Of a DNA stretch of 58,592 bases, positions 1 through 58,592 are shown piece by piece. The notes below the pieces were generated by a model that worked only from the letters and a program-made list of their open reading frames with translations, made no database searches and was not told where the DNA came from. Position 1 is the stretch's first letter; each line of letters begins with the position of its first letter. The stretch spans positions 1-58,592 of the forward strand of contig NZ_VWPY01000028.1 of the NCBI RefSeq assembly GCF_011839805.1, read 5' to 3'. Both the position numbers and the translations under genes were made by a program. This DNA comes from Kineococcus rubinsiae. Its GTDB lineage: Bacteria > Actinomycetota > Actinomycetes > Actinomycetales > Kineococcaceae.

Positions 1-707
1 CCGCGCAGGGCGCCGACCTCGTCGACGTGGGCGGGGAGTCCACGCGGCCCGGGGCCGTGCGGGTCAGCGCCGAGGAGGAGGCCCACCGGGTCCTGCCCGT
101 CGTGCGCGGCCTGCGCGCGGCGGGCGTCGTCGTCAGCGTCGACACCATGCGCGCCGGCCTCGCGCGCGCCGCCGTGGCGGCGGGCGCCGTGGTCGTCAAC
201 GACGTCTCGGGCGGCCTGGCCGACCCGGCGATGGCGGCCACGGTGGCGGAGCTGGCCGAGGCGGTCCCCGAGCTGCGCTACGTCCTGTCGCACTGGCGCG
301 GGCACTCCGACGTCATGACCTCCCTCGCCCGCTACGACGACGTCGTCGCCGAGGTCGGCGCCGAGCTGACCACCCGCCTGGACGCGGTCCTGGCCGCCGG
401 GGTGCCGCGCGAGCGCGTCGTCCTCGACCCGGGCCTGGGCTTCGCCAAGGTCGCCGTGCACGACTGGGCGCTGCTGCGCGCCCTGCCGCAGCTCGCCGGG
501 CTCGGCTGCCCGCTGCTCGTCGGGGCCTCGCGCAAGCGGTTCGTCAGCGCGCTGCCGGCCGACCGCGACGACGCCACGGCGGCGATCTCCGCGCTCGCCG
601 CCGCCGCCGGCGCGTGGGGCGTCCGGGTGCACGAGCCGCGGGCCTCGGCCGCGGCGGTCCGCGTCGCCGCCGCGTGGTCCGGCGCCGGTCAGGAGGTCCC
701 CGCGTGA
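1..707 (+). CDS. folP: Dihydropteroate synthase, 5' end outside window
   Basis: Condenses 6-hydroxymethyl-dihydropterin pyrophosphate with p-aminobenzoate in folate synthesis. The reading frame is open from base 3, so the true start lies upstream and about 235 residues are visible. Family motifs seen are the pterin-site VDVGGESTRPGA at the left edge, VNDVSGG in the middle and GASRKRF near the C-terminus. Its stop overlaps the folB start by 4 bases (GTGA), and folB and folK follow in the same way, so the three are almost certainly one translationally coupled operon. The GTG at 27 falls inside the conserved pterin motif and is not a real start. Confidence 0.95.
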   Translation, partial: AQGADLVDVGGESTRPGAVRVSAEEEAHRVLPVVRGLRAAGVVVSVDTMRAGLARAAVAAGAVVVNDVSGGLADPAMAATVAELAEAVPELRYVLSHWRGHSDVMTSLARYDDVVAEVGAELTTRLDAVLAAGVPRERVVLDPGLGFAKVAVHDWALLRALPQLAGLGCPLLVGASRKRFVSALPADRDDATAAISALAAAAGAWGVRVHEPRASAAAVRVAAAWSGAGQEVPA

Positions 708-1117
708 GCTCGCTCGACGCCGCCGGTCCCGTCCTCGACGCCGAGGGGCGGGTGCTCGACCGCATCGTCCTGCGCGGCCTGCGGGCCGTGGGGCACCACG
801 GCGTCCTGGAGTCCGAGCGGGTGCTGGGCCAGCCGTTCGCCCTCGACGTGGCGCTCCACCTCGACGTCCGCGGCGCGGCCGCGACCGACGACCTCACGCA
901 GACCGTGCACTACGGCGTCCTCGCGCAGGAGCTCGTCGACGTCCTCGCGGGGGAGCCGGTGGCCCTGCTGGAGCGCCTGGCCGAGCTCGTCGCCGCGCGC
1001 TGCCTGGCCGCGTCGCCGCTCGTGGCGGCCGTCGACGTCGTCGTGCACAAGCCGCACGCGCCGATCCCCGTGCCGTTCGACGACGTCGAGCTCGTCGTGC
1101 GCCGGGTGCGCGCGTGA
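704..1117 (+). CDS. folB: Dihydroneopterin aldolase
   Basis: A 137-residue protein that cleaves 7,8-dihydroneopterin to 6-hydroxymethyl-dihydropterin and glycolaldehyde. The N-terminal stretch DRIVLRGLRAVGHHGVLESE carries the family's conserved GxHGV(L/F)xxE substrate-binding loop, and the C-terminal VVVHKPHAPIP has the typical KPxAPI element. The GTG start at 704 overlaps the folP stop by 4 bases, and the stop overlaps the folK start by 4 bases. Length is normal for the family (about 120-140 aa). Confidence 0.94.
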   Translation: MSSLDAAGPVLDAEGRVLDRIVLRGLRAVGHHGVLESERVLGQPFALDVALHLDVRGAAATDDLTQTVHYGVLAQELVDVLAGEPVALLERLAELVAARCLAASPLVAAVDVVVHKPHAPIPVPFDDVELVVRRVRA

Positions 1118-1605
1118 GCCCCGTCGCCGCCGTCCTCGCCCTCGGCTCGAACCTGGGCGACCGCGCCGCGGTGCTCGCCTCCGCCGTCGCCGCGCTGGAC
1201 GCGACCGACGGCATCGACGTCACGGCGGTGTCCGCCACGGTCGAGACCGACCCCGTGGGCGGCCCCGAGCAGCCGGACTTCCTCAACGCCGTCGTGCTGG
1301 TGGACACCACGCTCACCCCGCACGCCCTGCTGGACGCGTGCCAGCGCGTCGAGGCCGAGCACGGGCTGGACCGGAGCACCAAGGTGCACTGGGGGCCGCG
1401 CGTCCTCGACGTCGACGTCGTGACCTACGGCTCCCTCGTGGCCGCGGACGAGCGGCTCGTCGTGCCCCACCCGCGGGCCCACGAGCGCGCGTTCGTGCTG
1501 GCCCCGTGGGCGCAGGTCGACCCGGACGCGGTGCTCCCGGGCCCCGGCGGCGGCCGGGTCGCGGACCTCCTCGCCGTCGCGCCCGACGCGGCGGGTGTGC
1601 GGTGA
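1114..1605 (+). CDS. folK: 6-hydroxymethyl-dihydropterin pyrophosphokinase
   Basis: A 163-residue HPPK. It transfers pyrophosphate from ATP to 6-hydroxymethyl-dihydropterin, giving the FolP substrate. Visible motifs are ALGSNLGDR near the N-terminus, the ETDPVGGPEQPDFLNAV region, and RVLDVDVVTYG followed by PHPRAHERAFVL, which hold the metal- and ATP-binding residues. The GTG start overlaps the folB stop (GTGA) and the end overlaps the DUF3180 start, so this is the third gene of the coupled folate operon. Confidence 0.95.
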   Translation: MSPVAAVLALGSNLGDRAAVLASAVAALDATDGIDVTAVSATVETDPVGGPEQPDFLNAVVLVDTTLTPHALLDACQRVEAEHGLDRSTKVHWGPRVLDVDVVTYGSLVAADERLVVPHPRAHERAFVLAPWAQVDPDAVLPGPGGGRVADLLAVAPDAAGVR

Positions 1606-2075
1606 GGCCCTCGCGCGCGGGTGCGCTCGCCGCGGTGGCGGTCGTCGTCGCGGCCCTGACGTGGTCGGCGCTGCGGATCTGGACCGCCCGCGGCGGCACG
1701 GAGCCGGAGCTCATGTGGCGCACCGTGCTGACCGTCGGGCTGCTCGCCGTCGCGGTGTTCGGCGTCGGCTGGCCCGTGCGGCAGTGGGTGCGCGGCGACC
1801 GGAGCCGCCGCATCGACGCCCTGCGCGCGGCCCGCACGGCCGCGCTGGCCAAGGCGTCCTCGTACGCGGGCGCGCTGCTGCTGGGGTTCTTCGCCGGCTA
1901 CGTCGTGCACTTCGTCCCGACGGTCGAGATCGCCGCCCGCCGCAGCCAGCTCGTCCTGGGGCTCGCGGACCTCGTCGCCTCCGGCGTCCTGCTGGCCGCC
2001 GGCCTGCTCGTCGAGCGCTGGTGCCGCGTCCCGCCCGAGGACGACGACGACCGGGGTGCCCTGGCCCGCGGCTGA
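1602..2075 (+). CDS. DUF3180 family membrane protein
   Basis: A 157-residue protein with four hydrophobic segments (roughly residues 6-24, 40-60, 80-105 and 118-140) and short charged ends. DUF3180 proteins sit directly after folK in many actinobacteria; their role is unknown. The start is the GTG at 1602, which overlaps the folK stop by 4 bases. In many relatives the DUF2520-panC genes follow close by; here they are about 37 kb away. Assignment rests on position, size and topology, not on a catalytic motif. Confidence 0.8.
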   Translation: MRPSRAGALAAVAVVVAALTWSALRIWTARGGTEPELMWRTVLTVGLLAVAVFGVGWPVRQWVRGDRSRRIDALRAARTAALAKASSYAGALLLGFFAGYVVHFVPTVEIAARRSQLVLGLADLVASGVLLAAGLLVERWCRVPPEDDDDRGALARG

Positions 2076-2092
2076 CGGGCCGACCTCCGCCG

Positions 2093-2113
2093 CTCGTGAC
2101 GGACCGTCACGAG
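2093..2113. promoter_or_regulatory. Perfect 9-3-9 inverted repeat
   Basis: CTCGTGACG and CGTCACGAG flank a 3-base spacer. It lies 18 bases after the DUF3180 stop and 109 bases before the phosphatase start. There is no T-tract. It could be an operator for a dimeric regulator of the downstream gene or a short transcription terminator of the folate operon; the compact spacing and high symmetry favour an operator. Confidence 0.5.
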
Positions 2114-2221
2114 TGATCTGCCGGGGCAGTGCGGACCTGGCACGATGGTCGGGCAACCAGGGAGGGCGACGACCCGGCTCCCGGTCGCTGCGGGCGGACC
2201 AGGCAGGCGACGGGAGACGGC

Positions 2222-4123
2222 GTGAGCGCACCAGCCGGCGGGCAGGTCCTCGACGTCGCGCACCTCTTCCGCGCGCTGCCCACCGCCTACCTGGTCGTGG
2301 ACCCGGACCTCGTCATCGTCGAGGCCAACGAGGCGTACCTGGAGCTGCTGGGGCGCGAGCGCGGGGACCTGCTGGGGCGGTGGACGTTCGACGCCTTCCC
2401 GCCCGCCCCGGACAGCCTCGACGACCAGGGCCGCAACCCGCTGCAGCTGGCCTTCGAGGAAGCCCGCGACAGCGGGCGCACCGTGCCCCTGCCCCTGTTC
2501 GAGTACGCCGTGCGCGACCTCGCCACCGAGCAGGTGCTCACCCGGTTCTGGTCGCTGATCATCTGCCCCCTGACCTCCCCGGAGGGGGACGTCGTGGCGG
2601 TGCTGCAGCGGGTCGAGGACGTCACCGACTACGTCCTCGAGCGGCGGCAGGCCCGCGCGGACGTCCAGCTGGGCCGTGAGCGGGTGCAGGCGGTCGAGGG
2701 GGACCTCTACCGGCGGATGCAGGAGCTGCAGGTCGCCCAGGGCGAGCGGGAGCGGGCGGTGGCGCAGCTCGCGCGGTTGAGCGAGCTGGCCATGGCGCTG
2801 GCCGCGGCCGACACCGTCGCCGAGGTCGAGCGGACCGTCGTCCGGGCGGGTTCGCAGGTCCTGGGCGCGGAGAGCACCACGCTGGTCTCCCGCGCGGAGG
2901 AGGCCGGCAGGCCGGCGTGGCGCCTCAGCGACGGCGACGGCGGGTCGCCCGGGTCGGTCCCCCACGACAGCACCCTGCCGGTGTGCGAGACCGCCCGCGC
3001 GGGCCGCGGCCCGCACCGGCCCGGGACGTCCGGCCCGGACGGACCCACCGTCCGCGCCGTCCTCGGTCACGACGGTCGCCACCCCGTGACGGGCTCGGCC
3101 GAGGGGAGCGGGGACCGGGAGGAGTCGTGGTGGGTGGTGCTGCCGCTGACGACCGGTGAGCAGCGGCTCGGCTGCCTCGCCGTGAGCTGGAGCCGGGACC
3201 AGCGTCCCTCCGGCGTGCAGGAGGTGCTGCTGCAGGGCTTCGCCGCCCAGTGCGCGCAGACGCTGGCGCGCCTGGGGGCCCGGGAGGTCGAGCGCCGCGA
3301 CGCGGCGGAGCACCGCCGGATGAGCGCGGCCCTGCAGCGGGCCCTGCTGACCAGCCCGCCCGAGTCCGAGCACACGCAGGTCGTCGTGCGCTACCAGCCG
3401 GCGGCCACGGCCGCGCAGGTCGGCGGCGACTGGTACGACGCGTTCGTGCAGCCCGGCGGGGCCACGGTCGTGGTCATCGGTGACGTCCTGGGGCACGACA
3501 CCTTCGCCGCGGCCACCATGGGGCAGGTCCGCACGGTCCTGCGCACGATCGGGGTGCTCGACGACGAGTCGCCCGCGAGCGTCCTGACCAAGACCGACCG
3601 GGCCATGGCCCACCTGCAGCTCGGCACCACCGCCACCGCGATCGTGGCGCGGCTGGAGCAGGACCCGGACGAGCGCCGCGAGGGCCTGACGCAGCTGCGG
3701 TGGTCCAACGCCGGGCACCCGCCCGCGATGCTCCTGCACCCCGACGGCACGGTGGAGGTCGTCAGCACCGAGCACGCGGACCTGCTGCTGGGGGTCGTGC
3801 CCGACAGCGCGCGCCAGGAGACGGTCCACCTGCTCCCGCGGGAGGCGACGCTGCTGCTCTACACCGACGGCCTCGTCGAGCGCCGCGACCAGGACCTGCA
3901 GCAGGGGCTCGAGCTCCTGGCGCAGACGCTGCGCGAGCTCGGCGCGGACGGCCCGGACCTGGACACCCTGGTCGACCGGGTGCTGGCGCGCATGCTGCCG
4001 CCCCAGCCGGAGGACGACGTCGCGGTGATCGCCGTCCGCCTGCACCGCCAGGACCGTCCCCGCCCCGCGGCGGCCGGCCCGCAGCGGGATCCCGGGGACG
4101 TGCCGCCCGAAGCGGGGCCCTGA
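2222..4123 (+). CDS. PAS-GAF-SpoIIE (PP2C-type) serine/threonine phosphatase
   Basis: A 633-residue RsbU/SpoIIE-type phosphatase. A PAS domain covers about residues 15-130 (YLVVDPDLVIVEANEAYLEL), then a charged, probably coiled-coil linker, a GAF domain (about 185-365) and the catalytic domain (about 385-610). Metal-binding elements are visible as GGDWYDAF, IGDVLGHD, WSNAGHPP, LLLYTDGLVE and PEDDVAVIAVR. Such proteins dephosphorylate anti-sigma-factor antagonists in response to a signal sensed by PAS or GAF. The GTG at 2222 was chosen because GGGAGA lies about 5 bases upstream and the upstream frame has no PAS similarity. It stands alone, with no antagonist or anti-sigma kinase next to it. 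Confidence 0.9.
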   Translation: MSAPAGGQVLDVAHLFRALPTAYLVVDPDLVIVEANEAYLELLGRERGDLLGRWTFDAFPPAPDSLDDQGRNPLQLAFEEARDSGRTVPLPLFEYAVRDLATEQVLTRFWSLIICPLTSPEGDVVAVLQRVEDVTDYVLERRQARADVQLGRERVQAVEGDLYRRMQELQVAQGERERAVAQLARLSELAMALAAADTVAEVERTVVRAGSQVLGAESTTLVSRAEEAGRPAWRLSDGDGGSPGSVPHDSTLPVCETARAGRGPHRPGTSGPDGPTVRAVLGHDGRHPVTGSAEGSGDREESWWVVLPLTTGEQRLGCLAVSWSRDQRPSGVQEVLLQGFAAQCAQTLARLGAREVERRDAAEHRRMSAALQRALLTSPPESEHTQVVVRYQPAATAAQVGGDWYDAFVQPGGATVVVIGDVLGHDTFAAATMGQVRTVLRTIGVLDDESPASVLTKTDRAMAHLQLGTTATAIVARLEQDPDERREGLTQLRWSNAGHPPAMLLHPDGTVEVVSTEHADLLLGVVPDSARQETVHLLPREATLLLYTDGLVERRDQDLQQGLELLAQTLRELGADGPDLDTLVDRVLARMLPPQPEDDVAVIAVRLHRQDRPRPAAAGPQRDPGDVPPEAGP

Positions 4124-4138
4124 CGGCCGGGGCGCCGC

Positions 4139-4654
4139 TCAGTCGTCGAAGACGCACCAGCAGAGGTGGTTGCGCCGCTCCTGGTCGCTGAGGACGAGCT
4201 CGACGAGGTGCGCGGGGAGCTGCCGGCGCTGCCAGTCCCGCTCGGCGCGCCCCCGCGCGGAGGCCCCGTCGGCCGGCGTCGCCGCCCGGACCGCCTTGAT
4301 CGCGTAAGCCGCGGCGCCCAGGTCGTGCTCCGGGACGTGCGCGACGCACGCGGCCTGCCCGGCGGCGTACGCGGCCCACCGCGCCGCACCCCGCAGCGGC
4401 CGCGCCGCCCCCATGGCGTGCCCGCCGGCGGCGCGGGTCGCCGTCATCGTCCGCTCGCCGCGGGCCCAGGCGCGGGCGGCCTCGACCGCCTCCCGGGGAC
4501 GCGGGTCCAGGGGGGCCACCTCCTCGAACAGCGGCAGCACGTGCTCGGCGCACGCGGCCGCCCACCGGGCGAGGGCGTGGTGGTCGTCGTCGGTGAGGGT
4601 GCCGCCCCGGCGCTCCGTCACGAGCCGCGGGTCCCGCACGGGCGGGAGGATCAC
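4139..4654 (-). CDS. Imm5-like putative immunity protein
   Basis: A 171-residue, mostly helical protein. The pattern (HALARWAAACAEHVLPLFEE, then a DPRPREAVEAARAWARGE helix, alanine-rich helices, RDWQRRQLPAHL and a C-terminal LCWCVFDD) matches what I recall of the actinobacterial proteins named 'putative immunity protein' (Imm5-like). Whether they protect against any toxin is unproven, and no toxin is visible nearby. The GTG start overlaps the stop of the upstream HEAT-repeat gene by 4 bases, so the two are co-translated. Confidence 0.6.
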   Translation of the reverse strand: MILPPVRDPRLVTERRGGTLTDDDHHALARWAAACAEHVLPLFEEVAPLDPRPREAVEAARAWARGERTMTATRAAGGHAMGAARPLRGAARWAAYAAGQAACVAHVPEHDLGAAAYAIKAVRAATPADGASARGRAERDWQRRQLPAHLVELVLSDQERRNHLCWCVFDD

Positions 4655-5436
4655 GGGGAGGGCGGGCGGAGGCCCTCGACGACCGCGGTCACGGCGCTCT
4701 CGCGCCGGTCGGCGCCGGGGTCCTCGCCGCGGGCCCAGAGCGGGACGAGGACGGGGGCGTCGCCGGGCTCGCGCGCGGCCAGCAGCACCGTGCGCGGGTA
4801 GGCGCCGCGGAGCTCGAGGAGGGCGAGTCCCGGCACGGCACGGCGGACCGCCCCGACCACGGCGACCTCGGCCGCGTGGGCGTCGTCCGCCGCGCCCGGC
4901 CGGCTGCGGGCCAGGGCGGCGTCGAGGAGCGGGGTGAACTCGTCGTCGTCGCCCGCCCAGTCCTCCGCGAGGCGCAGCAGCTCCGCGTGCAGCGCGGGGT
5001 CGGCGAGGACGACCGCGGCCTCGAGCTCCAGGAGGGTGAGGTTCGTGCCGCTGCCCAGGCGGGCCAGCAGCGCCGTCCGCGCCCGGTCGTCGCCGGTCGA
5101 GGCCAGCGCCAGCATCGCCTCGGAGCGGACGTCGGGGTCGCGGTCGTCGAGCAGGACGACCAGGGCGTCGCGGACCGCCGGGGTGTCGGCCTCGACCTGG
5201 GCCAGGCCGAACGCCGCCCAGTCGCGGACCCGGGGCTCTTCGTCGCGGGTGAGGGCGACGAGCGCGTCGACGACCCGCCCGGTCAGGGCGCCGCCCGCCA
5301 CCACGGCCCCACCGGGCAGGGCCCGCACCAGGGCGAGCCGGATCCGGGCGTCGGGGTGCGTGAGGGGCACGTGGTCCAGGAGCACGGCCGCGCTGTCCGG
5401 CTCCCAGACGTCGCCGAGGGCGTCGACCGCCGCCAC
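4651..5436 (-). CDS. HEAT-repeat protein
   Basis: At least 261 residues. The N-terminal two-thirds are HEAT-like helical pairs with recurring DPDVRSEAMLALAS and EPRVRDWAAFGLAQ units; the last 60 or so residues are a mixed region (RRAVPGLALLELRGAYPRTV). HEAT repeats usually bind proteins. The start is uncertain. GTG at 5436 begins inside what reads like a helix, and the frame stays open and plausible (TPEQAALLAAGDDPDAL) up to a CTG at 5490 that would overlap the upstream stop as CTGA, giving 279 residues. It is coupled to the Imm5-like gene downstream. Confidence 0.75.
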   Translation of the reverse strand: MAAVDALGDVWEPDSAAVLLDHVPLTHPDARIRLALVRALPGGAVVAGGALTGRVVDALVALTRDEEPRVRDWAAFGLAQVEADTPAVRDALVVLLDDRDPDVRSEAMLALASTGDDRARTALLARLGSGTNLTLLELEAAVVLADPALHAELLRLAEDWAGDDDEFTPLLDAALARSRPGAADDAHAAEVAVVGAVRRAVPGLALLELRGAYPRTVLLAAREPGDAPVLVPLWARGEDPGADRRESAVTAVVEGLRPPSP

Positions 5437-5486
5437 GAGCGCGTCGGGGTCGTCGCCCGCGGCGAGCAGGGCCGCCTGCTCGGGGG

Positions 5487-6161
5487 TCAGGGCGACGTCC
5501 GGTAGAGGCCCGCCGCGTACTCCTCGCCGTAGTAGCGCTCGAGGTCGGCGACGTCGGCCTCGGGGCGCTCCAGCGCCTTGGCGATCGCGGCCCGCCCGGT
5601 CACGGCCGCGGGGTCCCAGGTCTCGGGCTTCCAGAGGTCCGAGCGCAGGAACGCCTTGGAGCAGTGGGAGAACACCTGCTCGACCTCGACGACGACGGCG
5701 AGCACCGGGCGGTGGCCCTGGACGACCATCCGGTCGAAGAACGGCGCGTCGCGCACCAGCCGGGCGCGGCCGTTGATGCGCAGCGTGTCCCCGCGGCCGG
5801 GCAGGAACGAGATCAGCCCGACGTGGGGGTTGGTGAGGATGTTGCAGAACCCGTCGACGCGGCGGTTCCCCGGCCGTTCCGGGATCGCGACCGTGGTGTC
5901 GTCCAGCACCAGGACGAAACCCGGGGGGTCACCCTTCGGGGACACGTCGCACGTGCCGTCGGCGCCGGCCGTGGCCAGCAGGCAGAACGGTGAGGCGGCC
6001 AGCCACTCGCGGTCCAGGTCGTGCAGCCGGGACCGCTCCTTGGCCAGCGCCGCCGGCATCGGCTCGCCCAGCAGCGCCCGCAGCTCGGCCTCGTCCGCGA
6101 CGACGTCCAGCTGGTGGTCGGCTGTCCCCGTGCCCGCGGTGTCCACGGGCTCAGTCTGCAC
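5487..6161 (-). CDS. PPOX-class flavoprotein (MSMEG_1061-like family)
   Basis: A 224-residue split-barrel flavin-binding protein of the pyridoxamine-phosphate-oxidase-like superfamily. FCLLATAGADGTCDVSPKGD, AIPERPGNRRVDGF, NPHVGLISFLPG and the HCSKAFLRSDLW signature agree with the FMN-binding MSMEG_1061-like subgroup, whose substrates are mostly unknown (an F420- or FMN-dependent redox role is typical of the superfamily). The GTG start lies 11 bases inside the end of the upstream monooxygenase gene, so the two are likely co-expressed. Confidence 0.82.
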   Translation of the reverse strand: MQTEPVDTAGTGTADHQLDVVADEAELRALLGEPMPAALAKERSRLHDLDREWLAASPFCLLATAGADGTCDVSPKGDPPGFVLVLDDTTVAIPERPGNRRVDGFCNILTNPHVGLISFLPGRGDTLRINGRARLVRDAPFFDRMVVQGHRPVLAVVVEVEQVFSHCSKAFLRSDLWKPETWDPAAVTGRAAIAKALERPEADVADLERYYGEEYAAGLYRTSP

Positions 6162-7209
6162 CCGGGGCCCGACGCGCGGCCGCGACCCGGCCGACGGCGC
6201 CGAGGAGGAGGTCGCGCGGGCCGGTGAGCCGCCGGGCGGTGCTCACGTCGTGCACCAGCCGCGACGCGCGGACCAGCCGGGCCGCGGGCCGCCGGCGCTC
6301 GGCGTCGTAGGCCGCGAGCGCCGACGCGACGTCGGGGGCCCCGCGCAGCTGCCGCGCCAGGGCGACCGCGTCGACGAGGGACTCGCACGCCCCGCGCCCG
6401 AGGTGGGGAGCCATGGCGTGGGCGGCGTCACCGACGAGCACCGTGCGGCCGCTGGAGGTGTGCGCCGGCGGGCGCACGTCGAGGAGCGGCCGCGCGTCGA
6501 GCGTGGCCTCCTCGAGGTCCTCGACGGTGTCCACGACCCCGCGGTGCCAGCCGGCGTAGACGCGGCGCAGCAGCTCCTTCGGGGAGGCGAGCTCCGCGGG
6601 GCCGGCCAGGTCGCTGCGGAAGCACGCGTAGACGTTGGTCCGCCCGTCCAGGCGGGCGGTCGTGCCGAACACGCGACCCGGGCCCCAGGTCTCGGCCAGC
6701 GCCGTCGCCGGTCCGGCGGCGACCCCGCGGACGGCGATCGTGCCGAGGGCGCGCGGCCGCCCCACCGCGGGGAACAGGTCGCGGCGCAGGACGCTGCCGA
6801 CCCCGTCGGCCGCGACGACCACGTCGGCCGCCGGCAGGTCCGCCGCACCGGCGACGGGAGCACCCCAGCGCACGACGCCGTCGGGCAGCCCGTCGGCCAG
6901 CGCGGCGAGCAGGGCGGTGCGCTCGACGAGCCGCACGGCCGTCCGGGGCGTCACCCGCACGAGGACCCGGCCGTCGGGCCGCCGCAGCTCCCCGCCGGCC
7001 GCGACGGCGCTCCCGGTGCGGACGAGGTCGCCGAGCCCCAGCTCCTCCAGCGCCGCGAGGGCCTGCGGCCACATGCCGAGCGTCCACCCGGACGTCGGCG
7101 GACCGTCGGCGCGCTCCCGCACCTCGACGTCCCAGCCGCCCGCCAGCAGGCCCCGCGCCGTCGCCAGCCCGGCGATGCCCCCGCCCACGATGAGTGCGCG
7201 CCCTCGCAT
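6151..7209 (-). CDS. FAD-dependent monooxygenase
   Basis: A 352-residue group A flavin monooxygenase-like protein. The N-terminus has the dinucleotide fold (ALIVGGGIAGLATARGLLAGG), the middle has VVVAADGVGSVLRRDLF (DG motif), and the C-terminal third has VLVGDAAHAMAPHLGRGA (GD motif). Length is slightly short for the family. The substrate cannot be read from sequence. The ATG at 7209 has no ribosome binding site but carries TAGCGT exactly 6 bases upstream, so the transcript may be leaderless. It is divergent from the Nudix gene and overlaps the PPOX gene downstream. Confidence 0.88.
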   Translation of the reverse strand: MRGRALIVGGGIAGLATARGLLAGGWDVEVRERADGPPTSGWTLGMWPQALAALEELGLGDLVRTGSAVAAGGELRRPDGRVLVRVTPRTAVRLVERTALLAALADGLPDGVVRWGAPVAGAADLPAADVVVAADGVGSVLRRDLFPAVGRPRALGTIAVRGVAAGPATALAETWGPGRVFGTTARLDGRTNVYACFRSDLAGPAELASPKELLRRVYAGWHRGVVDTVEDLEEATLDARPLLDVRPPAHTSSGRTVLVGDAAHAMAPHLGRGACESLVDAVALARQLRGAPDVASALAAYDAERRRPAARLVRASRLVHDVSTARRLTGPRDLLLGAVGRVAAARRAPGAD

Positions 7210-7215
7210 CCCGCG

Positions 7216-7221
7216 ACGCTA
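7216..7221 (-). promoter_or_regulatory. Candidate -10 element of a leaderless promoter
   Basis: TAGCGT on the minus strand, followed by 6 bases and the ATG of the FAD monooxygenase. It fits the TANNNT-N6-start pattern seen at six other genes here. No clear -35 is visible. Confidence 0.5.
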
Positions 7222-7277
7222 CTGCGCCGCCGTCGGGTCGCGGGGGAACGCTTCCGGCAGCACGCCAGACTGGGCGG

Positions 7278-7772
7278 GTGCCCACCAAGCAGAGCGCCGG
7301 GATCCTGCTGCACCGGACCGACCCGGCCGGAGGCGTCGAGGTGCTGCTCGGGCACATGGGCGGGCCGTTCTGGGCGCGCAAGGACGAGCGCGCCTGGTCG
7401 ATCCCCAAGGGGGAACCCGAACCCGGCGAGGAGCTGTTCGCCACCGCGGTGCGGGAGTTCCAGGAGGAGCTGGGGGTTCCCGTGCCGACGGGGGAACCCG
7501 TTCCGTTGGGCGAGGTCCGCCAGTCCGGCGGCAAGGTCGTCACCGCGTGGGCGGTGCGCGGCGACCTCGACGCGGCCGCCGTGCGCAGCGGAACGTTCAC
7601 CGTGGAGTGGCCGCCGCGGTCGGGCCGCCTGCAGGAGTTCCCCGAGATCGACCGCGCGGAGTGGTTCGCCCCCGACGTGGCGCGCCTGAAGCTCGTCGCC
7701 GGTCAGGTGGCCCTGCTCGATCGGCTGCTCGACCTGCTCCCTGAGGCGACCGCTCGCGACGCCTCCGGCTGA
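7278..7772 (+). CDS. Nudix hydrolase
   Basis: A 164-residue protein with an intact Nudix box, GEPEPGEELFATAVREFQEELGV, matching Gx5Ex7REUXEEXGU and holding the catalytic glutamates. The opening SAGILLHR and closing EIDRAEWFAPDVARLKL are typical of the subgroup acting on nucleoside-diphosphate-linked compounds; the substrate is unknown. The GTG at 7278 is preferred because the fold begins right after it. CAGACT lies 6 bases upstream, close to the leaderless pattern of neighbouring genes. Confidence 0.9.
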   Translation: MPTKQSAGILLHRTDPAGGVEVLLGHMGGPFWARKDERAWSIPKGEPEPGEELFATAVREFQEELGVPVPTGEPVPLGEVRQSGGKVVTAWAVRGDLDAAAVRSGTFTVEWPPRSGRLQEFPEIDRAEWFAPDVARLKLVAGQVALLDRLLDLLPEATARDASG

Positions 7773-7891
7773 GCCGGGCGGCCACCGCCGTTCGGGTGAC
7801 GGCCCGATCTCGCGCTCAGGTCGGCCGAGGGTGGACCCGATCTTCAGTGAGCACGCTCCCTCACTCACGGAAGAACCAGGAGCACCTCCCC

Positions 7892-10093
7892 ATGTCCCAC
7901 GCCCCCAAGACGACGCTACGGATGGCTGCCGTCTTCACCGGCTTCGCGCTCTCCGCCGGCATCGCGGTCCCCGCCTTCGCCGCCGCTCCCTCCGTCGCCC
8001 GCGCCGCCGCGCCCTCCGTGTTCCTGGTCGCCGCTGACCCGGCGCCGGCGCAGGTCGTCTCGCGCCTCTCCGTCGCCACCGGGGCGCAGGAGGGTGGCAA
8101 CAAGATCCTCGTCTCGGGCACCGGCCTGGCCACCGTCGACGGCACCGACCCCACGAAGTTCGTGGCGGAGACCGTCAAGTTCGGCACGATCGACCCCAAG
8201 ACCAAGGCCTTCACCCCGCTGTCGACCGTCGCTGACGCCGACGTCACGGCGCTCTCGACCGGGGCGCTCGAGGTCAAGGTGCCCGCGGCCACCGCCGCCA
8301 CCGGCACGACCGCCGCGCAGCTCAAGGTCGTCGTCGTCGTCGGCGACGCGAAGGTCGGCCCCGCCTACACGTACGTGCAGGCCGCGCCGTCCACGAAGGT
8401 CCTGTCGGACACGGGGTACAGCTCCGACACCGGCAGCACCGGCTCCACCGTCACGGGTGAGGGCTTCGAGGTCACCGCCACGGGCAACCAGGTCGTCGTC
8501 GGCGGCAAGCCGGCCAAGGTCACCAAGGTCGAGGTCGCCGGGTCCGGGGACGACAAGCTGACGTTCAGCGCGCCCGCCGGGCTCGTCGGCGTGCAGGACG
8601 TCGTCGTCACCACCAAGGCCGGGTCCGCCTACGCCGGCTACGTCACCTTCGAGGCGACGACCCCCACGTTCTCCACCGACGTCAAGAGCGGCCTCACCAC
8701 GCAGCCCACGACCGTCGCGGTGACGGGCGCCAACCTGGGTCTGGTCAAGACCGCCAGCTTCCAGTTCACGACCGGTGGCAAGACGGTCAACGTCCCCGTC
8801 GCCGTCACCCCGGTCAAGGACAAGGCGGGCGCGCTCACCGGCCTCAAGCTGGTCGTCCCCAAGTGGGACGCCAAGTACATCGCCTTCGCCGACGGTGACA
8901 AGGGCATCGAGGGCCACATCGTCCTCGGCACCGGCGTCGTCTCCACGACGGGCGGCGCCGACGACAAGTTCGAGTGGAAGATCCCCGTCCAGTCGACGGT
9001 GACGGACGCTGACCAGGTCGCCGACGTGAAGGTCGCGACCTCCACGAAGTACACGCTCACGGGCACCGACCTCACGGGCCTGGTCAACGTGGTCCTCACG
9101 CCCCAGGCGGACAGCAAGTTCGGCAAGACGGTCACGGTTCCCGCGACCGCGGTCACCGTCGTCGACGGCACCAGCGCGTCGTTCATCCTCCCGACCCTCC
9201 CCGCCGGCAAGTACGACGTGGTCGTCAAGACGCAGGCGGCGAAGAACTCGGACACGTACGTGCTCACGTCCGCCGGTCTCCCGACCACCCTGACCAAGGC
9301 GAGCTACGCGGAGGCCGTCACCGGGTCCAAGCCGGTGGACGCCACCGTCTCCCTGACGGGCACCAACTTCACGGGCAACCTCAAGGCGCGCGTCTACGCG
9401 GTCGGCGCTGACGACGCCGCGAAGGACGCGGCCACGGCCACGGCCGTCAAGGCCACGTCCCTCACGGCGGGAACGTTCACCCTCGCCGGCAACCTGGGCG
9501 CCGGTGACTACACGGTGGAGCTGAGCACCGACGGTGGCACGACGTGGACCGGTCCGACCGCGACCGTCAAGCTCGTGCAGACCCTCACCAAGGTCGGCTA
9601 CACCAGCACGACCGGTGTCGTCACCCTCACGGGCACCGGCCTGACCAAGGCCACCGTGGCGCGCCTCTACAAGTCGGACACGGAGCCGGCGGACCTCGCC
9701 GACATCAAGGGCACCGCCATCACGACGACGGCCGCCACGGCCGGCTCGTTCACGGCCACGAAGGACCTCGGCGCCGGTGAGTACTCCGTCCAGGTCAGCC
9801 TCGACGGCAAGACCTGGTCGACCGCGACCAAGATCACGCTCATCGCGCCGCTGAAGCTCACGTCGGCCGCCTACGCCGACAAGAAGGTCACCCTGACGGG
9901 CGACAGCCTGAACACCGCCACCACGGTCAAGCTGTTCAAGGGCACGTTCGCGAGCTCGACCCAGGTGACCGGCACCTACGCCCCGGCGACGGGCATCTTC
10001 ACGGTGCCCACCGCCCTGGCCGCCGGTGAGTACTTCGTCTCCGTCCAGGCGGGGACCGGCGCGACCCTCACCACGACCTTCACGGTCGCGTGA
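7892..10093 (+). CDS. Secreted protein built of tandem IPT/TIG-like Ig repeats
   Basis: 733 residues. A Sec signal peptide is clear: a basic start, a hydrophobic core (about residues 11-28) and cleavage likely after AFA at residue 30. The rest is rich in Thr, Val, Gly, Ala and Lys. It falls into Ig-like beta modules of about 80-120 residues starting near 165, 254, 375, 462, 562 and 651. The last three share the openings TLTKASYA, TLTKVGYT and KLTSAAYA and recurring VTLTGTGL and LGAGEYSVQVSLDG units. There is no LPXTG, transmembrane tail or catalytic motif, so it is probably released or loosely wall-bound; a surface-layer or adhesive role is only a guess. AGGAG lies about 9 bases before the ATG. 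Confidence 0.82.
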   Translation: MSHAPKTTLRMAAVFTGFALSAGIAVPAFAAAPSVARAAAPSVFLVAADPAPAQVVSRLSVATGAQEGGNKILVSGTGLATVDGTDPTKFVAETVKFGTIDPKTKAFTPLSTVADADVTALSTGALEVKVPAATAATGTTAAQLKVVVVVGDAKVGPAYTYVQAAPSTKVLSDTGYSSDTGSTGSTVTGEGFEVTATGNQVVVGGKPAKVTKVEVAGSGDDKLTFSAPAGLVGVQDVVVTTKAGSAYAGYVTFEATTPTFSTDVKSGLTTQPTTVAVTGANLGLVKTASFQFTTGGKTVNVPVAVTPVKDKAGALTGLKLVVPKWDAKYIAFADGDKGIEGHIVLGTGVVSTTGGADDKFEWKIPVQSTVTDADQVADVKVATSTKYTLTGTDLTGLVNVVLTPQADSKFGKTVTVPATAVTVVDGTSASFILPTLPAGKYDVVVKTQAAKNSDTYVLTSAGLPTTLTKASYAEAVTGSKPVDATVSLTGTNFTGNLKARVYAVGADDAAKDAATATAVKATSLTAGTFTLAGNLGAGDYTVELSTDGGTTWTGPTATVKLVQTLTKVGYTSTTGVVTLTGTGLTKATVARLYKSDTEPADLADIKGTAITTTAATAGSFTATKDLGAGEYSVQVSLDGKTWSTATKITLIAPLKLTSAAYADKKVTLTGDSLNTATTVKLFKGTFASSTQVTGTYAPATGIFTVPTALAAGEYFVSVQAGTGATLTTTFTVA

Positions 10094-10129
10094 GGACTGC
10101 CTGATCTAGACAGCGCCGCCTGAGCACGC

Positions 10130-10161
10130 GGAAGGCCCCGACCACCCGGTCGGGGCCTTCC
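10130..10161 (+). terminator. Strong hairpin terminator after the secreted Ig-repeat gene
   Basis: A 14-bp perfect stem (GGAAGGCCCCGACC and its complement) closes a 4-base ACCC loop, 37 bases after the stop codon. There is no long T-run after it, which is usual in such GC-rich actinobacteria. Confidence 0.85.
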
Positions 10162-10324
10162 TGCGTCCCGGGTCCCGCCCACCGAGCGCCGCCGGCTCCC
10201 GCGGTCCGGCTCGCCGCGCAGGACGGTCCGGTCCGTCGTAGCGTGCGGAGCGGTCCGCCGTCGTGGCAGACGCACCCCTCGCCCGTGGAAGCTGCCGCGG
10301 GCCCACCCCGGAGGACCGCCCACG

Positions 10325-11266
10325 GTGCACGCGCTCGCGACCGCCCGCTCCCTCACGGTGTCCACGCCCCTGCCGGCGGCGGGACGCACCCGGGAGCGCT
10401 TCGAACTCCTGGCCCGCACCGCGGCCGACGACCTCACCACGGCCCGGGTCCTCGAGGCCCACCTGGATGCCGTGGCCATCCTCGCCGAGCACGGCACCCC
10501 GCCGTCCGCGCTGCCGCCCGGTTCCACGTGGGGCGTGTTCGCGGCCGAAGCCTCGGGCGTCCGCCTCGACGCCGTGCCCACCGCCGGCGGCGACTGGCTG
10601 CTCACCGGGACCAAGCCGTGGTGCTCGCTGGCCGGGCGCCTCTCCCACGCCCTCATCACCGCCCACACCGACGAGGGGCGCCGGCTGTTCCGGGTGGAGC
10701 TGGGCGACCCGGGCGTCGAGGTCCTGGAGGGCACCTGGGCGTCGCGGGGTCTGGTCGACGTCCCCAGCGGACCCGTGCGCTTCATGGCGGTGGCGGCCGA
10801 ACCCGTCGGCGATGCCGGGTGGTACCTGCGCCGGCCGGGGTTCGCGCACGGGGGGACGGGCGTCGCGGCGTGCTGGTTCGGCGGCGCCGTCGGGGTCGCC
10901 CGCGCGCTGTCCGCCGGCACCCGCGAACCCGACCAGCTCGCGCTGTGGCACCGCGGCGCGGTCGACCTCGACCTCGACGTCGCCCGGCTGGCGCTGGAGG
11001 CCGCGGCTGACGCGATCGACGGCGGGCAGGCTGAGGGTGCCGCGGGGGAGCTGCTCGCCGCCCGCACCCGCGCCCACGTCGCGGGGGCCGCGGAACGGGT
11101 CCTCACGGCCGTCGGCCACGCCCTGGGGCCGGCCCCGCTCGCGCTGGACGCCGCGCACGCCGCCCGGGTCGCGGACCTCACGGTGTACCTGCGCCAGCAC
11201 CACGCCGAGCGCGACGTGGCGGCCCTCGCCTCGATGCCGCGCACGACGACGGGGTGGCCCGCGTGA
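10325..11266 (+). CDS. Acyl-CoA dehydrogenase-like flavoprotein
   Basis: A 313-residue protein resembling acyl-CoA/acyl-ACP dehydrogenases but shorter than the usual 370-400 residues. The helical N-terminus is reduced, the beta domain includes GDWLLTGTKPWCSLAGRLSH, and the C-terminal helical domain runs from about residue 185. I cannot place a catalytic glutamate with confidence. The GTG start has GGAGGA 9 bases upstream. It is the first gene of a three-gene operon (4-base overlaps) with a PIG-L/methyltransferase and a GT2 glycosyltransferase, which suggests it oxidises an acyl chain or other intermediate of a glycoconjugate rather than serving beta-oxidation. Confidence 0.75.
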   Translation: MHALATARSLTVSTPLPAAGRTRERFELLARTAADDLTTARVLEAHLDAVAILAEHGTPPSALPPGSTWGVFAAEASGVRLDAVPTAGGDWLLTGTKPWCSLAGRLSHALITAHTDEGRRLFRVELGDPGVEVLEGTWASRGLVDVPSGPVRFMAVAAEPVGDAGWYLRRPGFAHGGTGVAACWFGGAVGVARALSAGTREPDQLALWHRGAVDLDLDVARLALEAAADAIDGGQAEGAAGELLAARTRAHVAGAAERVLTAVGHALGPAPLALDAAHAARVADLTVYLRQHHAERDVAALASMPRTTTGWPA

Positions 11267-12681
11267 GCCTCCCCGCCCTCGACGGCACAGCCCTCGACGG
11301 CGCAGCCCTCGACGGGCCGGCCTTCACCCACGACGGCCCGGGCACCGCGGAGGCGTCGTGGCTCGCGTGGCCGGGGTTGCGCGACCTCCCCGCCGCCGGC
11401 GCGTCGAGCGTCACCCACCTGCTGCTCGTGGCCGCGCACCCCGACGACGAGACCCTGGGGGCGGGGGGACTGCTGGCGACCGCGGCGGCCGCCGGCGCCC
11501 GCGTCGACGTCGTGGTCGCCACCGACGGCGAGGGTTCGCACCCCGCCTCGACGACGCACACGGGGGCGGAGCTGGCCGGGGTGCGCGCCGACGAGGTCGA
11601 GCGGGCCGTCCACCTCCTCGCGCCGCAGGCCGCGCTGCACCTCCTGCACCTCGGCGACGGCGCCCTGACCGAGCACGTCGACGCCCTGACCGCGCACCTG
11701 CGCACCCTGGTCGGGCCGGGCTCCCTCGTCGTCGCGCCCTGGGCCGGTGACCGCCACCCCGACCACGAGGCCGCCGCGCACGCCGCCGCCGGGGCCGTCG
11801 AGGGCAGCGGGGCGCGCCTCTGGAACTACCCCGTGTGGGCCTGGCACTGGGCCCGGCCCGGTGGCCCCGAGGTCCCGTGGACGTCCGCCGTGCGACTCGA
11901 CCTGGCCCCGGACGTGCTGCAGGGCAAGCTGACCGCTCTGGCCGAGCACACCAGTCAGGTCGCCCCGCTCTCGCCCGCGGCAGGCGACGAGGTGCTCCTG
12001 CCGGCCTCCGTCCTGGCCCACTTCACCCGCGGGTTCGAGGTGTTCCTCACCGACGGCCCGGCGGGCCGCGACAGCCTGGACGCGGCGTTCTTCGAAGAGT
12101 TCTACGCGGGCAACGGCGACGACCCGTGGGGTTTCGAGGACCGCTGGTACGAGCAGCGCAAGCGCGACCTGACGCTGGCCGTGCTGCCGCGCAGGAGGTT
12201 CCGTCGCGGTCTGGAGGTGGGCTGCAGCGCGGGGGTCGCCACGGTCGGCCTGGCCGAGCGGTGCGAGGAGCTGCTGGCCCTCGACGCGTCGCCGTCCGCG
12301 CTGGCCCTGGCCGCGGAGCGCTTGCGGGGCAGCGGGTCCCGCGTCGAGCTGCGCGAGGGCGTGGTGCCGCGGGACTGGCCCGCCGGGACGTTCGACCTCG
12401 TCGTGATGGCCGAGGTCGCCTACTACTGCGGCCCGGAGGACCTGCAGCAGCTGGCCGCCGCGGCCGTGGCGGCGCTGGCCCCGGACGGGGTGCTCGTGGC
12501 CTGCCACTGGCGTCACCTGGTCGAGGGCTACCCCAGCACCGGCGACGAGGTCCACCGCGTCCTGCGCGCCCAGCCCGGGGTGCAGGTCCTCGCCCACCAC
12601 GAGGAGGAGGACTTCCTGCTGGACGTCCTCGTCCCCGCCCCGGCGGTCTCCGTCGCCCGCGCGGAGGGGCTCACCCCGTGA
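11263..12681 (+). CDS. PIG-L family deacetylase fused to a SAM-dependent methyltransferase
   Basis: 472 residues with two catalytic halves. The N-terminal PIG-L domain (about 50-265) has the zinc motif AHPDDE at 58-63 and the later DRHPDHEAAA; this family removes N-acetyl groups from N-acetylglucosamine-type substrates. The C-terminal domain (about 290-460) is a class I methyltransferase of NodS-like type with the SAM loop LEVGCSAGVATVG and FDLVVMAEVAYY. The start is taken as GTG 11263, overlapping the upstream stop by 4 bases; GTG 11254 is an alternative. Its first 20 residues hold an odd ALDG triplication. Deacetylation then N-methylation of an amino sugar is the simplest reading of the fusion. 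Confidence 0.88.
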   Translation: MSLPALDGTALDGAALDGPAFTHDGPGTAEASWLAWPGLRDLPAAGASSVTHLLLVAAHPDDETLGAGGLLATAAAAGARVDVVVATDGEGSHPASTTHTGAELAGVRADEVERAVHLLAPQAALHLLHLGDGALTEHVDALTAHLRTLVGPGSLVVAPWAGDRHPDHEAAAHAAAGAVEGSGARLWNYPVWAWHWARPGGPEVPWTSAVRLDLAPDVLQGKLTALAEHTSQVAPLSPAAGDEVLLPASVLAHFTRGFEVFLTDGPAGRDSLDAAFFEEFYAGNGDDPWGFEDRWYEQRKRDLTLAVLPRRRFRRGLEVGCSAGVATVGLAERCEELLALDASPSALALAAERLRGSGSRVELREGVVPRDWPAGTFDLVVMAEVAYYCGPEDLQQLAAAAVAALAPDGVLVACHWRHLVEGYPSTGDEVHRVLRAQPGVQVLAHHEEEDFLLDVLVPAPAVSVARAEGLTP

Positions 12682-13418
12682 CGGCCGGGTCGGCGCAACC
12701 TCGCCGGCCGGCGTCCGCCCGCGATCTCGTCCACGGCCGCGAGGCGGTCGAGCGCGTCCTCGTGGTCGTGCCCGCCCGCGACGAGGAGGCCCTCGTGGGG
12801 GCGTGCGTCGCGGCGGTGGTGGAGGCGGCCCGGCGGGTCGCCGTCGCGGTGGACGTGCTGGTGGTCGCCGACGGCTGCCGCGACGACACCGCGGCCGCCG
12901 CCCGCGCGGCCGGGGCCCGCGTCCTGGTCCCCGGCCCGGAACCCGTCGGGGTCGGGGCCGCGCGCGCCGCGGGGGTCGCCGAGGGCCTGCACCGCAGCGG
13001 CGCCGCGGGGACGTGGGTCGCGTGCACCGACGCGGACTCCCTCGTCCCGGCGTGCTGGCTGGCGCACCAGATGGAGCACGCCGCGGCCGGGGCCGACCTC
13101 GTCCTGGGCGTGGTCGACCTCCCGCCCGCCGGTGCCGGTGACCGCAATGCCCTGTGGCGCAGCCGGTACGCGGCCGGCATCCACGGCGCGACGCACCGGC
13201 ACGTGCACGGCGCGAACCTCGGGGTCCGGGCCTCGACCTACCTGGCCGCGGGCGGTTTCGGGGCCCTCTCCGCGCACGAGGACACCCGGTTCGCGGAGTC
13301 CGTGGCGCGCCTGCGCGGAACCCGGGTCGTCTCGACCGTCGCCTGCCCCGTCGTCACGAGCGACCGCCGCGTGGGCCGGGCCCCGGCGGGGGTCGCGCAC
13401 GACCTCCGCACCGCCTGA
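12678..13418 (+). CDS. Family 2 glycosyltransferase
   Basis: 246 residues, GT-A fold. It opens with VERVLVVVPARDEEALVGAC, then VLVVADGCRDDTAAAAR and the metal-binding TDADSLVPACWL, followed by acceptor-region elements around HGANLGVRASTYLAAGGF. No transmembrane helices are evident, so it is probably cytosolic. It is the last gene of the operon (GTGA overlap) and probably transfers a sugar to or from the product of the deacetylase/methyltransferase. Donor and acceptor are unknown. Confidence 0.87.
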   Translation: MTAGSAQPRRPASARDLVHGREAVERVLVVVPARDEEALVGACVAAVVEAARRVAVAVDVLVVADGCRDDTAAAARAAGARVLVPGPEPVGVGAARAAGVAEGLHRSGAAGTWVACTDADSLVPACWLAHQMEHAAAGADLVLGVVDLPPAGAGDRNALWRSRYAAGIHGATHRHVHGANLGVRASTYLAAGGFGALSAHEDTRFAESVARLRGTRVVSTVACPVVTSDRRVGRAPAGVAHDLRTA

Positions 13419-13422
13419 GCCG

Positions 13423-14367
13423 TCAGCCGACCCGCGGCTGGGTCCGCGCGAACTCCTCGACCTGCGTCAGGTCGACGATGCCCGCGTCGGAACCCAGCCC
13501 GGTGGCCACGAGGCTGCCGCACGCGAGGCCGCGCTCGGCGGCCGCGAGCTCGTCCAGCCCCGCCAGCAGGCCCGACACGAACCCGGCCGTGAAGGCGTCG
13601 CCGCAGCCGGTCGTGTCCACGACGTCGACCGCGAAGGCGGGCAGCACCGTCTCGGGGGACCCGTTGCGGGCCACGCTGACGCCCTCGCCGCCGAGGGTCA
13701 GCACGGTGCACCCGACGCCCTGCGCGTGCAGCCAGCGCACGATCTCCGCGCGGTCCTCGGTGCCGACCAGCCAGCCGGCCTCCTCGACGTTCGGGAGCAG
13801 GTAGTCGACGAACGGCAGGGACGGGGCGATGAGCTCCTGCGCGTCGGGGCGCGGGCTCATGAGGAAGTCGACGGTGGTCGTGACGCCGAGCCCCTTCACC
13901 CGCTGAAGGATCCGCGCCATCGGCGCCCCGTCGATCCCGGGCAGGATGAACGCGCCCCCGAGGTGGAACACGTCGGCCTGCGCGACGAGGTCCCACGGGA
14001 CGTCGTCCTCCGTGAGGCCCGCGTTGGCGCCGATGACGTGCAGCGCAGGCCGGGAGCCGTCCGCGCGGATCGGCAGCAGGCTCGCCGACGTCTGGCGCTC
14101 CGGGTCGAGGAGGAGGTGCTCGACGTCGACGCCGTAGCCGGCCATCGTCGTCCGCACGAAACCCCCGATGGAGTCGTCGCCGATCCGGCCGACGGCGGCG
14201 ACGTCGACGCCGAGCTTGGCGAGGTCGACCGCGGGCGCGGCGGCCGTCCCCGCGACCGTGAACTTGATCTGCTGCAGCATCGCCAGCTGCTGCCCCGGGG
14301 GCACGGCCGTGAACGGCCACCCCAGCGCGTCCGCGATGTGGGCTCCGAACGAGATGACCTGCGGCAC
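13423..14367 (-). CDS. PfkB/ribokinase-family sugar kinase
   Basis: 314 residues. PfkB signature 1 is represented by GRIGDDSIGGFVRTTMAGYG and signature 2 by DVVDTTGCGDAFTAGFVSGL, including the catalytic Asp of the DTTGCGD anion hole. The substrate (sugar, nucleoside or KDG) is not readable. The GTG at 14367 is chosen for its GGAGGA five or so bases upstream; 32 bases separate it from the preceding gene on the same strand. It is convergent with the GT2 gene, with the stops 5 bases apart. Confidence 0.88.
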   Translation of the reverse strand: MPQVISFGAHIADALGWPFTAVPPGQQLAMLQQIKFTVAGTAAAPAVDLAKLGVDVAAVGRIGDDSIGGFVRTTMAGYGVDVEHLLLDPERQTSASLLPIRADGSRPALHVIGANAGLTEDDVPWDLVAQADVFHLGGAFILPGIDGAPMARILQRVKGLGVTTTVDFLMSPRPDAQELIAPSLPFVDYLLPNVEEAGWLVGTEDRAEIVRWLHAQGVGCTVLTLGGEGVSVARNGSPETVLPAFAVDVVDTTGCGDAFTAGFVSGLLAGLDELAAAERGLACGSLVATGLGSDAGIVDLTQVEEFARTQPRVG

Positions 14368-14399
14368 GACGTCCTCCGGCGGCTGGTGGGGAGCGGAGG

Positions 14400-15344
14400 T
14401 CAGCGCCTGGCGGCCAGCAGGCCCAGCCCGATGGCGACGACGTCCTCCGCGACGGCACTCTGCCAGTCGGGCACGCGCTGCCCCGCCGAGGCGCGCCACG
14501 ACGCGCCCGCGACCGACCCGGCGGCGGCGCCGGCGGCGCCGGCGAGCGCCGGCAGGAACCGCCGCGACCCCGCGCGGCCGGCCAGCACCGCCGCCCCACC
14601 GGCGCCGGCGAGCAGGCGCACCGGGAGCCCGCCGGCCGACAACCGGGACGGGGTGCCGGGCTGCTTGTCGACGACGACCTCCCCGCCGAGGGCGACGAGG
14701 CCGCCCACGGCCGCGGCGACGGAGGAACCCGTGAGCGCGGGCGCCGCGAGGCCGAGCGAGCTGCGGCCACCGACCGCCACGCCCAGCAGGGCGGCGCGGA
14801 CGAGCAGCCCGGCCGAGGCGGGGACCGGCCGGTCGACGACGGCCGTCGAACCCCGCGGCGGCGAGGGTTCCAGCTGCCGCAGCGTCCAGTGCGTCGTGAC
14901 GCCGTAGGCGAGGTGCGGCAGGGCGTCCGACAGCCAGTCCTGCGCGGTCCAGTCGCGCAGGTCCGTGACGCCGAGCGCGGCGGCCGGCAGGTCGGTGGCG
15001 GCCATGGCGGCCGCACCGGTCAGGACCCCGCCCACCCCGGCGGGCAGCCGGAGACCGGCGCGGCGCAGGACCCCGACGAGGGCGCCGACGCCGACCCCGG
15101 CGACCGTGCCGGACAGCGCGGCGTACGCCTCGCGGCGGTTGGCGGCCTCGGTGCGCGATCCGCCGATCCTCAGCCCGAGACGGTCGGCGAGGGCGTCGAC
15201 GACGGCCCCCGGCATCCCCGAGGCGTCCCGGCCGCGCACGGCCATGTCGGCGTAGGTGACGGCGTTCAGGACGGTGGTGCCGACGGCGCCGGCGGCCAGT
15301 CCGGACACCAGGGCGGAGCGGTGAGGGGTGGTCGCGGGAGTCAT
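14400..15344 (-). CDS. Membrane protein with C-terminal DUF4126-like domain
   Basis: 314 residues, two hydrophobic halves. Residues 1-160 hold about four helices of unknown family (SALVSGLAAGAVGTTVLNAV; LPHLAYGVTTHW). Residues about 175-314 resemble DUF4126: ALLGVAVGGRSSLGLAAPAL, the conserved GGEVVVDKQPGTPSR and the ending DWQSAVAEDVVAIGLGLLAA. I take it as a fusion of two membrane modules; the function is unknown. It lies in the same direction as the flavin reductase and Moco genes upstream (17-base gap), so it may belong to that operon. Confidence 0.65.
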   Translation of the reverse strand: MTPATTPHRSALVSGLAAGAVGTTVLNAVTYADMAVRGRDASGMPGAVVDALADRLGLRIGGSRTEAANRREAYAALSGTVAGVGVGALVGVLRRAGLRLPAGVGGVLTGAAAMAATDLPAAALGVTDLRDWTAQDWLSDALPHLAYGVTTHWTLRQLEPSPPRGSTAVVDRPVPASAGLLVRAALLGVAVGGRSSLGLAAPALTGSSVAAAVGGLVALGGEVVVDKQPGTPSRLSAGGLPVRLLAGAGGAAVLAGRAGSRRFLPALAGAAGAAAGSVAGASWRASAGQRVPDWQSAVAEDVVAIGLGLLAARR

Positions 15345-15361
15345 CGGCCCATCCTCGGGCG

Positions 15362-16096
15362 TCAGCCCCCGAACCGCTCGGTGCGGACCCGCGCCGCGGG
15401 GTGCCCCGCGGCGACGAGCAGGTCCGCGACGACCTCCACGAACGGGGTGGGTCCGCAGACGTAGCAGGTGGGCCGCTGCGCGGCGGGGACCGTCGCAGCC
15501 GCGAGCAGGGCGGCGTCGAGGCGGCCCGGCGGGCGCGGGTCGCCCGGCGGCGCCTCGCGCGTCCACACCTCGGTCAGCGCGAACCCGGAGTCCTGCCCGG
15601 CCCGCTGCTCGAGCTCGTCGCGGTACATCGCGGCGGCCGGCGTCCGCGTGGACTGCAGCAGCCGCAGCGGGACCGGGCTGCCGAGGGCGGCGTGGGTGCG
15701 CACGACGGAGAGCAGGGGGACGACGCCCGAACCCCCGCCGACCAGCTGGACGGGGCCGCCGTCACGGTCGGGGTCCCACGTGAACCAGCCGCCCAGCGGG
15801 CCCGTCACCTCGAGCACGTCACCCGGGCGGACCTCCTCGACGAGGAACGGCGACACCTCGCCGTCGTCGAGGAGCTCGACGCCGATCTCGACGACCACCT
15901 CGTCGGCGGGCGCCAGCGCGGGCGACGCCAGCGAGTACGAGCGCACCGCCTGGTAGCCGTCGGGGGCCGTCAGGCGGACGTCGACGTGCTGCCCCGCAAG
16001 GCTTCCCGGCCAGTCGGGGACGCGCAGCGAGAGGGTCCGCGCGGTGGCCGTCTCGGCGCGGACGCCGACGACCTCCGAGGTGCGCCAGCCGCTCAG
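15362..16096 (-). CDS. Ferredoxin-NADP reductase-like FAD oxidoreductase
   Basis: About 244 residues. The FAD-binding barrel has RSYSLASPAL (RxYSxx motif); the NAD domain has GGGSGVVPLLSVVRTH and ends with CYVCGPTPFVEVVADLLVAAG and ERFGG. No 2Fe-2S cysteine cluster is present. No ATG, GTG or TTG fits just after the upstream gene. A CTG at 16096 overlaps that stop as CTGA and has AGGAGAGG 8 bases upstream, so CTG is the likely start; GTG 16120 is the alternative. It directly follows a sulfite-oxidase-fold Moco protein and probably supplies or accepts its electrons. Confidence 0.87.
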   Translation of the reverse strand: MSGWRTSEVVGVRAETATARTLSLRVPDWPGSLAGQHVDVRLTAPDGYQAVRSYSLASPALAPADEVVVEIGVELLDDGEVSPFLVEEVRPGDVLEVTGPLGGWFTWDPDRDGGPVQLVGGGSGVVPLLSVVRTHAALGSPVPLRLLQSTRTPAAAMYRDELEQRAGQDSGFALTEVWTREAPPGDPRPPGRLDAALLAAATVPAAQRPTCYVCGPTPFVEVVADLLVAAGHPAARVRTERFGG

Positions 16097-16713
16097 AGCG
16101 CGTACCTCTCCTCGCGCCACGGGTCGCCCGCCGGGTGGTACCCGGCGCGCTCCCAGAACCCGAGCTCCTCGGTGTGCGACAGCGTGATGCCCGAGACCCA
16201 CTTCGCCGACTTCCACAGGTACAGGTGCGGCACCAGCAGCCGCGCGGGCCCGCCGTGGACCGGGTCCAGGGGGCGGCCGTCGTAGCCGTCGACGATCCAG
16301 GCGCGACCGCCGCGCAGGTCCGCGACGGGCAGGTTCGTGGTGTACCCGCCGTAGGAGTGCACCATCGCGTACGCGGCCGTCGTCTCGACGCGCTCCAGCA
16401 GGGTGTCGAGGGAGTACCCCGACCAGTGCGTGCCGAACTTCGACCACCGCGTGACGCAGTGCAGGTCGACCTCGACGCGCTCGCGCGGCAGGGCGTGCAG
16501 CCCGTTCCAGTCCCAGTGGTGGGAGCTGCCCGTCTCGGTGGTGACCGAGAACCGCCAGTCGTCCTGCTCCACGCGCGGCGTCGGCCCGGCGGACAGCACC
16601 GGGAACTCCTCCGTCACGTACTGCCCCGGGGGCAGGGCCGCCGCGGGTGCGCGCCGCCGCCCCGTGAAGCCCCGGGTCACCGGGCTGGGGGCGGGTCGCT
16701 GCTCGTCGTCCAC
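16093..16713 (-). CDS. Molybdopterin-dependent oxidoreductase, sulfite-oxidase fold
   Basis: 206 residues. The Moco-binding domain includes VDLHCVTRWSKFGTHWSG, where the Cys is the expected molybdenum ligand, and DGRPLDPVHGGPARLLVPHLYLWK. It lacks a Tat signal peptide and a dimerisation domain, so it is a short cytosolic form. The GTG at 16713 has GGAG 5 bases upstream. Its stop overlaps the start of the flavin reductase, which makes a two-component redox pair likely. The substrate (sulfoxide, sulfite or other) is not known. Confidence 0.88.
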   Translation of the reverse strand: MDDEQRPAPSPVTRGFTGRRRAPAAALPPGQYVTEEFPVLSAGPTPRVEQDDWRFSVTTETGSSHHWDWNGLHALPRERVEVDLHCVTRWSKFGTHWSGYSLDTLLERVETTAAYAMVHSYGGYTTNLPVADLRGGRAWIVDGYDGRPLDPVHGGPARLLVPHLYLWKSAKWVSGITLSHTEELGFWERAGYHPAGDPWREERYAL

Positions 16714-16781
16714 GGTTCTCCGACCTCTCGATGGTGGCGCCAGCTCAGCCGGTGGCGGGGTCCGCCGTCAAGCCCCGCGGA

Positions 16782-17561
16782 TCACGGGACGATCGCGTCG
16801 ACGTAGCCGCCGTCGACGCGCACGGCCGCCCCGGTCGTCGCCGACGCCTGCTCCGAGGCGAGGTAGACGCACAGGTTCGCGATCTCCTCCGGCTCGATGA
16901 GGCGCTGCAGCAGGGACTGGGGCCGGTGCTCGCGCATGAACGCGCGCTGCGCCTCGTCCCACGGCAGCTCGTCACCGACGAGCTGGCGGACGAGGTCCTC
17001 GACGCCCCCGGTGTGCGTCGGCCCGGCCAGCACGCTGTTCACCGTCACGCCCGTGCCGGCGGCCACCTTGGCGAAACCCCGGTGGACCGCCAGCAGTGCC
17101 GTCTTCGTGACGCCGTAGTGGACCATCTCCACGGGCACCGCCACGGCGGAGTCGCTGGCGGTGTACTGGACCCGGCCCCAGCCGCGCGACGTCATACCCG
17201 GCAGGTAGTGCCGCGTCAGGCGCACGGCCGTGAGCACGTTCGTCTCGAAGTAGCGCCGCCACTCGTCGTCGCTGATCTCCAGGGCCGGGACCGCCCCGAA
17301 GACGCCGAGGTTGTTGACCAGGACGTCGACGTCGGGGACCTGCGCGACGAGCCGGGCGTGGCCCTCGTCGGTCGTGATGTCGGCGGCCACGAACGACACC
17401 TCCCCGTCGAGGGTCGCGGCCGCGGCGGCCAGGCGGTCCTCGCGGCGCCCGGTCAGCACCACGCGGGCGCCCGCGGCGGCGAGACCCGCCCCGATGGCCA
17501 GGCCGATGCCCTGCGAGGAGCCGGTGACGAGCGCGGTCCTGCCGCTGAGGTCGATGAGCAC
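16782..17561 (-). CDS. Short-chain dehydrogenase/reductase
   Basis: 259 residues, classical SDR. Visible are the cofactor loop TGSSQGIG, the NNLG segment, a Ser in YTASDSA and the catalytic YGVTK. It closes with the usual GAAVRVDGGYVDAIV. The start GTG 17561 places the Rossmann fold at residue 3; a start at 17594 would add 11 unconserved residues. The substrate is unknown. It is separated by 68 bases from the Moco gene start. Confidence 0.88.
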   Translation of the reverse strand: MLIDLSGRTALVTGSSQGIGLAIGAGLAAAGARVVLTGRREDRLAAAAATLDGEVSFVAADITTDEGHARLVAQVPDVDVLVNNLGVFGAVPALEISDDEWRRYFETNVLTAVRLTRHYLPGMTSRGWGRVQYTASDSAVAVPVEMVHYGVTKTALLAVHRGFAKVAAGTGVTVNSVLAGPTHTGGVEDLVRQLVGDELPWDEAQRAFMREHRPQSLLQRLIEPEEIANLCVYLASEQASATTGAAVRVDGGYVDAIVP

Positions 17562-17688
17562 GGCGCGAGTCTGCTCCCTGCGCGCCCAGGACACCTGCGC
17601 GGACGTGACACCCGGAGGGAGGTGACACCCGAGGGAGCTGGCGCGTCAGGAGGGTGTGGTCCGCTGGGGGCCGGAGGAGGCGGGCGAC

Positions 17689-18504
17689 GTGGACGAGCAC
17701 CAGCAGGGCCGGGACGACGACGCGGTCGGGCGGGCACTGCGCACCCTGGCGCGCTCGGGGCCGCCGGCGGACGCCGCGGCGCTGGTGGCGGGGGCGCGCT
17801 CGCGGGCCCGGACGCTGCGGCGCCGGCGGCGCGTCGCCGCCGGGATCGTCGCGGTCGTGGCCCTGGCCGTCCCCGTCGGCGTCTCGCAGCTGACGCCGGA
17901 CGCCGCGCCCCGCCGCACGGTCGTCGCCTCGCCGGCCCCGTCGCCCGTGGTCGTGACCGAGGACGACCTGCTCACCGGCGCGTCCATCGCCGGGGTGCTG
18001 CCGGGCGCCGTGCGCGACCGCGCGGCCGACGTCGTCGAGACCGCGGGCGCCGACGTCGTCGGGGGCGTCTGCCGCGACCTGCCGCTCCCCGCGGGCCCGC
18101 GCCTGCTCGCGGGGCGGACGGCGACGTGGAACGAACCCCTGGACCCCACGCGGGTGGGGCAGCCGTCGCTGCGCGAGACCGTGCGGGTGTTCGAGGGTTC
18201 CGGGGCTCAGGCGTACCTGGAGTTCGCGAAGGCGCAGGCGCAGGCGTGCGCGGGGCAGAGCGCGGAGAGCGGGCCCTGGACGGTGGACGACCAGATCACC
18301 GACGGCGTCGAGGTGCAGGCCTACGCCCTCCTCCAGGCTGCACCGCAGGCGTTCTGGACCGTGCGGGTCGTGGACGCCCGCGGGCCGGTCGTCGTCGACC
18401 TGCAGCTCAGCGCCTTCGCCGGCGACCCCCGCGACCTCCTCCTCGGCCAGGTGAGCGGGTTGGCCACGGCGGCGCTGGAGCAGAACGCCGGGGCCGTGGG
18501 ATGA
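17689..18504 (+). CDS. Membrane-anchored protein coupled to a SigE-family sigma factor
   Basis: 271 residues. A cytoplasmic N-terminus of about 45 residues ends in a strongly basic RRRRR stretch, then one membrane helix (AAGIVAVVALAVPVGV), then an extracytoplasmic domain of about 200 residues that I do not recognise. Start GTG 17689 has GGAGGAGG 8 bases upstream. The stop overlaps the sigma-factor ATG (ATGA). This topology and coupling fit a sensor or anti-sigma partner, but no zinc-binding HxxxCxxC anti-sigma motif is seen, so the role is inferred from position only. Confidence 0.75.
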   Translation: MDEHQQGRDDDAVGRALRTLARSGPPADAAALVAGARSRARTLRRRRRVAAGIVAVVALAVPVGVSQLTPDAAPRRTVVASPAPSPVVVTEDDLLTGASIAGVLPGAVRDRAADVVETAGADVVGGVCRDLPLPAGPRLLAGRTATWNEPLDPTRVGQPSLRETVRVFEGSGAQAYLEFAKAQAQACAGQSAESGPWTVDDQITDGVEVQAYALLQAAPQAFWTVRVVDARGPVVVDLQLSAFAGDPRDLLLGQVSGLATAALEQNAGAVG

Positions 18505-19004
18505 GCGGGCGGGGGCTGAGCTTCGAGGAGTTCGTCGCGCTGCGCGGCACGGCGCTGCTGCGCCTGGCCCGCGGCCTGCTGCGCGACCCCGACACCGCCG
18601 AGGACGTCGTGCAGGACGTCCTCGCCAAGGCCCTGCTGAGGTGGGGCCGCGTGAGTTCCGCCGACGACCCGGTGGCCTACGTCAACCGCATGGTGGTCAA
18701 CGCCTGCACGTCGTTCTGGCGCCGGGCCGCGCGGCGCGAGCAGCCCGTGGACGCCGAGCGGTTCCCGGACGCGGGCCGTCCCGACGCGAGCGGCCGGCTC
18801 GCCGACCGCGACGAGCTGCTCGTCGCCCTGCGGCAGCTGCCGCCCCGCCAGCGGACGGTGCTCGTGCTGCGCTACTTCGAGGACTGCTCCGACGAGCAGA
18901 TCGCGGACCTGCTCGACTCCAGCCGCACCGCGGTGCGCAGCAACGCCTCCCGCGGGCTGGACTCGCTGCGCCGGGTCATGGGGGTCCCGTCTCCGAGCCG
19001 TTGA
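18501..19004 (+). CDS. SigE-family ECF-like RNA polymerase sigma factor
   Basis: 167 residues. Region 2 runs from the N-terminus (FEEFVALRGTALLRLARGLL, DPDTAEDVVQDVLAKAL) and region 4 covers about residues 100-160 (LRQLPPRQRTVLVLRYFEDCSDEQIADLL then a helix-turn-helix). The size and FVALRGTALLR opening fit the actinobacterial SigE-type group. ATG 18501 overlaps the stop of the membrane protein before it. Its last 29 bases overlap, tail to tail, the 3' end of the ABC ATPase gene on the other strand. Confidence 0.92.
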   Translation: MSGRGLSFEEFVALRGTALLRLARGLLRDPDTAEDVVQDVLAKALLRWGRVSSADDPVAYVNRMVVNACTSFWRRAARREQPVDAERFPDAGRPDASGRLADRDELLVALRQLPPRQRTVLVLRYFEDCSDEQIADLLDSSRTAVRSNASRGLDSLRRVMGVPSPSR

Positions 19005-20262
19005 GGTTCGAACTGCCGAGGTTCGAACTGCCGAGGTTCGAGCCGTCGGGGTCCGCGCCGCCGGAGCGCAGCGCGGTGTGCACGACGTCGGGGGTCAGGA
19101 CGCCGACGTAGGTCAGGCCGTCGAGGACGGGGACCCAGCGCAGGTCCTGCCCGAGCAGGACGGAGAACGCCGTGCGCAGCGTCTCCGAGCGCTGCACGGT
19201 CGCGCCGAACGCCTGGATCCAGTCCTCCACGCGCCCGTTCGCGTCGCCGCGGCGCATGGCCTGCGTCAGCGAGCGCCGCGTCACCCAGCCGAGGAGGGCG
19301 TCGGTGTCGGCGTCGCGCACGATGCCCCACGAGCGGTGGTCGAGCTCGAGCGCCGTCGCGGCGTAGCCGACACCGTCGCCGGGCGCCAGCAGCGTGGGCT
19401 GGTCGAGGTCCTCGACCCGCAGGGGGGTGACGGCGAGCCGGCGCAGCCCGCGGTCGGAGCCGATGAACTCCAGCACGAAGGGGTTGGCGGGCGCGGACAG
19501 CAGGGTCCCCGGGTCGCCGACCTGCTCGAGGACCCCGCCCGCGGAGAACACCGCGATGCGGTCGGCGAGGTTCACGGCCTCGTCGAGGTCCTCCGTGGCC
19601 AGGAGCACGGTCATCCGGCGGGCCTCCTGCACGCGGCGCAGGTCGGCCTGCAGGCGCAGCCGCTCGGCGGGGTCGACGTCGCCGAACGGGTCGTCGAGCA
19701 GCAGGACCGCGGGGCCCGCGGCGATCGCGCGGGCCGTCGCGACGCGCTGCTGGTCGTCGCGGCCGAGCTCGGAGGGCAGCCGGTCGCCCGCGGCCCACGG
19801 GTCGAGGCCGGTGAGCTCCAGCGCCTCGTCGGCGCAGCGGCGGGCGGCCGCGTCGTCGAAGCCCTGCAGCGCGGGCACGGTCGCGGCGGCCGCGCGCGCG
19901 CTCTGGTGCGGCAGCAGCCCGCCGGGGCGCGCGACGAACCCCGTGCCCCGGCGCAGCTGCACGGCGTCCGTGCCCGCGACGTCGCGGCCGTCGACGAGCA
20001 CCGACCCGGACGCGGCCGCCACGAGCCGGTTCACGAGCCGCAGCACGGTGGCCGTCCCGCACCCGGGCGGGCCGACGAGGGCCAGCAGCTCACCGCGCCG
20101 GACGTCGAGGGAGAGGCCGCGGACGGGGTCGACGCCGTCGCCGGGGCGGGACGTCACCTCGTCCAGACGGATGACGACGTCGCCGGTAGCGTCGTGGCCC
20201 GAAGTGACGTCTTCAACACCGAACGTGACATCCAGGGGAGGGCCGGACCCATCTCCGCTCAT
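18976..20262 (-). CDS. OpuCA-like ABC ATPase with CBS domains, catalytic motifs lost
   Basis: 428 residues laid out as in glycine-betaine/choline ATPases: ABC domain (about 30-270), two CBS domains (about 280-395) and a low-complexity tail. Almost every catalytic motif is altered. Walker A reads GPPGCGTA (Lys70 to Thr), the Q-loop Gln is Arg112, the signature reads ELGRDDQQR instead of ELSGGQQQR, the catalytic Glu after Walker B is Asp191 (LLLDDPFG), and the H-loop His is Glu224 (ATED). It should not hydrolyse ATP normally. The start is uncertain: ATG 20262 gives about 29 unconserved residues before the domain. The divergent neighbours are two OpuC-type permeases; no substrate-binding protein is present. 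Confidence 0.85.
   Translation of the reverse strand: MSGDGSGPPLDVTFGVEDVTSGHDATGDVVIRLDEVTSRPGDGVDPVRGLSLDVRRGELLALVGPPGCGTATVLRLVNRLVAAASGSVLVDGRDVAGTDAVQLRRGTGFVARPGGLLPHQSARAAAATVPALQGFDDAAARRCADEALELTGLDPWAAGDRLPSELGRDDQQRVATARAIAAGPAVLLLDDPFGDVDPAERLRLQADLRRVQEARRMTVLLATEDLDEAVNLADRIAVFSAGGVLEQVGDPGTLLSAPANPFVLEFIGSDRGLRRLAVTPLRVEDLDQPTLLAPGDGVGYAATALELDHRSWGIVRDADTDALLGWVTRRSLTQAMRRGDANGRVEDWIQAFGATVQRSETLRTAFSVLLGQDLRWVPVLDGLTYVGVLTPDVVHTALRSGGADPDGSNLGSSNLGSSNLNGSETGPP
19003..19047. repeat. 15-bp tandem repeat at a tail-to-tail gene overlap
   Basis: The unit GAGGTTCGAACTGCC occurs twice perfectly (19003-19017, 19018-19032) and a third copy diverges after ten bases. It begins on the sigma-factor stop codon and encodes the repeated SSNLG tail of the ABC ATPase on the minus strand. 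Slippage would change the length of that tail. Confidence 0.85.
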
Positions 20263-20952
20263 CTGCGCAGCCTCGCCGAGAGCTGTCCGGGCCGCAACGA
20301 CTGGGTCTGCGGACCCGCGCTGCGCGCCGCGCGCCCCGACCTCGTCGCGGGCCTGGCCGAGCACGCCGTGCTCGCCGCCGCGGCCGTCGCCGGGGCCGTC
20401 GTCGTGGCCCTGCCCGTGGTGCTGCTGACCCGACGGCTGCGCCCGGTGCGGGCGCTCGGGCGCGGGGCCGGGGGCGTTCTGGCGGCGCTGCCGCTGCTCG
20501 CGCTCGTGGCGGGGACGGTCGCGCTGACCGGCCGGTCGGCGCTGGCCGTCGTGCTCCCCGTCGGGCTCACCTGCACCGTCCTGCTCGTGCAGGCGCTCGC
20601 GGCCGGGCTGGCCGCGGTGCCCGCCGCGGTCGTGGAGTCGGCGCGGGCGGCGGGCTTCGCCGGCGCGGCGCTGCTGGTGCGGGTGGAGCTGCGGACCGCG
20701 CTGCCCCAGCTCGTGGGCGGGCTGCGCTCGGCCGTGGCCGCGGCCGTCTCGCTCACCACGGCCGGCGCCGTCCTGGGGCACGGCGGTCTGGGCGACGTCC
20801 TCGTGCGGGGCGTGCGCGAGGGCGCGCGCACCGAGGTCCTGGCCGCCGCCGCCCTCGTGGTCCTGCTGGCGCTGGTGCCCGACCTGGTCCTGCGCGCGCT
20901 CCAGCGGCGGGCCGCCCCGCGGGCGCGGGCCCGGGTCCCGGTGGCCGCTTGA
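20194..20952 (+). CDS. OpuCB-like ABC permease
   Basis: Up to 252 residues with about five membrane helices. The EAA-type loop VVESARAAGFAGAALLVRVE and GAVLGHGGLGDVLVRGV identify a betaine/choline-class permease. The start is unclear. GTG 20194 is the nearest standard codon in frame but lacks a ribosome binding site and overlaps the divergent ATPase gene. Relatives as I recall them begin near CPGRNDWVCG, which would need ATC 20251 (GGGGAGGG 8 bases upstream) or CTG 20263. It is coupled to the second permease by a TTGA overlap. Confidence 0.78.
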   Translation: MARSDVFNTERDIQGRAGPISAHLRSLAESCPGRNDWVCGPALRAARPDLVAGLAEHAVLAAAAVAGAVVVALPVVLLTRRLRPVRALGRGAGGVLAALPLLALVAGTVALTGRSALAVVLPVGLTCTVLLVQALAAGLAAVPAAVVESARAAGFAGAALLVRVELRTALPQLVGGLRSAVAAAVSLTTAGAVLGHGGLGDVLVRGVREGARTEVLAAAALVVLLALVPDLVLRALQRRAAPRARARVPVAA

Positions 20953-21590
20953 GCCCCGGCCTGCTCGACGACCTCCTCGCCCACCTCGGCGTCGCGGGGC
21001 TCGCCCTCGCGCTGGCCTGCGTCCTGGCCCTGCCGGCCGCCGTCGTCCGGGGCCACCGCCGCCACGGGGTCCCCGCGCGGAACCGGCCCGGGGTGGTGCC
21101 CGTCCTGGCGCTCGCGGCCGTGCTGCTCCTGCTGCCCCCGCCGCTGGGCGGCGGTGCCCCGGCCGTCGTCGTCGCGGTCGGCGTCCTGTGCGCGCCGCCG
21201 CTGTTCTCCGCGGCCGTCGCCGCGCTCTCGGTGGTCGAGCCCGCGGCCGTCGAGGCGGTGCGGGCCGCGGGCGCCGGCGAGCGCCAGGTGGTGCGCGACG
21301 TCGAGCTGGTGCTGGCCGGGCCCGCGCTGGCCGCGGCGGTGCGCCGGGCGGCGGTCCAGGCGATCGGCGGCACCGCGCTCGCGGGCCTGCTCGGCGGCCC
21401 CGGGCTCGGTGCGGCGATCGCCGCGGGACTCGCGGGTCCGGACCCCGCCCGGGCCCTGCCGGCGGCCGCGGCCCTGGCCCTCGCGGGCCTGGTCAGCGCC
21501 GCCCTGCTGGCGCTGGTGCAGCGCGCCGCGGACCCCCTGCGGCGGGGGCGGCGCGCCCTGCCCCGCCGCACCCCCGTCCCCCTGCCCTGA
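20949..21590 (+). CDS. OpuCD-like ABC permease
   Basis: 213 residues, about five helices. The loop AVEAVRAAGAGERQVVRDVE and LLGGPGLGAAI place it in the same family as the preceding permease. The TTG start at 20949 overlaps the upstream stop (TTGA). Together with the ATPase-like gene it forms an OpuC-type cluster lacking the substrate-binding subunit that normally completes it. Confidence 0.82.
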   Translation: MSPGLLDDLLAHLGVAGLALALACVLALPAAVVRGHRRHGVPARNRPGVVPVLALAAVLLLLPPPLGGGAPAVVVAVGVLCAPPLFSAAVAALSVVEPAAVEAVRAAGAGERQVVRDVELVLAGPALAAAVRRAAVQAIGGTALAGLLGGPGLGAAIAAGLAGPDPARALPAAAALALAGLVSAALLALVQRAADPLRRGRRALPRRTPVPLP

Positions 21591-21618
21591 GCCGGGCCCC
21601 TCTGGCACTGTGGGTGCC

Positions 21619-22113
21619 GTGAGCACCGACGCCGGGGAACCCTTCGACCCGCAGGGGGTGACGTGGCAGCGCGTCTCGCCGCGGCTCACCACCGCCCGGC
21701 GCACGGTGCTCGCCGCCACCCACCTCCCGGTCGTCGTCGTCGCGGTCGTCCTCGCGGCCCTGCTGACCTGGTGGATCGTGCTCGCCGCCGTCGTCGCCCT
21801 GGCGCTGCTGGCCTGGCAGTGGTGGCTCGTGGGCCGGCAGGTCCCCGCGTGGGGCTACGCCGAGCGCGACGACGACCTGCTGGTCCGCCACGGGCTGCTG
21901 TTCCGCTCCCTCGTCGTCGTCCCTTACGGGCGCCTGCAGTTCGTCGACGTCGAGGCCGGCCCCGTCGACCGCCGCTTCGGCGTCGCCACCGTCCAGCTGC
22001 ACACCGCCTCGCCCGGCACCGACGCCGCGATCCCCGGCCTGCCCCCCGAGGAGGCGGCCCGGCTGCGCGACCGCCTCGCCGCGCGCGGGGAAGCCCGCCT
22101 GGCGGGCCTGTGA
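21619..22113 (+). CDS. Bacterial PH-domain (bPH2, YdbS-like) membrane protein
   Basis: 164 residues. Two adjacent membrane helices (about 35-75) precede a bPH2 domain with AWGYAERDDDLLVRHGLLFR and VVPYGRLQFVDVEAGPVDRRFG, the usual DUF304 pattern. YdbS/YdbT-type pairs are widespread in Gram-positive bacteria and their function is mostly unknown (membrane stress has been proposed). The gene overlaps the next one by 4 bases, as such pairs commonly do. Confidence 0.87.
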   Translation: MSTDAGEPFDPQGVTWQRVSPRLTTARRTVLAATHLPVVVVAVVLAALLTWWIVLAAVVALALLAWQWWLVGRQVPAWGYAERDDDLLVRHGLLFRSLVVVPYGRLQFVDVEAGPVDRRFGVATVQLHTASPGTDAAIPGLPPEEAARLRDRLAARGEARLAGL

Positions 22114-23537
22114 CCAGCGAGGCGGCCGACAGCGAGGTCCAGCAGGTCCTCGCGGACCCGGGCTGGCGGCGGCTGCACCCCGTCACGCCGGTCCTGCGCG
22201 CCTGGAAGGTCGTCGCCGTCGTCCTCGTCGTCGTGGCCCAGCAGGGCCTCGACAACCTGCTGCAGGCCAACCTGCCCGGCTGGATCCTCCTGCTGGGCGT
22301 GCTCGGTGGGCTGGTGGTCGTCGGGATCGTGACCGCCGTCTACTCGGCCATCGCCTGGCGCCGCACCCGCTACCGGATCGACGCCGACGCCGTCCACATC
22401 GAGCAGGGCGTCCTCTGGCGCCGCCAGCGCCAGGCCCAGCTGGACCGGCTGCAGGCCGTGGACCTCGTGCGCCCGCTGCTCGGGCGGCTCTTCGGCCTCG
22501 CGGAGCTGCGCCTGGAGGTGGCCGGCGGGGCCGGCAGCAAGATCTCGCTGGCCTACCTCAAGGAGGAGGAGGCGCAGCGGGTGCGCAACGCCCTGCTCGC
22601 CGCCGCGGCCGGGGTGCGCTTCGCCGAGGGGGAGGTGGTCGCCGAGGCGCCGCAGCGCGCGGTGGTCGAGGTCCCCGTCCCGCGCCTGCTGCTGTCGACC
22701 CTGCTCTCCGGCCTGACCATCGCCGTCCTCGTCGTGCTCGCGGGCTGCGTCGTCACGGTCGTGCTGACGCGCAGCGTCGCGCCGCTGGCGGGCATGGCGC
22801 CCGGCGTCCTCGGCCTCGCGGCCGGCTTCTGGGCCCGCTTCAACAACGCGTTCGGCTTCACCGTCGCCGAGAGCCCCGACGGGCTCCGCCTCAAGCACGG
22901 CCTCCTGGAGCAGCGCTCGCAGACCGTGCCGCCGGGCCGCGTGCAGGCCCTGCGGATCTCGCAGCCGCTGCTGTGGCGCCGGGCGGACTGGTGGCGCGTG
23001 CACGTCAACGTGGCCGGGTACGGCGGCGAGGAGGGCAGCGGCGACGACTGCACGGTCGTCCTGCCGGTCGGCACGCGCGAGGAGCTGGCCCGTCTGCTGC
23101 TCGTCGTCCTGCCCGACCTGGGCACCGGCACCGAGTCGCCGCTGGACGTCGTCGGCAGCGGCCTCACCGGCACCGGCACCGACGGCGGCTTCACGGCATC
23201 CCCGCGCGCGTCGCGGCGGCTGGACCCCATCGCATGGCGCCGCCACGGCTTCCGCATCACCGACCGCGCGTTCCTCGCGCGCAGCGGCCGCGTCCTGCGC
23301 CGCCTCGACGTCGTCCCGCACGAGCGCACCCAGAGCCTCGCCGTCGAGCAGGGCCCCCTGCAGCGCCGCCTCGGCCTGGCCAGCGTCGCGCTGCACTCCA
23401 CTCCGGGGCCGGTCTCCCCGCGCGTGGACCACCTCGACACGGCGACGGCCGCGGCGCTGCTCGCGGAGCAGTCCGTGCGGGCGCGCGCCGCCCGGGCCGC
23501 GGCCGGGCCGGAGCGCTGGATGGCCCGCGGCGACTAG
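22110..23537 (+). CDS. Bacterial PH-domain (bPH2, YdbT-like) membrane protein
   Basis: 475 residues with membrane helices near 35-80 and 195-250, and three DUF304-type domains: RYRIDADAVHIEQGVLWRRQ with QLDRLQAVDLVRPLLGRLFG; GLRLKHGLLEQRSQTVPPGR; and FRITDRAFLARSGRVLRR with RTQSLAVEQGPLQRRLG. GTG 22110 overlaps the YdbS-like stop. The pair likely forms one membrane complex. Confidence 0.88.
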   Translation: MTSEAADSEVQQVLADPGWRRLHPVTPVLRAWKVVAVVLVVVAQQGLDNLLQANLPGWILLLGVLGGLVVVGIVTAVYSAIAWRRTRYRIDADAVHIEQGVLWRRQRQAQLDRLQAVDLVRPLLGRLFGLAELRLEVAGGAGSKISLAYLKEEEAQRVRNALLAAAAGVRFAEGEVVAEAPQRAVVEVPVPRLLLSTLLSGLTIAVLVVLAGCVVTVVLTRSVAPLAGMAPGVLGLAAGFWARFNNAFGFTVAESPDGLRLKHGLLEQRSQTVPPGRVQALRISQPLLWRRADWWRVHVNVAGYGGEEGSGDDCTVVLPVGTREELARLLLVVLPDLGTGTESPLDVVGSGLTGTGTDGGFTASPRASRRLDPIAWRRHGFRITDRAFLARSGRVLRRLDVVPHERTQSLAVEQGPLQRRLGLASVALHSTPGPVSPRVDHLDTATAAALLAEQSVRARAARAAAGPERWMARGD

Positions 23538-23612
23538 CCGTCCGGCCGCCCGGGGCCCGTCGCCGCGCCTGGCCGCGTCGAGGGGCGAGGCCGCCCGGGC
23601 GCTGCCGGGACC

Positions 23613-24212
23613 TCACGATCCGCCCGGCGCTCCGTCTACCAGGACCAGGGCGACGGCCTCCTCGACGAGTTCCCCGCCCTGGCCGGGGGACACGCGGCCC
23701 GAGGTGATGAGGGCCGCGATCCCTTGCAGTGCAGCGACGAAGAACAGCTTGGTGCGTTCCGGGTCCGTGCCCCGGAAGTGCCCCGCCCGGAAGTCCGCGT
23801 CGAACATCGCGCCGAACGCCGAGAACAGGCGGGCCGCGGCGGCCTGGACCGCCGGCGGCGCGCCCGCGCCCTTCGTCGAGAACATCAGCTCCATCAGCGC
23901 CGCGTCGCTCACCGCGAAGTCGACGTACGCGGTCGCGACGGCGTGCACCCGCGCGACCAGTGTCCCGGCCGGCGCGGCCCCCGCCTCGGCGACGGCATCG
24001 GCCAGGCGCGCGAAACCCCGCTCGGCGAGCGCGTCGAGCAGGGCCTGGCGGTCGATGAAGTGGCTGCGGGGGGCGCCGTGGCTCACGCCCGCCTGCCGGG
24101 CCAGGTCGCGCAGCGAGAGGTCGTCGACGGTGCCCTCGCGCAGGGTGCGCTCCGCGGCGTCGAGCAGCACGGCGCGGAGGTTCCCGTGGTGGTGGAACGG
24201 CGGCGGCGTCAC
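23613..24212 (-). CDS. TetR family transcriptional regulator
   Basis: 199 residues. An N-terminal helix-turn-helix (LLDAAERTLREGTVDDLSLR, ARQAGVSHGAPRSHFIDRQA) is followed by a ligand-binding domain that resembles the TetR_C_13/WHG-type group. It is divergent from an SDR gene with only 62 bases between start codons; the CTAG-rich intergenic region probably holds its operator. GTG 24212 has TAGCCT exactly 6 bases upstream and no Shine-Dalgarno sequence. Confidence 0.9.
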   Translation of the reverse strand: MTPPPFHHHGNLRAVLLDAAERTLREGTVDDLSLRDLARQAGVSHGAPRSHFIDRQALLDALAERGFARLADAVAEAGAAPAGTLVARVHAVATAYVDFAVSDAALMELMFSTKGAGAPPAVQAAAARLFSAFGAMFDADFRAGHFRGTDPERTKLFFVAALQGIAALITSGRVSPGQGGELVEEAVALVLVDGAPGGS

Positions 24213-24274
24213 CCGCGGAGGCTACCGCGGAGCTAGACGTTGACTAGTTACTAGACACCGCCTAGTCTCTCGTC
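24213..24274. promoter_or_regulatory. Divergent promoter and probable TetR operator region
   Basis: On the plus strand, TTGACT (24240-24245), a 17-base spacer and TAGTCT (24263-24268) precede the SDR GTG by exactly 6 bases. On the minus strand, TAGCCT (24219-24224) precedes the regulator's GTG by 6 bases. Four CTAG tetramers (about 24232, 24244, 24250 and 24262) crowd the plus-strand promoter and are the likely operator. Both messages look leaderless. Confidence 0.65.
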
Positions 24275-25138
24275 GTGCCCTCCTCCCCGACCTCCCCCCG
24301 CGACCTGTCCGGACGCACCGCGATCGTCACGGGCGCGAGCAGCGGGATCGGCGCCGCCACCGCGACGGCGCTCGCCGCCCGCGGTGCCCGCGTCGTGCTC
24401 GCCGTCCGCAACCCCGACAAGGGCGCCCGCGCGGCCCGCGCCATGACGGGCGACGTCGAGGTCCGGACCCTCGACCTCGCCGACCTCGCCTCGGTCCGCG
24501 CCTTCGCGGCCGGCTGGACGGACCCGCTCGACCTGCTGATCAACAACGCGGGCGTCTCCGTGCCCGACCTGCAGCGGACCGCCGACGGCTTCGAGCTGCA
24601 GCTCGGCACCAACCACCTGGGGCCGTTCGCCCTGACGAACCTGCTGCTGCCCCGCATCACCGGGCGCGTCGTGACGCTGTCCTCCCAGGCCGAGCGGATG
24701 GGCCGGCTCGACCTCGACGACCTGGCCCACGAGCGCACGCCGTACCGGGAGTCGCGGGTCTACGCGACGTCGAAGCTCGCCAACCTCCTCTTCACGGCCG
24801 AGCTGCAGCGCCGCCTGACCGCGGTCGGCTCACCCGTCCTGGCCGCGGCCGCGCACCCGGGCTTCGTCGCCACGGGCATGACCGGCGCGAGCAGTGGAGC
24901 GGTGAACCGGCTCGCCGTCCGCTTCCTGGCGCAGGCCCCGGAGCAGGGCGCGCTGCCCGTGCTGCTGGCCGCCACGGGCGACGTGCCCCCGGGCGCCTTC
25001 ACCGGCCCGGAGCACGCGATGCACATGCGTGGCGGCGCCCAGCTCATCGGCCGCTCGAAGCAGGCGCGCGACGCCGGCCTCGCCCGCCGCCTGTGGGACG
25101 TCTCGGAGGAGCTCACCGGTGTCCGCTCCACGATCTGA
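24275..25138 (+). CDS. Short-chain dehydrogenase/reductase, probably TetR-controlled
   Basis: 287 residues. Cofactor loop TGASSGIG, INNAGVS, GTNHLGPF, VVTLSSQAE and the catalytic YATSK are all present; the overall pattern is of the retinol-dehydrogenase-like group common in actinobacteria. The GTG at 24275 follows a good promoter by 6 bases. The adjacent divergent TetR gene is the presumed repressor. The substrate is unknown. Confidence 0.9.
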   Translation: MPSSPTSPRDLSGRTAIVTGASSGIGAATATALAARGARVVLAVRNPDKGARAARAMTGDVEVRTLDLADLASVRAFAAGWTDPLDLLINNAGVSVPDLQRTADGFELQLGTNHLGPFALTNLLLPRITGRVVTLSSQAERMGRLDLDDLAHERTPYRESRVYATSKLANLLFTAELQRRLTAVGSPVLAAAAHPGFVATGMTGASSGAVNRLAVRFLAQAPEQGALPVLLAATGDVPPGAFTGPEHAMHMRGGAQLIGRSKQARDAGLARRLWDVSEELTGVRSTI

Positions 25139-25335
25139 GGAGGAGGGGACCCCGCGGCGCCGGAGCACGCGCTGCGCCCTCACCGACCCGGGGGCGGTGC
25201 CCACGGGTGACGTCAGCCGCCACCGCACCGCGCCGTCCCCGCCGGCCGGTGCCTGAGTCCCGCCACCCCGCACCTCGGCGCGGCGCCTCGCGCCGGGAGC
25301 GCCCCGGTCGGCAAGATCCTCCTCGACCCGACGGG

Positions 25336-25341
25336 AGGAGG
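25336..25341 (+). promoter_or_regulatory. Ribosome binding site that decides the VanY-like start
   Basis: AGGAGG lies 8 bases before GTG 25350. A GTG at 25341 is in the same frame but overlaps this site, so 25350 is the likely start. Confidence 0.75.
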
Positions 25342-25349
25342 TGCACGAC

Positions 25350-26165
25350 GTGAGATCGCCCTTCGCTGCCGAGCGCCTGCCCGACGGGCGCCGGCACTAC
25401 AGCCACCAGGCCGTCGTGGCGCGGCGCGCGCTGCTCGCGGGCCTCGTCGTGGCCGGCACCGGGACCGCCGTCGGCGTGCACCTCGGGCGCGGCGACGACA
25501 CCGCACCGGGCGCCGTGACGAGCACGGGGGACACCGCCTCCGCGGCCGTCGTCACCGAGGCCCCGAGCCCGCCGGTCTCGCCGGCGTTCTCCACGACGGA
25601 CGCCGCGAGCCCCTGGGTGGTCGTCAACAAGAAGCACCCCGTCGTGCCCACCGACTACGTCCCGGCCGCGCTCTCGACGGTCGGCGGCAAGCAGGTCGCG
25701 AGCGTCGTCGTGCCGGACCTCACGAACCTGCTCGCCGCGGCCGACGCCGACGGCCTCGGCCTCACGCTGACCAGCGGCTACCGCTCGCTGAGCTACCAGC
25801 GGGGCGTGCACGACAACGCGGTGGCGCGCGACGGCTTCGCGACGGCCGAGAGCCTGTCCGCGCGCCCCGGCTACAGCGAGCACCAGACCGGTCTCGCGAT
25901 CGACTTCGGCAGCCGCTCGCAGCCCGAGTGCGCCGTGCAGGACTGCTACCAGGACACCCCGGAGGCGCGCTGGCTCGCCGAGCGCGCCGGGGCGTTCGGC
26001 TTCCTGCTGCGCTACACGGCGGCGCACACCGCCGTCACGGGCTACGCCCCGGAGTCCTGGCACTACCGCTGGGTCGGCGTGGACCTCGTGCGGCAGATGA
26101 CGGAGCGCGGGGTGGCGACCCTGGAGGAGTTCTTCGGCGTCCCCGGGGGCCCCGAGTACGCCTGA
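25350..26165 (+). CDS. VanY-like D-alanyl-D-alanine carboxypeptidase (M15B)
   Basis: 271 residues. A basic N-terminus is followed by one hydrophobic segment (about 23-45) with no clear cleavage site, so it is probably a membrane-anchored exported enzyme. A Ser/Thr/Pro-rich linker leads to the peptidase domain (about 80-265). The domain has SGYRS, the zinc motif SEHQTGLAIDFG and ESWHYRWVG, which supply the His, Asp, catalytic Glu and second His. Such enzymes trim the terminal D-Ala from muropeptides. No van regulatory genes are nearby, so housekeeping wall turnover is more likely than glycopeptide resistance. Confidence 0.9.
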   Translation: MRSPFAAERLPDGRRHYSHQAVVARRALLAGLVVAGTGTAVGVHLGRGDDTAPGAVTSTGDTASAAVVTEAPSPPVSPAFSTTDAASPWVVVNKKHPVVPTDYVPAALSTVGGKQVASVVVPDLTNLLAAADADGLGLTLTSGYRSLSYQRGVHDNAVARDGFATAESLSARPGYSEHQTGLAIDFGSRSQPECAVQDCYQDTPEARWLAERAGAFGFLLRYTAAHTAVTGYAPESWHYRWVGVDLVRQMTERGVATLEEFFGVPGGPEYA

Positions 26166-26172
26166 GCCCGCC

Positions 26173-27669
26173 TCAGCCGCCGGTGACCCGGCCGGCGAGC
26201 CGGCCGTGCAGGTCCGCCGTCGCGGGGTTCATCCCCACGATGTCGACCCGGGTGCGCCGGGCCGCGTACTTCGTGGTGATCGCGTCCAGCGCCGCGACCG
26301 AGGAGGCGTCCCACACGTGGGCCTCGGACACGTCGATGACCACGTGGGCGGGGTCCTGCGGGTAGGAGAACTGGGTGACCAGGTCGCCGGAGGAGGCGAA
26401 GAACAGCTGTCCCTGCACGCGGTAGGTGGCCGTGGCGCCGTCCGCGGTGGTCTCGCGCGTGACCGTCACCAGGTGCGCGACCCGGCGGGCGAACAGGACG
26501 CACGCCAGCACGGTCCCGGCGATCACGCCGTAGGCCAGGTCGTGGGTGACCAGCACGACGCCGACCGTGACGAGCATGACCGCGGTCTCGCTCTTGGGCA
26601 TGGCCCGCAGCGTCGAGGGGCGCACGCTGTGCCAGTCGAAGGCGCCGTAGCAGACGATGAACATCACGGCCACGAGCGCGGCCATGGGGATGCGTGCGAC
26701 GACGTCGCCGAAGCCCACCGTGAGCACGAGCAGGAACGCGCCCGCGAGGAAGGTCGACAGCCGCGTGCGGGCGCCCGAGACCTTGACGTTGATCATCGTC
26801 TGACCGATGACGGCGCAGCCGCCCATGCCCCCGAAGAGGCCGGTCGCGATCTGCGCGGTGCCCTGGCCGATCGCCTCGCGGTTGCCGGAGGAGGGGGTGT
26901 CGGTGATCTCGTCGACCAGCTTGGCGGTCAGCAGGGCCTCCATGAGGCCGACCAGGGCGACGCCCACGGAGTAGGGCGCGATCAGCCGCAGCGTGTCCAG
27001 CGTGAGCGGGACGTCCGGCAGCCCCAGCGACGGCAGGGTGCGGGGCAGCGCGCCCTCGTCCCCGACGGTCGGCACGGCGATGCTCGCGGCCACGGTGAGG
27101 ACGGTCAGCGCGGTGACCGCGATGAGCGGGGCGGGCACGGCCTTGACGACGCGCGGCAGGACGACCAGCAGCACGAGGCCCAGGGCGAGCAGGCCGTAGA
27201 CGGCGGGCGGCACGCCGCGCAGGTTGGGCAGCTGGGCCAGGAAGATCGAGATGGCGAGGGCGTTGACGAAGCCGACCATGACGCTGCGCGGCACGAAGCG
27301 CATGAGCCGGGGGGCGCCCAGGAGGCCCAGGCCGATCTGCAGGACGCCGGCCAGCAGGATCGCGGCGATCAGGTAGCCGACGCCGTGGGCCAGCGACAGG
27401 GGCGCCACCACCAGGGCGACGGCGCCCGTGGCCGCGGAGATCATCGCCGGCCGGCCGCCGACGACCGAGGTCACCACCCCCATGATCACCGACGAGATGA
27501 GCCCGACGCGGGGGTCGACGCCGGCGATGATGGAGAAGGAGATGGCCTCGGGCACCAGGGCCAGCGCGACCACGAGGCCCGCGAGGACCTCGGTGCGCAG
27601 GACGGGCAGGGAGGCCAGGGCGGCGGGCCGGCGGCGGGCCGCCGCGACCAGGGCGCTCGGGAGGCTCAC
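26173..27669 (-). CDS. SulP family anion transporter with STAS domain
   Basis: 498 residues. The membrane domain (about 20-385) has the conserved [20 protein letters not shown], a [21 protein letters not shown] loop and about 11-12 helices; a STAS domain occupies about 400-490 ([20 protein letters not shown]). SulP proteins carry sulfate, bicarbonate or dicarboxylates; sequence alone does not tell which. The GTG at 27669 has TAGAGT 7 bases upstream, near the leaderless pattern. It is convergent with the VanY-like gene (7 bases apart). Confidence 0.9.
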
Positions 27670-27711
27670 CGGGCCAACTCTAACCTTGCGTCAGGGTCGC
27701 CCGGTCCGGCC

Positions 27712-27735
27712 GGCTCCGCCCACCCGGGCGGAGCC
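27712..27735 (-). terminator. Hairpin terminator after the 52-aa gene
   Basis: A perfect 10-bp stem GGCTCCGCCC/GGGCGGAGCC with a 4-base loop, just after the stop of the 52-residue gene read on the minus strand and 43 bases before the SulP start. Confidence 0.7.
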
Positions 27736-27737
27736 CC

Positions 27738-27896
27738 TCAGCGCGGTCCGCTGAGCCGGCGCCGCGCGTCGGCCAGCTTCTGCCGCGTCGCGGGGTCCTT
27801 GGCCATCGCCTGCGCGCGCTTGGCGGCCTGGCTCGTGAGGCGCTTGCCCTCGGGGGTGGAGAGGAACCGGCTCACCTTGCTGAACAACCCTGCCAC
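27738..27896 (-). CDS. Small basic conserved-type protein, 52 aa
   Basis: Starts [20 protein letters not shown] and continues as a Lys/Arg/Ala-rich helix ending RRRLSGPR. The GTG at 27896 has GAGGAGG 5 bases upstream, which strongly supports translation, and a hairpin terminator follows. Small proteins with this FLxSPxGxRL-type opening are common in actinobacteria; no function is known. Being short, it is easily missed. Confidence 0.72.
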
Positions 27897-27937
27897 TGCG
27901 GCCTCCTCGTCGGTGCGGACTGGCGAGCCACGCTAGG

Positions 27938-28651
27938 TCACCCGGCCTTGCGCAGCACCACGGCGACGTCGGTGACGGTGAAGAGGAACTCCCCGGCGCG
28001 CGCGGAGCGGCGCAGGCCCTCGACCCAGCCGGCCGCGCGGGGCGCCAGCGCCGGGTCGTCGCCCGCGGCGGCGAGGATGCCCGTCGCCACCTTCCAGGCG
28101 ACCGAGCCCTCGTCGAAGCGGCGGTGCGGGTCGGCCCAGGAGTGCACGGACTCGACCGCGAAGGGGCTGCGGGCGGCGATGCGCAGCAGCTTGCGCCCGG
28201 CGAAGCCGTCGGTCTCGGCGCCCTGCGCCGGCACGTGGGCGACGAAGCGGTCGAGCAGGGTGCGGGTCAGGGCGTCGTCGTCGCTCGTGAACAGGGCCGT
28301 GTCCCAGTCGGAGTGCGCGAGCACGGCCCGGCCGCCGGGGCGCAGGACGCGGTGCACCTCCGCCAGGTGCGCGGCGGTGTCGTGCAGGTGCTCGACGACG
28401 TTGAGGGAGACGGCCAGGTCCGCCTCGCCGTCGGGCAGGGGCAGGGCCTCCAGGCCGGCGATGTGAGAGCGCACGCGCGGGTCGAGCAGGAGGTCGTCGT
28501 CCAGGGTGGCCCCGACGTCGACCGCGTGCACCAGGCGCGGGTCCGCGGCGAGCAGCGCCCGGGTCGTGCGCCCCGTGCCGCAGCCGAGGTCCACACCCAC
28601 CGCCCCCGCGAAGGGCTGGGCGAGCGCCGCCACGTTCTCGAACCGTCCCAC
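27938..28651 (-). CDS. Class I SAM-dependent methyltransferase
   Basis: 237 residues. Motif I VGVDLGCGTGRTTRALLA, then LAVSLNVVEHLHDTAAHLAE and RVLRPGGRAVLAHSDWDT are the usual order of a small-molecule methyltransferase. The substrate is unknown. The GTG at 28651 has TAGGCT exactly 6 bases upstream and no Shine-Dalgarno sequence, so it is probably leaderless. The 52-aa gene downstream starts 41 bases after its stop, with its own ribosome binding site. Confidence 0.88.
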   Translation of the reverse strand: MGRFENVAALAQPFAGAVGVDLGCGTGRTTRALLAADPRLVHAVDVGATLDDDLLLDPRVRSHIAGLEALPLPDGEADLAVSLNVVEHLHDTAAHLAEVHRVLRPGGRAVLAHSDWDTALFTSDDDALTRTLLDRFVAHVPAQGAETDGFAGRKLLRIAARSPFAVESVHSWADPHRRFDEGSVAWKVATGILAAAGDDPALAPRAAGWVEGLRRSARAGEFLFTVTDVAVVLRKAG

Positions 28652-28958
28652 GGGGCGAGCCTACGGAGGGGGCGACGGCGGCGCTCCCACGGGTCACCGC
28701 GGGCCGCGGCCGACGTTCGACTGCGGTGAGTGAGAGGTCGATTCCAAGCAGTGGTCAAACCGTCGCAGCCTACGCCCGCCGTTGGTCCCCAGGGGTGAAG
28801 TTCACGCTCCGTGTCGGGCGCCCTGTAGTAGCCTCGCCACGCACCTGACCAGGGATTCCGGTGGCGCTGATTCGTGGGGGGTCGTGCGCCGTCGCCGCCC
28901 TTCCCTGTTGCTCCACCCCCACTCCGCGATGGAACGTCCGAGTGAGGGAAACCGACAG
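28652..28958 (+). promoter_or_regulatory. 307-base intergenic region with a candidate promoter of the CDP-sugar operon
   Basis: No gene is seen. TTCACG (28801-28806), a 17-base spacer and TGTAGT (28824-28829) form a possible promoter, which would leave a leader of about 125 bases before rfbF. The methyltransferase -10 (28658-28663, minus strand) lies at the left edge. I found no convincing terminator or riboswitch fold in the leader. Confidence 0.4.
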
Positions 28959-29786
28959 ATGAGCGCCACGACGAACAGCGCGCCGACGCCCGTGTCCGAG
29001 ATCCCGGTGGTCATCCTCTGCGGAGGCATGGGCACCCGTCTCCGCGAGGCCAGCGAGAAGCTCCCGAAGCCCCTGGTCGACATCGGCGGCCGGCCGATCG
29101 TGTGGCACATCATGAAGCTCTACAGCCACTACGGGTTCCGCAAGTTCGTGCTCTGCCTCGGCTACAAGAGCGACCTCATCAAGCGCTACTTCCTCGACTA
29201 CCGGCTGAACGCGGGCGACTTCACGCTCAACCTCTCCACCCAGGAGGCCCCGACGTTCCACACGAGCGGGGTCCAGGAGGACTGGGAGGTCACGTTCGTC
29301 GAGACCGGCCTGACGACCGCGACGGCCGCGCGCATCAAGCGCGTCGAGCAGCACCTGACGGCCGACAAGTTCCTCCTCACCTACGGCGACGGGCTCGGCG
29401 ACGTCGACGTCCTGAAGACCCTCGCCGACCACGAGGCCGGCGGCCGGATGGCCACCGTGACCGCGGTGCACCCCTCCAGCCGCTACGGCGAGATGCACGT
29501 CACGGGCGACACCGTCACCGAGTTCAACGAGAAGCCGACGCTGGCCGACGGCTGGGTCAACGGCGGGTTCTTCGTGTTCGACCGCGAGTTCGCGGACAAG
29601 TACCTCGAGGACGACCCCGAGATGATGCTCGAGCAGAAGCCGCTGCAGGACGTCGCCCGCGACGGCCAGCTGACCGTCTCCCAGCACGAGGGCTACTGGC
29701 TGGGCATGGACACCTTCCGCGAGTGGACCGAGTTCAACAAGCTCTGGGACTCCGGCAAGGCCCCCTGGAAGCTCTGGGAAGACTGA
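28959..29786 (+). CDS. rfbF: Glucose-1-phosphate cytidylyltransferase
   Basis: 275 residues. It makes CDP-glucose from CTP and glucose-1-phosphate. The nucleotide loop VVILCGGMGTRLREASEKLP is followed by PKPLVDIGGRPIVWHIMKLY, TYGDGLGDVD (metal-binding), EFNEKP and WVNGGFFVF; the cytidylyltransferase subgroup is indicated by the long YKSDLIKRYFLDY region. ATG 28959 has GAGGGA about 10 bases upstream. It is first of four same-strand genes (the last two joined by 4-base overlaps) that modify the sugar, and it is upstream of the PelG/PelF pair. Confidence 0.92.
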   Translation: MSATTNSAPTPVSEIPVVILCGGMGTRLREASEKLPKPLVDIGGRPIVWHIMKLYSHYGFRKFVLCLGYKSDLIKRYFLDYRLNAGDFTLNLSTQEAPTFHTSGVQEDWEVTFVETGLTTATAARIKRVEQHLTADKFLLTYGDGLGDVDVLKTLADHEAGGRMATVTAVHPSSRYGEMHVTGDTVTEFNEKPTLADGWVNGGFFVFDREFADKYLEDDPEMMLEQKPLQDVARDGQLTVSQHEGYWLGMDTFREWTEFNKLWDSGKAPWKLWED

Positions 29787-29828
29787 GCACCCCCGAACCG
29801 CGACCAGCTGACTGAACCGGAGAACACC

Positions 29829-30875
29829 GTGAAGATCGTCGTGACCGGCACCGAGGGCTACCTCGGCGCGCTCCTCGCCCCGACCCTGCTCGACGCCGGC
29901 CACTCGGTCGTGGGCGTCGACACGGGCTACTACAAGAACGGCTGGCTCTACAACGGGGTGTCCGCGTCCGTGGAGACCCTGGCCAAGGACATCCGCCACG
30001 TCACCGAGGCCGACCTCGCCGGTGCCGACGCCGTCGTGCACATGGCCGAGCTGTCCAACGACCCGCTCGGCGAGCTGATCCCCGACGTCACCTTCACGGT
30101 GAACCACAAGGGGTCCGTGCGGCTGGCGGAGATCGCCAAGAAGGCCGGCGTCCAGCGCTTCGTCTACATGAGCTCGTGCTCGGTGTACGGCGTGGCCGAG
30201 GACACCGTCGACGAGACCTCCGCGGTGAACCCGCAGACGGCCTACGCCGAGTGCAAGGCCCTCGTCGAGCGCGACGTCGCGCCGCTGGCCGACGACGACT
30301 TCTCCCCGGTGTTCATGCGCAACGCGACCGCCTACGGGGCCTCGCCCCGCCAGCGCTTCGACATCGTGCTGAACAACCTCGCCGGCCTCGCCTGGACGAC
30401 GAAGAAGATCGCCATGACCTCCGACGGCTCGCCCTGGCGCCCGCTGGTCCACGGCCTCGACATCGCCAAGTCCATCCGCGCCGTCCTCGACGCGCCCCGC
30501 GAGGCGATCCACAACCAGATCTTCAACGTGGGCGACTCCGAGCAGGTCTACCGCGTGCGGGAGATCGCCGAGGCCGTCGGCCGCGCGCTGCCCGAGGCGG
30601 AGATCACCTTCGGCACGAGCAACGGCGACAACCGCAGCTACAAGGTGAACTTCGACAAGATCCACTCCCAGCTGCCCGGGTTCTCCTGCGACTGGAACGC
30701 CGACAAGGGCGCCGCCCAGCTCATCGAGGTCTTCAAGGCCATCGACCTGGACACCGAGACCTTCACCGGCCGCGGCCACACGCGCCTGAAGCAGCTGGAG
30801 CACCTGATCAGGACGCAGCAGCTGGACTCCGAGCTGTTCTGGCGCACCGGCGCGACGGCGGTGGCCGGCAAGTGA
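29829..30875 (+). CDS. NAD-dependent epimerase/dehydratase (extended SDR)
   Basis: 348 residues. Rossmann loop TGTEGYLGALLAPTLLD, YMSSCSVYG and the catalytic YAECK are present, with NVGDSEQVYRVREIAEAVG in the substrate domain. It is not a standard CDP-glucose 4,6-dehydratase in my reading, although it follows rfbF; it may act as a 4,6-dehydratase, epimerase or ketoreductase on a CDP-hexose. GTG 29829 has CCGGAGA about 6 bases upstream. Its stop overlaps the next start by 4 bases. Confidence 0.82.
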   Translation: MKIVVTGTEGYLGALLAPTLLDAGHSVVGVDTGYYKNGWLYNGVSASVETLAKDIRHVTEADLAGADAVVHMAELSNDPLGELIPDVTFTVNHKGSVRLAEIAKKAGVQRFVYMSSCSVYGVAEDTVDETSAVNPQTAYAECKALVERDVAPLADDDFSPVFMRNATAYGASPRQRFDIVLNNLAGLAWTTKKIAMTSDGSPWRPLVHGLDIAKSIRAVLDAPREAIHNQIFNVGDSEQVYRVREIAEAVGRALPEAEITFGTSNGDNRSYKVNFDKIHSQLPGFSCDWNADKGAAQLIEVFKAIDLDTETFTGRGHTRLKQLEHLIRTQQLDSELFWRTGATAVAGK

Positions 30876-31417
30876 AGATCACCACCACCGACATCGAGGG
30901 CGTCGCGATCGTCGACCTCGAGCTGCGCGGCGACGACCGCGGGTTCTTCGCGCGGACGTACGACCGCCAGGAGTTCCTCGACGCGGGGCTCGTCCCGGCC
31001 GTCGAGCAGTGCAACCTGTCGTTCAACCACAAGGCCGGCACGCTGCGCGGGATGCACACGCAGGTCGATCCCGCCCCCGAGGCGAAGCTGGTGCGCTGCA
31101 CCGCCGGGGCGATCCAGGACATCATCGTCGACCTGCGCCCCGGGTCCCCGACCCGGTTCCAGCACGTCGCGGTGGAGCTGACCGCGGACAACCGCCGGGC
31201 GCTGTACGTCCCGCCGTACTTCGCGCACGGCTACCTGACGCTGACCGACGGCGCCGAGGTCGTCTACCAGGTCAGCCAGGCCTACACCCCGGGCACCGAG
31301 CGCGGCCTGCGCTACGACGACCCGGACCTCGCGCTGCCCTGGGCACGCGACGTCGCGGTCATCAGCGAGAAGGACGCGGCCTGGACCCTGCTGGCCGACG
31401 GGGCGGTGCTGACGTGA
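30872..31417 (+). CDS. dTDP-4-dehydrorhamnose 3,5-epimerase-like protein
   Basis: 181 residues, RmlC cupin. Conserved elements are DDRGFFARTYDRQEF, the catalytic-His RGMHTQ, LVRCTAGAIQDIIVDLR, YVPPYFAHGYLTL and VVYQVSQAYTPGTERGLRYDD. In a cluster headed by a cytidylyltransferase it probably epimerises a CDP-4-keto sugar rather than a dTDP sugar. It is coupled to both neighbours by GTGA overlaps. Confidence 0.88.
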   Translation: MKITTTDIEGVAIVDLELRGDDRGFFARTYDRQEFLDAGLVPAVEQCNLSFNHKAGTLRGMHTQVDPAPEAKLVRCTAGAIQDIIVDLRPGSPTRFQHVAVELTADNRRALYVPPYFAHGYLTLTDGAEVVYQVSQAYTPGTERGLRYDDPDLALPWARDVAVISEKDAAWTLLADGAVLT

Positions 31418-32700
31418 TCATCGTCGACAACGCGCTGAAGCGCCGCCAGGCCGAGGGCCGCCCGATCCGCGTCGCGCTCGTGGGCGCCGGGTTCATGGGC
31501 CGCGGCGTGGTCAACCAGGTCGTGAACTCCGTGCCCGGCATGGAGCTCGTCGCGATCGCCAACCGCACGGTGTCCAAGGCCCGCGACGCCTACGAGCAGG
31601 CGGGCCTCAGCGGGATCGTCGAGGCCGACGACGCCGCGGCGGTCGACCGCGCCATCGCGGCGGGGACCCCGGTCGTGTCCTCCTCCTACGAGGCCGTCGT
31701 CGACGCCGAGCGCGTCGAGGCCGTCATCGAGGCCACGGGCAACACCGAGTACGGCGCGCACGTGGTCGTCCGGGCGATCGAGGCGGGCAAGCACATCGTG
31801 CTGCTGAACGCCGAGGTCGACGGCACCGCGGGCCTCGCGCTGCGCACCCGCGCCGAGAAGGCCGGCGTCATCTACACCGGCTGCGACGGCGACCAGCCGG
31901 GCGTGCAGATGAACCTCATCCGGTTCGTGCGCAGCATCGGCGTCACGCCCCTGGTGGCCGGCAACATCAAGGGCCTGCAGGACGAGTACCGCAACCCCAC
32001 CACCCAGGAGGGGTTCGCGAAGCAGTGGGGCCAGGACCCGTACATGGTCACGAGCTTCGCCGACGGCACGAAGGTGTCGTTCGAGCAGGCGCTCGTCGCC
32101 AACGCGGCCGGGTTCTCCGTGGAGAAGCGCGGCATGCGCGGCGCCGACCACCGCGGCCACGTCGACGAGCTCACGACGATGTACGACGTGGACCAGCTCA
32201 AGGAGCTCGGCGGGGTCGTGGACTACGTCGTCGGGTCCAAGCCGGGCCCGGGCGTCTACGTGCTCGGCACGCACGACGACCCCAAGCAGCAGCACTACCT
32301 GAACCTCTACAAGCTGGGCACCGGCCCGCTGTACTCGTTCTACACGCCGTACCACCTGTGCCACTTCGAGGTCCCGCTCACCGTCGCCCGCGCCGTGCTG
32401 TTCGGCGACGCCGCGATCGTGCCGGGCGACGAGGTGAAGGTCGAGGTCGTCACCACGGCCAAGACCGACCTCGCGGCCGGCCGGGAGATCGACCGGCTCG
32501 GCGGGTACGACACCTACGGGGTGGCGGAGACCTACGCGGCCACCAAGGCGGAGAACCTCCTGCCCATGGGGGTCGCCGAGGGCTGCGTCCTCAAGCACGC
32601 CGTCGCCAAGGACCAGGTCCTGACCTACGACGACGTCGTGCTGCCGCAGGGCCGGCTCATCGACGCCCTGCGCGCCGAGCAGGCGGCCCTGCTGGCGTGA
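31414..32700 (+). CDS. NAD(P)-dependent oxidoreductase with C-terminal SAF domain
   Basis: 428 residues. A Rossmann domain (VALVGAGFMGRGVVNQVVNS, then EATGNTEYGAHVVVRAIEAG) and a central catalytic region of homoserine-dehydrogenase type lead to a SAF-like domain from about residue 335 (CVLKHAVAKDQVLTYDDV). Proteins of this shape recur in cell-surface sugar clusters next to rfbF and rfbC-like genes, and are easily mislabelled homoserine dehydrogenase. Here a role on an activated sugar or a sugar-derived acid is inferred. GTG 31414 overlaps the upstream stop, and a strong terminator follows. Confidence 0.83.
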   Translation: MIIVDNALKRRQAEGRPIRVALVGAGFMGRGVVNQVVNSVPGMELVAIANRTVSKARDAYEQAGLSGIVEADDAAAVDRAIAAGTPVVSSSYEAVVDAERVEAVIEATGNTEYGAHVVVRAIEAGKHIVLLNAEVDGTAGLALRTRAEKAGVIYTGCDGDQPGVQMNLIRFVRSIGVTPLVAGNIKGLQDEYRNPTTQEGFAKQWGQDPYMVTSFADGTKVSFEQALVANAAGFSVEKRGMRGADHRGHVDELTTMYDVDQLKELGGVVDYVVGSKPGPGVYVLGTHDDPKQQHYLNLYKLGTGPLYSFYTPYHLCHFEVPLTVARAVLFGDAAIVPGDEVKVEVVTTAKTDLAAGREIDRLGGYDTYGVAETYAATKAENLLPMGVAEGCVLKHAVAKDQVLTYDDVVLPQGRLIDALRAEQAALLA

Positions 32701-32715
32701 GCCGTGCCGCCGGCA

Positions 32716-32755
32716 CAGGGAACCCCCGACGCACGTCCGCGTCGGGGGTTCCCTG
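32716..32755 (+). terminator. Very strong hairpin terminator closing the CDP-sugar operon
   Basis: A perfect 17-bp stem (CAGGGAACCCCCGACGC and complement) with a 6-base ACGTCC loop, 15 bases after the stop codon. It separates the CDP-sugar operon from the PelG/PelF pair. Confidence 0.9.
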
Positions 32756-32979
32756 CGTCCAGGGGTGAGTGACGAGAAGTCACGCAAAGTTGCCCCGCGG
32801 AATCCACTGGTTGAGTTCTCCACGGCATGGGAAGCCGCTTACAGTGGGTGGTGACGAGGTGGGGCTGTGCGGACGACGCGCACCTCGTGAGGGTGAAGAC
32901 GCCGCCTCGCCCCGAGTGGTCTCTTCCCTCCCGCCCACGCCGCACCAGGCCCCGGCGCTGCGATCTTGGAGTTCTCCGG

Positions 32980-34392
32980 ATGTTCCTGCTGCCCAGCAGC
33001 CCTGTCCAGCGTGCCGTCGTCGGAACCACCGTGGCCCTGCTCCTCGCCACGCTGCTGCTGCTGCGCTCGCCCGCCGCGGCGCAGGGCCTGCTGTGGCCGG
33101 TCGTCGCCCTCGTGGTCCTCGTCGCCGCGGCCTTCGTGGTGGTGCGCTCCCGCCGTCGCGCCTCCGGCTGGGCCGCCGCCGCGCGCGGCGGACGGGACCT
33201 GGTCCTGCACCTCTCGCCCGTCGTGCTCCTCACGCTGGTGTTCCCCTTCGCGAGCAGCCGCCTCGCCGGCGCGGACATCGGGGGCACACCGCTCACGACG
33301 GTCCTCCTCGCGTCGTCGCTCACGGTGCCCTGGTTGAGCCAGGCCGTGTGCCTGCCGCTCTACCGGGCGATCGGGCACCTCATCCTCGAGGGTGACCTCC
33401 AGAAGATCGAGAAGCGCTTCTGCGCGACGTGGCCCTGGACCTTCGTGCAGACGCTGCCCGCGGTCGTGCTCTTCGTCGTGCCGGTGCAGCTGTTCCTGCG
33501 CTTCTCGCCGTCAGCCCTCGCCGGCTACGTGGTCCTGTGCCTGCTGCACGTCCTCTTCGCCCAGTCGCTGATCCTCACCAACGTCGGGCGTCGACGGGGA
33601 CGCTGGGCACTGGCCTGGGCCGTGTACGCCGCCGCTCTGGCGGTGGCCCCCACCTGGTGGTTCCTGCCGCCGCTGGCCGGTCTCGCCGTCCAGGTCCTGC
33701 CGCTTGCCCGGGAGCTCGCGTCGCTGCGGCGTCCTCCGCGCCTGGACCACCGCGACGTGGCGGCGGACCTCGTGCGCGGGATCCTGCTGGGGGCCGTCCT
33801 CTGGTCCGACAAGCTCTTCCTCTTCGTCGTCACGGACGGCCGCTTCGCCGTCCAGACCGTGTTCCTGGCCCTGCTGCCCGCGGTCCTCGCCTACAACTTC
33901 TACTTCGTCCGCCTGGCGCCGAGCTTCGACGACTCCGTCGGGGTGGTGCGGGCCTCCATGGAGAGCGACCCCTACTCGGTCCTCGCGCACCGCTCCCGCA
34001 GCCTGGCCGACCTGGTCACCTCGAGCGTCGCGACGACCGGCCTCCTCGGCGCGGTGCTGGGGCTCGTCGTCACCCTGCTGGCGGCCACCCTCGCCCCGGC
34101 CGACCTGCAGACCGTAGGCCTCGTCTCGCTGGCCTCGTGGACCTTCATGATGATCACCATCCTCTGCTACAAGCTCGACTACGTCGGCCGTCGTGCCGCG
34201 GCGCAGGCGATCAGCGCGGTGCACCTCGTCCTCTGCACGGTGGTGTTCCTGACCGTGAGCGGCGTGGGCGCCACCTACGGGCTCCTCGTCGCGCTCGACG
34301 CGGCGGTGTTCGTCCTCGCCCTCGCCGCCTGCCTCCTGCACTGGCGGAACCCCGAGTACACCCTGTTCTGGCGTCACGCGACCGCCTGGTGA
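32980..34392 (+). CDS. pelG: PelG-like polysaccharide membrane transporter
   Basis: 470 residues with about 12 membrane helices, in the MOP-flippase-like PelG family. Supporting patterns are the conserved ALWxDK-type element (GAVLWSDKLFLFVVTDGRFA), YNFYFVRLAPSFDDSV, the LILEGDLQKIEKRF loop and the ending LHWRNPEYTLFWRH. PelG works with PelF to make and export the cationic Pel exopolysaccharide. The ATG at 32980 has GGAG 8 bases upstream; an in-frame ATG at 32827 would add a basic, unconserved stretch. PelF follows 50 bases downstream. Confidence 0.8.
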   Translation: MFLLPSSPVQRAVVGTTVALLLATLLLLRSPAAAQGLLWPVVALVVLVAAAFVVVRSRRRASGWAAAARGGRDLVLHLSPVVLLTLVFPFASSRLAGADIGGTPLTTVLLASSLTVPWLSQAVCLPLYRAIGHLILEGDLQKIEKRFCATWPWTFVQTLPAVVLFVVPVQLFLRFSPSALAGYVVLCLLHVLFAQSLILTNVGRRRGRWALAWAVYAAALAVAPTWWFLPPLAGLAVQVLPLARELASLRRPPRLDHRDVAADLVRGILLGAVLWSDKLFLFVVTDGRFAVQTVFLALLPAVLAYNFYFVRLAPSFDDSVGVVRASMESDPYSVLAHRSRSLADLVTSSVATTGLLGAVLGLVVTLLAATLAPADLQTVGLVSLASWTFMMITILCYKLDYVGRRAAAQAISAVHLVLCTVVFLTVSGVGATYGLLVALDAAVFVLALAACLLHWRNPEYTLFWRHATAW

Positions 34393-34442
34393 CCCGCGAG
34401 CGCCGTCTCCCTCCCGCACCGAGAGACCGAGGAGCCCCGGGC

Positions 34443-36155
34443 ATGCCCGCAGCACCCACCACGCCCACCGCCGCCGCCGACCGCCCGCACGTCGACGTCG
34501 CGATCGTCATGGAGTCGACCTACCCCTACCTCAAGGGGGGCGTCTCGGCCGTCGTCCACGACATCGTCAAGGGCAACCAGGACCTGACCTTCGGCATCAT
34601 CCACATCACGTGGGACGCCGACTCGCCGCACGAGGACCTCTACGGCATGCCCGGCAACGTGGCGTGGGTCCACCCGGTGTACCTGAGCATGCAGGCGCAC
34701 CGCGACGACTTCATGGTGCTGACTCCGCGCATGCTCGGCATGCGGTCGGCGGCGCGCAGGAAGCTGGCCCACCGCGTCTACGACGCCATCGACGCCGTCG
34801 TCGACGGGGACCCGGCTCCCCTGTGGTCGCTGTACGACGAGGGCATGAACCCGCGGACGCAGCAGTACCCGCTCTGGGCGCTGCTGGGCACGCGGGAGTT
34901 CATGGAGGCCACGCGCGACCGGCTGCCAGGCCTCGGCCTGCCGCTGGTCGACACCTTCTGGACGATGCGCGAGTTCTTCTCCCTCGCCTACGCCGTCCTC
35001 GGTGGAGACATCCCGTCCGCGTCCGTCTACCACGCGCACACGACGGGGTACGCCTCCGTCCTGGGTGCCGCCGGCGCCCGGCAGAACGGGGGGAAGTTTT
35101 TCCTCACCGAGCACAACCTGTACGTCCGCGACACGGTCAACACCCTGCTCGGGCGGAGCATGGCCCTCACGCTGAGCGCCACCGACTACCGCACCTTCGA
35201 CGTCACCCCGCAGGAGCGGGCCTGGATGGCGTGGTGGACCGAGATGGGGCGCTTCACCTACCCGAGCGCGGAGGTCATCAGCTACCTCTACCCCAAGGCC
35301 ATCACCGAGGCGGCCGACCTCGGGGCCCCGGTCGAGAAGAGCGTCGTCATCCCCAACGGGATGGTGGTGCGGGAGTTCGACGAGGTCGCCCGTCGCCGCA
35401 TCGAGGCGCTGCCGGCTGTCCTCGACGGTGGCCCCGACCGCGTCTGGCGCCTGGTGTTCATCGCCCGCGTCGTCCCCATCAAGGGGCTCGCCGACCTCAT
35501 CACCAGCGTCGACCTCCTGGTCAAGCGCGGCGTGACGAACTTCAGCATCGACGTCCTCGGGCCGACCGACCACACCCCCGACTACTACATGCACTGCCGC
35601 GACAAGATGAAGCTGCTGGGGGTCGAGGACTACTTCGTCTTCCGCGGCACGGTGAACGTGCGCGAGCTCCTGGGCGACTACGACGTGCTGGTGCTGCCGA
35701 GCCACAACGAGGGCCAGCCGATCGTCGTGCTCGAGGCGATGACCGCGGGGATCCCGACGGTCGGGACGGAGGTCGGCGGCATGGCCCAGCTCATCGACGA
35801 CCCGCTCACCACGCCCGGCGGCCGGACCTGGGGGCCGTGCGGGCTCCTCGTCCAGCCGGACGACTTCGGTCAGATGGCCGACTCCCTGCAGCGCGTCATG
35901 GCCGACCCGGACCTCTACCAGCGGATGGCGGCCAACGCCCGCGGCCGGGTGGCCGGCTTCTTCCAGCTCGAGGACGCGATGGGCGCCTACAACCGGCTCT
36001 ACAAGGAGCTGGCGGGGCTCGCCGAGAACACCCTCGAGACGCCTCCGGCGCCTCGGGGGAAGGGTCGCCACCTGCCCACACCCCGCCGGCGCCCGCGCGT
36101 CCTGGACCTCACCGTCTTCGACGAGGCCCGCGAACCGCGCCACACCACCCGGTAG
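34443..36155 (+). CDS. pelF: PelF-like GT4 glycosyltransferase
   Basis: 570 residues. The N-terminus VAIVMESTYPYLKGGVSAVV is the diagnostic PelF opening (glycine loop in GG-VS). The C-terminal GT-B half has RLVFIARVVPIKGLADLITS, DVLGPTDHTPDYYMHC, and DVLVLPSHNEGQPIVVLEAM with the EGQPIVVLE donor site. A basic tail of about 40 residues follows. PelF uses UDP-sugars to polymerise Pel. ATG 34443 has GAGGAG 8 bases upstream. No PelD, PelE or c-di-GMP receptor is adjacent, so the locus is reduced. Confidence 0.87.
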   Translation: MPAAPTTPTAAADRPHVDVAIVMESTYPYLKGGVSAVVHDIVKGNQDLTFGIIHITWDADSPHEDLYGMPGNVAWVHPVYLSMQAHRDDFMVLTPRMLGMRSAARRKLAHRVYDAIDAVVDGDPAPLWSLYDEGMNPRTQQYPLWALLGTREFMEATRDRLPGLGLPLVDTFWTMREFFSLAYAVLGGDIPSASVYHAHTTGYASVLGAAGARQNGGKFFLTEHNLYVRDTVNTLLGRSMALTLSATDYRTFDVTPQERAWMAWWTEMGRFTYPSAEVISYLYPKAITEAADLGAPVEKSVVIPNGMVVREFDEVARRRIEALPAVLDGGPDRVWRLVFIARVVPIKGLADLITSVDLLVKRGVTNFSIDVLGPTDHTPDYYMHCRDKMKLLGVEDYFVFRGTVNVRELLGDYDVLVLPSHNEGQPIVVLEAMTAGIPTVGTEVGGMAQLIDDPLTTPGGRTWGPCGLLVQPDDFGQMADSLQRVMADPDLYQRMAANARGRVAGFFQLEDAMGAYNRLYKELAGLAENTLETPPAPRGKGRHLPTPRRRPRVLDLTVFDEAREPRHTTR

Positions 36156-36161
36156 CGGCCC

Positions 36162-36192
36162 GCGCGCCTCGTCCTCACCGGGTGAGGCGCGC
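36162..36192. terminator. Hairpin between convergent pelF and DUF4832 genes
   Basis: A 9-bp stem GCGCGCCTC/GAGGCGCGC with a 13-base loop that can itself pair in part (CCTCAC with GTGAGG). It starts 6 bases after the pelF stop and covers the stop of the convergent gene, so it may work in both directions. Confidence 0.55.
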
Positions 36193-37992
36193 GTCCGCCC
36201 AGTCGGCGTGGTCGTGCGCCGCGCCGTCGGCGGTGGCGCCGACCGTGAGACGCAGCCGGGCGGCGCCGGTGACGGCGACCGCGACGTCCTGCGGTGCGCT
36301 GCGCCCGGTCAGCGTCGGGCTCCGGTAGCGCAGCACCCCGTCGACGTACACGCTGAAGACGACGCTGCCCTGCCCCGCGGCCTCGTCGTCGACGCCCACC
36401 CGGGCGCGGAAGAGGGACGTCGCGGGGGGCACGGCGAACTCGAGGTCCGAGGCGCTGTGCACGCCGAGACCTGTGGTGGAGGTCGTCCCGCGCAGCGACA
36501 TCCGTCGTCCGTCGCCCGCAGCCGCCTCGCCGTTGCTGCGGTCCACCTCGTAGGGACCCCAGCCGTTGCTGGAGGCCAGCGGCCGGAGAGTGCTCAGAGG
36601 GACGTCGCCCCCGGCGGACGGGAGGATAGTGAGCGACCGGTGCAGGTCGTTGGTACCCGTGGAGGGGTTCCAGGTCCCGACGTCGGCCAGCTGCACGCTG
36701 TACTCCGCTCGCGAGGACAGGGACGGGGACGCGTCGGGCAGGGCGAGGCGGAGCGCGTACGAGCCTGCCGCGGTGGGAGCGGTGAGGGGCACCTGCACGG
36801 TCACGTCCCGCCCCGGGAGGAGGGCACGCACGTCCAGGGGGACGGGCACCGTCGTCGTGCCGGTGGGGCCGACCAGCTGCAGGAGCACGGGCCGCGAGGA
36901 GAAGGGCGCCGCGTAGCCGTCGTTGCGCACGGTGAGGGACACCCAGGTGCCCGCCCCGACGGTCACGGGGCCGGGGAAGGACCCCCGGACCAGACGCAGC
37001 CGGTACCCGAGGCGCTTGCGGGCCTCGGCCAACCCCGCAGGCCCCCAGGACGCCAGCACGTCGGGGTGGTAGTCCGCGTTGAGGAAGCTCCAGTGGAAGC
37101 GGGCGAGGTCGGTGGCCGCCGAGGCCCACGCGGACCGCGCTCCGGCGACGGCGCACGTCTCGCCGCCGACGGGTGCCGTCTGCGAGCGCTGCTCGAGCCA
37201 GGCGGCGTCCGTGGGGGCGGGGAAGGTGCCGAAGTCGTCGGCGCTCGCCAGGAAGCAGTCGTCGTGGAGCCCGATGCGGGACGCGGTGGGCCCCGCCGCG
37301 GTCCGCCGGGCGAGTGCGGGGTAACGCACCTGGAGGTGGACCCGCGGGTCGAGGTTCGTGACGAGGGCGTCGAGGACCTGGTCGCGCGTCGCCTGGTGCG
37401 CGTCGTCCACGACCCAGGGCTGCGCGGGGTCGCCCGCGAAGTTGCGCGTGTAGTACCACTCGCCCCAGCGGCCCACGAAGCCCGCCTGCAGCACGGCCAC
37501 GACGTCGGCACCCGCGTTCAGCACGGGAGCGAGCTGACGGACGTGCGCGACCACGCGGGGGGCCGGGGCGTCCTGGTCGTCGTCGGCGGAGTAGGCGAAG
37601 CGCAGGACGAGCTTCACGCCGGCCTCACGGGCTGCGGCGAGGTCCGCGGCGACGGAGCTGAGCACGTCGGGAGCCAGGACGTCGGTGCCCCGGAACGCCT
37701 CGAGGTAGTGGATGCGGTAGACGAGCGTCACGCCCTCGGTGGTGCGCCACCGCGTGAGCTCCGCGGGGTCGAGCGGGCGGCGTCCCCCCGGTGTCTCGTG
37801 CGTCTCGCTGTAGTGGAAGAAGCCGCGCTCGGGGTTGGCGATCTGCGCGGTGGAGGCCGTGTAGACCTCGTCGCTGCGACCGGTGGCCCCACCGTCCGCG
37901 GCGGTGGCGGCTCGCCCCTGGACCACCGTGGCGACCACGGCGAGAGCGGCGGCGGTGGCGAGGAGCCGGGGGCGGGCGTGGGAGCGGGCCAT
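36175..37992 (-). CDS. Secreted DUF4874/DUF4832 protein with NPCBM-like domain
   Basis: 605 residues. A signal peptide is likely (MARSHARPRLLATAAALAVVA, cleavage near residue 30). DUF4874 (about 45-215: NPERGFFHYSETHE, LVLRFAYS, FVGRWGEWYYT) and DUF4832 (about 220-450) follow, then a C-terminal NPCBM-like beta domain (about 480-605: NGWGPYEVDRSNG, GLGVHSASDLEF, SVYVDGVLRYRS). DUF4874/4832 proteins are predicted sugar-binding or glycosidase-like; NPCBM binds carbohydrate. GGGAGG directly touches the ATG, which is unusually tight. It probably acts on the exported polysaccharide, an inference from position. Confidence 0.8.
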   Translation of the reverse strand: MARSHARPRLLATAAALAVVATVVQGRAATAADGGATGRSDEVYTASTAQIANPERGFFHYSETHETPGGRRPLDPAELTRWRTTEGVTLVYRIHYLEAFRGTDVLAPDVLSSVAADLAAAREAGVKLVLRFAYSADDDQDAPAPRVVAHVRQLAPVLNAGADVVAVLQAGFVGRWGEWYYTRNFAGDPAQPWVVDDAHQATRDQVLDALVTNLDPRVHLQVRYPALARRTAAGPTASRIGLHDDCFLASADDFGTFPAPTDAAWLEQRSQTAPVGGETCAVAGARSAWASAATDLARFHWSFLNADYHPDVLASWGPAGLAEARKRLGYRLRLVRGSFPGPVTVGAGTWVSLTVRNDGYAAPFSSRPVLLQLVGPTGTTTVPVPLDVRALLPGRDVTVQVPLTAPTAAGSYALRLALPDASPSLSSRAEYSVQLADVGTWNPSTGTNDLHRSLTILPSAGGDVPLSTLRPLASSNGWGPYEVDRSNGEAAAGDGRRMSLRGTTSTTGLGVHSASDLEFAVPPATSLFRARVGVDDEAAGQGSVVFSVYVDGVLRYRSPTLTGRSAPQDVAVAVTGAARLRLTVGATADGAAHDHADWADARLTR

Positions 37993-38028
37993 CCTCCCGC
38001 TTCGGGCCCGGCGGGGTGGACCTTGAGC

Positions 38029-39117
38029 TCAGGCCTCCGGGTCGCGGACGAAGACCGCGCCTCCGTGCGGGGTGACGGTCACCTTCTCGGGAGCCGGTCG
38101 GCCCTGCGCGTCGTGCAGGCCCGGCGGGACGTCGTAGGTGATCTTCCTCCGCCTGGCGGAGTTGAGGTTCGCCGCCGCCCACCCGTTCGTGAAGGTGCGC
38201 GACCAGCCGTTGCCGCGCTGGCGGGGTTCCTCCGTGGGGGAACCGAGGTCCCAGTTCAGCTCCGGGATGAAGGGGGTGACGGAGTAGCCGTCGTGCGCGG
38301 TCGCGGCCAGCGCTCCTCCCCGGCCCCCGCCGAACACCCAGAAGGCGGCGAGGCCGTAGCGGAAGTTGGGGTGGTCGTCCGTGCCGTCAGAGGGCACGCG
38401 CATCACGGTGAGGCCGGGACCGGCCACCTCGTAGGCCTGCGCCAGGACGGTCTGCGGGTCGAAGTGGTCCTCGGGGCTCCAGCCGAGCCAGACCTCTTCG
38501 AAACCCCCTCCGTAGGCGGCGTGCCGGTCCCAGCGGCCCGGGTCCCTGCGGGACTCGGCGATGTTGGGGACGAGCAGCTTCCCCATGCCCTGCAGCCGCC
38601 GTCCAACGCGGGGAACGAACTCGTCGAGGGTGGCACGGATCTCGGCCATCCCGCGGTCCCCCTCGATCGGCGGGTGGATCCCGTAGTAGTCGTCGAACAC
38701 GTCGTTGTCCGCCATGACGCCGTCGAAGACGGAGTCCTCCAGCTCGTCGGCGACGTTGTCGCACCAGCGCTCCTGGTACTCCTCCTCCCACACCGCCATC
38801 TGCCAGTGGCGCGGGTAGGTGGCCCACTCGATGCGCGAGCCGTCGAGGCGGTGGGCGAACCAGTGCTCGCCGCCCTCCTCGGCCTCCTCGAAGCAGACAC
38901 CCGAGCTGTACACGGGCCCGGGTTCGTAGTCCCGGGTGGAGGAGAGGCACTTGTAGGCGAGGACGGTCATGTCCGGCCGCGCGGACTTCAGGCGCTCCAG
39001 CGCCCCGGTCTCCCAGGGCTGCAGGATCGCCACCTGGTAGTTCTCGATCGCGAAGTCGACCTGGGCGTCGTCGATGGGGTCGCCGTAGCGCACCCACGCA
39101 CCGTGGCGTCGGGGCAT
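38029..39117 (-). CDS. Putative glycoside hydrolase (GHL15-like TIM barrel)
   Basis: 362 residues without a signal peptide. The pattern IENYQVAILQPWETGALERL, VLAYKCLSSTRDYEPG, VFDGVMADNDVFDDYYG and VPNIAESRRDPGRW fits the hypothetical glycosyl hydrolase (GHL) TIM-barrel families, with acidic residues at strand ends (D in FDGVMADND). Catalysis is not shown. Lying beside PelF/PelG, it could stand in for the GH114-type hydrolase part of PelA, but that would need export. TAGTGT lies 7 bases upstream of the ATG with no Shine-Dalgarno sequence. Confidence 0.68.
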   Translation of the reverse strand: MPRRHGAWVRYGDPIDDAQVDFAIENYQVAILQPWETGALERLKSARPDMTVLAYKCLSSTRDYEPGPVYSSGVCFEEAEEGGEHWFAHRLDGSRIEWATYPRHWQMAVWEEEYQERWCDNVADELEDSVFDGVMADNDVFDDYYGIHPPIEGDRGMAEIRATLDEFVPRVGRRLQGMGKLLVPNIAESRRDPGRWDRHAAYGGGFEEVWLGWSPEDHFDPQTVLAQAYEVAGPGLTVMRVPSDGTDDHPNFRYGLAAFWVFGGGRGGALAATAHDGYSVTPFIPELNWDLGSPTEEPRQRGNGWSRTFTNGWAAANLNSARRRKITYDVPPGLHDAQGRPAPEKVTVTPHGGAVFVRDPEA

Positions 39118-39169
39118 GTCGCGGACACTAGCGCAGGGCTCGGGGGCGGAGCCCGCGCTGAGACGAGGC

Positions 39170-39175
39170 TACGGT
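39170..39175 (+). promoter_or_regulatory. Candidate leaderless -10 of the DUF2520-panC operon
   Basis: TACGGT followed by exactly 6 bases and the GTG at 39182, matching the TANNNT-N6-start pattern. No -35 consensus is evident. Confidence 0.45.
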
Positions 39176-39181
39176 GCGGGC

Positions 39182-40090
39182 GTGGCACTCGCAGGCGCGC
39201 AGGGCAGGCTCGACATCGCGGTGGTCGGGGCCGGCCGCGTCGGCCCCGTCGTCGGGGCGGCGCTGCGGGCGGCCGGCCACCGCGTGGTCGGGGTCGCCGC
39301 CCGCTCGCAGGACGCGGCGGAGCGGGTCGAGGCCCTGCTGCCGGGCGTGCGGTGGATCCCCGTGGTGCAGGCGTTCGCGGCGGACCTCGTCGTGCTCGCG
39401 GTCCCCGACGACGTCCTCGGCCCGCTCGTGGCGGAGTCGGTGCCGCACGTGCGGGCGGGGCAGCTCGTGGCCCACACGAGCGGGCTGCACGGCACGGCCG
39501 TCCTGTCGCCCGCCGCGGCGGCCGGGGCGCTGCCGCTGGCGCTGCACCCGGCGATGACCTTCACGGGGACCTCCCTCGACCTGGCCCGGCTGCCGGGCGC
39601 GGCGGTCGCGGTGACCGTCTCGCCCGTCCTGCTGCCGATCGCGGAGGCCCTCGTGCGGGAGTGGGGTGCCACCCCCGTCGTCGTCGCCGAGGCCGACCGG
39701 CCGCTCTACCACGCGGCCCTCGCCCACGGCGCGAACCACCTCGTCACCCTCGTCGCGCAGGCCCTCGCCGCGCTGCGCCCCGTCCTGCACGGCAGCGGGG
39801 AGGACGACCCGGCCGCCGCGGTCCTGCGGCCCCTGCTGACGGCGGCGCTGGACAACGCGCTCGCCGCGGGCGACGCCGCCCTGACCGGTCCGGTGGCCCG
39901 CGGCGACGCCGGCACCGTGGCCCGCCACCTCGAGGTGCTGCGGGCCCGCGCGGACGGGGCCACCGCCACCACCTACGCTCAGCTGGCCCGTGCGGCCACC
40001 GATCGCGCGCTGGCGTCGGGACGCCTGTCCCCGGCCGTCGCGCAGGCGGTGACCGCCGCCCTGCAGCCCGGAGGAGAGGACACCCCGTGA
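39182..40090 (+). CDS. Rossmann-fold DUF2520 domain protein
   Basis: 302 residues. An N-terminal NAD(P)-type fold (IAVVGAGRVGPVVGAALRAAG) and a helical DUF2520 domain (ALHPAMTFTGT, LYHAALAHGANHLVTLVAQA). These proteins resemble F420-dependent or ketopantoate-reductase-like enzymes and lie next to panC in many actinobacteria, so a part in pantothenate synthesis has been suggested but not shown. The stop overlaps the panC start by 4 bases. Confidence 0.88.
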   Translation: MALAGAQGRLDIAVVGAGRVGPVVGAALRAAGHRVVGVAARSQDAAERVEALLPGVRWIPVVQAFAADLVVLAVPDDVLGPLVAESVPHVRAGQLVAHTSGLHGTAVLSPAAAAGALPLALHPAMTFTGTSLDLARLPGAAVAVTVSPVLLPIAEALVREWGATPVVVAEADRPLYHAALAHGANHLVTLVAQALAALRPVLHGSGEDDPAAAVLRPLLTAALDNALAAGDAALTGPVARGDAGTVARHLEVLRARADGATATTYAQLARAATDRALASGRLSPAVAQAVTAALQPGGEDTP

Positions 40091-40944
40091 GCGACCTCGT
40101 CGTGGCCCGCACCCGCGCCGAGCTGGCCGCGGCCCGCGGTGCGCTGCAGGCTCCCGTGGCGGTCGTCATGACCATGGGCGCCCTGCACGCCGGGCACGCG
40201 CGCCTGGTGCGGGAGGCCCGTGCCCGCGGGGGGTCCGTGCTGGTGACCGTGTTCCTCAACCCGCTGCAGTTCGGCGCCGGTGAGGACCTCGCGCGCTACC
40301 CGCGGACGCTGGACGCCGACCTCGCGCTCGCCGCGGCGGAGGGCGCCGACGTCGTCTTCGCGCCCGGCCCCGACGTCGTCTACCCCGACGGCGAACCCGG
40401 GGTCCGCGTCAGCGCCGGCGCGCTCGGCGACGTCCTGGAGGGCGCCAGCCGGCCCGGCCACTTCGACGGGATGCTGACCGTCGTCGCCAAGCTGATGAAC
40501 CTCACGCGCGCCGACGTGTGCCTGTTCGGGCAGAAGGACGCGCAGCAGCTGCTGCTGGTGCGCCGCATGGTCCGCGACCTCGACCTCGGGGTGGAGGTCG
40601 TCGCCGTCCCCACCGTCCGCGAGGACGACGGCCTGGCGATGTCGAGCCGCAACCGCTACCTCTCGCCGTTCGACCGCGAGGTCTCCCTCGTGCTGCACCG
40701 CAGCCTCGCCGCGGGGGAGGCCGCCGCCGCGGAGGGGCCCAGCGCCGTGCGCCGGGCGGCGCGCGACGTCCTGCGCACCGAACCCGCCGCGCGCGTGGAC
40801 TACCTGGCGCTCGTGGACCCCGTCACGCTCGCCGACGTGCCCGAGCACTTCCGCGGCGACGCGCTGCTGGCCGTCGCCGCCCGGGTGGGTTCCACCCGGC
40901 TGATCGACAACGTCCCCCTCGTGATCGGCCGTGCGGAGGGCTGA
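40087..40944 (+). CDS. panC: Pantothenate synthetase
   Basis: 285 residues. It joins pantoate and beta-alanine using ATP. Class I nucleotidyltransferase motifs are clear: MGALHAGHARLVREAR (HIGH-like), VFLNPLQFG, RPGHFDGMLTVVAKL, LFGQKDAQQLLLVRRM and AMSSRNRYLS (KMSKS-like). GTG 40087 overlaps the DUF2520 stop. lysS begins 23 bases after its stop with its own leaderless-type signal. Confidence 0.96.
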   Translation: MSDLVVARTRAELAAARGALQAPVAVVMTMGALHAGHARLVREARARGGSVLVTVFLNPLQFGAGEDLARYPRTLDADLALAAAEGADVVFAPGPDVVYPDGEPGVRVSAGALGDVLEGASRPGHFDGMLTVVAKLMNLTRADVCLFGQKDAQQLLLVRRMVRDLDLGVEVVAVPTVREDDGLAMSSRNRYLSPFDREVSLVLHRSLAAGEAAAAEGPSAVRRAARDVLRTEPAARVDYLALVDPVTLADVPEHFRGDALLAVAARVGSTRLIDNVPLVIGRAEG

Positions 40945-40955
40945 GCCCCTCCCGA

Positions 40956-40961
40956 TAACCT
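40956..40961 (+). promoter_or_regulatory. Candidate leaderless -10 of lysS
   Basis: TAACCT, then 6 bases, then the lysS GTG at 40968. It lies in the 23-base gap after panC, and no ribosome binding site is present. Confidence 0.5.
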
Positions 40962-40967
40962 GGGGCC

Positions 40968-42479
40968 GTGAACGACGACGCGGCGAGCGGCCCCGAGGAC
41001 TCCGACGACACCCCCGAACAGGTGCGGGTGCGTCGCGACAAGCGCGACCGCATGCTCGCCGCGGGCGTCGAGCCGTTCCCCGTCTCGGTGCCGCGCACGA
41101 CCACGCTCGCCGCGGTCCGCGAGGGCTACGCGCACCTGCAGCCGGGCGAGGAGACGACCGACGTCGTCGGGATCACCGGCCGCGTCGTGTACCAGCGGGG
41201 CACCGGCAAGCTCGCGTTCGCGACCCTGCAGGAGGGTGACGGGACGCGCCTGCAGGTGATGGTGTCGCTGGCCGGCGTCGGCGAGCAGGCGCTCGCGGCC
41301 TGGAAGTCCGACGTGGACCTGGGCGACCTGGTGTTCGTGCACGGCGCGGTGATCTCCTCCAAGCGCGGTGAGCTGTCGGTGCTGGCGGACGCGTGGCTCA
41401 TGGCGTCGAAGGCGTTGCGGCCCCTGCCGGTCCTGCACCGGGAACTGTCCGAGGAGACGCGCGTGCGCCAGCGCTACGTCGACCTCATCGTGCGCGAGGA
41501 GGCCCGCGTCACGGTCCGCGCGCGCTCGGCCGTCGTCCGCTCGCTGCGCCGCACGCTGGACGACCGCGGCTTCCTGGAGGTCGAGACCCCCATGCTGCAG
41601 GTGCAGCACGGCGGGGCCTCCGCCCGGCCCTTCGTGACGCACTCCAACGCCTTCGACACCGACCTGTTCCTGCGCATCGCCCCGGAGCTGTTCCTCAAGC
41701 GCTGCGTCGTCGGCGGCCTGGAGCGGGTGTTCGAGATCAACCGGAACTTCCGCAACGAGGGCGCGGACTCCACGCACTCCCCGGAGTTCGCGATGCTCGA
41801 GGCGTACGAGGCCTGGGGCGACTACGACTCGATCGGGGCCCTGACCAAGGACCTCGTGCAGACCTCCGCGCAGCAGGCCTTCGGCACGCAGGTCGTGACC
41901 CTGGCCGACGGCAGCGAGTACGACCTCGGCGGCGAGTGGGCCAGCATCGGCATGTACCCGTCGCTGTCGGAGTCTCTCGGCGAGGAGATCACGCCGCAGA
42001 CGTCGGTGGCCGAGCTGCACGCCGTCGCGGCCCGGTTGGGCGTCGCCGTCGACGAGGCCCGGTGGACGCACGGAAAGCTCGTCGAAGAACTCTGGGAACA
42101 CCGGATCGCCGATTCCCTGCACGCCCCCACGTTCGTGTGCGACTTCCCCGTGGAGACGTCGCCGCTGACGCGCGCGCACCGCAGCGTGGAAGGCGTCGTG
42201 GAGAAGTGGGACCTCTACGTCCGCGGTTTCGAACTGGCCACCGGTTACTCCGAACTCGTGGATCCCGTGGTGCAGCGGGAACGCTTCGAGGAACAGGCCC
42301 GGCTCGCTTCCCTGGGTGATGACGAGGCCATGCGGATCGACGAGGACTTCCTGCGCGCCCAGGAGCACGCCATGCCCCCCTCGGGCGGCATGGGGATGGG
42401 CATCGACCGCCTGCTGATGGCCCTCACGGGCCTCGGGATCCGCGAGACCATCCTCTTCCCGCTGGTCAAGACGCGCTGA
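40968..42479 (+). CDS. lysS: Lysyl-tRNA synthetase, class II
   Basis: 503 residues. An OB-fold anticodon-binding domain (about 60-165: [22 protein letters not shown]) precedes the class II core: [49 protein letters not shown] (motif 2, in that order) and [15 protein letters not shown] (motif 3). The [17 protein letters not shown] stretch is typical of LysRS. The first 35 residues are acidic and variable. It is followed by the small membrane gene and lsr2, the usual actinobacterial order. Confidence 0.96.
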
Positions 42480-42500
42480 GGCACCCCTGGGGGGCTGACG

Positions 42501-42506
42501 TACCCT
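42501..42506 (+). promoter_or_regulatory. Candidate leaderless -10 of the 53-aa gene
   Basis: TACCCT, then exactly 6 bases, then GTG 42513. Confidence 0.45.
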
Positions 42507-42512
42507 GAGGGT

Positions 42513-42674
42513 GTGGACGTCCTCGCGGCTCTTCTGCCCTCCGCCGGGCTGCTCGTGCTCTTCCTGCTGCTGATCCGCTCGATCCTGCACGCCGACCGGC
42601 GTGAACGCGCCGCCGAGGCGCAGGTGCGCCGCGAGCTCCGGCAATCCCGCGACGAGGGTCCCGGGCCTTCCTGA
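42513..42674 (+). CDS. Small single-pass membrane protein, 53 aa
   Basis: One hydrophobic helix (LLPSAGLLVLFLLLIRSIL) is followed by a charged tail (HADRRERAAEAQVRRELRQS). Proteins of this size and shape sit between lysS and lsr2 in many actinobacteria; their function is unknown. The GTG start follows TACCCT by 6 bases, and coding-type third-position bias is clear through the tail. The stop overlaps a weak hairpin and T-run. Confidence 0.72.
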   Translation: MDVLAALLPSAGLLVLFLLLIRSILHADRRERAAEAQVRRELRQSRDEGPGPS

Positions 42675-42684
42675 AGGCTTTTTG
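42665..42684 (+). terminator. Possible weak terminator before lsr2
   Basis: GCCTT and AAGGC around a 4-base loop are followed by five T, a rare T-run in this GC-rich sequence. The stem is only 5 bp plus possible G-U pairs, and the T-run touches the lsr2 -35. Confidence 0.3.
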
Positions 42685-42710
42685 ACAAAGGCCGCCGGAA
42701 GCAGCACCCT
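42682..42710 (+). promoter_or_regulatory. Promoter of lsr2
   Basis: TTGACA (42682-42687), a 17-base spacer and CACCCT (42705-42710). It implies a leader of about 50 bases before the lsr2 ATG. Confidence 0.6.
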
Positions 42711-42766
42711 GAATGGCGTCCGCATTCCGTGGATGAACGGCCGATATCCAGGGAGTGGTGCTCGAG

Positions 42767-43114
42767 ATGGCGCAGAAGGTCCAGGTCATCCTCATGGACG
42801 ACATCGACGGCAGCGACGCCGACGAGACCCTGTCGTTCTCCCTCGACGGCGTGAACTACGAGATCGACCTGTCCTCCGAGCACGCCACCGCGCTGCGCGA
42901 GAGCCTCGCCACCTGGGTCGGGCACGCCCGCCGGGTCGGCGCCCGCACCCCCGCCCGCCGCTCCGCCCCGCGCGCCGCGAAGGCCGCCGCGTCCTCGGAG
43001 CCGGGCCGCGACACCGGCGCCGTGCGCACCTGGGCCAAGGAGAACGGCTTCACGGTCTCCGACCGCGGCCGCATCTCCGCCGAGGTCATCCAGGCCTACG
43101 ACGACGCCCACTGA
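42767..43114 (+). CDS. lsr2: Lsr2 nucleoid-associated silencer
   Basis: 115 residues. The N-terminal dimerisation domain (MAQKVQVILMDDIDGSDADE, TLSFSLDGVNYEIDLS) is joined by a basic linker rich in Arg, Ala and Pro to the C-terminal DNA-binding domain containing the AT-groove RGR in VSDRGRISAEVIQAY. Lsr2 binds AT-rich, often foreign, DNA and silences it. ATG 42767 gives the conserved MAQKV start; AGGGAG lies 11 bases upstream. It has its own promoter. Confidence 0.96.
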   Translation: MAQKVQVILMDDIDGSDADETLSFSLDGVNYEIDLSSEHATALRESLATWVGHARRVGARTPARRSAPRAAKAAASSEPGRDTGAVRTWAKENGFTVSDRGRISAEVIQAYDDAH

Positions 43115-43124
43115 CCCCCCGCGG

Positions 43125-43859
43125 GTGCGCACGCACGAGGCGGTGCTGGCGCGCATCGAGGCCGACCTGGCGGCCGGCCGGCTACGGCTCGGCGGCCGGC
43201 TCCCTCCCGAGCGGGCGCTGGCCGAGCAGCTGGGCGTGAGCCGGGCGTCGGTGCGCGAGGCCGTGCGCGTCCTGGAGGCCATGGGCGTCGTGCGCGCCGG
43301 GGTCGGCTCGGGCCCCGAGGCCGGGACCGTCGTGGTGGCCGACCCGGCCGTGCCGCTGTCCGCCGCCGTGCGGCTGCACCTGGGCACGCGGGCGCTGCCG
43401 ATCGGCGACGTGGTCGACGCCCGCGTCCTGCTGGAGACCTGGGCCGCGGCCGCCGCGGCCACCCACGACCCCGCCTCCGCTGATCCCGCCTCCGCTGATC
43501 CCGCCACCGCGGCGATCGCCCGCGCCGAGGAGCTCCTCGCCGCGATGGAGCCCGAGTCCCTGTCGGCGGACGCCTTCCACCGCCTCGACGCCGAGTTCCA
43601 CGTGGCCCTGGCCGACGCCGCGGGCAACGTCCTCGTGAGCGCGGTCATGGTGGCGCTGCGCGAGGCCGTGCACTCCTACGTCATGACCGCCGTGGCGGCG
43701 CTGCCGGACTGGGCGGGCACCGCGCGGCGGCTGCGCGCCGAGCACGCGGGCATCCTCGCGGCCGTCCGCGGGGGGGACCCGGCCGCCGCGTCGGCCGCCG
43801 TGCGCGCCCACATCGTCGGGTTCTACGCCGAGGCCAGGGTCTCGGGCCTCGACGGCTGA
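43125..43859 (+). CDS. FadR-type GntR transcriptional regulator
   Basis: 244 residues. A winged helix (residues 1-70: LGGRLPPERALAEQLGVSRA, SVREAVRVLEAMGVV) and an FCD ligand domain (about 90-235) with metal-type histidines (FHRLDAEFHVALADAAGN, LRAEHAGILAAV). A short nearly perfect repeat, CCCGCCTCCGCTGAT twice then CCCGCCACCG (43479-43520), encodes PASADPASADPA in the linker. FCD regulators often sense sugar acids, and this one lies next to the uronate genes, so control of uxaA or similar genes is likely but not shown. Confidence 0.9.
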   Translation: MRTHEAVLARIEADLAAGRLRLGGRLPPERALAEQLGVSRASVREAVRVLEAMGVVRAGVGSGPEAGTVVVADPAVPLSAAVRLHLGTRALPIGDVVDARVLLETWAAAAAATHDPASADPASADPATAAIARAEELLAAMEPESLSADAFHRLDAEFHVALADAAGNVLVSAVMVALREAVHSYVMTAVAALPDWAGTARRLRAEHAGILAAVRGGDPAAASAAVRAHIVGFYAEARVSGLDG

Positions 43860-43872
43860 CCGCGCGGGCGGC

Positions 43873-43901
43873 TTGACACCCGCTGCAAACCTTTGCAATG
43901 T
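43873..43901 (+). promoter_or_regulatory. Promoter of the lacI-uxaA operon
   Basis: TTGACA (43873-43878), a 17-base spacer and CAATGT (43896-43901). The LacI-type operator fills the spacer and touches the -10. Confidence 0.75.
43884..43897. promoter_or_regulatory. LacI-type operator, perfect palindrome
   Basis: TGCAAACCTTTGCA: 6-base half-sites around CC, lying between -35 and -10 of the lacI-like gene's own promoter. This implies autorepression. The same core recurs at 54633 and 54732 in front of the transporter and uxaC operons. Confidence 0.8.
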
Positions 43902-43931
43902 GTGCAGCAACAACGCTGCGGGGGGTGCTGC

Positions 43932-44963
43932 ATGGCCGTGACCATCCACGAGGTGGCCCGGCGGGCCGGGGTGTCCGTCTCGACGGTCTCCCGCGCCCTG
44001 GCCGTGCCCGACCTCGTGCGCGCCAGCACGCGCGACCGCGTGCTGGCCGTGGCCGAGGAGCTCGGGTACCACCCCAACCGCGCCGCGCGGAGCCTCATCA
44101 CGGGGCGCACCGGCAACATCGGCGTCGTCGTGCCCGACGTCGCCAACCCCTTCTTCAGCGCCGTGCTCAAGGGCGCCCACGCCCGGGCCCGCGAGGCCCA
44201 GCAGGTCGTCTTCCTCGCCGACGCCGCCGAGGACCCCCGCGTGGAGGCCGAGCTGGTCGCCGCCATGGGCAAGCAGGTCGACGGCATCGTCCTGTGCTCG
44301 GCCCGGATGGGCGACGAGGAGCTCGAGCGCAGCGCCGGGACGACGCCCCTGGTGCTCGTGAACCGCTGCTCGCCCGGGCGGCCGAGCGTCCTGCTCGACG
44401 CCGCCGACGGCATGCGCCAGGCCGTGGAGCACCTGGCCGCCCTGGGGCACCGCCGCGTCGCGCACCTGCGCGGCCCGGAGCGGTCCTGGTCCGCGGGGGA
44501 GCGCCTGCGCGGGCTGCGCGCGGCCGCTCCCGCCTGCGGCGTCGAGGTGGTCGAGCTCGGCCCGTTCCCGCCCACGTTCGAGGCCGGGCTGCCCGCGGCC
44601 GACCTGGTGCTCGCCAGCGGCGCGACGGCCGTCCTGGCCTACAACGACCTCATGGCGCTCGGCGTGATGAACCGGCTCGCCGTCCGCGGCGTCGTGATGC
44701 CCGCCGAGATGAGCGTCGTCGGCTTCGACGGCACCCAGGTCTCGGCCATGACCACCCCCGCCCTGACCACGGTGGCGGCCCCGACCGAGACCGCCGGGCG
44801 GGCCGCGGTCGAGCTGCTGCTCGACCTGCTCGCCCACCCGGGCCGGCACTCCGACGTCGTGCGGACGCTGCCGTCCCAGCTCGTCGTGCGCGCGACGACC
44901 GTCCCGCCGCTGCCGCACGCCGTGCGCGCCGGTGTCCCCGCCCCCCTGGAGGCCCTCTCGTGA
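43932..44963 (+). CDS. LacI family transcriptional regulator of uronate genes
   Basis: 343 residues. The helix-turn-helix and hinge are canonical (VTIHEVARRAGVSVSTVSRA, YHPNRAARSLITGRTGNIGV); the effector domain has VVPDVANPFFSAVLKGA, VDGIVLCSARM and LAYNDLMALGVMNRL. ATG 43932 has a G-rich site just upstream. It is first in the operon with uxaA (GTGA overlap). Operators in its own promoter and in the divergent 54.6-54.8 kb region make it the likely repressor of the whole block, probably released by a uronate or its metabolite. Confidence 0.92.
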   Translation: MAVTIHEVARRAGVSVSTVSRALAVPDLVRASTRDRVLAVAEELGYHPNRAARSLITGRTGNIGVVVPDVANPFFSAVLKGAHARAREAQQVVFLADAAEDPRVEAELVAAMGKQVDGIVLCSARMGDEELERSAGTTPLVLVNRCSPGRPSVLLDAADGMRQAVEHLAALGHRRVAHLRGPERSWSAGERLRGLRAAAPACGVEVVELGPFPPTFEAGLPAADLVLASGATAVLAYNDLMALGVMNRLAVRGVVMPAEMSVVGFDGTQVSAMTTPALTTVAAPTETAGRAAVELLLDLLAHPGRHSDVVRTLPSQLVVRATTVPPLPHAVRAGVPAPLEALS

Positions 44964-46543
44964 CGACGTCCACCTCCGCAGCCGCGCTGCTGCTGCGCCT
45001 CGCGCCCGGCGACACCGTCGCGGTCGCCCGCGAGGCGCTGCCCGCCGGCACCGTCGTCGGCCTCGGCGAGCTGGGCGGCGAGGGTGCGCTGACGGTGCGC
45101 TCCGACGTGCCGGCCGGGCACAAGGTCGCGCTGCGCGACGTCGCCGCGGGCGAGGCCGTGCGCAAGTACGGCCAGCTCATCGGCCTCGCCTCCGTGCCGA
45201 TCGCGGCGGGCGAGCACGTCCACGTGCACAACCTCGCCTTCACGGCCTCGCAGGCCGGTGCGGGCGCCGACGACAGCGGGGGCTACGACGTCGGCGTGGA
45301 CGCGCGCCCGACCGTGCTGGTGCCGCCGGAGCAGCGCCGCACGTTCCAGGGCTTCGTGCGCGAGGACGGCCGGGTCGCGACCCGCAACTACATCGGGATC
45401 CTCACGTCGGTGAACTGCTCGGCCAACGCCGCGCGCCGCATCGCCGACACGTTCCGCTGGCCCGGGGCGCTGGACGCCTTCCCGAACGTCGACGGGGTCG
45501 TGGCCCTGACCCACGGCACGGGCTGCGGCATGGACATGCTGGGCGAGGGGGCGCAGCTGCTGAAGCGCACCATCACCGGCTACGCGCGCCACCCCAACTT
45601 CGCGGCCCTGCTCGTGATCGGGCTGGGCTGCGAGATGAACCAGGTCGCGGCGCTCACCGCCGGCTTCGACCTGCCGCCCGGGATCCCCGTGACCGCCATG
45701 ACGATCCAGGAGATCGGCGGGACCACCCTCACCGTGAAGGCGGGGGTGGAGCGGGTGAAGGAGCTCCTGCCCGTCGTGGACGCGAACCAGCGCGTGCCGG
45801 TGCCCGCGTCCGAGCTCGTGCTGGGCCTGAACTGCGGCGGCAGCGACGCGTGGTCCGGGGTCACCGCGAACCCCGCGCTCGGGGTCGCCTCCGACCTGCT
45901 CGTCGCGCAGGGCGGCACCTCGGTGCTGGCCGAGACGCCCGAGGTCTACGGCGCCGAGCACCTGCTGACCCGCCGCGCCTCCGACCCCGCCGTGGCCGAG
46001 AAGCTGATCCGGCGCATCCGCTGGTGGGAGGAGTACACCGCGGCCCACGGCGGCAGCATGGACAACAACCCCTCGCCCGGGAACAAGGCGGGTGGCCTGA
46101 CGACCATCCTCGAGAAGTCCCTGGGGGCCGTGGCCAAGGGCGGCAGCGCTGCGCTGGAGGCGGTCTACGAGTACGCCGAACCCATCACGGCCAAGGGGTT
46201 CGCGTTCATGGACACCCCCGGCTACGACCCGGTCTCCGTGACCGGGCTGGTCGCCGGCGGGGCGAACGTCGTCTGCTTCACCACCGGCCGCGGGTCGGTG
46301 TTCGGCTGCAAGCCCGCGCCGAGCCTGAAGCTGGCCACGAACTCCGACATCTACGCGCGCATGGTCGACGACATGGACGTCGACTGCGGGCGCATCCTCG
46401 CGGGCGAGCAGAGCGTCGAGGAGGCCGGGCGGGAGCTGTTCGAGCTGATCCTCGAGACCGCCTCCGGTCGGCGCAGCAAGAGCGAGGAGCTGGGCATCGG
46501 CGACGAGGAGTTCCAGCCGTGGCAGCTCGGGGCGGTGATGTGA
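44960..46543 (+). CDS. uxaA: Altronate dehydratase
   Basis: 527 residues, matching full-length UxaA with an N-terminal SAF domain (about 10-95) and a C-terminal GD_AH_C catalytic domain. Signature parts are GFVREDGRVATRNYIGILTS, HGTGCGMDMLGEG, LGLNCGGSDAWSGVTANPAL and MDNNPSPGNKAGGLTTILEK, with conserved Cys residues for the iron-dependent site. It converts D-altronate to 2-keto-3-deoxygluconate. It is coupled upstream to the LacI gene and overlaps the reductase gene by one base. Confidence 0.95.
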   Translation: MTTSTSAAALLLRLAPGDTVAVAREALPAGTVVGLGELGGEGALTVRSDVPAGHKVALRDVAAGEAVRKYGQLIGLASVPIAAGEHVHVHNLAFTASQAGAGADDSGGYDVGVDARPTVLVPPEQRRTFQGFVREDGRVATRNYIGILTSVNCSANAARRIADTFRWPGALDAFPNVDGVVALTHGTGCGMDMLGEGAQLLKRTITGYARHPNFAALLVIGLGCEMNQVAALTAGFDLPPGIPVTAMTIQEIGGTTLTVKAGVERVKELLPVVDANQRVPVPASELVLGLNCGGSDAWSGVTANPALGVASDLLVAQGGTSVLAETPEVYGAEHLLTRRASDPAVAEKLIRRIRWWEEYTAAHGGSMDNNPSPGNKAGGLTTILEKSLGAVAKGGSAALEAVYEYAEPITAKGFAFMDTPGYDPVSVTGLVAGGANVVCFTTGRGSVFGCKPAPSLKLATNSDIYARMVDDMDVDCGRILAGEQSVEEAGRELFELILETASGRRSKSEELGIGDEEFQPWQLGAVM

Positions 46544-48060
46544 TGACCACCCCGACGCCCCCGGAAGCTCCCGGCCGGCTCTCGCTGGCCACCCTGCCCT
46601 CCGTCGAGCGGCGCCACCGCCCGCTCGTCGACCCGGCCTCCCTCGGCGTGGGCATCGTGCACCTCGGCATCGGCGCGTTCCACCGCGCGCACCAGGCCGT
46701 CTACACCGAGGACGCCGTGGCGGCCGCGGGCGGCGACTGGGGCATCTGCGGTGTGACGCAGCGCAGCCGCACCGTCGTGGACCAGCTGGGTCCGCAGGAC
46801 GGCCTCTACACCGTGCTCGCCCACGACGCGGCCGGCAGCGAGGCCCGCGTCGTCGGCGCGGTGCGGGAGCTGGTGTTCGCCGGGGAGGCGCCGGACCGCC
46901 TGCGGGAGCTGCTCGCCGCGCCCACCACGCGCGTGGTCACGCTGACGGTCACGGAGAAGGGCTACCGCCACGACCCGGCGACGGGCCGCCTGCGCCGGGG
47001 CGACCCCGACGTGGCGGCGGACCTCGACGGGTTCGCCGCGGGCCGCGCGCCGCGCACGGTCGTCGGGCAGCTCGTGGCGGGCCTCGCCGCCCGCCGCGAC
47101 GCCGACGCCGGCCCGCTGACCCTGCTCTCCTGCGACAACCTGCCCGCCAACGGCGCTGTGCTGCGCGGCCTCGTCGCGGAGTTCTGCGACGCCCTGCCCG
47201 CGGGGGACGCCCTGCGCGCGTGGGTGGAGGAGTCGGTGCGGTTCCCGTCCTCGATGGTGGACCGGATCGTGCCCGCCACCACGGCCGCCGACCGCGACGA
47301 GGCGCAGCGCCTGCTGGGCCTGCGCGACGAGGGCGTCGTGGTCACCGAACCGTTCCGGCAGTGGGTCGTCGAGGACGACTTCGCCGCGGGCCGCCCCGCG
47401 TGGGAACGCGCCGGGGCCGTCCTCACCGACGACGTCGCGCCCTTCGAGGCGATGAAGCTGCGCCTGCTGAACGGCAGTCACTCCACGCTCGCCTACCTCG
47501 GCGTCCTCGCGGGTCACGAGCACGTGGCCGACGCGGTCGCCGACGAGGGGATCGCCGCGCTCGTCGCCCGGCTCATGGCGCACGACGTCGAACCCACGCT
47601 CGCGGTGCCGGCGGGGTTCGACGTGGCGCGCTACCAGCAGGACCTGCTGGACCGCTTCGCCAACCCCGCGCTGCGCCACCGCACCCTGCAGATCGCCATG
47701 GACGGCAGCCAGAAGCTGCCGCAGCGCCTGCTGGGCACGATCTCCGACGCGCTGGCGGCCGGGCGCGAACCCCGCGTGGCCTGCCTCGGGGTCGCGGCCT
47801 GGATGCGCTACGTCTCCACCGCGCGCTCCGAGACCGGGGTGCCGCTGCCCGTCGACGACCCGCTGGCCGCCCACCTGGCCGAGGTCACCGCGGGCGCCGG
47901 GTCGCCCGGCGCGGTCGCCGACGCCCTGCTGGGCGTCCCCGAGGTGTTCGGCACCGCGCTGCCCGCCGACGACCGGTTCCGCGCGCTGGTGGGGGAGTCG
48001 CTGGAGGCGCTGACCCGGGACGGGGTGGCCGGGGCGGTCCGCGAGACCGTCGCGGGCTGA
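46543..48060 (+). CDS. Mannitol-dehydrogenase family uronate reductase (UxuB-like)
   Basis: 505 residues. VGIVHLGIGAFHRAHQAVYT is the N-terminal NAD-binding signature; VVTLTVTEKGYRHDPATG, LTLLSCDNLPANGAVLRGLV and KLRLLNGSHSTLAYLGVLAG (catalytic Lys and His region) follow. Sequence looks closer to fructuronate reductase, but the partner uxaA suggests tagaturonate reductase; either fits with UxaC. The start ATG 46543 overlaps the uxaA stop by one base; GTG 46540 is in frame too. Confidence 0.87.
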   Translation: MTTPTPPEAPGRLSLATLPSVERRHRPLVDPASLGVGIVHLGIGAFHRAHQAVYTEDAVAAAGGDWGICGVTQRSRTVVDQLGPQDGLYTVLAHDAAGSEARVVGAVRELVFAGEAPDRLRELLAAPTTRVVTLTVTEKGYRHDPATGRLRRGDPDVAADLDGFAAGRAPRTVVGQLVAGLAARRDADAGPLTLLSCDNLPANGAVLRGLVAEFCDALPAGDALRAWVEESVRFPSSMVDRIVPATTAADRDEAQRLLGLRDEGVVVTEPFRQWVVEDDFAAGRPAWERAGAVLTDDVAPFEAMKLRLLNGSHSTLAYLGVLAGHEHVADAVADEGIAALVARLMAHDVEPTLAVPAGFDVARYQQDLLDRFANPALRHRTLQIAMDGSQKLPQRLLGTISDALAAGREPRVACLGVAAWMRYVSTARSETGVPLPVDDPLAAHLAEVTAGAGSPGAVADALLGVPEVFGTALPADDRFRALVGESLEALTRDGVAGAVRETVAG

Positions 48061-48062
48061 GC

Positions 48063-49214
48063 GTGGCCGAGGGGGGCATCGGCGTCGGCGGGAACACCGA
48101 GGTCGGCGGGGACGCGGCTCCTCCCGACGCGATCGAGGGGTTCGAGGACTGGCCCGCGTTCCTGCGCCGGGAACTGCCCGCGCACCGCGGCGAGCCCGAC
48201 CTCGCGGCGGTGCTCGGCCTGCCCCGGCGGCCCGCGGAACCACCGGCCGTCCGCGAGGAGGGTTCCCGCCGGGTCGGGAACGTGGACGTCATCGCGCTGT
48301 CGTGGGATGTGGGTTTCGGCCCCCGCACGCGGGCCTCCCTGCTGCGCCCGGCCGGCCGCTCCGGGACCCTGCCCGGGGTGCTGGGCCTGCACTGCCACGG
48401 CGGCGCCAAGTGGACCGGGGCCGCCAAGCTCGTCGACGACGGGGTTCCGCCGGACGACGCTGCACCGGAGCGGTTCCCGGGCTACGGCGGGCGCGCCGCC
48501 GCGAACGACCTCGCCCGCCGCGGCTTCGCCGTCCTGGTGCACGACACGTTCTCGTGGGGCAGCCGCCGGTTCCCGCTGACCCGGCCCTCGCCGAAGTGGG
48601 CGCCCTGGCTGGCCGCGCGCGAGGCGGCCTGGGCGGCCGCGGGTGTCCGGGTCAGCGCGGCGCAGCGCTACGACGCCTACGCGCAGCTGCACGAGGAGAC
48701 CCTGGCCAAGGTGGCGGGCGTCCTGGGGACGACGTTCACCGGGGCGGTCGTGCACGAGGACCTGCGGGCCCTCGACGTCCTGGCGGCCCTCCCGGGCGTC
48801 GACCCCGGCCGGCTGGGCGCGTTCGGGTTCTCCGGCGGCGGCGGACGCGCGCTGCTGCTGGCCGCGCTCGACGAGCGGGTACGCGCGCACGTCGTGGCCT
48901 GCATGATGTCGACGACGGCCGCGCTGGTGGGGACGCACGTCGACACCCACTCCTGGCTCCTGCACTCACCCGGCCTGGCCCGGTTCGCGGACCTGCCCGA
49001 CCTCACGGCGCTGCGGCCGCTGCTCGTGCAGTACGCGGTGGACGACGAGCTGTTCCCGCCGGCCGGGATGCGCGCCGCGCACGAGCGCCTGCAGCAGCGG
49101 CACGCCGCGACCGGCACCTACCGCGGCGCCGAGCACCCGGGCGGTCACGCCTTCGGCGTCGCGATGCAGGACGAGGCGTGGGCGTTCCTCGCGGAGCACC
49201 TCGCCGCCGGCTGA
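48063..49214 (+). CDS. Alpha/beta hydrolase, dienelactone-hydrolase-like
   Basis: 383 residues without a signal peptide. The nucleophile elbow GFSGGGGRALLLAAL holds the Ser; LLVQYAVDDELFPP supplies a likely Asp and HPGGHAFGVAM the His. An oxyanion-type LHCHGGAKW segment precedes. Intracellular esterases of this type in uronate operons could remove methyl or acetyl esters from imported pectin fragments; that is an inference. GTG 48063 begins 2 bases after the reductase stop, so it belongs to the same operon. Confidence 0.78.
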   Translation: MAEGGIGVGGNTEVGGDAAPPDAIEGFEDWPAFLRRELPAHRGEPDLAAVLGLPRRPAEPPAVREEGSRRVGNVDVIALSWDVGFGPRTRASLLRPAGRSGTLPGVLGLHCHGGAKWTGAAKLVDDGVPPDDAAPERFPGYGGRAAANDLARRGFAVLVHDTFSWGSRRFPLTRPSPKWAPWLAAREAAWAAAGVRVSAAQRYDAYAQLHEETLAKVAGVLGTTFTGAVVHEDLRALDVLAALPGVDPGRLGAFGFSGGGGRALLLAALDERVRAHVVACMMSTTAALVGTHVDTHSWLLHSPGLARFADLPDLTALRPLLVQYAVDDELFPPAGMRAAHERLQQRHAATGTYRGAEHPGGHAFGVAMQDEAWAFLAEHLAAG

Positions 49215-49328
49215 CCCGCTCCCGGCGATCCGGGGCAGTGCCGCCGTCCGGGTGACGGGGGTTCCCCCCGCGGTGACGGGCAGGGCACAGTGGAAGGGCG
49301 AGCGAGGCCCACGAGGGTCGCGCTCCGT

Positions 49329-49404
49329 GCGGGTCAGGCGTCCGGTGGGGACGCACTCCGGCTCCACCGGAGAGAGCCAGGTTCGAGCCCTGGGACCCGC
49401 TCCA
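49329..49404 (+). tRNA. tRNA-Gly-like cloverleaf with abnormal D and anticodon arms
   Basis: A 76-nt cloverleaf with 24 Watson-Crick pairs and no mismatch. Acceptor GCGGGTC (49329-49335) pairs with GACCCGC (49394-49400). D arm is 6 bp with a GGTGG loop (49338-49354), anticodon arm 6 bp with a CTCCA loop (49356-49372), variable loop 4 nt. The T arm CCAGG-TTCGAGC-CCTGG (49377-49393) is canonical; then T73 and encoded CCA. Read with a 5-bp anticodon stem, the anticodon is TCC. G1-C72, C2-G71, G3-C70, U73, C35 and C36 are the glycine identity set. Odd points: AG at 8-9, no A14/A21, C33 instead of U33, and G32-C38 pairing that closes the loop. It may be a non-decoding glycine tRNA, or a decayed one. 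A terminator follows 6 bases later. Confidence 0.62.
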
Positions 49405-49410
49405 CCCGAT

Positions 49411-49464
49411 CGGCAGGACGACGTTCCCCCCGGCGCAGCGCGGCGCCGGGGGGAACGCCTGCCG
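49411..49464. terminator. Large hairpin terminator after the tRNA-like element
   Basis: An inner perfect 14-bp stem (GTTCCCCCCGGCGC with its complement, loop AGCGCG) sits inside an outer 7-bp CGGCAGG/CCTGCCG stem. It lies between the tRNA-like element and the end of the convergent oxidoreductase operon and may serve both strands. Confidence 0.8.
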
Positions 49465-49487
49465 TCACCGGCGGGAGTGCGGCGGGT

Positions 49488-50579
49488 TCACCCCGCCCGG
49501 CCGCCCGGGGTCAGGTCCGTCGCGGCGAGCTGGGCCTGGATGGCGATCTCGATGGCCGTGAAGGCGTGCTCCTGCGTCATCGCCACCTCGGTGCGCTCCA
49601 GGCAGTCCAGCACCAGCTGCCCGAAGTACGGGTAGCCCACTGTGCCGGTGACCTGGAAGTGCGTCTCCTCCCGGCCGTTGGTGAGGAACAGGTGCCCCGG
49701 GCCCTCCTGCGTCGCGAGGTTCACGTACTTGCGCTGCTCGATGAACCCCTCGGTGCCGAGGATGAACGTCCGGCCGTCGCCCCAGGTCTGCAGGCCGTCT
49801 GGGGTGAACCAGTCGCAGCGGAAGTACCCGGTGGCGCCGGTGTCGGTGACGAGGTTCGCGTCGCCGAAGTCGTCGAAGCCGGGGTGCTCGGGGTGCGCGT
49901 AGTTCGCGATCTGGCTGTTCGCGACCCGGGCGCCGCGGGAGCCCGTGTAGTGCAGCACCTGGTCGACGTTGTGGCTGCCGATGTCGATGAGGATCCCGCC
50001 GTGCTTGGCCCGGTCGAAGAACCAGTCCGCCCGGCTCGGGGCGTTCAACCGGTGCGGCCCCAGGCCGATGACCTGCAGGACGCGACCGATCGCGCCCTGC
50101 TCGATGAGCTGGCCGGCGAACACCGCGGTCTCGACGTGGACGCGCTCGGAGTAGTAGACGGCGTACTTGCGCCCCGTGCGGGCGACGGCCTCGCGGGCCG
50201 CGGCGAGCTGCTCCAGCGTCGTCAGCGGGGCCTTGTCGCTGAAGTAGTCCTTGCCGGCCTCCATGACCCGCACGCCCAGCGCGGACCGGTCGCTGGGGAC
50301 GGCCGCAGAGGCCACCAGCTGCACCTCGGGGTCGTCGAGCACCTCGTCGGGGGAGCGGGCGACGCGGACGTCGGGGAAGTGCCCGCGGAAGGCCTCGACC
50401 TTGGCGGGGTCGGGGTCGTGCACCCACTTCAGGGTCGCGCCGGCCCCGGCGAGGCCCTCGCACATGCCGTGGATGTGGCCGTGGTCCAGGCCGATCGCCG
50501 CGGCGACGAACGCGCCGGGTTCCACGACGGGGTCGGGCACGGGGGCGGGCGCGTAGCTGCCGCCGTCGGTGGCGCTCAC
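49488..50579 (-). CDS. Gfo/Idh/MocA family oxidoreductase (third of operon)
   Basis: 363 residues. The dinucleotide region is atypical at the start (VAAAIGLDHGHIHGMCEGLA instead of a GxGxxG loop), but the later SDKAPLTTLEQLAAAREAV, HGGILIDIGSHNVDQVLHYTG and TEGFIEQRKY patterns are typical; the usual EKP is DKAP. It likely oxidises or epimerises a sugar or sugar acid. GTG 50579 overlaps the upstream stop by 4 bases. It ends the minus-strand operon with uxaC. Confidence 0.85.
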   Translation of the reverse strand: MSATDGGSYAPAPVPDPVVEPGAFVAAAIGLDHGHIHGMCEGLAGAGATLKWVHDPDPAKVEAFRGHFPDVRVARSPDEVLDDPEVQLVASAAVPSDRSALGVRVMEAGKDYFSDKAPLTTLEQLAAAREAVARTGRKYAVYYSERVHVETAVFAGQLIEQGAIGRVLQVIGLGPHRLNAPSRADWFFDRAKHGGILIDIGSHNVDQVLHYTGSRGARVANSQIANYAHPEHPGFDDFGDANLVTDTGATGYFRCDWFTPDGLQTWGDGRTFILGTEGFIEQRKYVNLATQEGPGHLFLTNGREETHFQVTGTVGYPYFGQLVLDCLERTEVAMTQEHAFTAIEIAIQAQLAATDLTPGGRAG

Positions 50580-51733
50580 CGCGAGGCCCCCGAGACGCTG
50601 ATCGCCCCGTCCTGCTCGGTGACCGAGGCGGTCTTGGCGTAGAACCGCGGTGCGCGCTGCGCGAGGGTCCCCGGCAGGTACCAGGGGTCGTCGGCGGCCA
50701 GCGGCACGTCGACCGTGCGGCGCTCGACGGCCGCCTGGTAGACGGCCGTGATCAGCTCGATGGTCCGGCGGCCGTCGCGGCCGTCCACGGCGGGTCGGCG
50801 CCCGGTCTCCAGCGCCGTCAGCACGTCGTCGACCTGCCCCTGGTGCCCGGTGTGGGCCAGGGGTTCCTGCGCCGCGGCCAGCGCCCGGAGCCGCTCGACG
50901 AGATCGGGGTTCCCGCCCGGGACGGGGAACCCGTTGGGCTGCGCCACGTCCGCGACCACCTCCCCGTCCAGGCTGACGCTGGCGTCGCGGCCCTGCACGA
51001 CGATCTTCTGCGGTTCGCCGTGGTGGACGACGGAGCTCGTGATCGTGGCCAGCGCGCGCCGGTAGGCCAGCACCGCCACCGAGAGGTCCTCGACCTCGGC
51101 GTTCTCGTGGGCGGCGTTGGTCAGCACGGCCGTCACCGACTTCGGCGCGCCCAGCAGCCACAGCAGCAGGTCGACGTGGTGCACCGCGTGGTTCAGGGTG
51201 CAGCCGCCGCCCTCCTGATCCCACGTCCCGCGCCACCAGAGGTCGTAGTAGCCGAGCCCGCGCCACCAGGCCGAGTCGACCTGGACGTGGGAGACGGGAC
51301 CGGCGAGGCCCGAGTCGAGGAGGGCCTTCAGCCGCACGACGTCGTCGCGGAAGCGGTTCTGCGCGACGGAGGAGAAGAACGCCCCGCCCTGCTCCTCGGC
51401 CCGCAGGATCGCGTCGCACGCGGCGAGGGAGGGCGCCATGGGCTTCTCGCACAGCACGTTCACGCCCGCGGTGAGGAAGTCGACGCTGATGGCCTCGTGC
51501 GTGGACGGCGGGGTGCAGATGCTCACGAGGTCCACCTGCTCGGCCGCGAGCAGCTCCTCGTGGGAGGCGTGGACGGTCGCCTGGTCGAGGCCGAACTCCC
51601 GGCGCCGGGCGTGGGCCCGCTCCGGGGAGACGTCGCTGAGCGCCACCACGGTGCAGCGCTCGCCGAACGCGCGGTAGGCCGCCAGGTGCGAGGCGGAGAT
51701 CCCGCCCGTCCCGACGACCGCGACGCGGATCAC
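50576..51733 (-). CDS. Gfo/Idh/MocA family oxidoreductase (second of operon)
   Basis: 385 residues. VAVVGTGGISASHLAAYRAF, VDLVSICTPPSTHEAISVDF, the catalytic-lysine motif LCEKPMAPSLAACD and GGGCTLNHAVHHVDLLLWLL are all present. NAD(P)-dependent action on a sugar or sugar acid is expected. GTG 51733 overlaps the uxaC stop and the stop overlaps the next gene, giving tight coupling. Confidence 0.9.
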   Translation of the reverse strand: MIRVAVVGTGGISASHLAAYRAFGERCTVVALSDVSPERAHARRREFGLDQATVHASHEELLAAEQVDLVSICTPPSTHEAISVDFLTAGVNVLCEKPMAPSLAACDAILRAEEQGGAFFSSVAQNRFRDDVVRLKALLDSGLAGPVSHVQVDSAWWRGLGYYDLWWRGTWDQEGGGCTLNHAVHHVDLLLWLLGAPKSVTAVLTNAAHENAEVEDLSVAVLAYRRALATITSSVVHHGEPQKIVVQGRDASVSLDGEVVADVAQPNGFPVPGGNPDLVERLRALAAAQEPLAHTGHQGQVDDVLTALETGRRPAVDGRDGRRTIELITAVYQAAVERRTVDVPLAADDPWYLPGTLAQRAPRFYAKTASVTEQDGAISVSGASR

Positions 51734-53166
51734 CGCTGCCCCCCGGCGTCGCCGCGGGGTGCGTAGGCCTCGCGGGGGATGGTCGTCGTCAGGTCGACGG
51801 CGGTCTCCACGGCCTCCTCCAGCGACAGCTGGCCGGAGGCCACGAGCGAGGCGAGGAAGCCGCTGTCGACGCGGCGGGACACGTCGTGGCGGGCGGGGAT
51901 CGAGGCGAACGCGCGGGTGTCGTCGACGAAGCCGGAGGTGTTGTAGAAGCCCGCCGTCTCCGTGACGGCCTCGCGGAAGCGGCGCATCGCCAGCGGCGAG
52001 TCCAGGAACCACCAGGGCGCGCCCAGGCGCACCGCGGGGTAGGCCCCGGCCAGCGGCGCGAGCTCGCGGGAGAACGTCGTCTCGTCGATCGTGAACAGCA
52101 CGCAGCGGAACGCGGGGTCGGAGCCGAACTCCGACAGCAGCGGGCGCAGGCCGTGGACGAAGTCGACGGCGATCGGGATGTCGAAGCCCTTGTCGGTGCC
52201 GAAGCGCTCGTGGACCGCGGGGTCGTGGTTGCGCAGCACGCCGGGGTGGATCTGCATGACCAGGCCGTCGTCGCGGCTCATCCGGGCCATCTCGAACAGC
52301 ATGTGCGCCGCGAACGCCGCGGCGTCCGCGGGGCTCACCGACCCCGAGCGGGCGGCGGCGTAGATCCGCTCGGCGTCGGCGCGCCCGAGCGGGGTCGAGT
52401 CCGCGGTGAGGTGGCCGTGGTCGGTGGCCCGCGCGCCCATCGCCACGAAGTGCTCGCGGCGCTGCCGCAGCGCGGCGAGGTAGCCGGCGTAGTCGCCGAC
52501 GTCGTGCCCGGAGACCTCCGCCAGCTCCTCCACGTCCTGCTTCCAGCCCGCGCGGTCCAGCTGCACGAGGGCGTCGGGGCGGAACGTCGGCACGACCGTG
52601 CCCGCCCAGTCCGAGGCCGCGATGGCCGCGTGGTGCTCCAGCCGGCTCGCCGGGGCGTCGGTCGTCGCCAGCAGCTCCACGCCGAAGGCGTCGAACAGCG
52701 CGCGGGGCCGGAACTGCGGGCTCGCGATGCGCTCGGCCAGCTGGTCGTAGACCTCGTCCGCGGTCTCGGGGGAGGGCTGCACGCGGACGCCGAACACCTC
52801 GTGCAGCTCGTGCTCCAGCCAGTACCGGCTGGGCGTGCCGCGGAAGAGGTGCCACCCCGCGCAGAACCGGCGCCAGATCTCGCGCCCGTCCTGCTCGACG
52901 GGGCCGCCGTCGGCGCGCGGGACCCCGAGGTCCTCCGGCCGGGTGCCCTGCGAGACGAGCATGCGGGTCACGTAGTGGTCGGGCACCACGAGCAGCTGCG
53001 CCGGGTCGCCGAACGGCTCGTCGTCGGCGAGGACCTGCGCCTCGACGTGGCCGTGCATGCTGATGAGCGGCAGGTCGCGCACCTGCCCGTAGATCTCCCG
53101 GGCCAGGGAGCGCACCCCCGGTTCGGTGGGCAGGAGGCGGTCGTCGTCGAGCGTGAGCGGGCGCAC
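51730..53166 (-). CDS. uxaC: Glucuronate (hexuronate) isomerase
   Basis: 478 residues, amidohydrolase-like TIM barrel. LISMHGHVEAQVLADDEPFG (metal His residues), PDHYVTRMLVSQG, WLEHELHEVFG, DAFGVELLATTDAP and GAPWWFLDSPLAMRRFREAV are typical UxaC segments. It turns galacturonate into tagaturonate or glucuronate into fructuronate, feeding the reductase and uxaA on the other strand. GTG 53166 has GGAG 5 bases upstream. A 59-base gap separates it from the first oxidoreductase. Confidence 0.94.
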   Translation of the reverse strand: MRPLTLDDDRLLPTEPGVRSLAREIYGQVRDLPLISMHGHVEAQVLADDEPFGDPAQLLVVPDHYVTRMLVSQGTRPEDLGVPRADGGPVEQDGREIWRRFCAGWHLFRGTPSRYWLEHELHEVFGVRVQPSPETADEVYDQLAERIASPQFRPRALFDAFGVELLATTDAPASRLEHHAAIAASDWAGTVVPTFRPDALVQLDRAGWKQDVEELAEVSGHDVGDYAGYLAALRQRREHFVAMGARATDHGHLTADSTPLGRADAERIYAAARSGSVSPADAAAFAAHMLFEMARMSRDDGLVMQIHPGVLRNHDPAVHERFGTDKGFDIPIAVDFVHGLRPLLSEFGSDPAFRCVLFTIDETTFSRELAPLAGAYPAVRLGAPWWFLDSPLAMRRFREAVTETAGFYNTSGFVDDTRAFASIPARHDVSRRVDSGFLASLVASGQLSLEEAVETAVDLTTTIPREAYAPRGDAGGQR

Positions 53167-53225
53167 GGGGTCTCCGGTGGTTCGCAGGAGCGGTTCGGGT
53201 GCTGCGGCAGGGCTTCCGGGAGCAG

Positions 53226-54584
53226 CTACAGGGGCAGGATGTCGTCCGCCCGCACGGGCAGGCCGGTCTCGAAGGAGCGGTTCGCGGCGAGGCCCGTGAG
53301 CAGCGAGCGCGCCCCGTCCAGCTGGGTGGAGGCGCGGCCCAGCGGGTCCGGCGCCGGGGGGCCGCCGAAGATGTCGGCCAGCATCCGCTCGTCGCCGCCG
53401 CCGTGGCCGGCGCCGGAGGTGTCGGGCAGGTCCAGCTCGACCGGGCGCTCCCACAGCCGGCGCAGCGTCAGGCGGGTCCCGGCGCCGGAGTCGGCGTCGT
53501 GGCCGTCCACCCCGTGCAGGGCCTCGCCCGGGGCGCGGCTCGCGGTGACCGGGTCGACGAAGGCGTTCTCGACGACGTCCAGCTCCAGCCGGCCCTCGCT
53601 GCCGTTGAAGACGACGTGGTAGCCCTCCCAGGGGGAGTAGGCCGTGAGGTGGTAGCTCATCGTCGCGCCGCTGCGGTAGCGCACGGCCACGCACATGTCG
53701 TCCTCGATCGTCACGCCGGGGGCGAAGACGTTCTGGTCGCGGTGGTAGCCGTCCTCGTGCTCGGCGTCGAGGTAGAGGGCCGTGAGGTTCGGCGAGGAGT
53801 CCAGCTGCAGGGCGAACGGGTCCTCGGCGGCCTCGGGCGCCCCGTGCGCGCGCTCGTAGTCGCGGGCCAGGCCGCGGCGCCCGCCGTTCTCGTCGCCGTA
53901 GAAGAACAGCCGGCCGAGGCCGAACACCGTCTCGGGGCTCGAGGCGATCCACCAGTTGACGAGGTCGAAGTGGTGGGTGGCCTTGTGGACCATGAGGCCG
54001 CCGGAGTTGGCCTTGTCGCGGTGCCAGCGGCGGAAGTAGTCCGCGCCGTGGCGGGTGTCGAGCAGCCACTCGAAGTGCACGGAGCCGACCTCGCCGATCG
54101 CGCCCGAGGCGATGACCTCGCGGACCTTGGCGTGCGCCGGGTTGTAGCGGTAGTTGAAGGTGACCGTCACCTTGCGGCCGGTCGCCTCCTGGGCGTCGAG
54201 GATGCGCCGGCAGCGCTCCGCGTCGATCGTCATGGGCTTCTCGGTCACGACGTCGCAGCCGGCGTGCAGCGCCGCGACGATGTACTCGTCGTGCGTGCGG
54301 TCCAGCGTGGTGACGACGACGGCGTCGACCCGCTGCTCGGCGAGCATCGTCGTGAAGTCCCCGGCCGCGTAGGTGGGCACCGGGTCGTGGTCGTGGTCCT
54401 CGCGCAGGGCCTTGTTGTGGGCGTCCATGCGCGTCTGGTTCACGTCGCACAGGGCCACGAGCTCGTTGCGGTCGGCGTGGGTGCCCGCGAGCGCGCGGAC
54501 GTACATCTGGGCCCGCCCGCCGAGGCCGACGATCGCGTAGCGGGTGCGTGGGGCCCCGGCGTGCGAGGGGGTGGACGCGGTCAT
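53226..54584 (-). CDS. Gfo/Idh/MocA family oxidoreductase (first of operon)
   Basis: 452 residues, longer than average. YAIVGLGGRAQMYVRALAGT, VDAVVVTTLDRTHDEYIVAA, the EKPMTIDAERCRRIL motif and SGGLMVHKATHHFDLVNWWI are clear; a long insertion (about 220-330) includes acidic and His-rich stretches. ATG 54584 has GGAGGAG 7 bases upstream. Its promoter region holds the LacI-type operator at 54633. Related long forms occur in gene clusters for plant-polysaccharide uronides. Confidence 0.9.
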   Translation of the reverse strand: MTASTPSHAGAPRTRYAIVGLGGRAQMYVRALAGTHADRNELVALCDVNQTRMDAHNKALREDHDHDPVPTYAAGDFTTMLAEQRVDAVVVTTLDRTHDEYIVAALHAGCDVVTEKPMTIDAERCRRILDAQEATGRKVTVTFNYRYNPAHAKVREVIASGAIGEVGSVHFEWLLDTRHGADYFRRWHRDKANSGGLMVHKATHHFDLVNWWIASSPETVFGLGRLFFYGDENGGRRGLARDYERAHGAPEAAEDPFALQLDSSPNLTALYLDAEHEDGYHRDQNVFAPGVTIEDDMCVAVRYRSGATMSYHLTAYSPWEGYHVVFNGSEGRLELDVVENAFVDPVTASRAPGEALHGVDGHDADSGAGTRLTLRRLWERPVELDLPDTSGAGHGGGDERMLADIFGGPPAPDPLGRASTQLDGARSLLTGLAANRSFETGLPVRADDILPL

Positions 54585-54632
54585 GAGGGGACTCCTCCGC
54601 GAGTCGAGGGGGCGCGGGCGCCGCGGCGCCAC

Positions 54633-54646
54633 TGCAAACCTTTGCG
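54633..54646. promoter_or_regulatory. LacI-type operator, copy 2
   Basis: TGCAAACCTTTGCG, one mismatch from the perfect palindrome at 43884. On the minus strand it lies just downstream of a probable promoter (TTGACA at 54680-54675, -10 about 54656-54651), a position that would block the oxidoreductase-uxaC operon. Confidence 0.75.
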
Positions 54647-54650
54647 GCCA

Positions 54651-54680
54651 AGTCAGCACCCTGGTGACGCAGCCTGTCAA
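54651..54680 (-). promoter_or_regulatory. Promoter of the oxidoreductase-uxaC operon
   Basis: Minus-strand TTGACA (54680-54675), an 18-base spacer and CTGACT (54656-54651). The operator copy at 54633-54646 begins five bases beyond the -10. Confidence 0.55.
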
Positions 54681-54731
54681 GCAGGCCCCGCCCGGAGGCG
54701 CCGCGGGAGCGGACCCCGCTCGGTCACAGGC

Positions 54732-54745
54732 TGAAAACCTTTGTG
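54732..54745. promoter_or_regulatory. LacI-type operator, copy 3
   Basis: TGAAAACCTTTGTG keeps the AAACCTTTG core. It is 99 bases from copy 2 (centre to centre) and lies upstream of the TTGACG (54765-54770) that probably drives the transporter. A separate LacI-like half palindrome AAGCGCTT (54759-54766) overlaps that -35. Confidence 0.6.
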
Positions 54746-54850
54746 GAAACCGGCGGGAAAGCGCTTGACGGCGCCGCCCGGCTGTGCCGCAATGGGGCGA
54801 GCCACCGGGCAGGGCCGCCGTCGGCCCGTCACCGATCGAAGGAGATCACG

Positions 54851-56209
54851 ATGACCACCCCCTCCGGGCGCACCCCGTCCCGCCTCGCCGCCCCGGGCCG
54901 CCGCTCCTTCCTGACCGGCGTCCTCGGCGCCTCGGTCCTCGGCCTGGCCGCGTGCGGCGGGGACGACGACACCGCGGCGGCGGGCTCCGGCGCCGCGGCC
55001 GGCCCGGAGACCACGGAGCCCGTCGTCCTCACGGTCGCCTGGTGGGGTGGACCGGCCCGCGCCGAGAACACGCAGAAGGTGCTGGACCTCTACACGAAGG
55101 CCCACCCCAACGTCACGTTCAAGACGCAGTGGCAGGGCTACAGCGGCTACTACGACAAGATCAACACCTCCGCGGCGGGCCGCAACGCCCCCGACATCAT
55201 CCAGATCGACAACCGCGCCCTGCGCGAGTACGCCAACAAGAAGCTGATCGCGGAGCTCGACCCGTTCGTCGGCAAGACGCTGGTGACGGACCAGATCGAC
55301 CCCAAGCTGCTCGGCACCGGCAAGGTGGACGACAAGCTCTACGCCCTCCCGCTGGCCTCGAACACCCAGGCGTTCGCGGTCGACGCGACGGTGCTGGGTC
55401 CGCTGAACCTCCTGCCGGCCGAGGCGGGCTGGGCCGACTACGACGAGTTCAGCACGTGGGCCGCGTCCGTCACCAAGGCCACCGGCGGCAAGGTCTGGGG
55501 CACGCGCGACGAGAGCGCGAACCTCAGCTGGATGGAGCCGTGGCTGCGCCAGAACGGCAAGGAGCTCTACGACGGCCAGGCCCTCGGGTTCAGCGAGGCC
55601 GAGGCCGTGGAGTGGTTCACCCTCTGGGACGACCTGCGCAAGAGCGGCGGCGCCTCGCCCGCCGAGGTGAGCCAGCCCGCCAACAGCGGTGACATCTCCA
55701 AGAACACGGTCACGTCCAAGCAGACGACCGGCAGCTTCACCTACGACAACCAGCTCACCGAGCTGGCCAAGGCCACCGACCACGAGCTGCAGCTGGTGCC
55801 GCTGCCGGGCGACCTCTCCGGCAACTACGCCCGCCCCTCGCAGTTCTTCACGGCCTACGCCCGCGGCAAGAACATCCCCACGGCCGTCGACGTCATCAAC
55901 TTCTTCGACAACGACCAGGCCGCCGGCGAGGCCCTCGGCACCGAGCGCGGCCTGCCGCCGAGCAAGGAGATCCGGGACGCCATCAGCCCGACCTTCAGCG
56001 ACCAGCTCAAGTACGTCGTGGCCTACGACGAGCGCGTGACCGCCGAGGCCGGGCCCACGCCGCCCGTCCCCGCGCAGGGCGACTCCCAGATCGGGCAGCT
56101 GCTCACCTCCGCCGCCGAGAACGTGGCCTTCGGGCGCGCGCAGATCGCGGACGCGGCCAAGGAGTTCGTCTCCCAGGCCAACTCGGCGCTCGAGCGCGCC
56201 GGCAGCTGA
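54851..56209 (+). CDS. CUT1 sugar ABC transporter substrate-binding lipoprotein
   Basis: 452 residues. The signal carries a twin-arginine pattern (PGRRSFLTGVLG) and a lipobox (LGLAAC) with Cys about residue 36, so it is probably a Tat-exported lipoprotein. The mature part is a family 1 binding protein (VLTVAWWGGPARAENTQKVL, APDIIQIDNRALREYA, GSFTYDNQLTELAKA). AAGGAG lies 6 bases before the ATG. With the two permeases it should import an oligosaccharide or uronide. No ATPase is encoded in the window, so a shared MsiK-type ATPase is likely. Confidence 0.92.
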   Translation: MTTPSGRTPSRLAAPGRRSFLTGVLGASVLGLAACGGDDDTAAAGSGAAAGPETTEPVVLTVAWWGGPARAENTQKVLDLYTKAHPNVTFKTQWQGYSGYYDKINTSAAGRNAPDIIQIDNRALREYANKKLIAELDPFVGKTLVTDQIDPKLLGTGKVDDKLYALPLASNTQAFAVDATVLGPLNLLPAEAGWADYDEFSTWAASVTKATGGKVWGTRDESANLSWMEPWLRQNGKELYDGQALGFSEAEAVEWFTLWDDLRKSGGASPAEVSQPANSGDISKNTVTSKQTTGSFTYDNQLTELAKATDHELQLVPLPGDLSGNYARPSQFFTAYARGKNIPTAVDVINFFDNDQAAGEALGTERGLPPSKEIRDAISPTFSDQLKYVVAYDERVTAEAGPTPPVPAQGDSQIGQLLTSAAENVAFGRAQIADAAKEFVSQANSALERAGS

Positions 56210-56241
56210 GACCGATCCCCTCCACGGACAGGAGCGCCACC

Positions 56242-57210
56242 ATGGCGGACACCGCCTCCCGACCACCTCGGGTCAGCGCGCGCCGCGCCGCCCGCCCGCC
56301 CGCGCCGGGCGGCAGCCCGCGCCGGCGGCGGGAGGCGGTCGCCGGCTACACGTTCCTCATCCCGTGGTTCATCGGGCTCTTCGGGATCACGCTCTTCCCG
56401 ATGCTGTACTCGCTCTACCTCAGCTTCACCGACTACGACCTGCTGCAGTCCCCGCAGTGGATCGGACTCGAGAACTACGTCCGCATGCTCACCGACGACC
56501 CGCAGTACTGGAACTCGGTGAAGGCGACGCTGGTCTTCGCCCTGGTCTCGGTGCCGCTGAAGCTGGCCGTCGCCCTCGGGGTCGCGCTGCTGCTCTACCG
56601 CGACCGCCGCGGCGTCGGGCTGTACCGGGCGCTGTTCTACGTGCCCTCGCTCCTCGGGGGCAGCGTCGCCGTCGCCATCGTCTGGCAGACGCTCTTCGGC
56701 GGCCAGGGCGCCATCAACGAGATCCTCGGGATCTTCGGCATCGGCGGCCGCAGCTGGATCACCAACCCCTCGACGGCGCTGGGCACGCTCGTGCTGCTGG
56801 CCGCGTGGCAGTTCGGTGCGCCGATGGTCATCTTCCTGGCGGGGCTCAAGCAGATCCCGGCCGAGATGTTCGAGGCCGGGTCCCTCGACGGGGCGGGCCG
56901 CTTCACGCAGTTCTGGCACATCACGCTGCCGATGCTCTCGCCCGTCCTGTTCTTCAACCTGGTGCTGGAGACCATCGCCGGGTTCCAGGGGTTCACGGCC
57001 GCGTTCGTCATCAGCGGCGGCACCGGCGGCCCCGCCGACTCCACGCTGCTCTACACCCTGTACCTGTACCTGCGCGGGTTCGGCGACTTCCAGATGGGCT
57101 ACGCGTCGGCGATGGCCTGGGGCTTCCTGCTCGTGCTGGGCGTCATCACCGCGATCGTCTTCCGCAGCGGCTCGCTGTGGGTCCACTACGCCGACGAGGG
57201 GGAGCACTGA
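56242..57210 (+). CDS. CUT1 sugar ABC permease (MalF-type)
   Basis: 322 residues with six membrane helices. The N-terminal 30 residues are Arg/Pro-rich. LIPWFIGLFGITLFPMLYSL opens the membrane domain and the EAA loop is PAEMFEAGSLDGAGRFTQFW. ATG 56242 has AGGAG 8 bases upstream. The stop overlaps the second permease start by one base. Confidence 0.92.
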   Translation: MADTASRPPRVSARRAARPPAPGGSPRRRREAVAGYTFLIPWFIGLFGITLFPMLYSLYLSFTDYDLLQSPQWIGLENYVRMLTDDPQYWNSVKATLVFALVSVPLKLAVALGVALLLYRDRRGVGLYRALFYVPSLLGGSVAVAIVWQTLFGGQGAINEILGIFGIGGRSWITNPSTALGTLVLLAAWQFGAPMVIFLAGLKQIPAEMFEAGSLDGAGRFTQFWHITLPMLSPVLFFNLVLETIAGFQGFTAAFVISGGTGGPADSTLLYTLYLYLRGFGDFQMGYASAMAWGFLLVLGVITAIVFRSGSLWVHYADEGEH

Positions 57211-58115
57211 TGACCACCGCCCCGAGCACCCTGGCCTCGGCGCCGCTCGCGCCCCAGGCCCCCAGCCCCGCCGGCCGGCCGGCGCGGACGGCCGGGAGCC
57301 TCGTCGCCCACGTCGTCCTCGTCGCGCTCCTCGTCGTCGCGCTGTACCCGATCGCCTACCTCCTCGGGACCTCGTTCAAGTCCCCGCAGGAGATCGCGAA
57401 CAACCTCAACGTCCTGCCGGAGTCCTTCACGCCGAAGAACTACGCCGACGGCTGGTCGGGCATCCCCGGGGTCAGCTTCGCCCGGTTCTTCACCAACAGC
57501 GTCGTCGTCTCCGTCGGCGTCGTGGTCGGCAACGTCGTCTCGTGCTCGCTCGCGGCCTACGCCTTCGCCCGGCTGCGCTTCCCGCTGCGCGGGCTCTGGT
57601 TCGCGCTGATGATCGGCACGCTGCTCCTGCCGCACCACGTGCTCGTCGTCCCGCAGTACGTCCTGTTCAACAGCCTGGGCTGGGTCAACACGCCGCTGCC
57701 GCTCATCGTGCCGAAGTTCCTGGCCACCGACGCCTTCTTCGTCTTCCTCATGGTCCAGTTCATGCGCGGCATCCCGCGCACCCTGGACGAGGCGGCGGCG
57801 ATCGACGGCTGCGGGCCCTTCGCGACGTTCTTCCGCATCGTGCTCCCGCTGACCAAGCCGGCCCTGGTGACGACGACCGTCTTCTCGTTCATCCAGACCT
57901 GGAACGACTTCTTCTCCCAGCTGGTCTACCTCAACGACATCACCAAGTACACGCTGCCCATCGGCCTGCGCCTGTTCCTGGACTCCTCGGGGCAGAACAG
58001 CGTCGGCCCGATGTTCGCGATGTCCGCGCTCAGCCTCGTGCCGGTGTTCCTCTTCTTCCTCGTGTTCCAGCGCCTCATCGTCGAGGGCATCAACACCAGC
58101 GGGATCAAGGGGTGA
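57210..58115 (+). CDS. CUT1 sugar ABC permease (MalG-type)
   Basis: 301 residues, six helices. LYPIAYLLGTSFKSPQEIAN, FFTNSVVVSVGVVVGNVVSC, the EAA loop RTLDEAAAIDGCGPFATFFR and the C-terminal FLVFQRLIVEGINTSGIKG are typical of MalG-like subunits. It is coupled to both neighbours (TGATG upstream, GTGA downstream). Confidence 0.93.
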   Translation: MTTAPSTLASAPLAPQAPSPAGRPARTAGSLVAHVVLVALLVVALYPIAYLLGTSFKSPQEIANNLNVLPESFTPKNYADGWSGIPGVSFARFFTNSVVVSVGVVVGNVVSCSLAAYAFARLRFPLRGLWFALMIGTLLLPHHVLVVPQYVLFNSLGWVNTPLPLIVPKFLATDAFFVFLMVQFMRGIPRTLDEAAAIDGCGPFATFFRIVLPLTKPALVTTTVFSFIQTWNDFFSQLVYLNDITKYTLPIGLRLFLDSSGQNSVGPMFAMSALSLVPVFLFFLVFQRLIVEGINTSGIKG

Positions 58116-58592
58116 GCGCCCCCGTGGCCGCGGCTCCCCGGCGTCCGCGCCGCCGGGCCCCGGAGGCCACCGGCTCCGGTTCCGGCTGGAAGGAGCAGGT
58201 GCGGCGGATCTCCGAGCTCTGCCTGCTCGGGGTCGTCGCCGCGCTCCTCAGCCTGTTCGTCCTGCCGCTGGGCGCCGTCCTCGCCACGGTCTCGGTCGCG
58301 GTCGGCCACTACGCCGACCACGACGAGCTGCCGCGCTGGTCGGCCCTGGCGCGGGAGTTCGGCCGCCGCTTCCCGGCCGGCTGCGTCGTCAGCGTGGGCG
58401 CCGTGCTCGCGCTCCTGCTCGTCGTGCGTGAGCAGGAGCTGCTGCGCGCCGGGACGGTGCCCGGCGGGAACGCCGCCGCGGCGGTCGTCCTGCTCGTCAC
58501 CGCCGTCCTCCTGGCGGCCGCGCTGCTCGCCGTCCCGCGCCTGGCCGACGGCCTCGGCTGGCGCGCCGCGCTGGCCGCCGGCTGGCGGGACC
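58112..58592 (+). CDS. YesL/DUF624-like membrane protein, 3' end outside window
   Basis: 160 residues are visible and the frame is still open at the edge. A Pro/Arg-rich start is followed by helices LLGVVAALLSLFVLPLGAVL, CVVSVGAVLALLLVV and AAAVVLLVTAVLLAAALLAV, with SVAVGHYADHDELPRWSALA between. YesL-like proteins often accompany sugar ABC transporters for pectin fragments. GTG 58112 overlaps the permease stop by 4 bases. Confidence 0.68.
   Translation, partial: MSAPVAAAPRRPRRRAPEATGSGSGWKEQVRRISELCLLGVVAALLSLFVLPLGAVLATVSVAVGHYADHDELPRWSALAREFGRRFPAGCVVSVGAVLALLLVVREQELLRAGTVPGGNAAAAVVLLVTAVLLAAALLAVPRLADGLGWRAALAAGWRD

Follow-up and report, generated by a model that had tools for sequence, protein, structure and literature searches.

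The window, by which we mean the whole stretch of DNA analyzed here, comprises 58,592 nt of Kineococcus rubinsiae (GCF_011839805.1, contig NZ_VWPY01000028.1, positions 1 to 58,592, forward strand). The only tRNA that ARAGORN finds in it is a tRNA-Gly(tcc) lying at exactly 49329-49404 on the plus strand. Its minimum-free-energy fold (-42.9 kcal/mol) is a 7/6/6/5 cloverleaf of 24 Watson-Crick pairs; the preliminary description of this DNA had given the same uninterrupted pairs, together with a TTCGAGC T-loop, U73 and an encoded CCA, and the sequence, the fold and the ARAGORN call at the same coordinates bear it out. The locus contains the following features.

49300..49325, + strand: leader hairpin, 3 nt ahead of the tRNA, within the stretch conserved in a copy from the same genus (49299-49402, 85%)
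49329..49404, + strand: non-canonical tRNA-Gly gene, 7/6/6/5 cloverleaf (ARAGORN, fold, same-genus copy, covariation)
49329..49335, + strand: 5' half of the acceptor stem, GCGGGTC, partner of 49394-49400 (sequence, fold)
49336..49337, + strand: A8 and G9, the A replacing the usual U8 (U8 in 97/97 ordinary tRNAs of the fetched loci, A8 in the same-genus copy)
49338..49354, + strand: D arm, 6 bp and a 5-nt loop, or alternatively 4 bp with extra cross-loop pairs (fold, 11-sequence alignment)
49356..49372, + strand: anticodon arm, 6 bp and the 5-nt loop CTCCA, closed by G32-C38 (fold)
49363..49365, + strand: anticodon TCC (ARAGORN)
49377..49393, + strand: T arm, CCAGG-TTCGAGC-CCTGG (sequence, fold; the 17-nt arm is identical in the linked tRNA of locus L254)
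49394..49400, + strand: 3' half of the acceptor stem, GACCCGC (sequence, fold)
49401..49404, + strand: discriminator U73 and encoded CCA, where the same-genus copy has CTT (sequence)
49411..49464, + strand: long GC-rich hairpin after the CCA, starting 6 bases past it and lacking a T run

Considered alone, the fold energy exceeds chance by a moderate margin only: shuffled sequences have a mean of -34.5 kcal/mol (z -2.2) and 8 of 200 fold as low. The case for the cloverleaf is carried by the comparative evidence given below, and the cloverleaf is real. The gene is not an ordinary tRNA-Gly. Scans for tRNAs, suggested in the preliminary description, gave two answers: the Rfam tRNA model RF00005 does not match the gene at its gathering score, nor at E values up to 10 on the short stretch, which speaks for a non-ordinary shape, and ARAGORN calls tRNA-Gly(tcc). 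With the same Rfam model, the 51 other tRNAs of the 4.88-Mb host genome score 48.7-79 bits. Right at the edge of host contig C12 (27-249, locus L033) we also observed a further tRNA-Ile(gat)/tRNA-Ala(tgc) pair, whose CCA is encoded; its sequences are unlike those of the host's own pair on contig C87, and it is possibly a contaminating piece of an rRNA operon.

Bacterial glycyl-tRNA synthetases recognize G1-C72, C2-G71, G3-C70, U73, C35 and C36, and the whole set is present in the sequence of the window tRNA, which suggests that it accepts glycine. A closed 5-nt anticodon loop and the loss of U8-A14 are expected to hinder decoding. In the window tRNA, A8 and C14 stand in place of the U8-A14 of ordinary decoding tRNAs, A14 and A21 are missing, and instead of an open 7-nt anticodon loop with U33 there is C33 in a loop closed by G32-C38; C33, G32-C38 and the lack of A14 and A21, like the identity set, are as first described. 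With such a shape the tRNA would be kept out of translation. The D arm, described earlier as 6 bp with a 5-nt loop, has this form in the fold and can also be read as 4 bp with a 9-nt loop (8 nt in the same-genus copy) whose bases pair across the loop. The long hairpin past the CCA had been described as a terminator. The hairpin and its position hold; it lacks a T run, and a terminator scan gave it no score. It aligns poorly with the same-genus copy and is possibly a bidirectional terminator, common to the convergent frame ending at 49488. The leader hairpin is matched by 4 of 40 shuffles that fold equally well, and a scan for one promoter type, sigma-70, found no match ahead of either the window tRNA or the same-genus copy.

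The host has an ordinary set of glycine tRNAs, namely Gly(CCC), Gly(GCC) and Gly(UCC), and the window tRNA is thus dispensable for glycine codons. Comparison with the host tRNA-Gly(UCC), also suggested at the outset, showed a nearly identical acceptor stem, close to that of Gly(CCC) as well, in which the seventh pair is swapped from G-C to C-G; over the whole gene, identity to six ordinary tRNA-Gly of the host and the same-genus genome reaches at most 53%. The gene is present in 2 of 12 genomes of the family, the host included. The other copy (genome G001, same genus) is 91% identical (E 4.3e-22), and the similarity between the two genomes spans 49299-49402 at 85%. Nothing else matched by blastn at that place in the 16 kb around the G001 copy, and none of 11 window frames has a counterpart beside it; the sole protein match nearby is a regulator, 32% identical and about 4.4 kb off. 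The neighboring genes thus differ between the two genomes. Within the tRNA, 9 of 76 positions differ and seven of these nine are unpaired in the window fold (hypergeometric P 0.01); in the leader, 21 of 32 positions are identical. The G001 copy shares A8, C14 and G32-C38, has U33, lacks the CCA and misses one pair of the D stem.

Further genes of this type were sought with a covariance model (R1) built from the window tRNA and its same-genus copy. Among 396 genomes of the order, 54 contained a match, giving 57 weaker matches beside the window and the copy; of the 28 loci inspected among these 57, 27 were ordinary tRNAs and one, locus L102, was odd. Over 396 genomes of the phylum, at E <= 1e-7, the same model returned the window tRNA only. 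Another model (R3), with the window and the copy included and 12 candidates scored per genome, matched in 162 of 394 genomes of the class at E <= 1e-9; the window was best with 78.2 bits, and the next 29 loci were all ordinary tRNA-Gly(gcc) at the match. Window DNA compared with plasmids (301 nt) and with phages (121 nt) gave no match, and two window-type patterns scanned in viral contigs were not found there.

The exception, L102, is an odd tRNA-Gly with U73 and CCA. The gene that follows it immediately encodes a protein with matches to the families PF22555 (DAM-like-phage1) and PF22559 (GNAT-phage-like). A tblastn search with this frame found 13 phage records. In eight mycobacteriophage records, representing six phages, an annotated tRNA-Gly lies beneath the point where the match begins; for Clawz and Jollymon, two Gordonia phages, ARAGORN reports no tRNA there, and a tRNA-like match is obtained with R1 or with R2, a covariance model built from linked tRNAs only. 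The DAM-like/GNAT gene also occurs on ten plasmids, five of them actinobacterial. Among the nine plasmids examined, the five actinobacterial ones carry an upstream tRNA-Gly, and three from Peribacillus and one from Salmonella show no upstream tRNA by ARAGORN, R1 or R2.

An alignment of ten DAM-like/GNAT proteins (A5) recovered 167 relatives in viral contigs, where earlier scans with single proteins had found 0 and 1, and 45 in genome contigs, from records naming Actinomycetota, Bacillota, Planctomycetota and others. All 45 and 80 of the 167 make up a set of 125 loci, in which a gene was counted as linked if a tRNA or tRNA-like match lay at most 900 nt upstream on the same strand. This is the case in 84 of the 125 loci (67 by ARAGORN, 17 by R2 only), in 80 of the 115 whose upstream DNA is 450 nt or longer, and in 74 of 111 once near-identical loci are merged. 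The 67 tRNAs called by ARAGORN are 63 tRNA-Gly and 4 untyped, with none for another amino acid, and elsewhere in the 125 loci ARAGORN finds only four tRNAs (3 Gly, 1 Leu). Record titles place the linked loci in Actinomycetota and Bacillota, and also in Planctomycetota, where the tRNA is a model match only. No tRNA lies within 900 nt upstream in 41 of the 125 loci, 35 of which have at least 450 nt of upstream DNA. Searches with PF22555 over the 396 phylum genomes and with PF22559 over 12 relatives gave nothing, and in these no positive control matched either. The link between tRNA-Gly and this enzyme may be new to the literature, as far as the titles and abstract openings of the open-licence PMC articles listed in literature searches go, none of which ties tRNA-Gly to the enzyme or to DNA modification.

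Some loci show other arrangements. tRNA-like matches occur about 2 kb downstream of the DAM-like/GNAT start in L193 (3884), L205 (4782), L199 (2750), L203 (4490) and L210 (4529), and 1.6-2.5 kb upstream, past the 900-nt range, in L174 (699), L206 (854) and L180 (9). A leader hairpin was considered as a mark of the linked tRNAs and rejected, as it is equally common before ordinary ones: for the best hairpin in the 45 nt upstream, the median is -13.7 kcal/mol among linked tRNAs (n = 63) and -12.0 among ordinary ones (n = 67), and 44/63 versus 46/67 reach -10 or below. Separately, the Streptomyces-type loci L183, L190, L191, L198, L200, L246, L247 and L257 resemble one another in a long hairpin immediately ahead of the linked tRNA, which may be a conserved RNA element of its own.

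To describe the shape of the linked tRNAs, we used 64 distinct sequences, taken from the 125 loci and from the phage and plasmid loci L124, L129 and L131-L133. The ordinary tRNAs compared with them are 97 distinct sequences in 87 fetched loci, L102 excluded, and are not a genome-wide sample. In an alignment (A6) of 41 of the 64, picked by eye for an actinobacterial look with 23 left out, 97.1% of the cells pair and 15 of 21 pairs have changed on both sides; all 41 rows agree in G1-C72, C2-G71, G3-C70 and U73, and also in one anticodon C. Positions 32 and 38, scorable in 60 of the 64, form a standard pair in 58 and specifically C-G or G-C in 54, against 1/97 for the ordinary tRNAs and 0/21 for ordinary tRNA-Gly. 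Since 18 of these 21 hold U-A or A-U there, only the strong C-G/G-C pair is distinctive. The combination U8 + A14 occurs in 97/97 ordinary tRNAs versus 38/64 linked ones, and A8 with a pyrimidine at 14 in 0/97 versus 10/64, where it marks an L152/Micromonospora-type subgroup. The window tRNA and its copy share both the A8/Y14 combination and the C-G/G-C 32-38 pair with the linked tRNAs.

These features outline a family of tRNA-Gly that keeps the identity bases for glycyl-tRNA synthetase and would have lost the decoding shape, with loss of U8-A14 in a subgroup and an optional U33. The family shades into ordinary tRNAs, as 7 of 16 linked tRNAs tested pass the Rfam tRNA cut-off; together with the 38/64 that have U8 + A14 and the U33 kept in 51/60, this means that some linked tRNAs may decode. 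The same U33 and U8-A14 counts favor an alternative reading, in which the gene is an unusual decoding tRNA or else an anti-defense tRNA with which mobile elements replace a host tRNA-Gly cleaved by tRNA-targeting immunity. Against it, decoding should be hindered both by the closed 5-nt loop and by the missing U8-A14, and the linkage concerns one amino acid and one enzyme gene rather than a set of tRNAs; phage tRNAs have been proposed or shown to evade such defenses, according to excerpts of two reports (PMC10264068, PMC11555353). On balance we regard the reading as unlikely.

The relationship of the window tRNA to these genes was analyzed in an alignment of 11 sequences (A9), namely the window tRNA, its same-genus copy and nine linked tRNAs. 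In it 99.6% of the cells are paired, 14 of 23 pairs have changed on both sides, and the compensatory change for which the preliminary description proposed a search is seen in all four stems; at 32-38, six rows have GC and five have CG. The sequence nearest to the window tRNA and its copy is the linked tRNA of L152, on a 62-kb viral contig (70-71% identity), and the branch joining the three has a support of 80/88. The data do not reject a tree that places the window tRNA and its copy with the six ordinary tRNA-Gly of the host and G001 (p-AU 0.19). R2 was discarded as a classifier, because it does not separate the window tRNA (57.6 bits) from the ordinary tRNA-Gly of the host (61.8, 61.3 and 54.9 bits).

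It had been proposed that the gene might be a decayed copy held by compensatory change, and a drifting copy of a host tRNA-Gly could in principle have reached its shape independently. Such an origin would account for an acceptor stem that is nearly that of host Gly(UCC) and Gly(CCC), and agrees with the p-AU value and with the failure of R2 to tell the window tRNA from ordinary tRNA-Gly. It is at odds with the identities, at most 53% to the six ordinary genes versus 70-71% to L152, with the covariation found in all stems jointly with linked tRNAs, and with the distribution of A8, Y14 and the C-G/G-C pair at 32-38, which are common to linked tRNAs and nearly absent from ordinary ones. The oddities are thus traits shared with other genes and not private damage, so that decay fits less well, and we hold this origin to be very improbable. 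By its structure, the window tRNA very likely belongs to the non-decoding tRNA-Gly family seen beside DAM-like/GNAT genes, and this linked family likely has a non-ribosomal role.

What that role could be depends on the linked enzyme, for which 'PAAM' served as a working name. All 42 proteins aligned match both PF22555 and PF22559 (alignment A8), and the AlphaFold model has a mean pLDDT of 93.1 and a pTM of 0.75. GNAT acetyltransferases (RimI, Naa60, Naa50), and not enzymes using aminoacyl-tRNA, head the PDB structure matches listed; a PDB search by sequence gave no match, and NCBIfam holds no name for the two DAM-like/GNAT proteins scanned. With motif IV as defined for methyltransferases, the position preceding the PP in the putative motif is occupied by F or Y in 38 of the 42 proteins, by S in one and by D or N in none. 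GNAT enzymes that use acetyl-CoA have a glycine-rich loop after the fourth strand; in the 42 proteins this stretch is mostly Y-K/R-R-L-S/A-K-L, with no glycine-rich loop. The lack of both D/N and this loop makes a donor other than acetyl-CoA plausible, and fits a DAM-like domain that positions the base without methylating it and a GNAT domain that uses another donor. A ParB-like gene follows the DAM-like/GNAT gene in L124 (3919-4803) and L132 (3365-4315), found by family search, and in L152 (about 3890-4791, by eye), and terminase genes lie nearby in several records; with the DAM-like domain, these neighbors make the linked enzyme point to DNA. We predict that the protein is a Mom-like DNA-modifying enzyme.

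One of the options named in the preliminary description was a glycine tRNA retained for work outside the ribosome, and the recurrence of non-decoding traits upstream of one predicted DNA-modifying enzyme speaks for it, against which stands the host genome, where no linked enzyme is found. The DAM-like domain, the following ParB-like gene, the nearby terminase genes of several records and the missing acetyl-CoA loop also bear on a different role for the enzyme, in which its GNAT domain would act on glycyl-tRNA itself and the tRNA would be a substrate, decoy or regulator instead of a donor. All four speak against this role, which finds its precedent in toxins known to acetylate aminoacyl-tRNAs (PMC9177977, in the part of that report available) and agrees with the acetyltransferases among the PDB matches listed; it appears quite unlikely to us.

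Three other observations concern the enzyme gene. In L102, a S-adenosylmethionine-synthetase-like gene (2038-3012, minus strand) lies two genes upstream of it. The L102 protein also matches phrog_2443, its GNAT part being similar to the end of a phage family that is 801 positions long and bears the name amidoligase, a likeness hinting at other amino-acid-linking fusions. In two Streptomyces plasmids (L133 and L134, 2004-3356) the gene is annotated as three short proteins and may therefore be broken.

The linked enzyme was not found with PF22559 in the host or G001 genomes, although the positive control G324 scored 147.8 bits. This genome is from the same order as the host, and its linked enzyme is 100% identical, over 470 residues, to a protein on record for Gleimia europaea. 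Alignment A5 found no enzyme in the two genomes either, apart from one G001 match of E 0.5 over 60 of 441 positions, taken as noise. As far as these searches see, the window tRNA is an orphan, and no full cassette of tRNA and DAM-like/GNAT gene was seen here.

The reading that we slightly favor is that the window tRNA is a chromosomal, stand-alone member of a non-decoding tRNA-Gly family and that its linked relatives would supply a putative Mom-like enzyme with glycine. In the proposed mechanism, the host glycyl-tRNA synthetase would charge the linked tRNA with glycine, and its shape, with the 5-nt anticodon loop closed by the C-G/G-C 32-38 pair, would keep it off the ribosome. The GNAT domain would then take the glycyl group and transfer it to DNA, probably to adenine, the DAM-like domain placing the target base, and the outcome would be a modification of the Mom type that protects against restriction. 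That the tRNA is charged and kept out of translation, that glycyl is transferred and that DNA is the target are all deduced from sequences and models, and for the donation of glycine to DNA by the linked tRNAs we would put the chances at somewhat less than even.

Whether the window copy itself has a present function is, in our estimate, a matter of even chances: it may be a relic that has outlasted the element it came with, or it may have a partner other than the linked enzyme. A relic would be a member of the same tRNA family left by a lost phage or plasmid and functionless in the present host. The lack of a promoter match and the rarity of the gene (two of 12 family genomes) favor it, and it would also explain why the linked enzyme is unmatched in the host and G001 genomes, why the neighboring genes differ between them, why the window tRNA has C33 and why the copy lacks the CCA and one D-arm pair. 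Conversely, all 24 pairs of the window tRNA are intact, which favors selection or a recent arrival; seven of the nine differences fall outside the stems, while the DNA beyond 49299-49402 has no blastn match there; and the promoter scan was limited to one promoter type. Because the host genome gave no match to the linked enzyme and the tree does not reject kinship with ordinary tRNA-Gly, relic status keeps real weight, and we consider it a serious possibility, somewhat short of an even one.

More tentatively, the favored reading can be extended to a general scheme in which a translation-excluded tRNA-Gly family is the glycine donor for DNA base modification, the tRNA and the transferase form one phage or plasmid cassette, and the window tRNA is a chromosomally kept donor without its enzyme, serving a resident partner or incoming elements. 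If the donor role is true, phage-borne tRNAs would be used outside translation and bring an amino acid to DNA, which would partly explain the lone, oddly shaped tRNA genes of some phages and would offer a testable route to a glycine-derived base modification. Since one amino acid and one enzyme family are concerned in several phyla, existing mycobacteriophages of Mycobacterium smegmatis would allow the question to be tested directly. The window tRNA adds that a gene of this kind can be maintained on a chromosome where no such enzyme is found.

Finally, the window tRNA can be compared with known systems. It resembles an ordinary bacterial tRNA-Gly(UCC) in the acceptor identity bases, U73, the anticodon TCC and the canonical T arm, and differs from it by the 5-nt anticodon loop with G32-C38, by A8/C14 in place of U8/A14, by the 6-bp D stem and by the lack of an RF00005 match. 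With the linked tRNA-Gly of phages and plasmids it shares the identity bases, the C-G/G-C 32-38 pair, the T arm and, for the L152/Micromonospora-type subgroup, A8/Y14; unlike them, it has no DAM-like/GNAT gene adjoining it or found in the genome. The peptidoglycan tRNA-Gly of staphylococci is likewise a glycine tRNA presumably held out of translation for another job, through changes of its own that probably differ from those of the window tRNA; none of our observations suggests a part in peptidoglycan synthesis for the window tRNA. tRNA-Sec has an acceptor domain of 12-13 bp, obtained with a longer acceptor or T stem, and a long variable arm, whereas the fold of the window tRNA has 7 + 5 bp and a 4-nt variable loop, with glycine identity bases. 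tRNA-Pyl has at most one base between the acceptor and D stems and a 3-nt variable loop, whereas the window tRNA has two bases and four nucleotides, respectively. In part the window tRNA is like both, since excerpts of PMC7609411 describe a 6-bp D stem for tRNA-Sec and a 6-bp anticodon stem with a short D loop for tRNA-Pyl. Mom of phage Mu is a GNAT enzyme described as transferring an acyl group to the N6 of adenine, with glycyl-CoA among the possible donors (PMC7824862, in the part available); our enzyme is likened to it by its predicted function and not by homology, and differs from it in being linked to a tRNA-Gly gene. CmoX/CmoY also place glycine on phage DNA, as described in the accessible part of PMC12783734, which reports an ATP-dependent ligase acting on cytosine and mentions no tRNA donor. 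The use of a tRNA-Gly as glycine donor for DNA modification is our own proposal from the present analysis.
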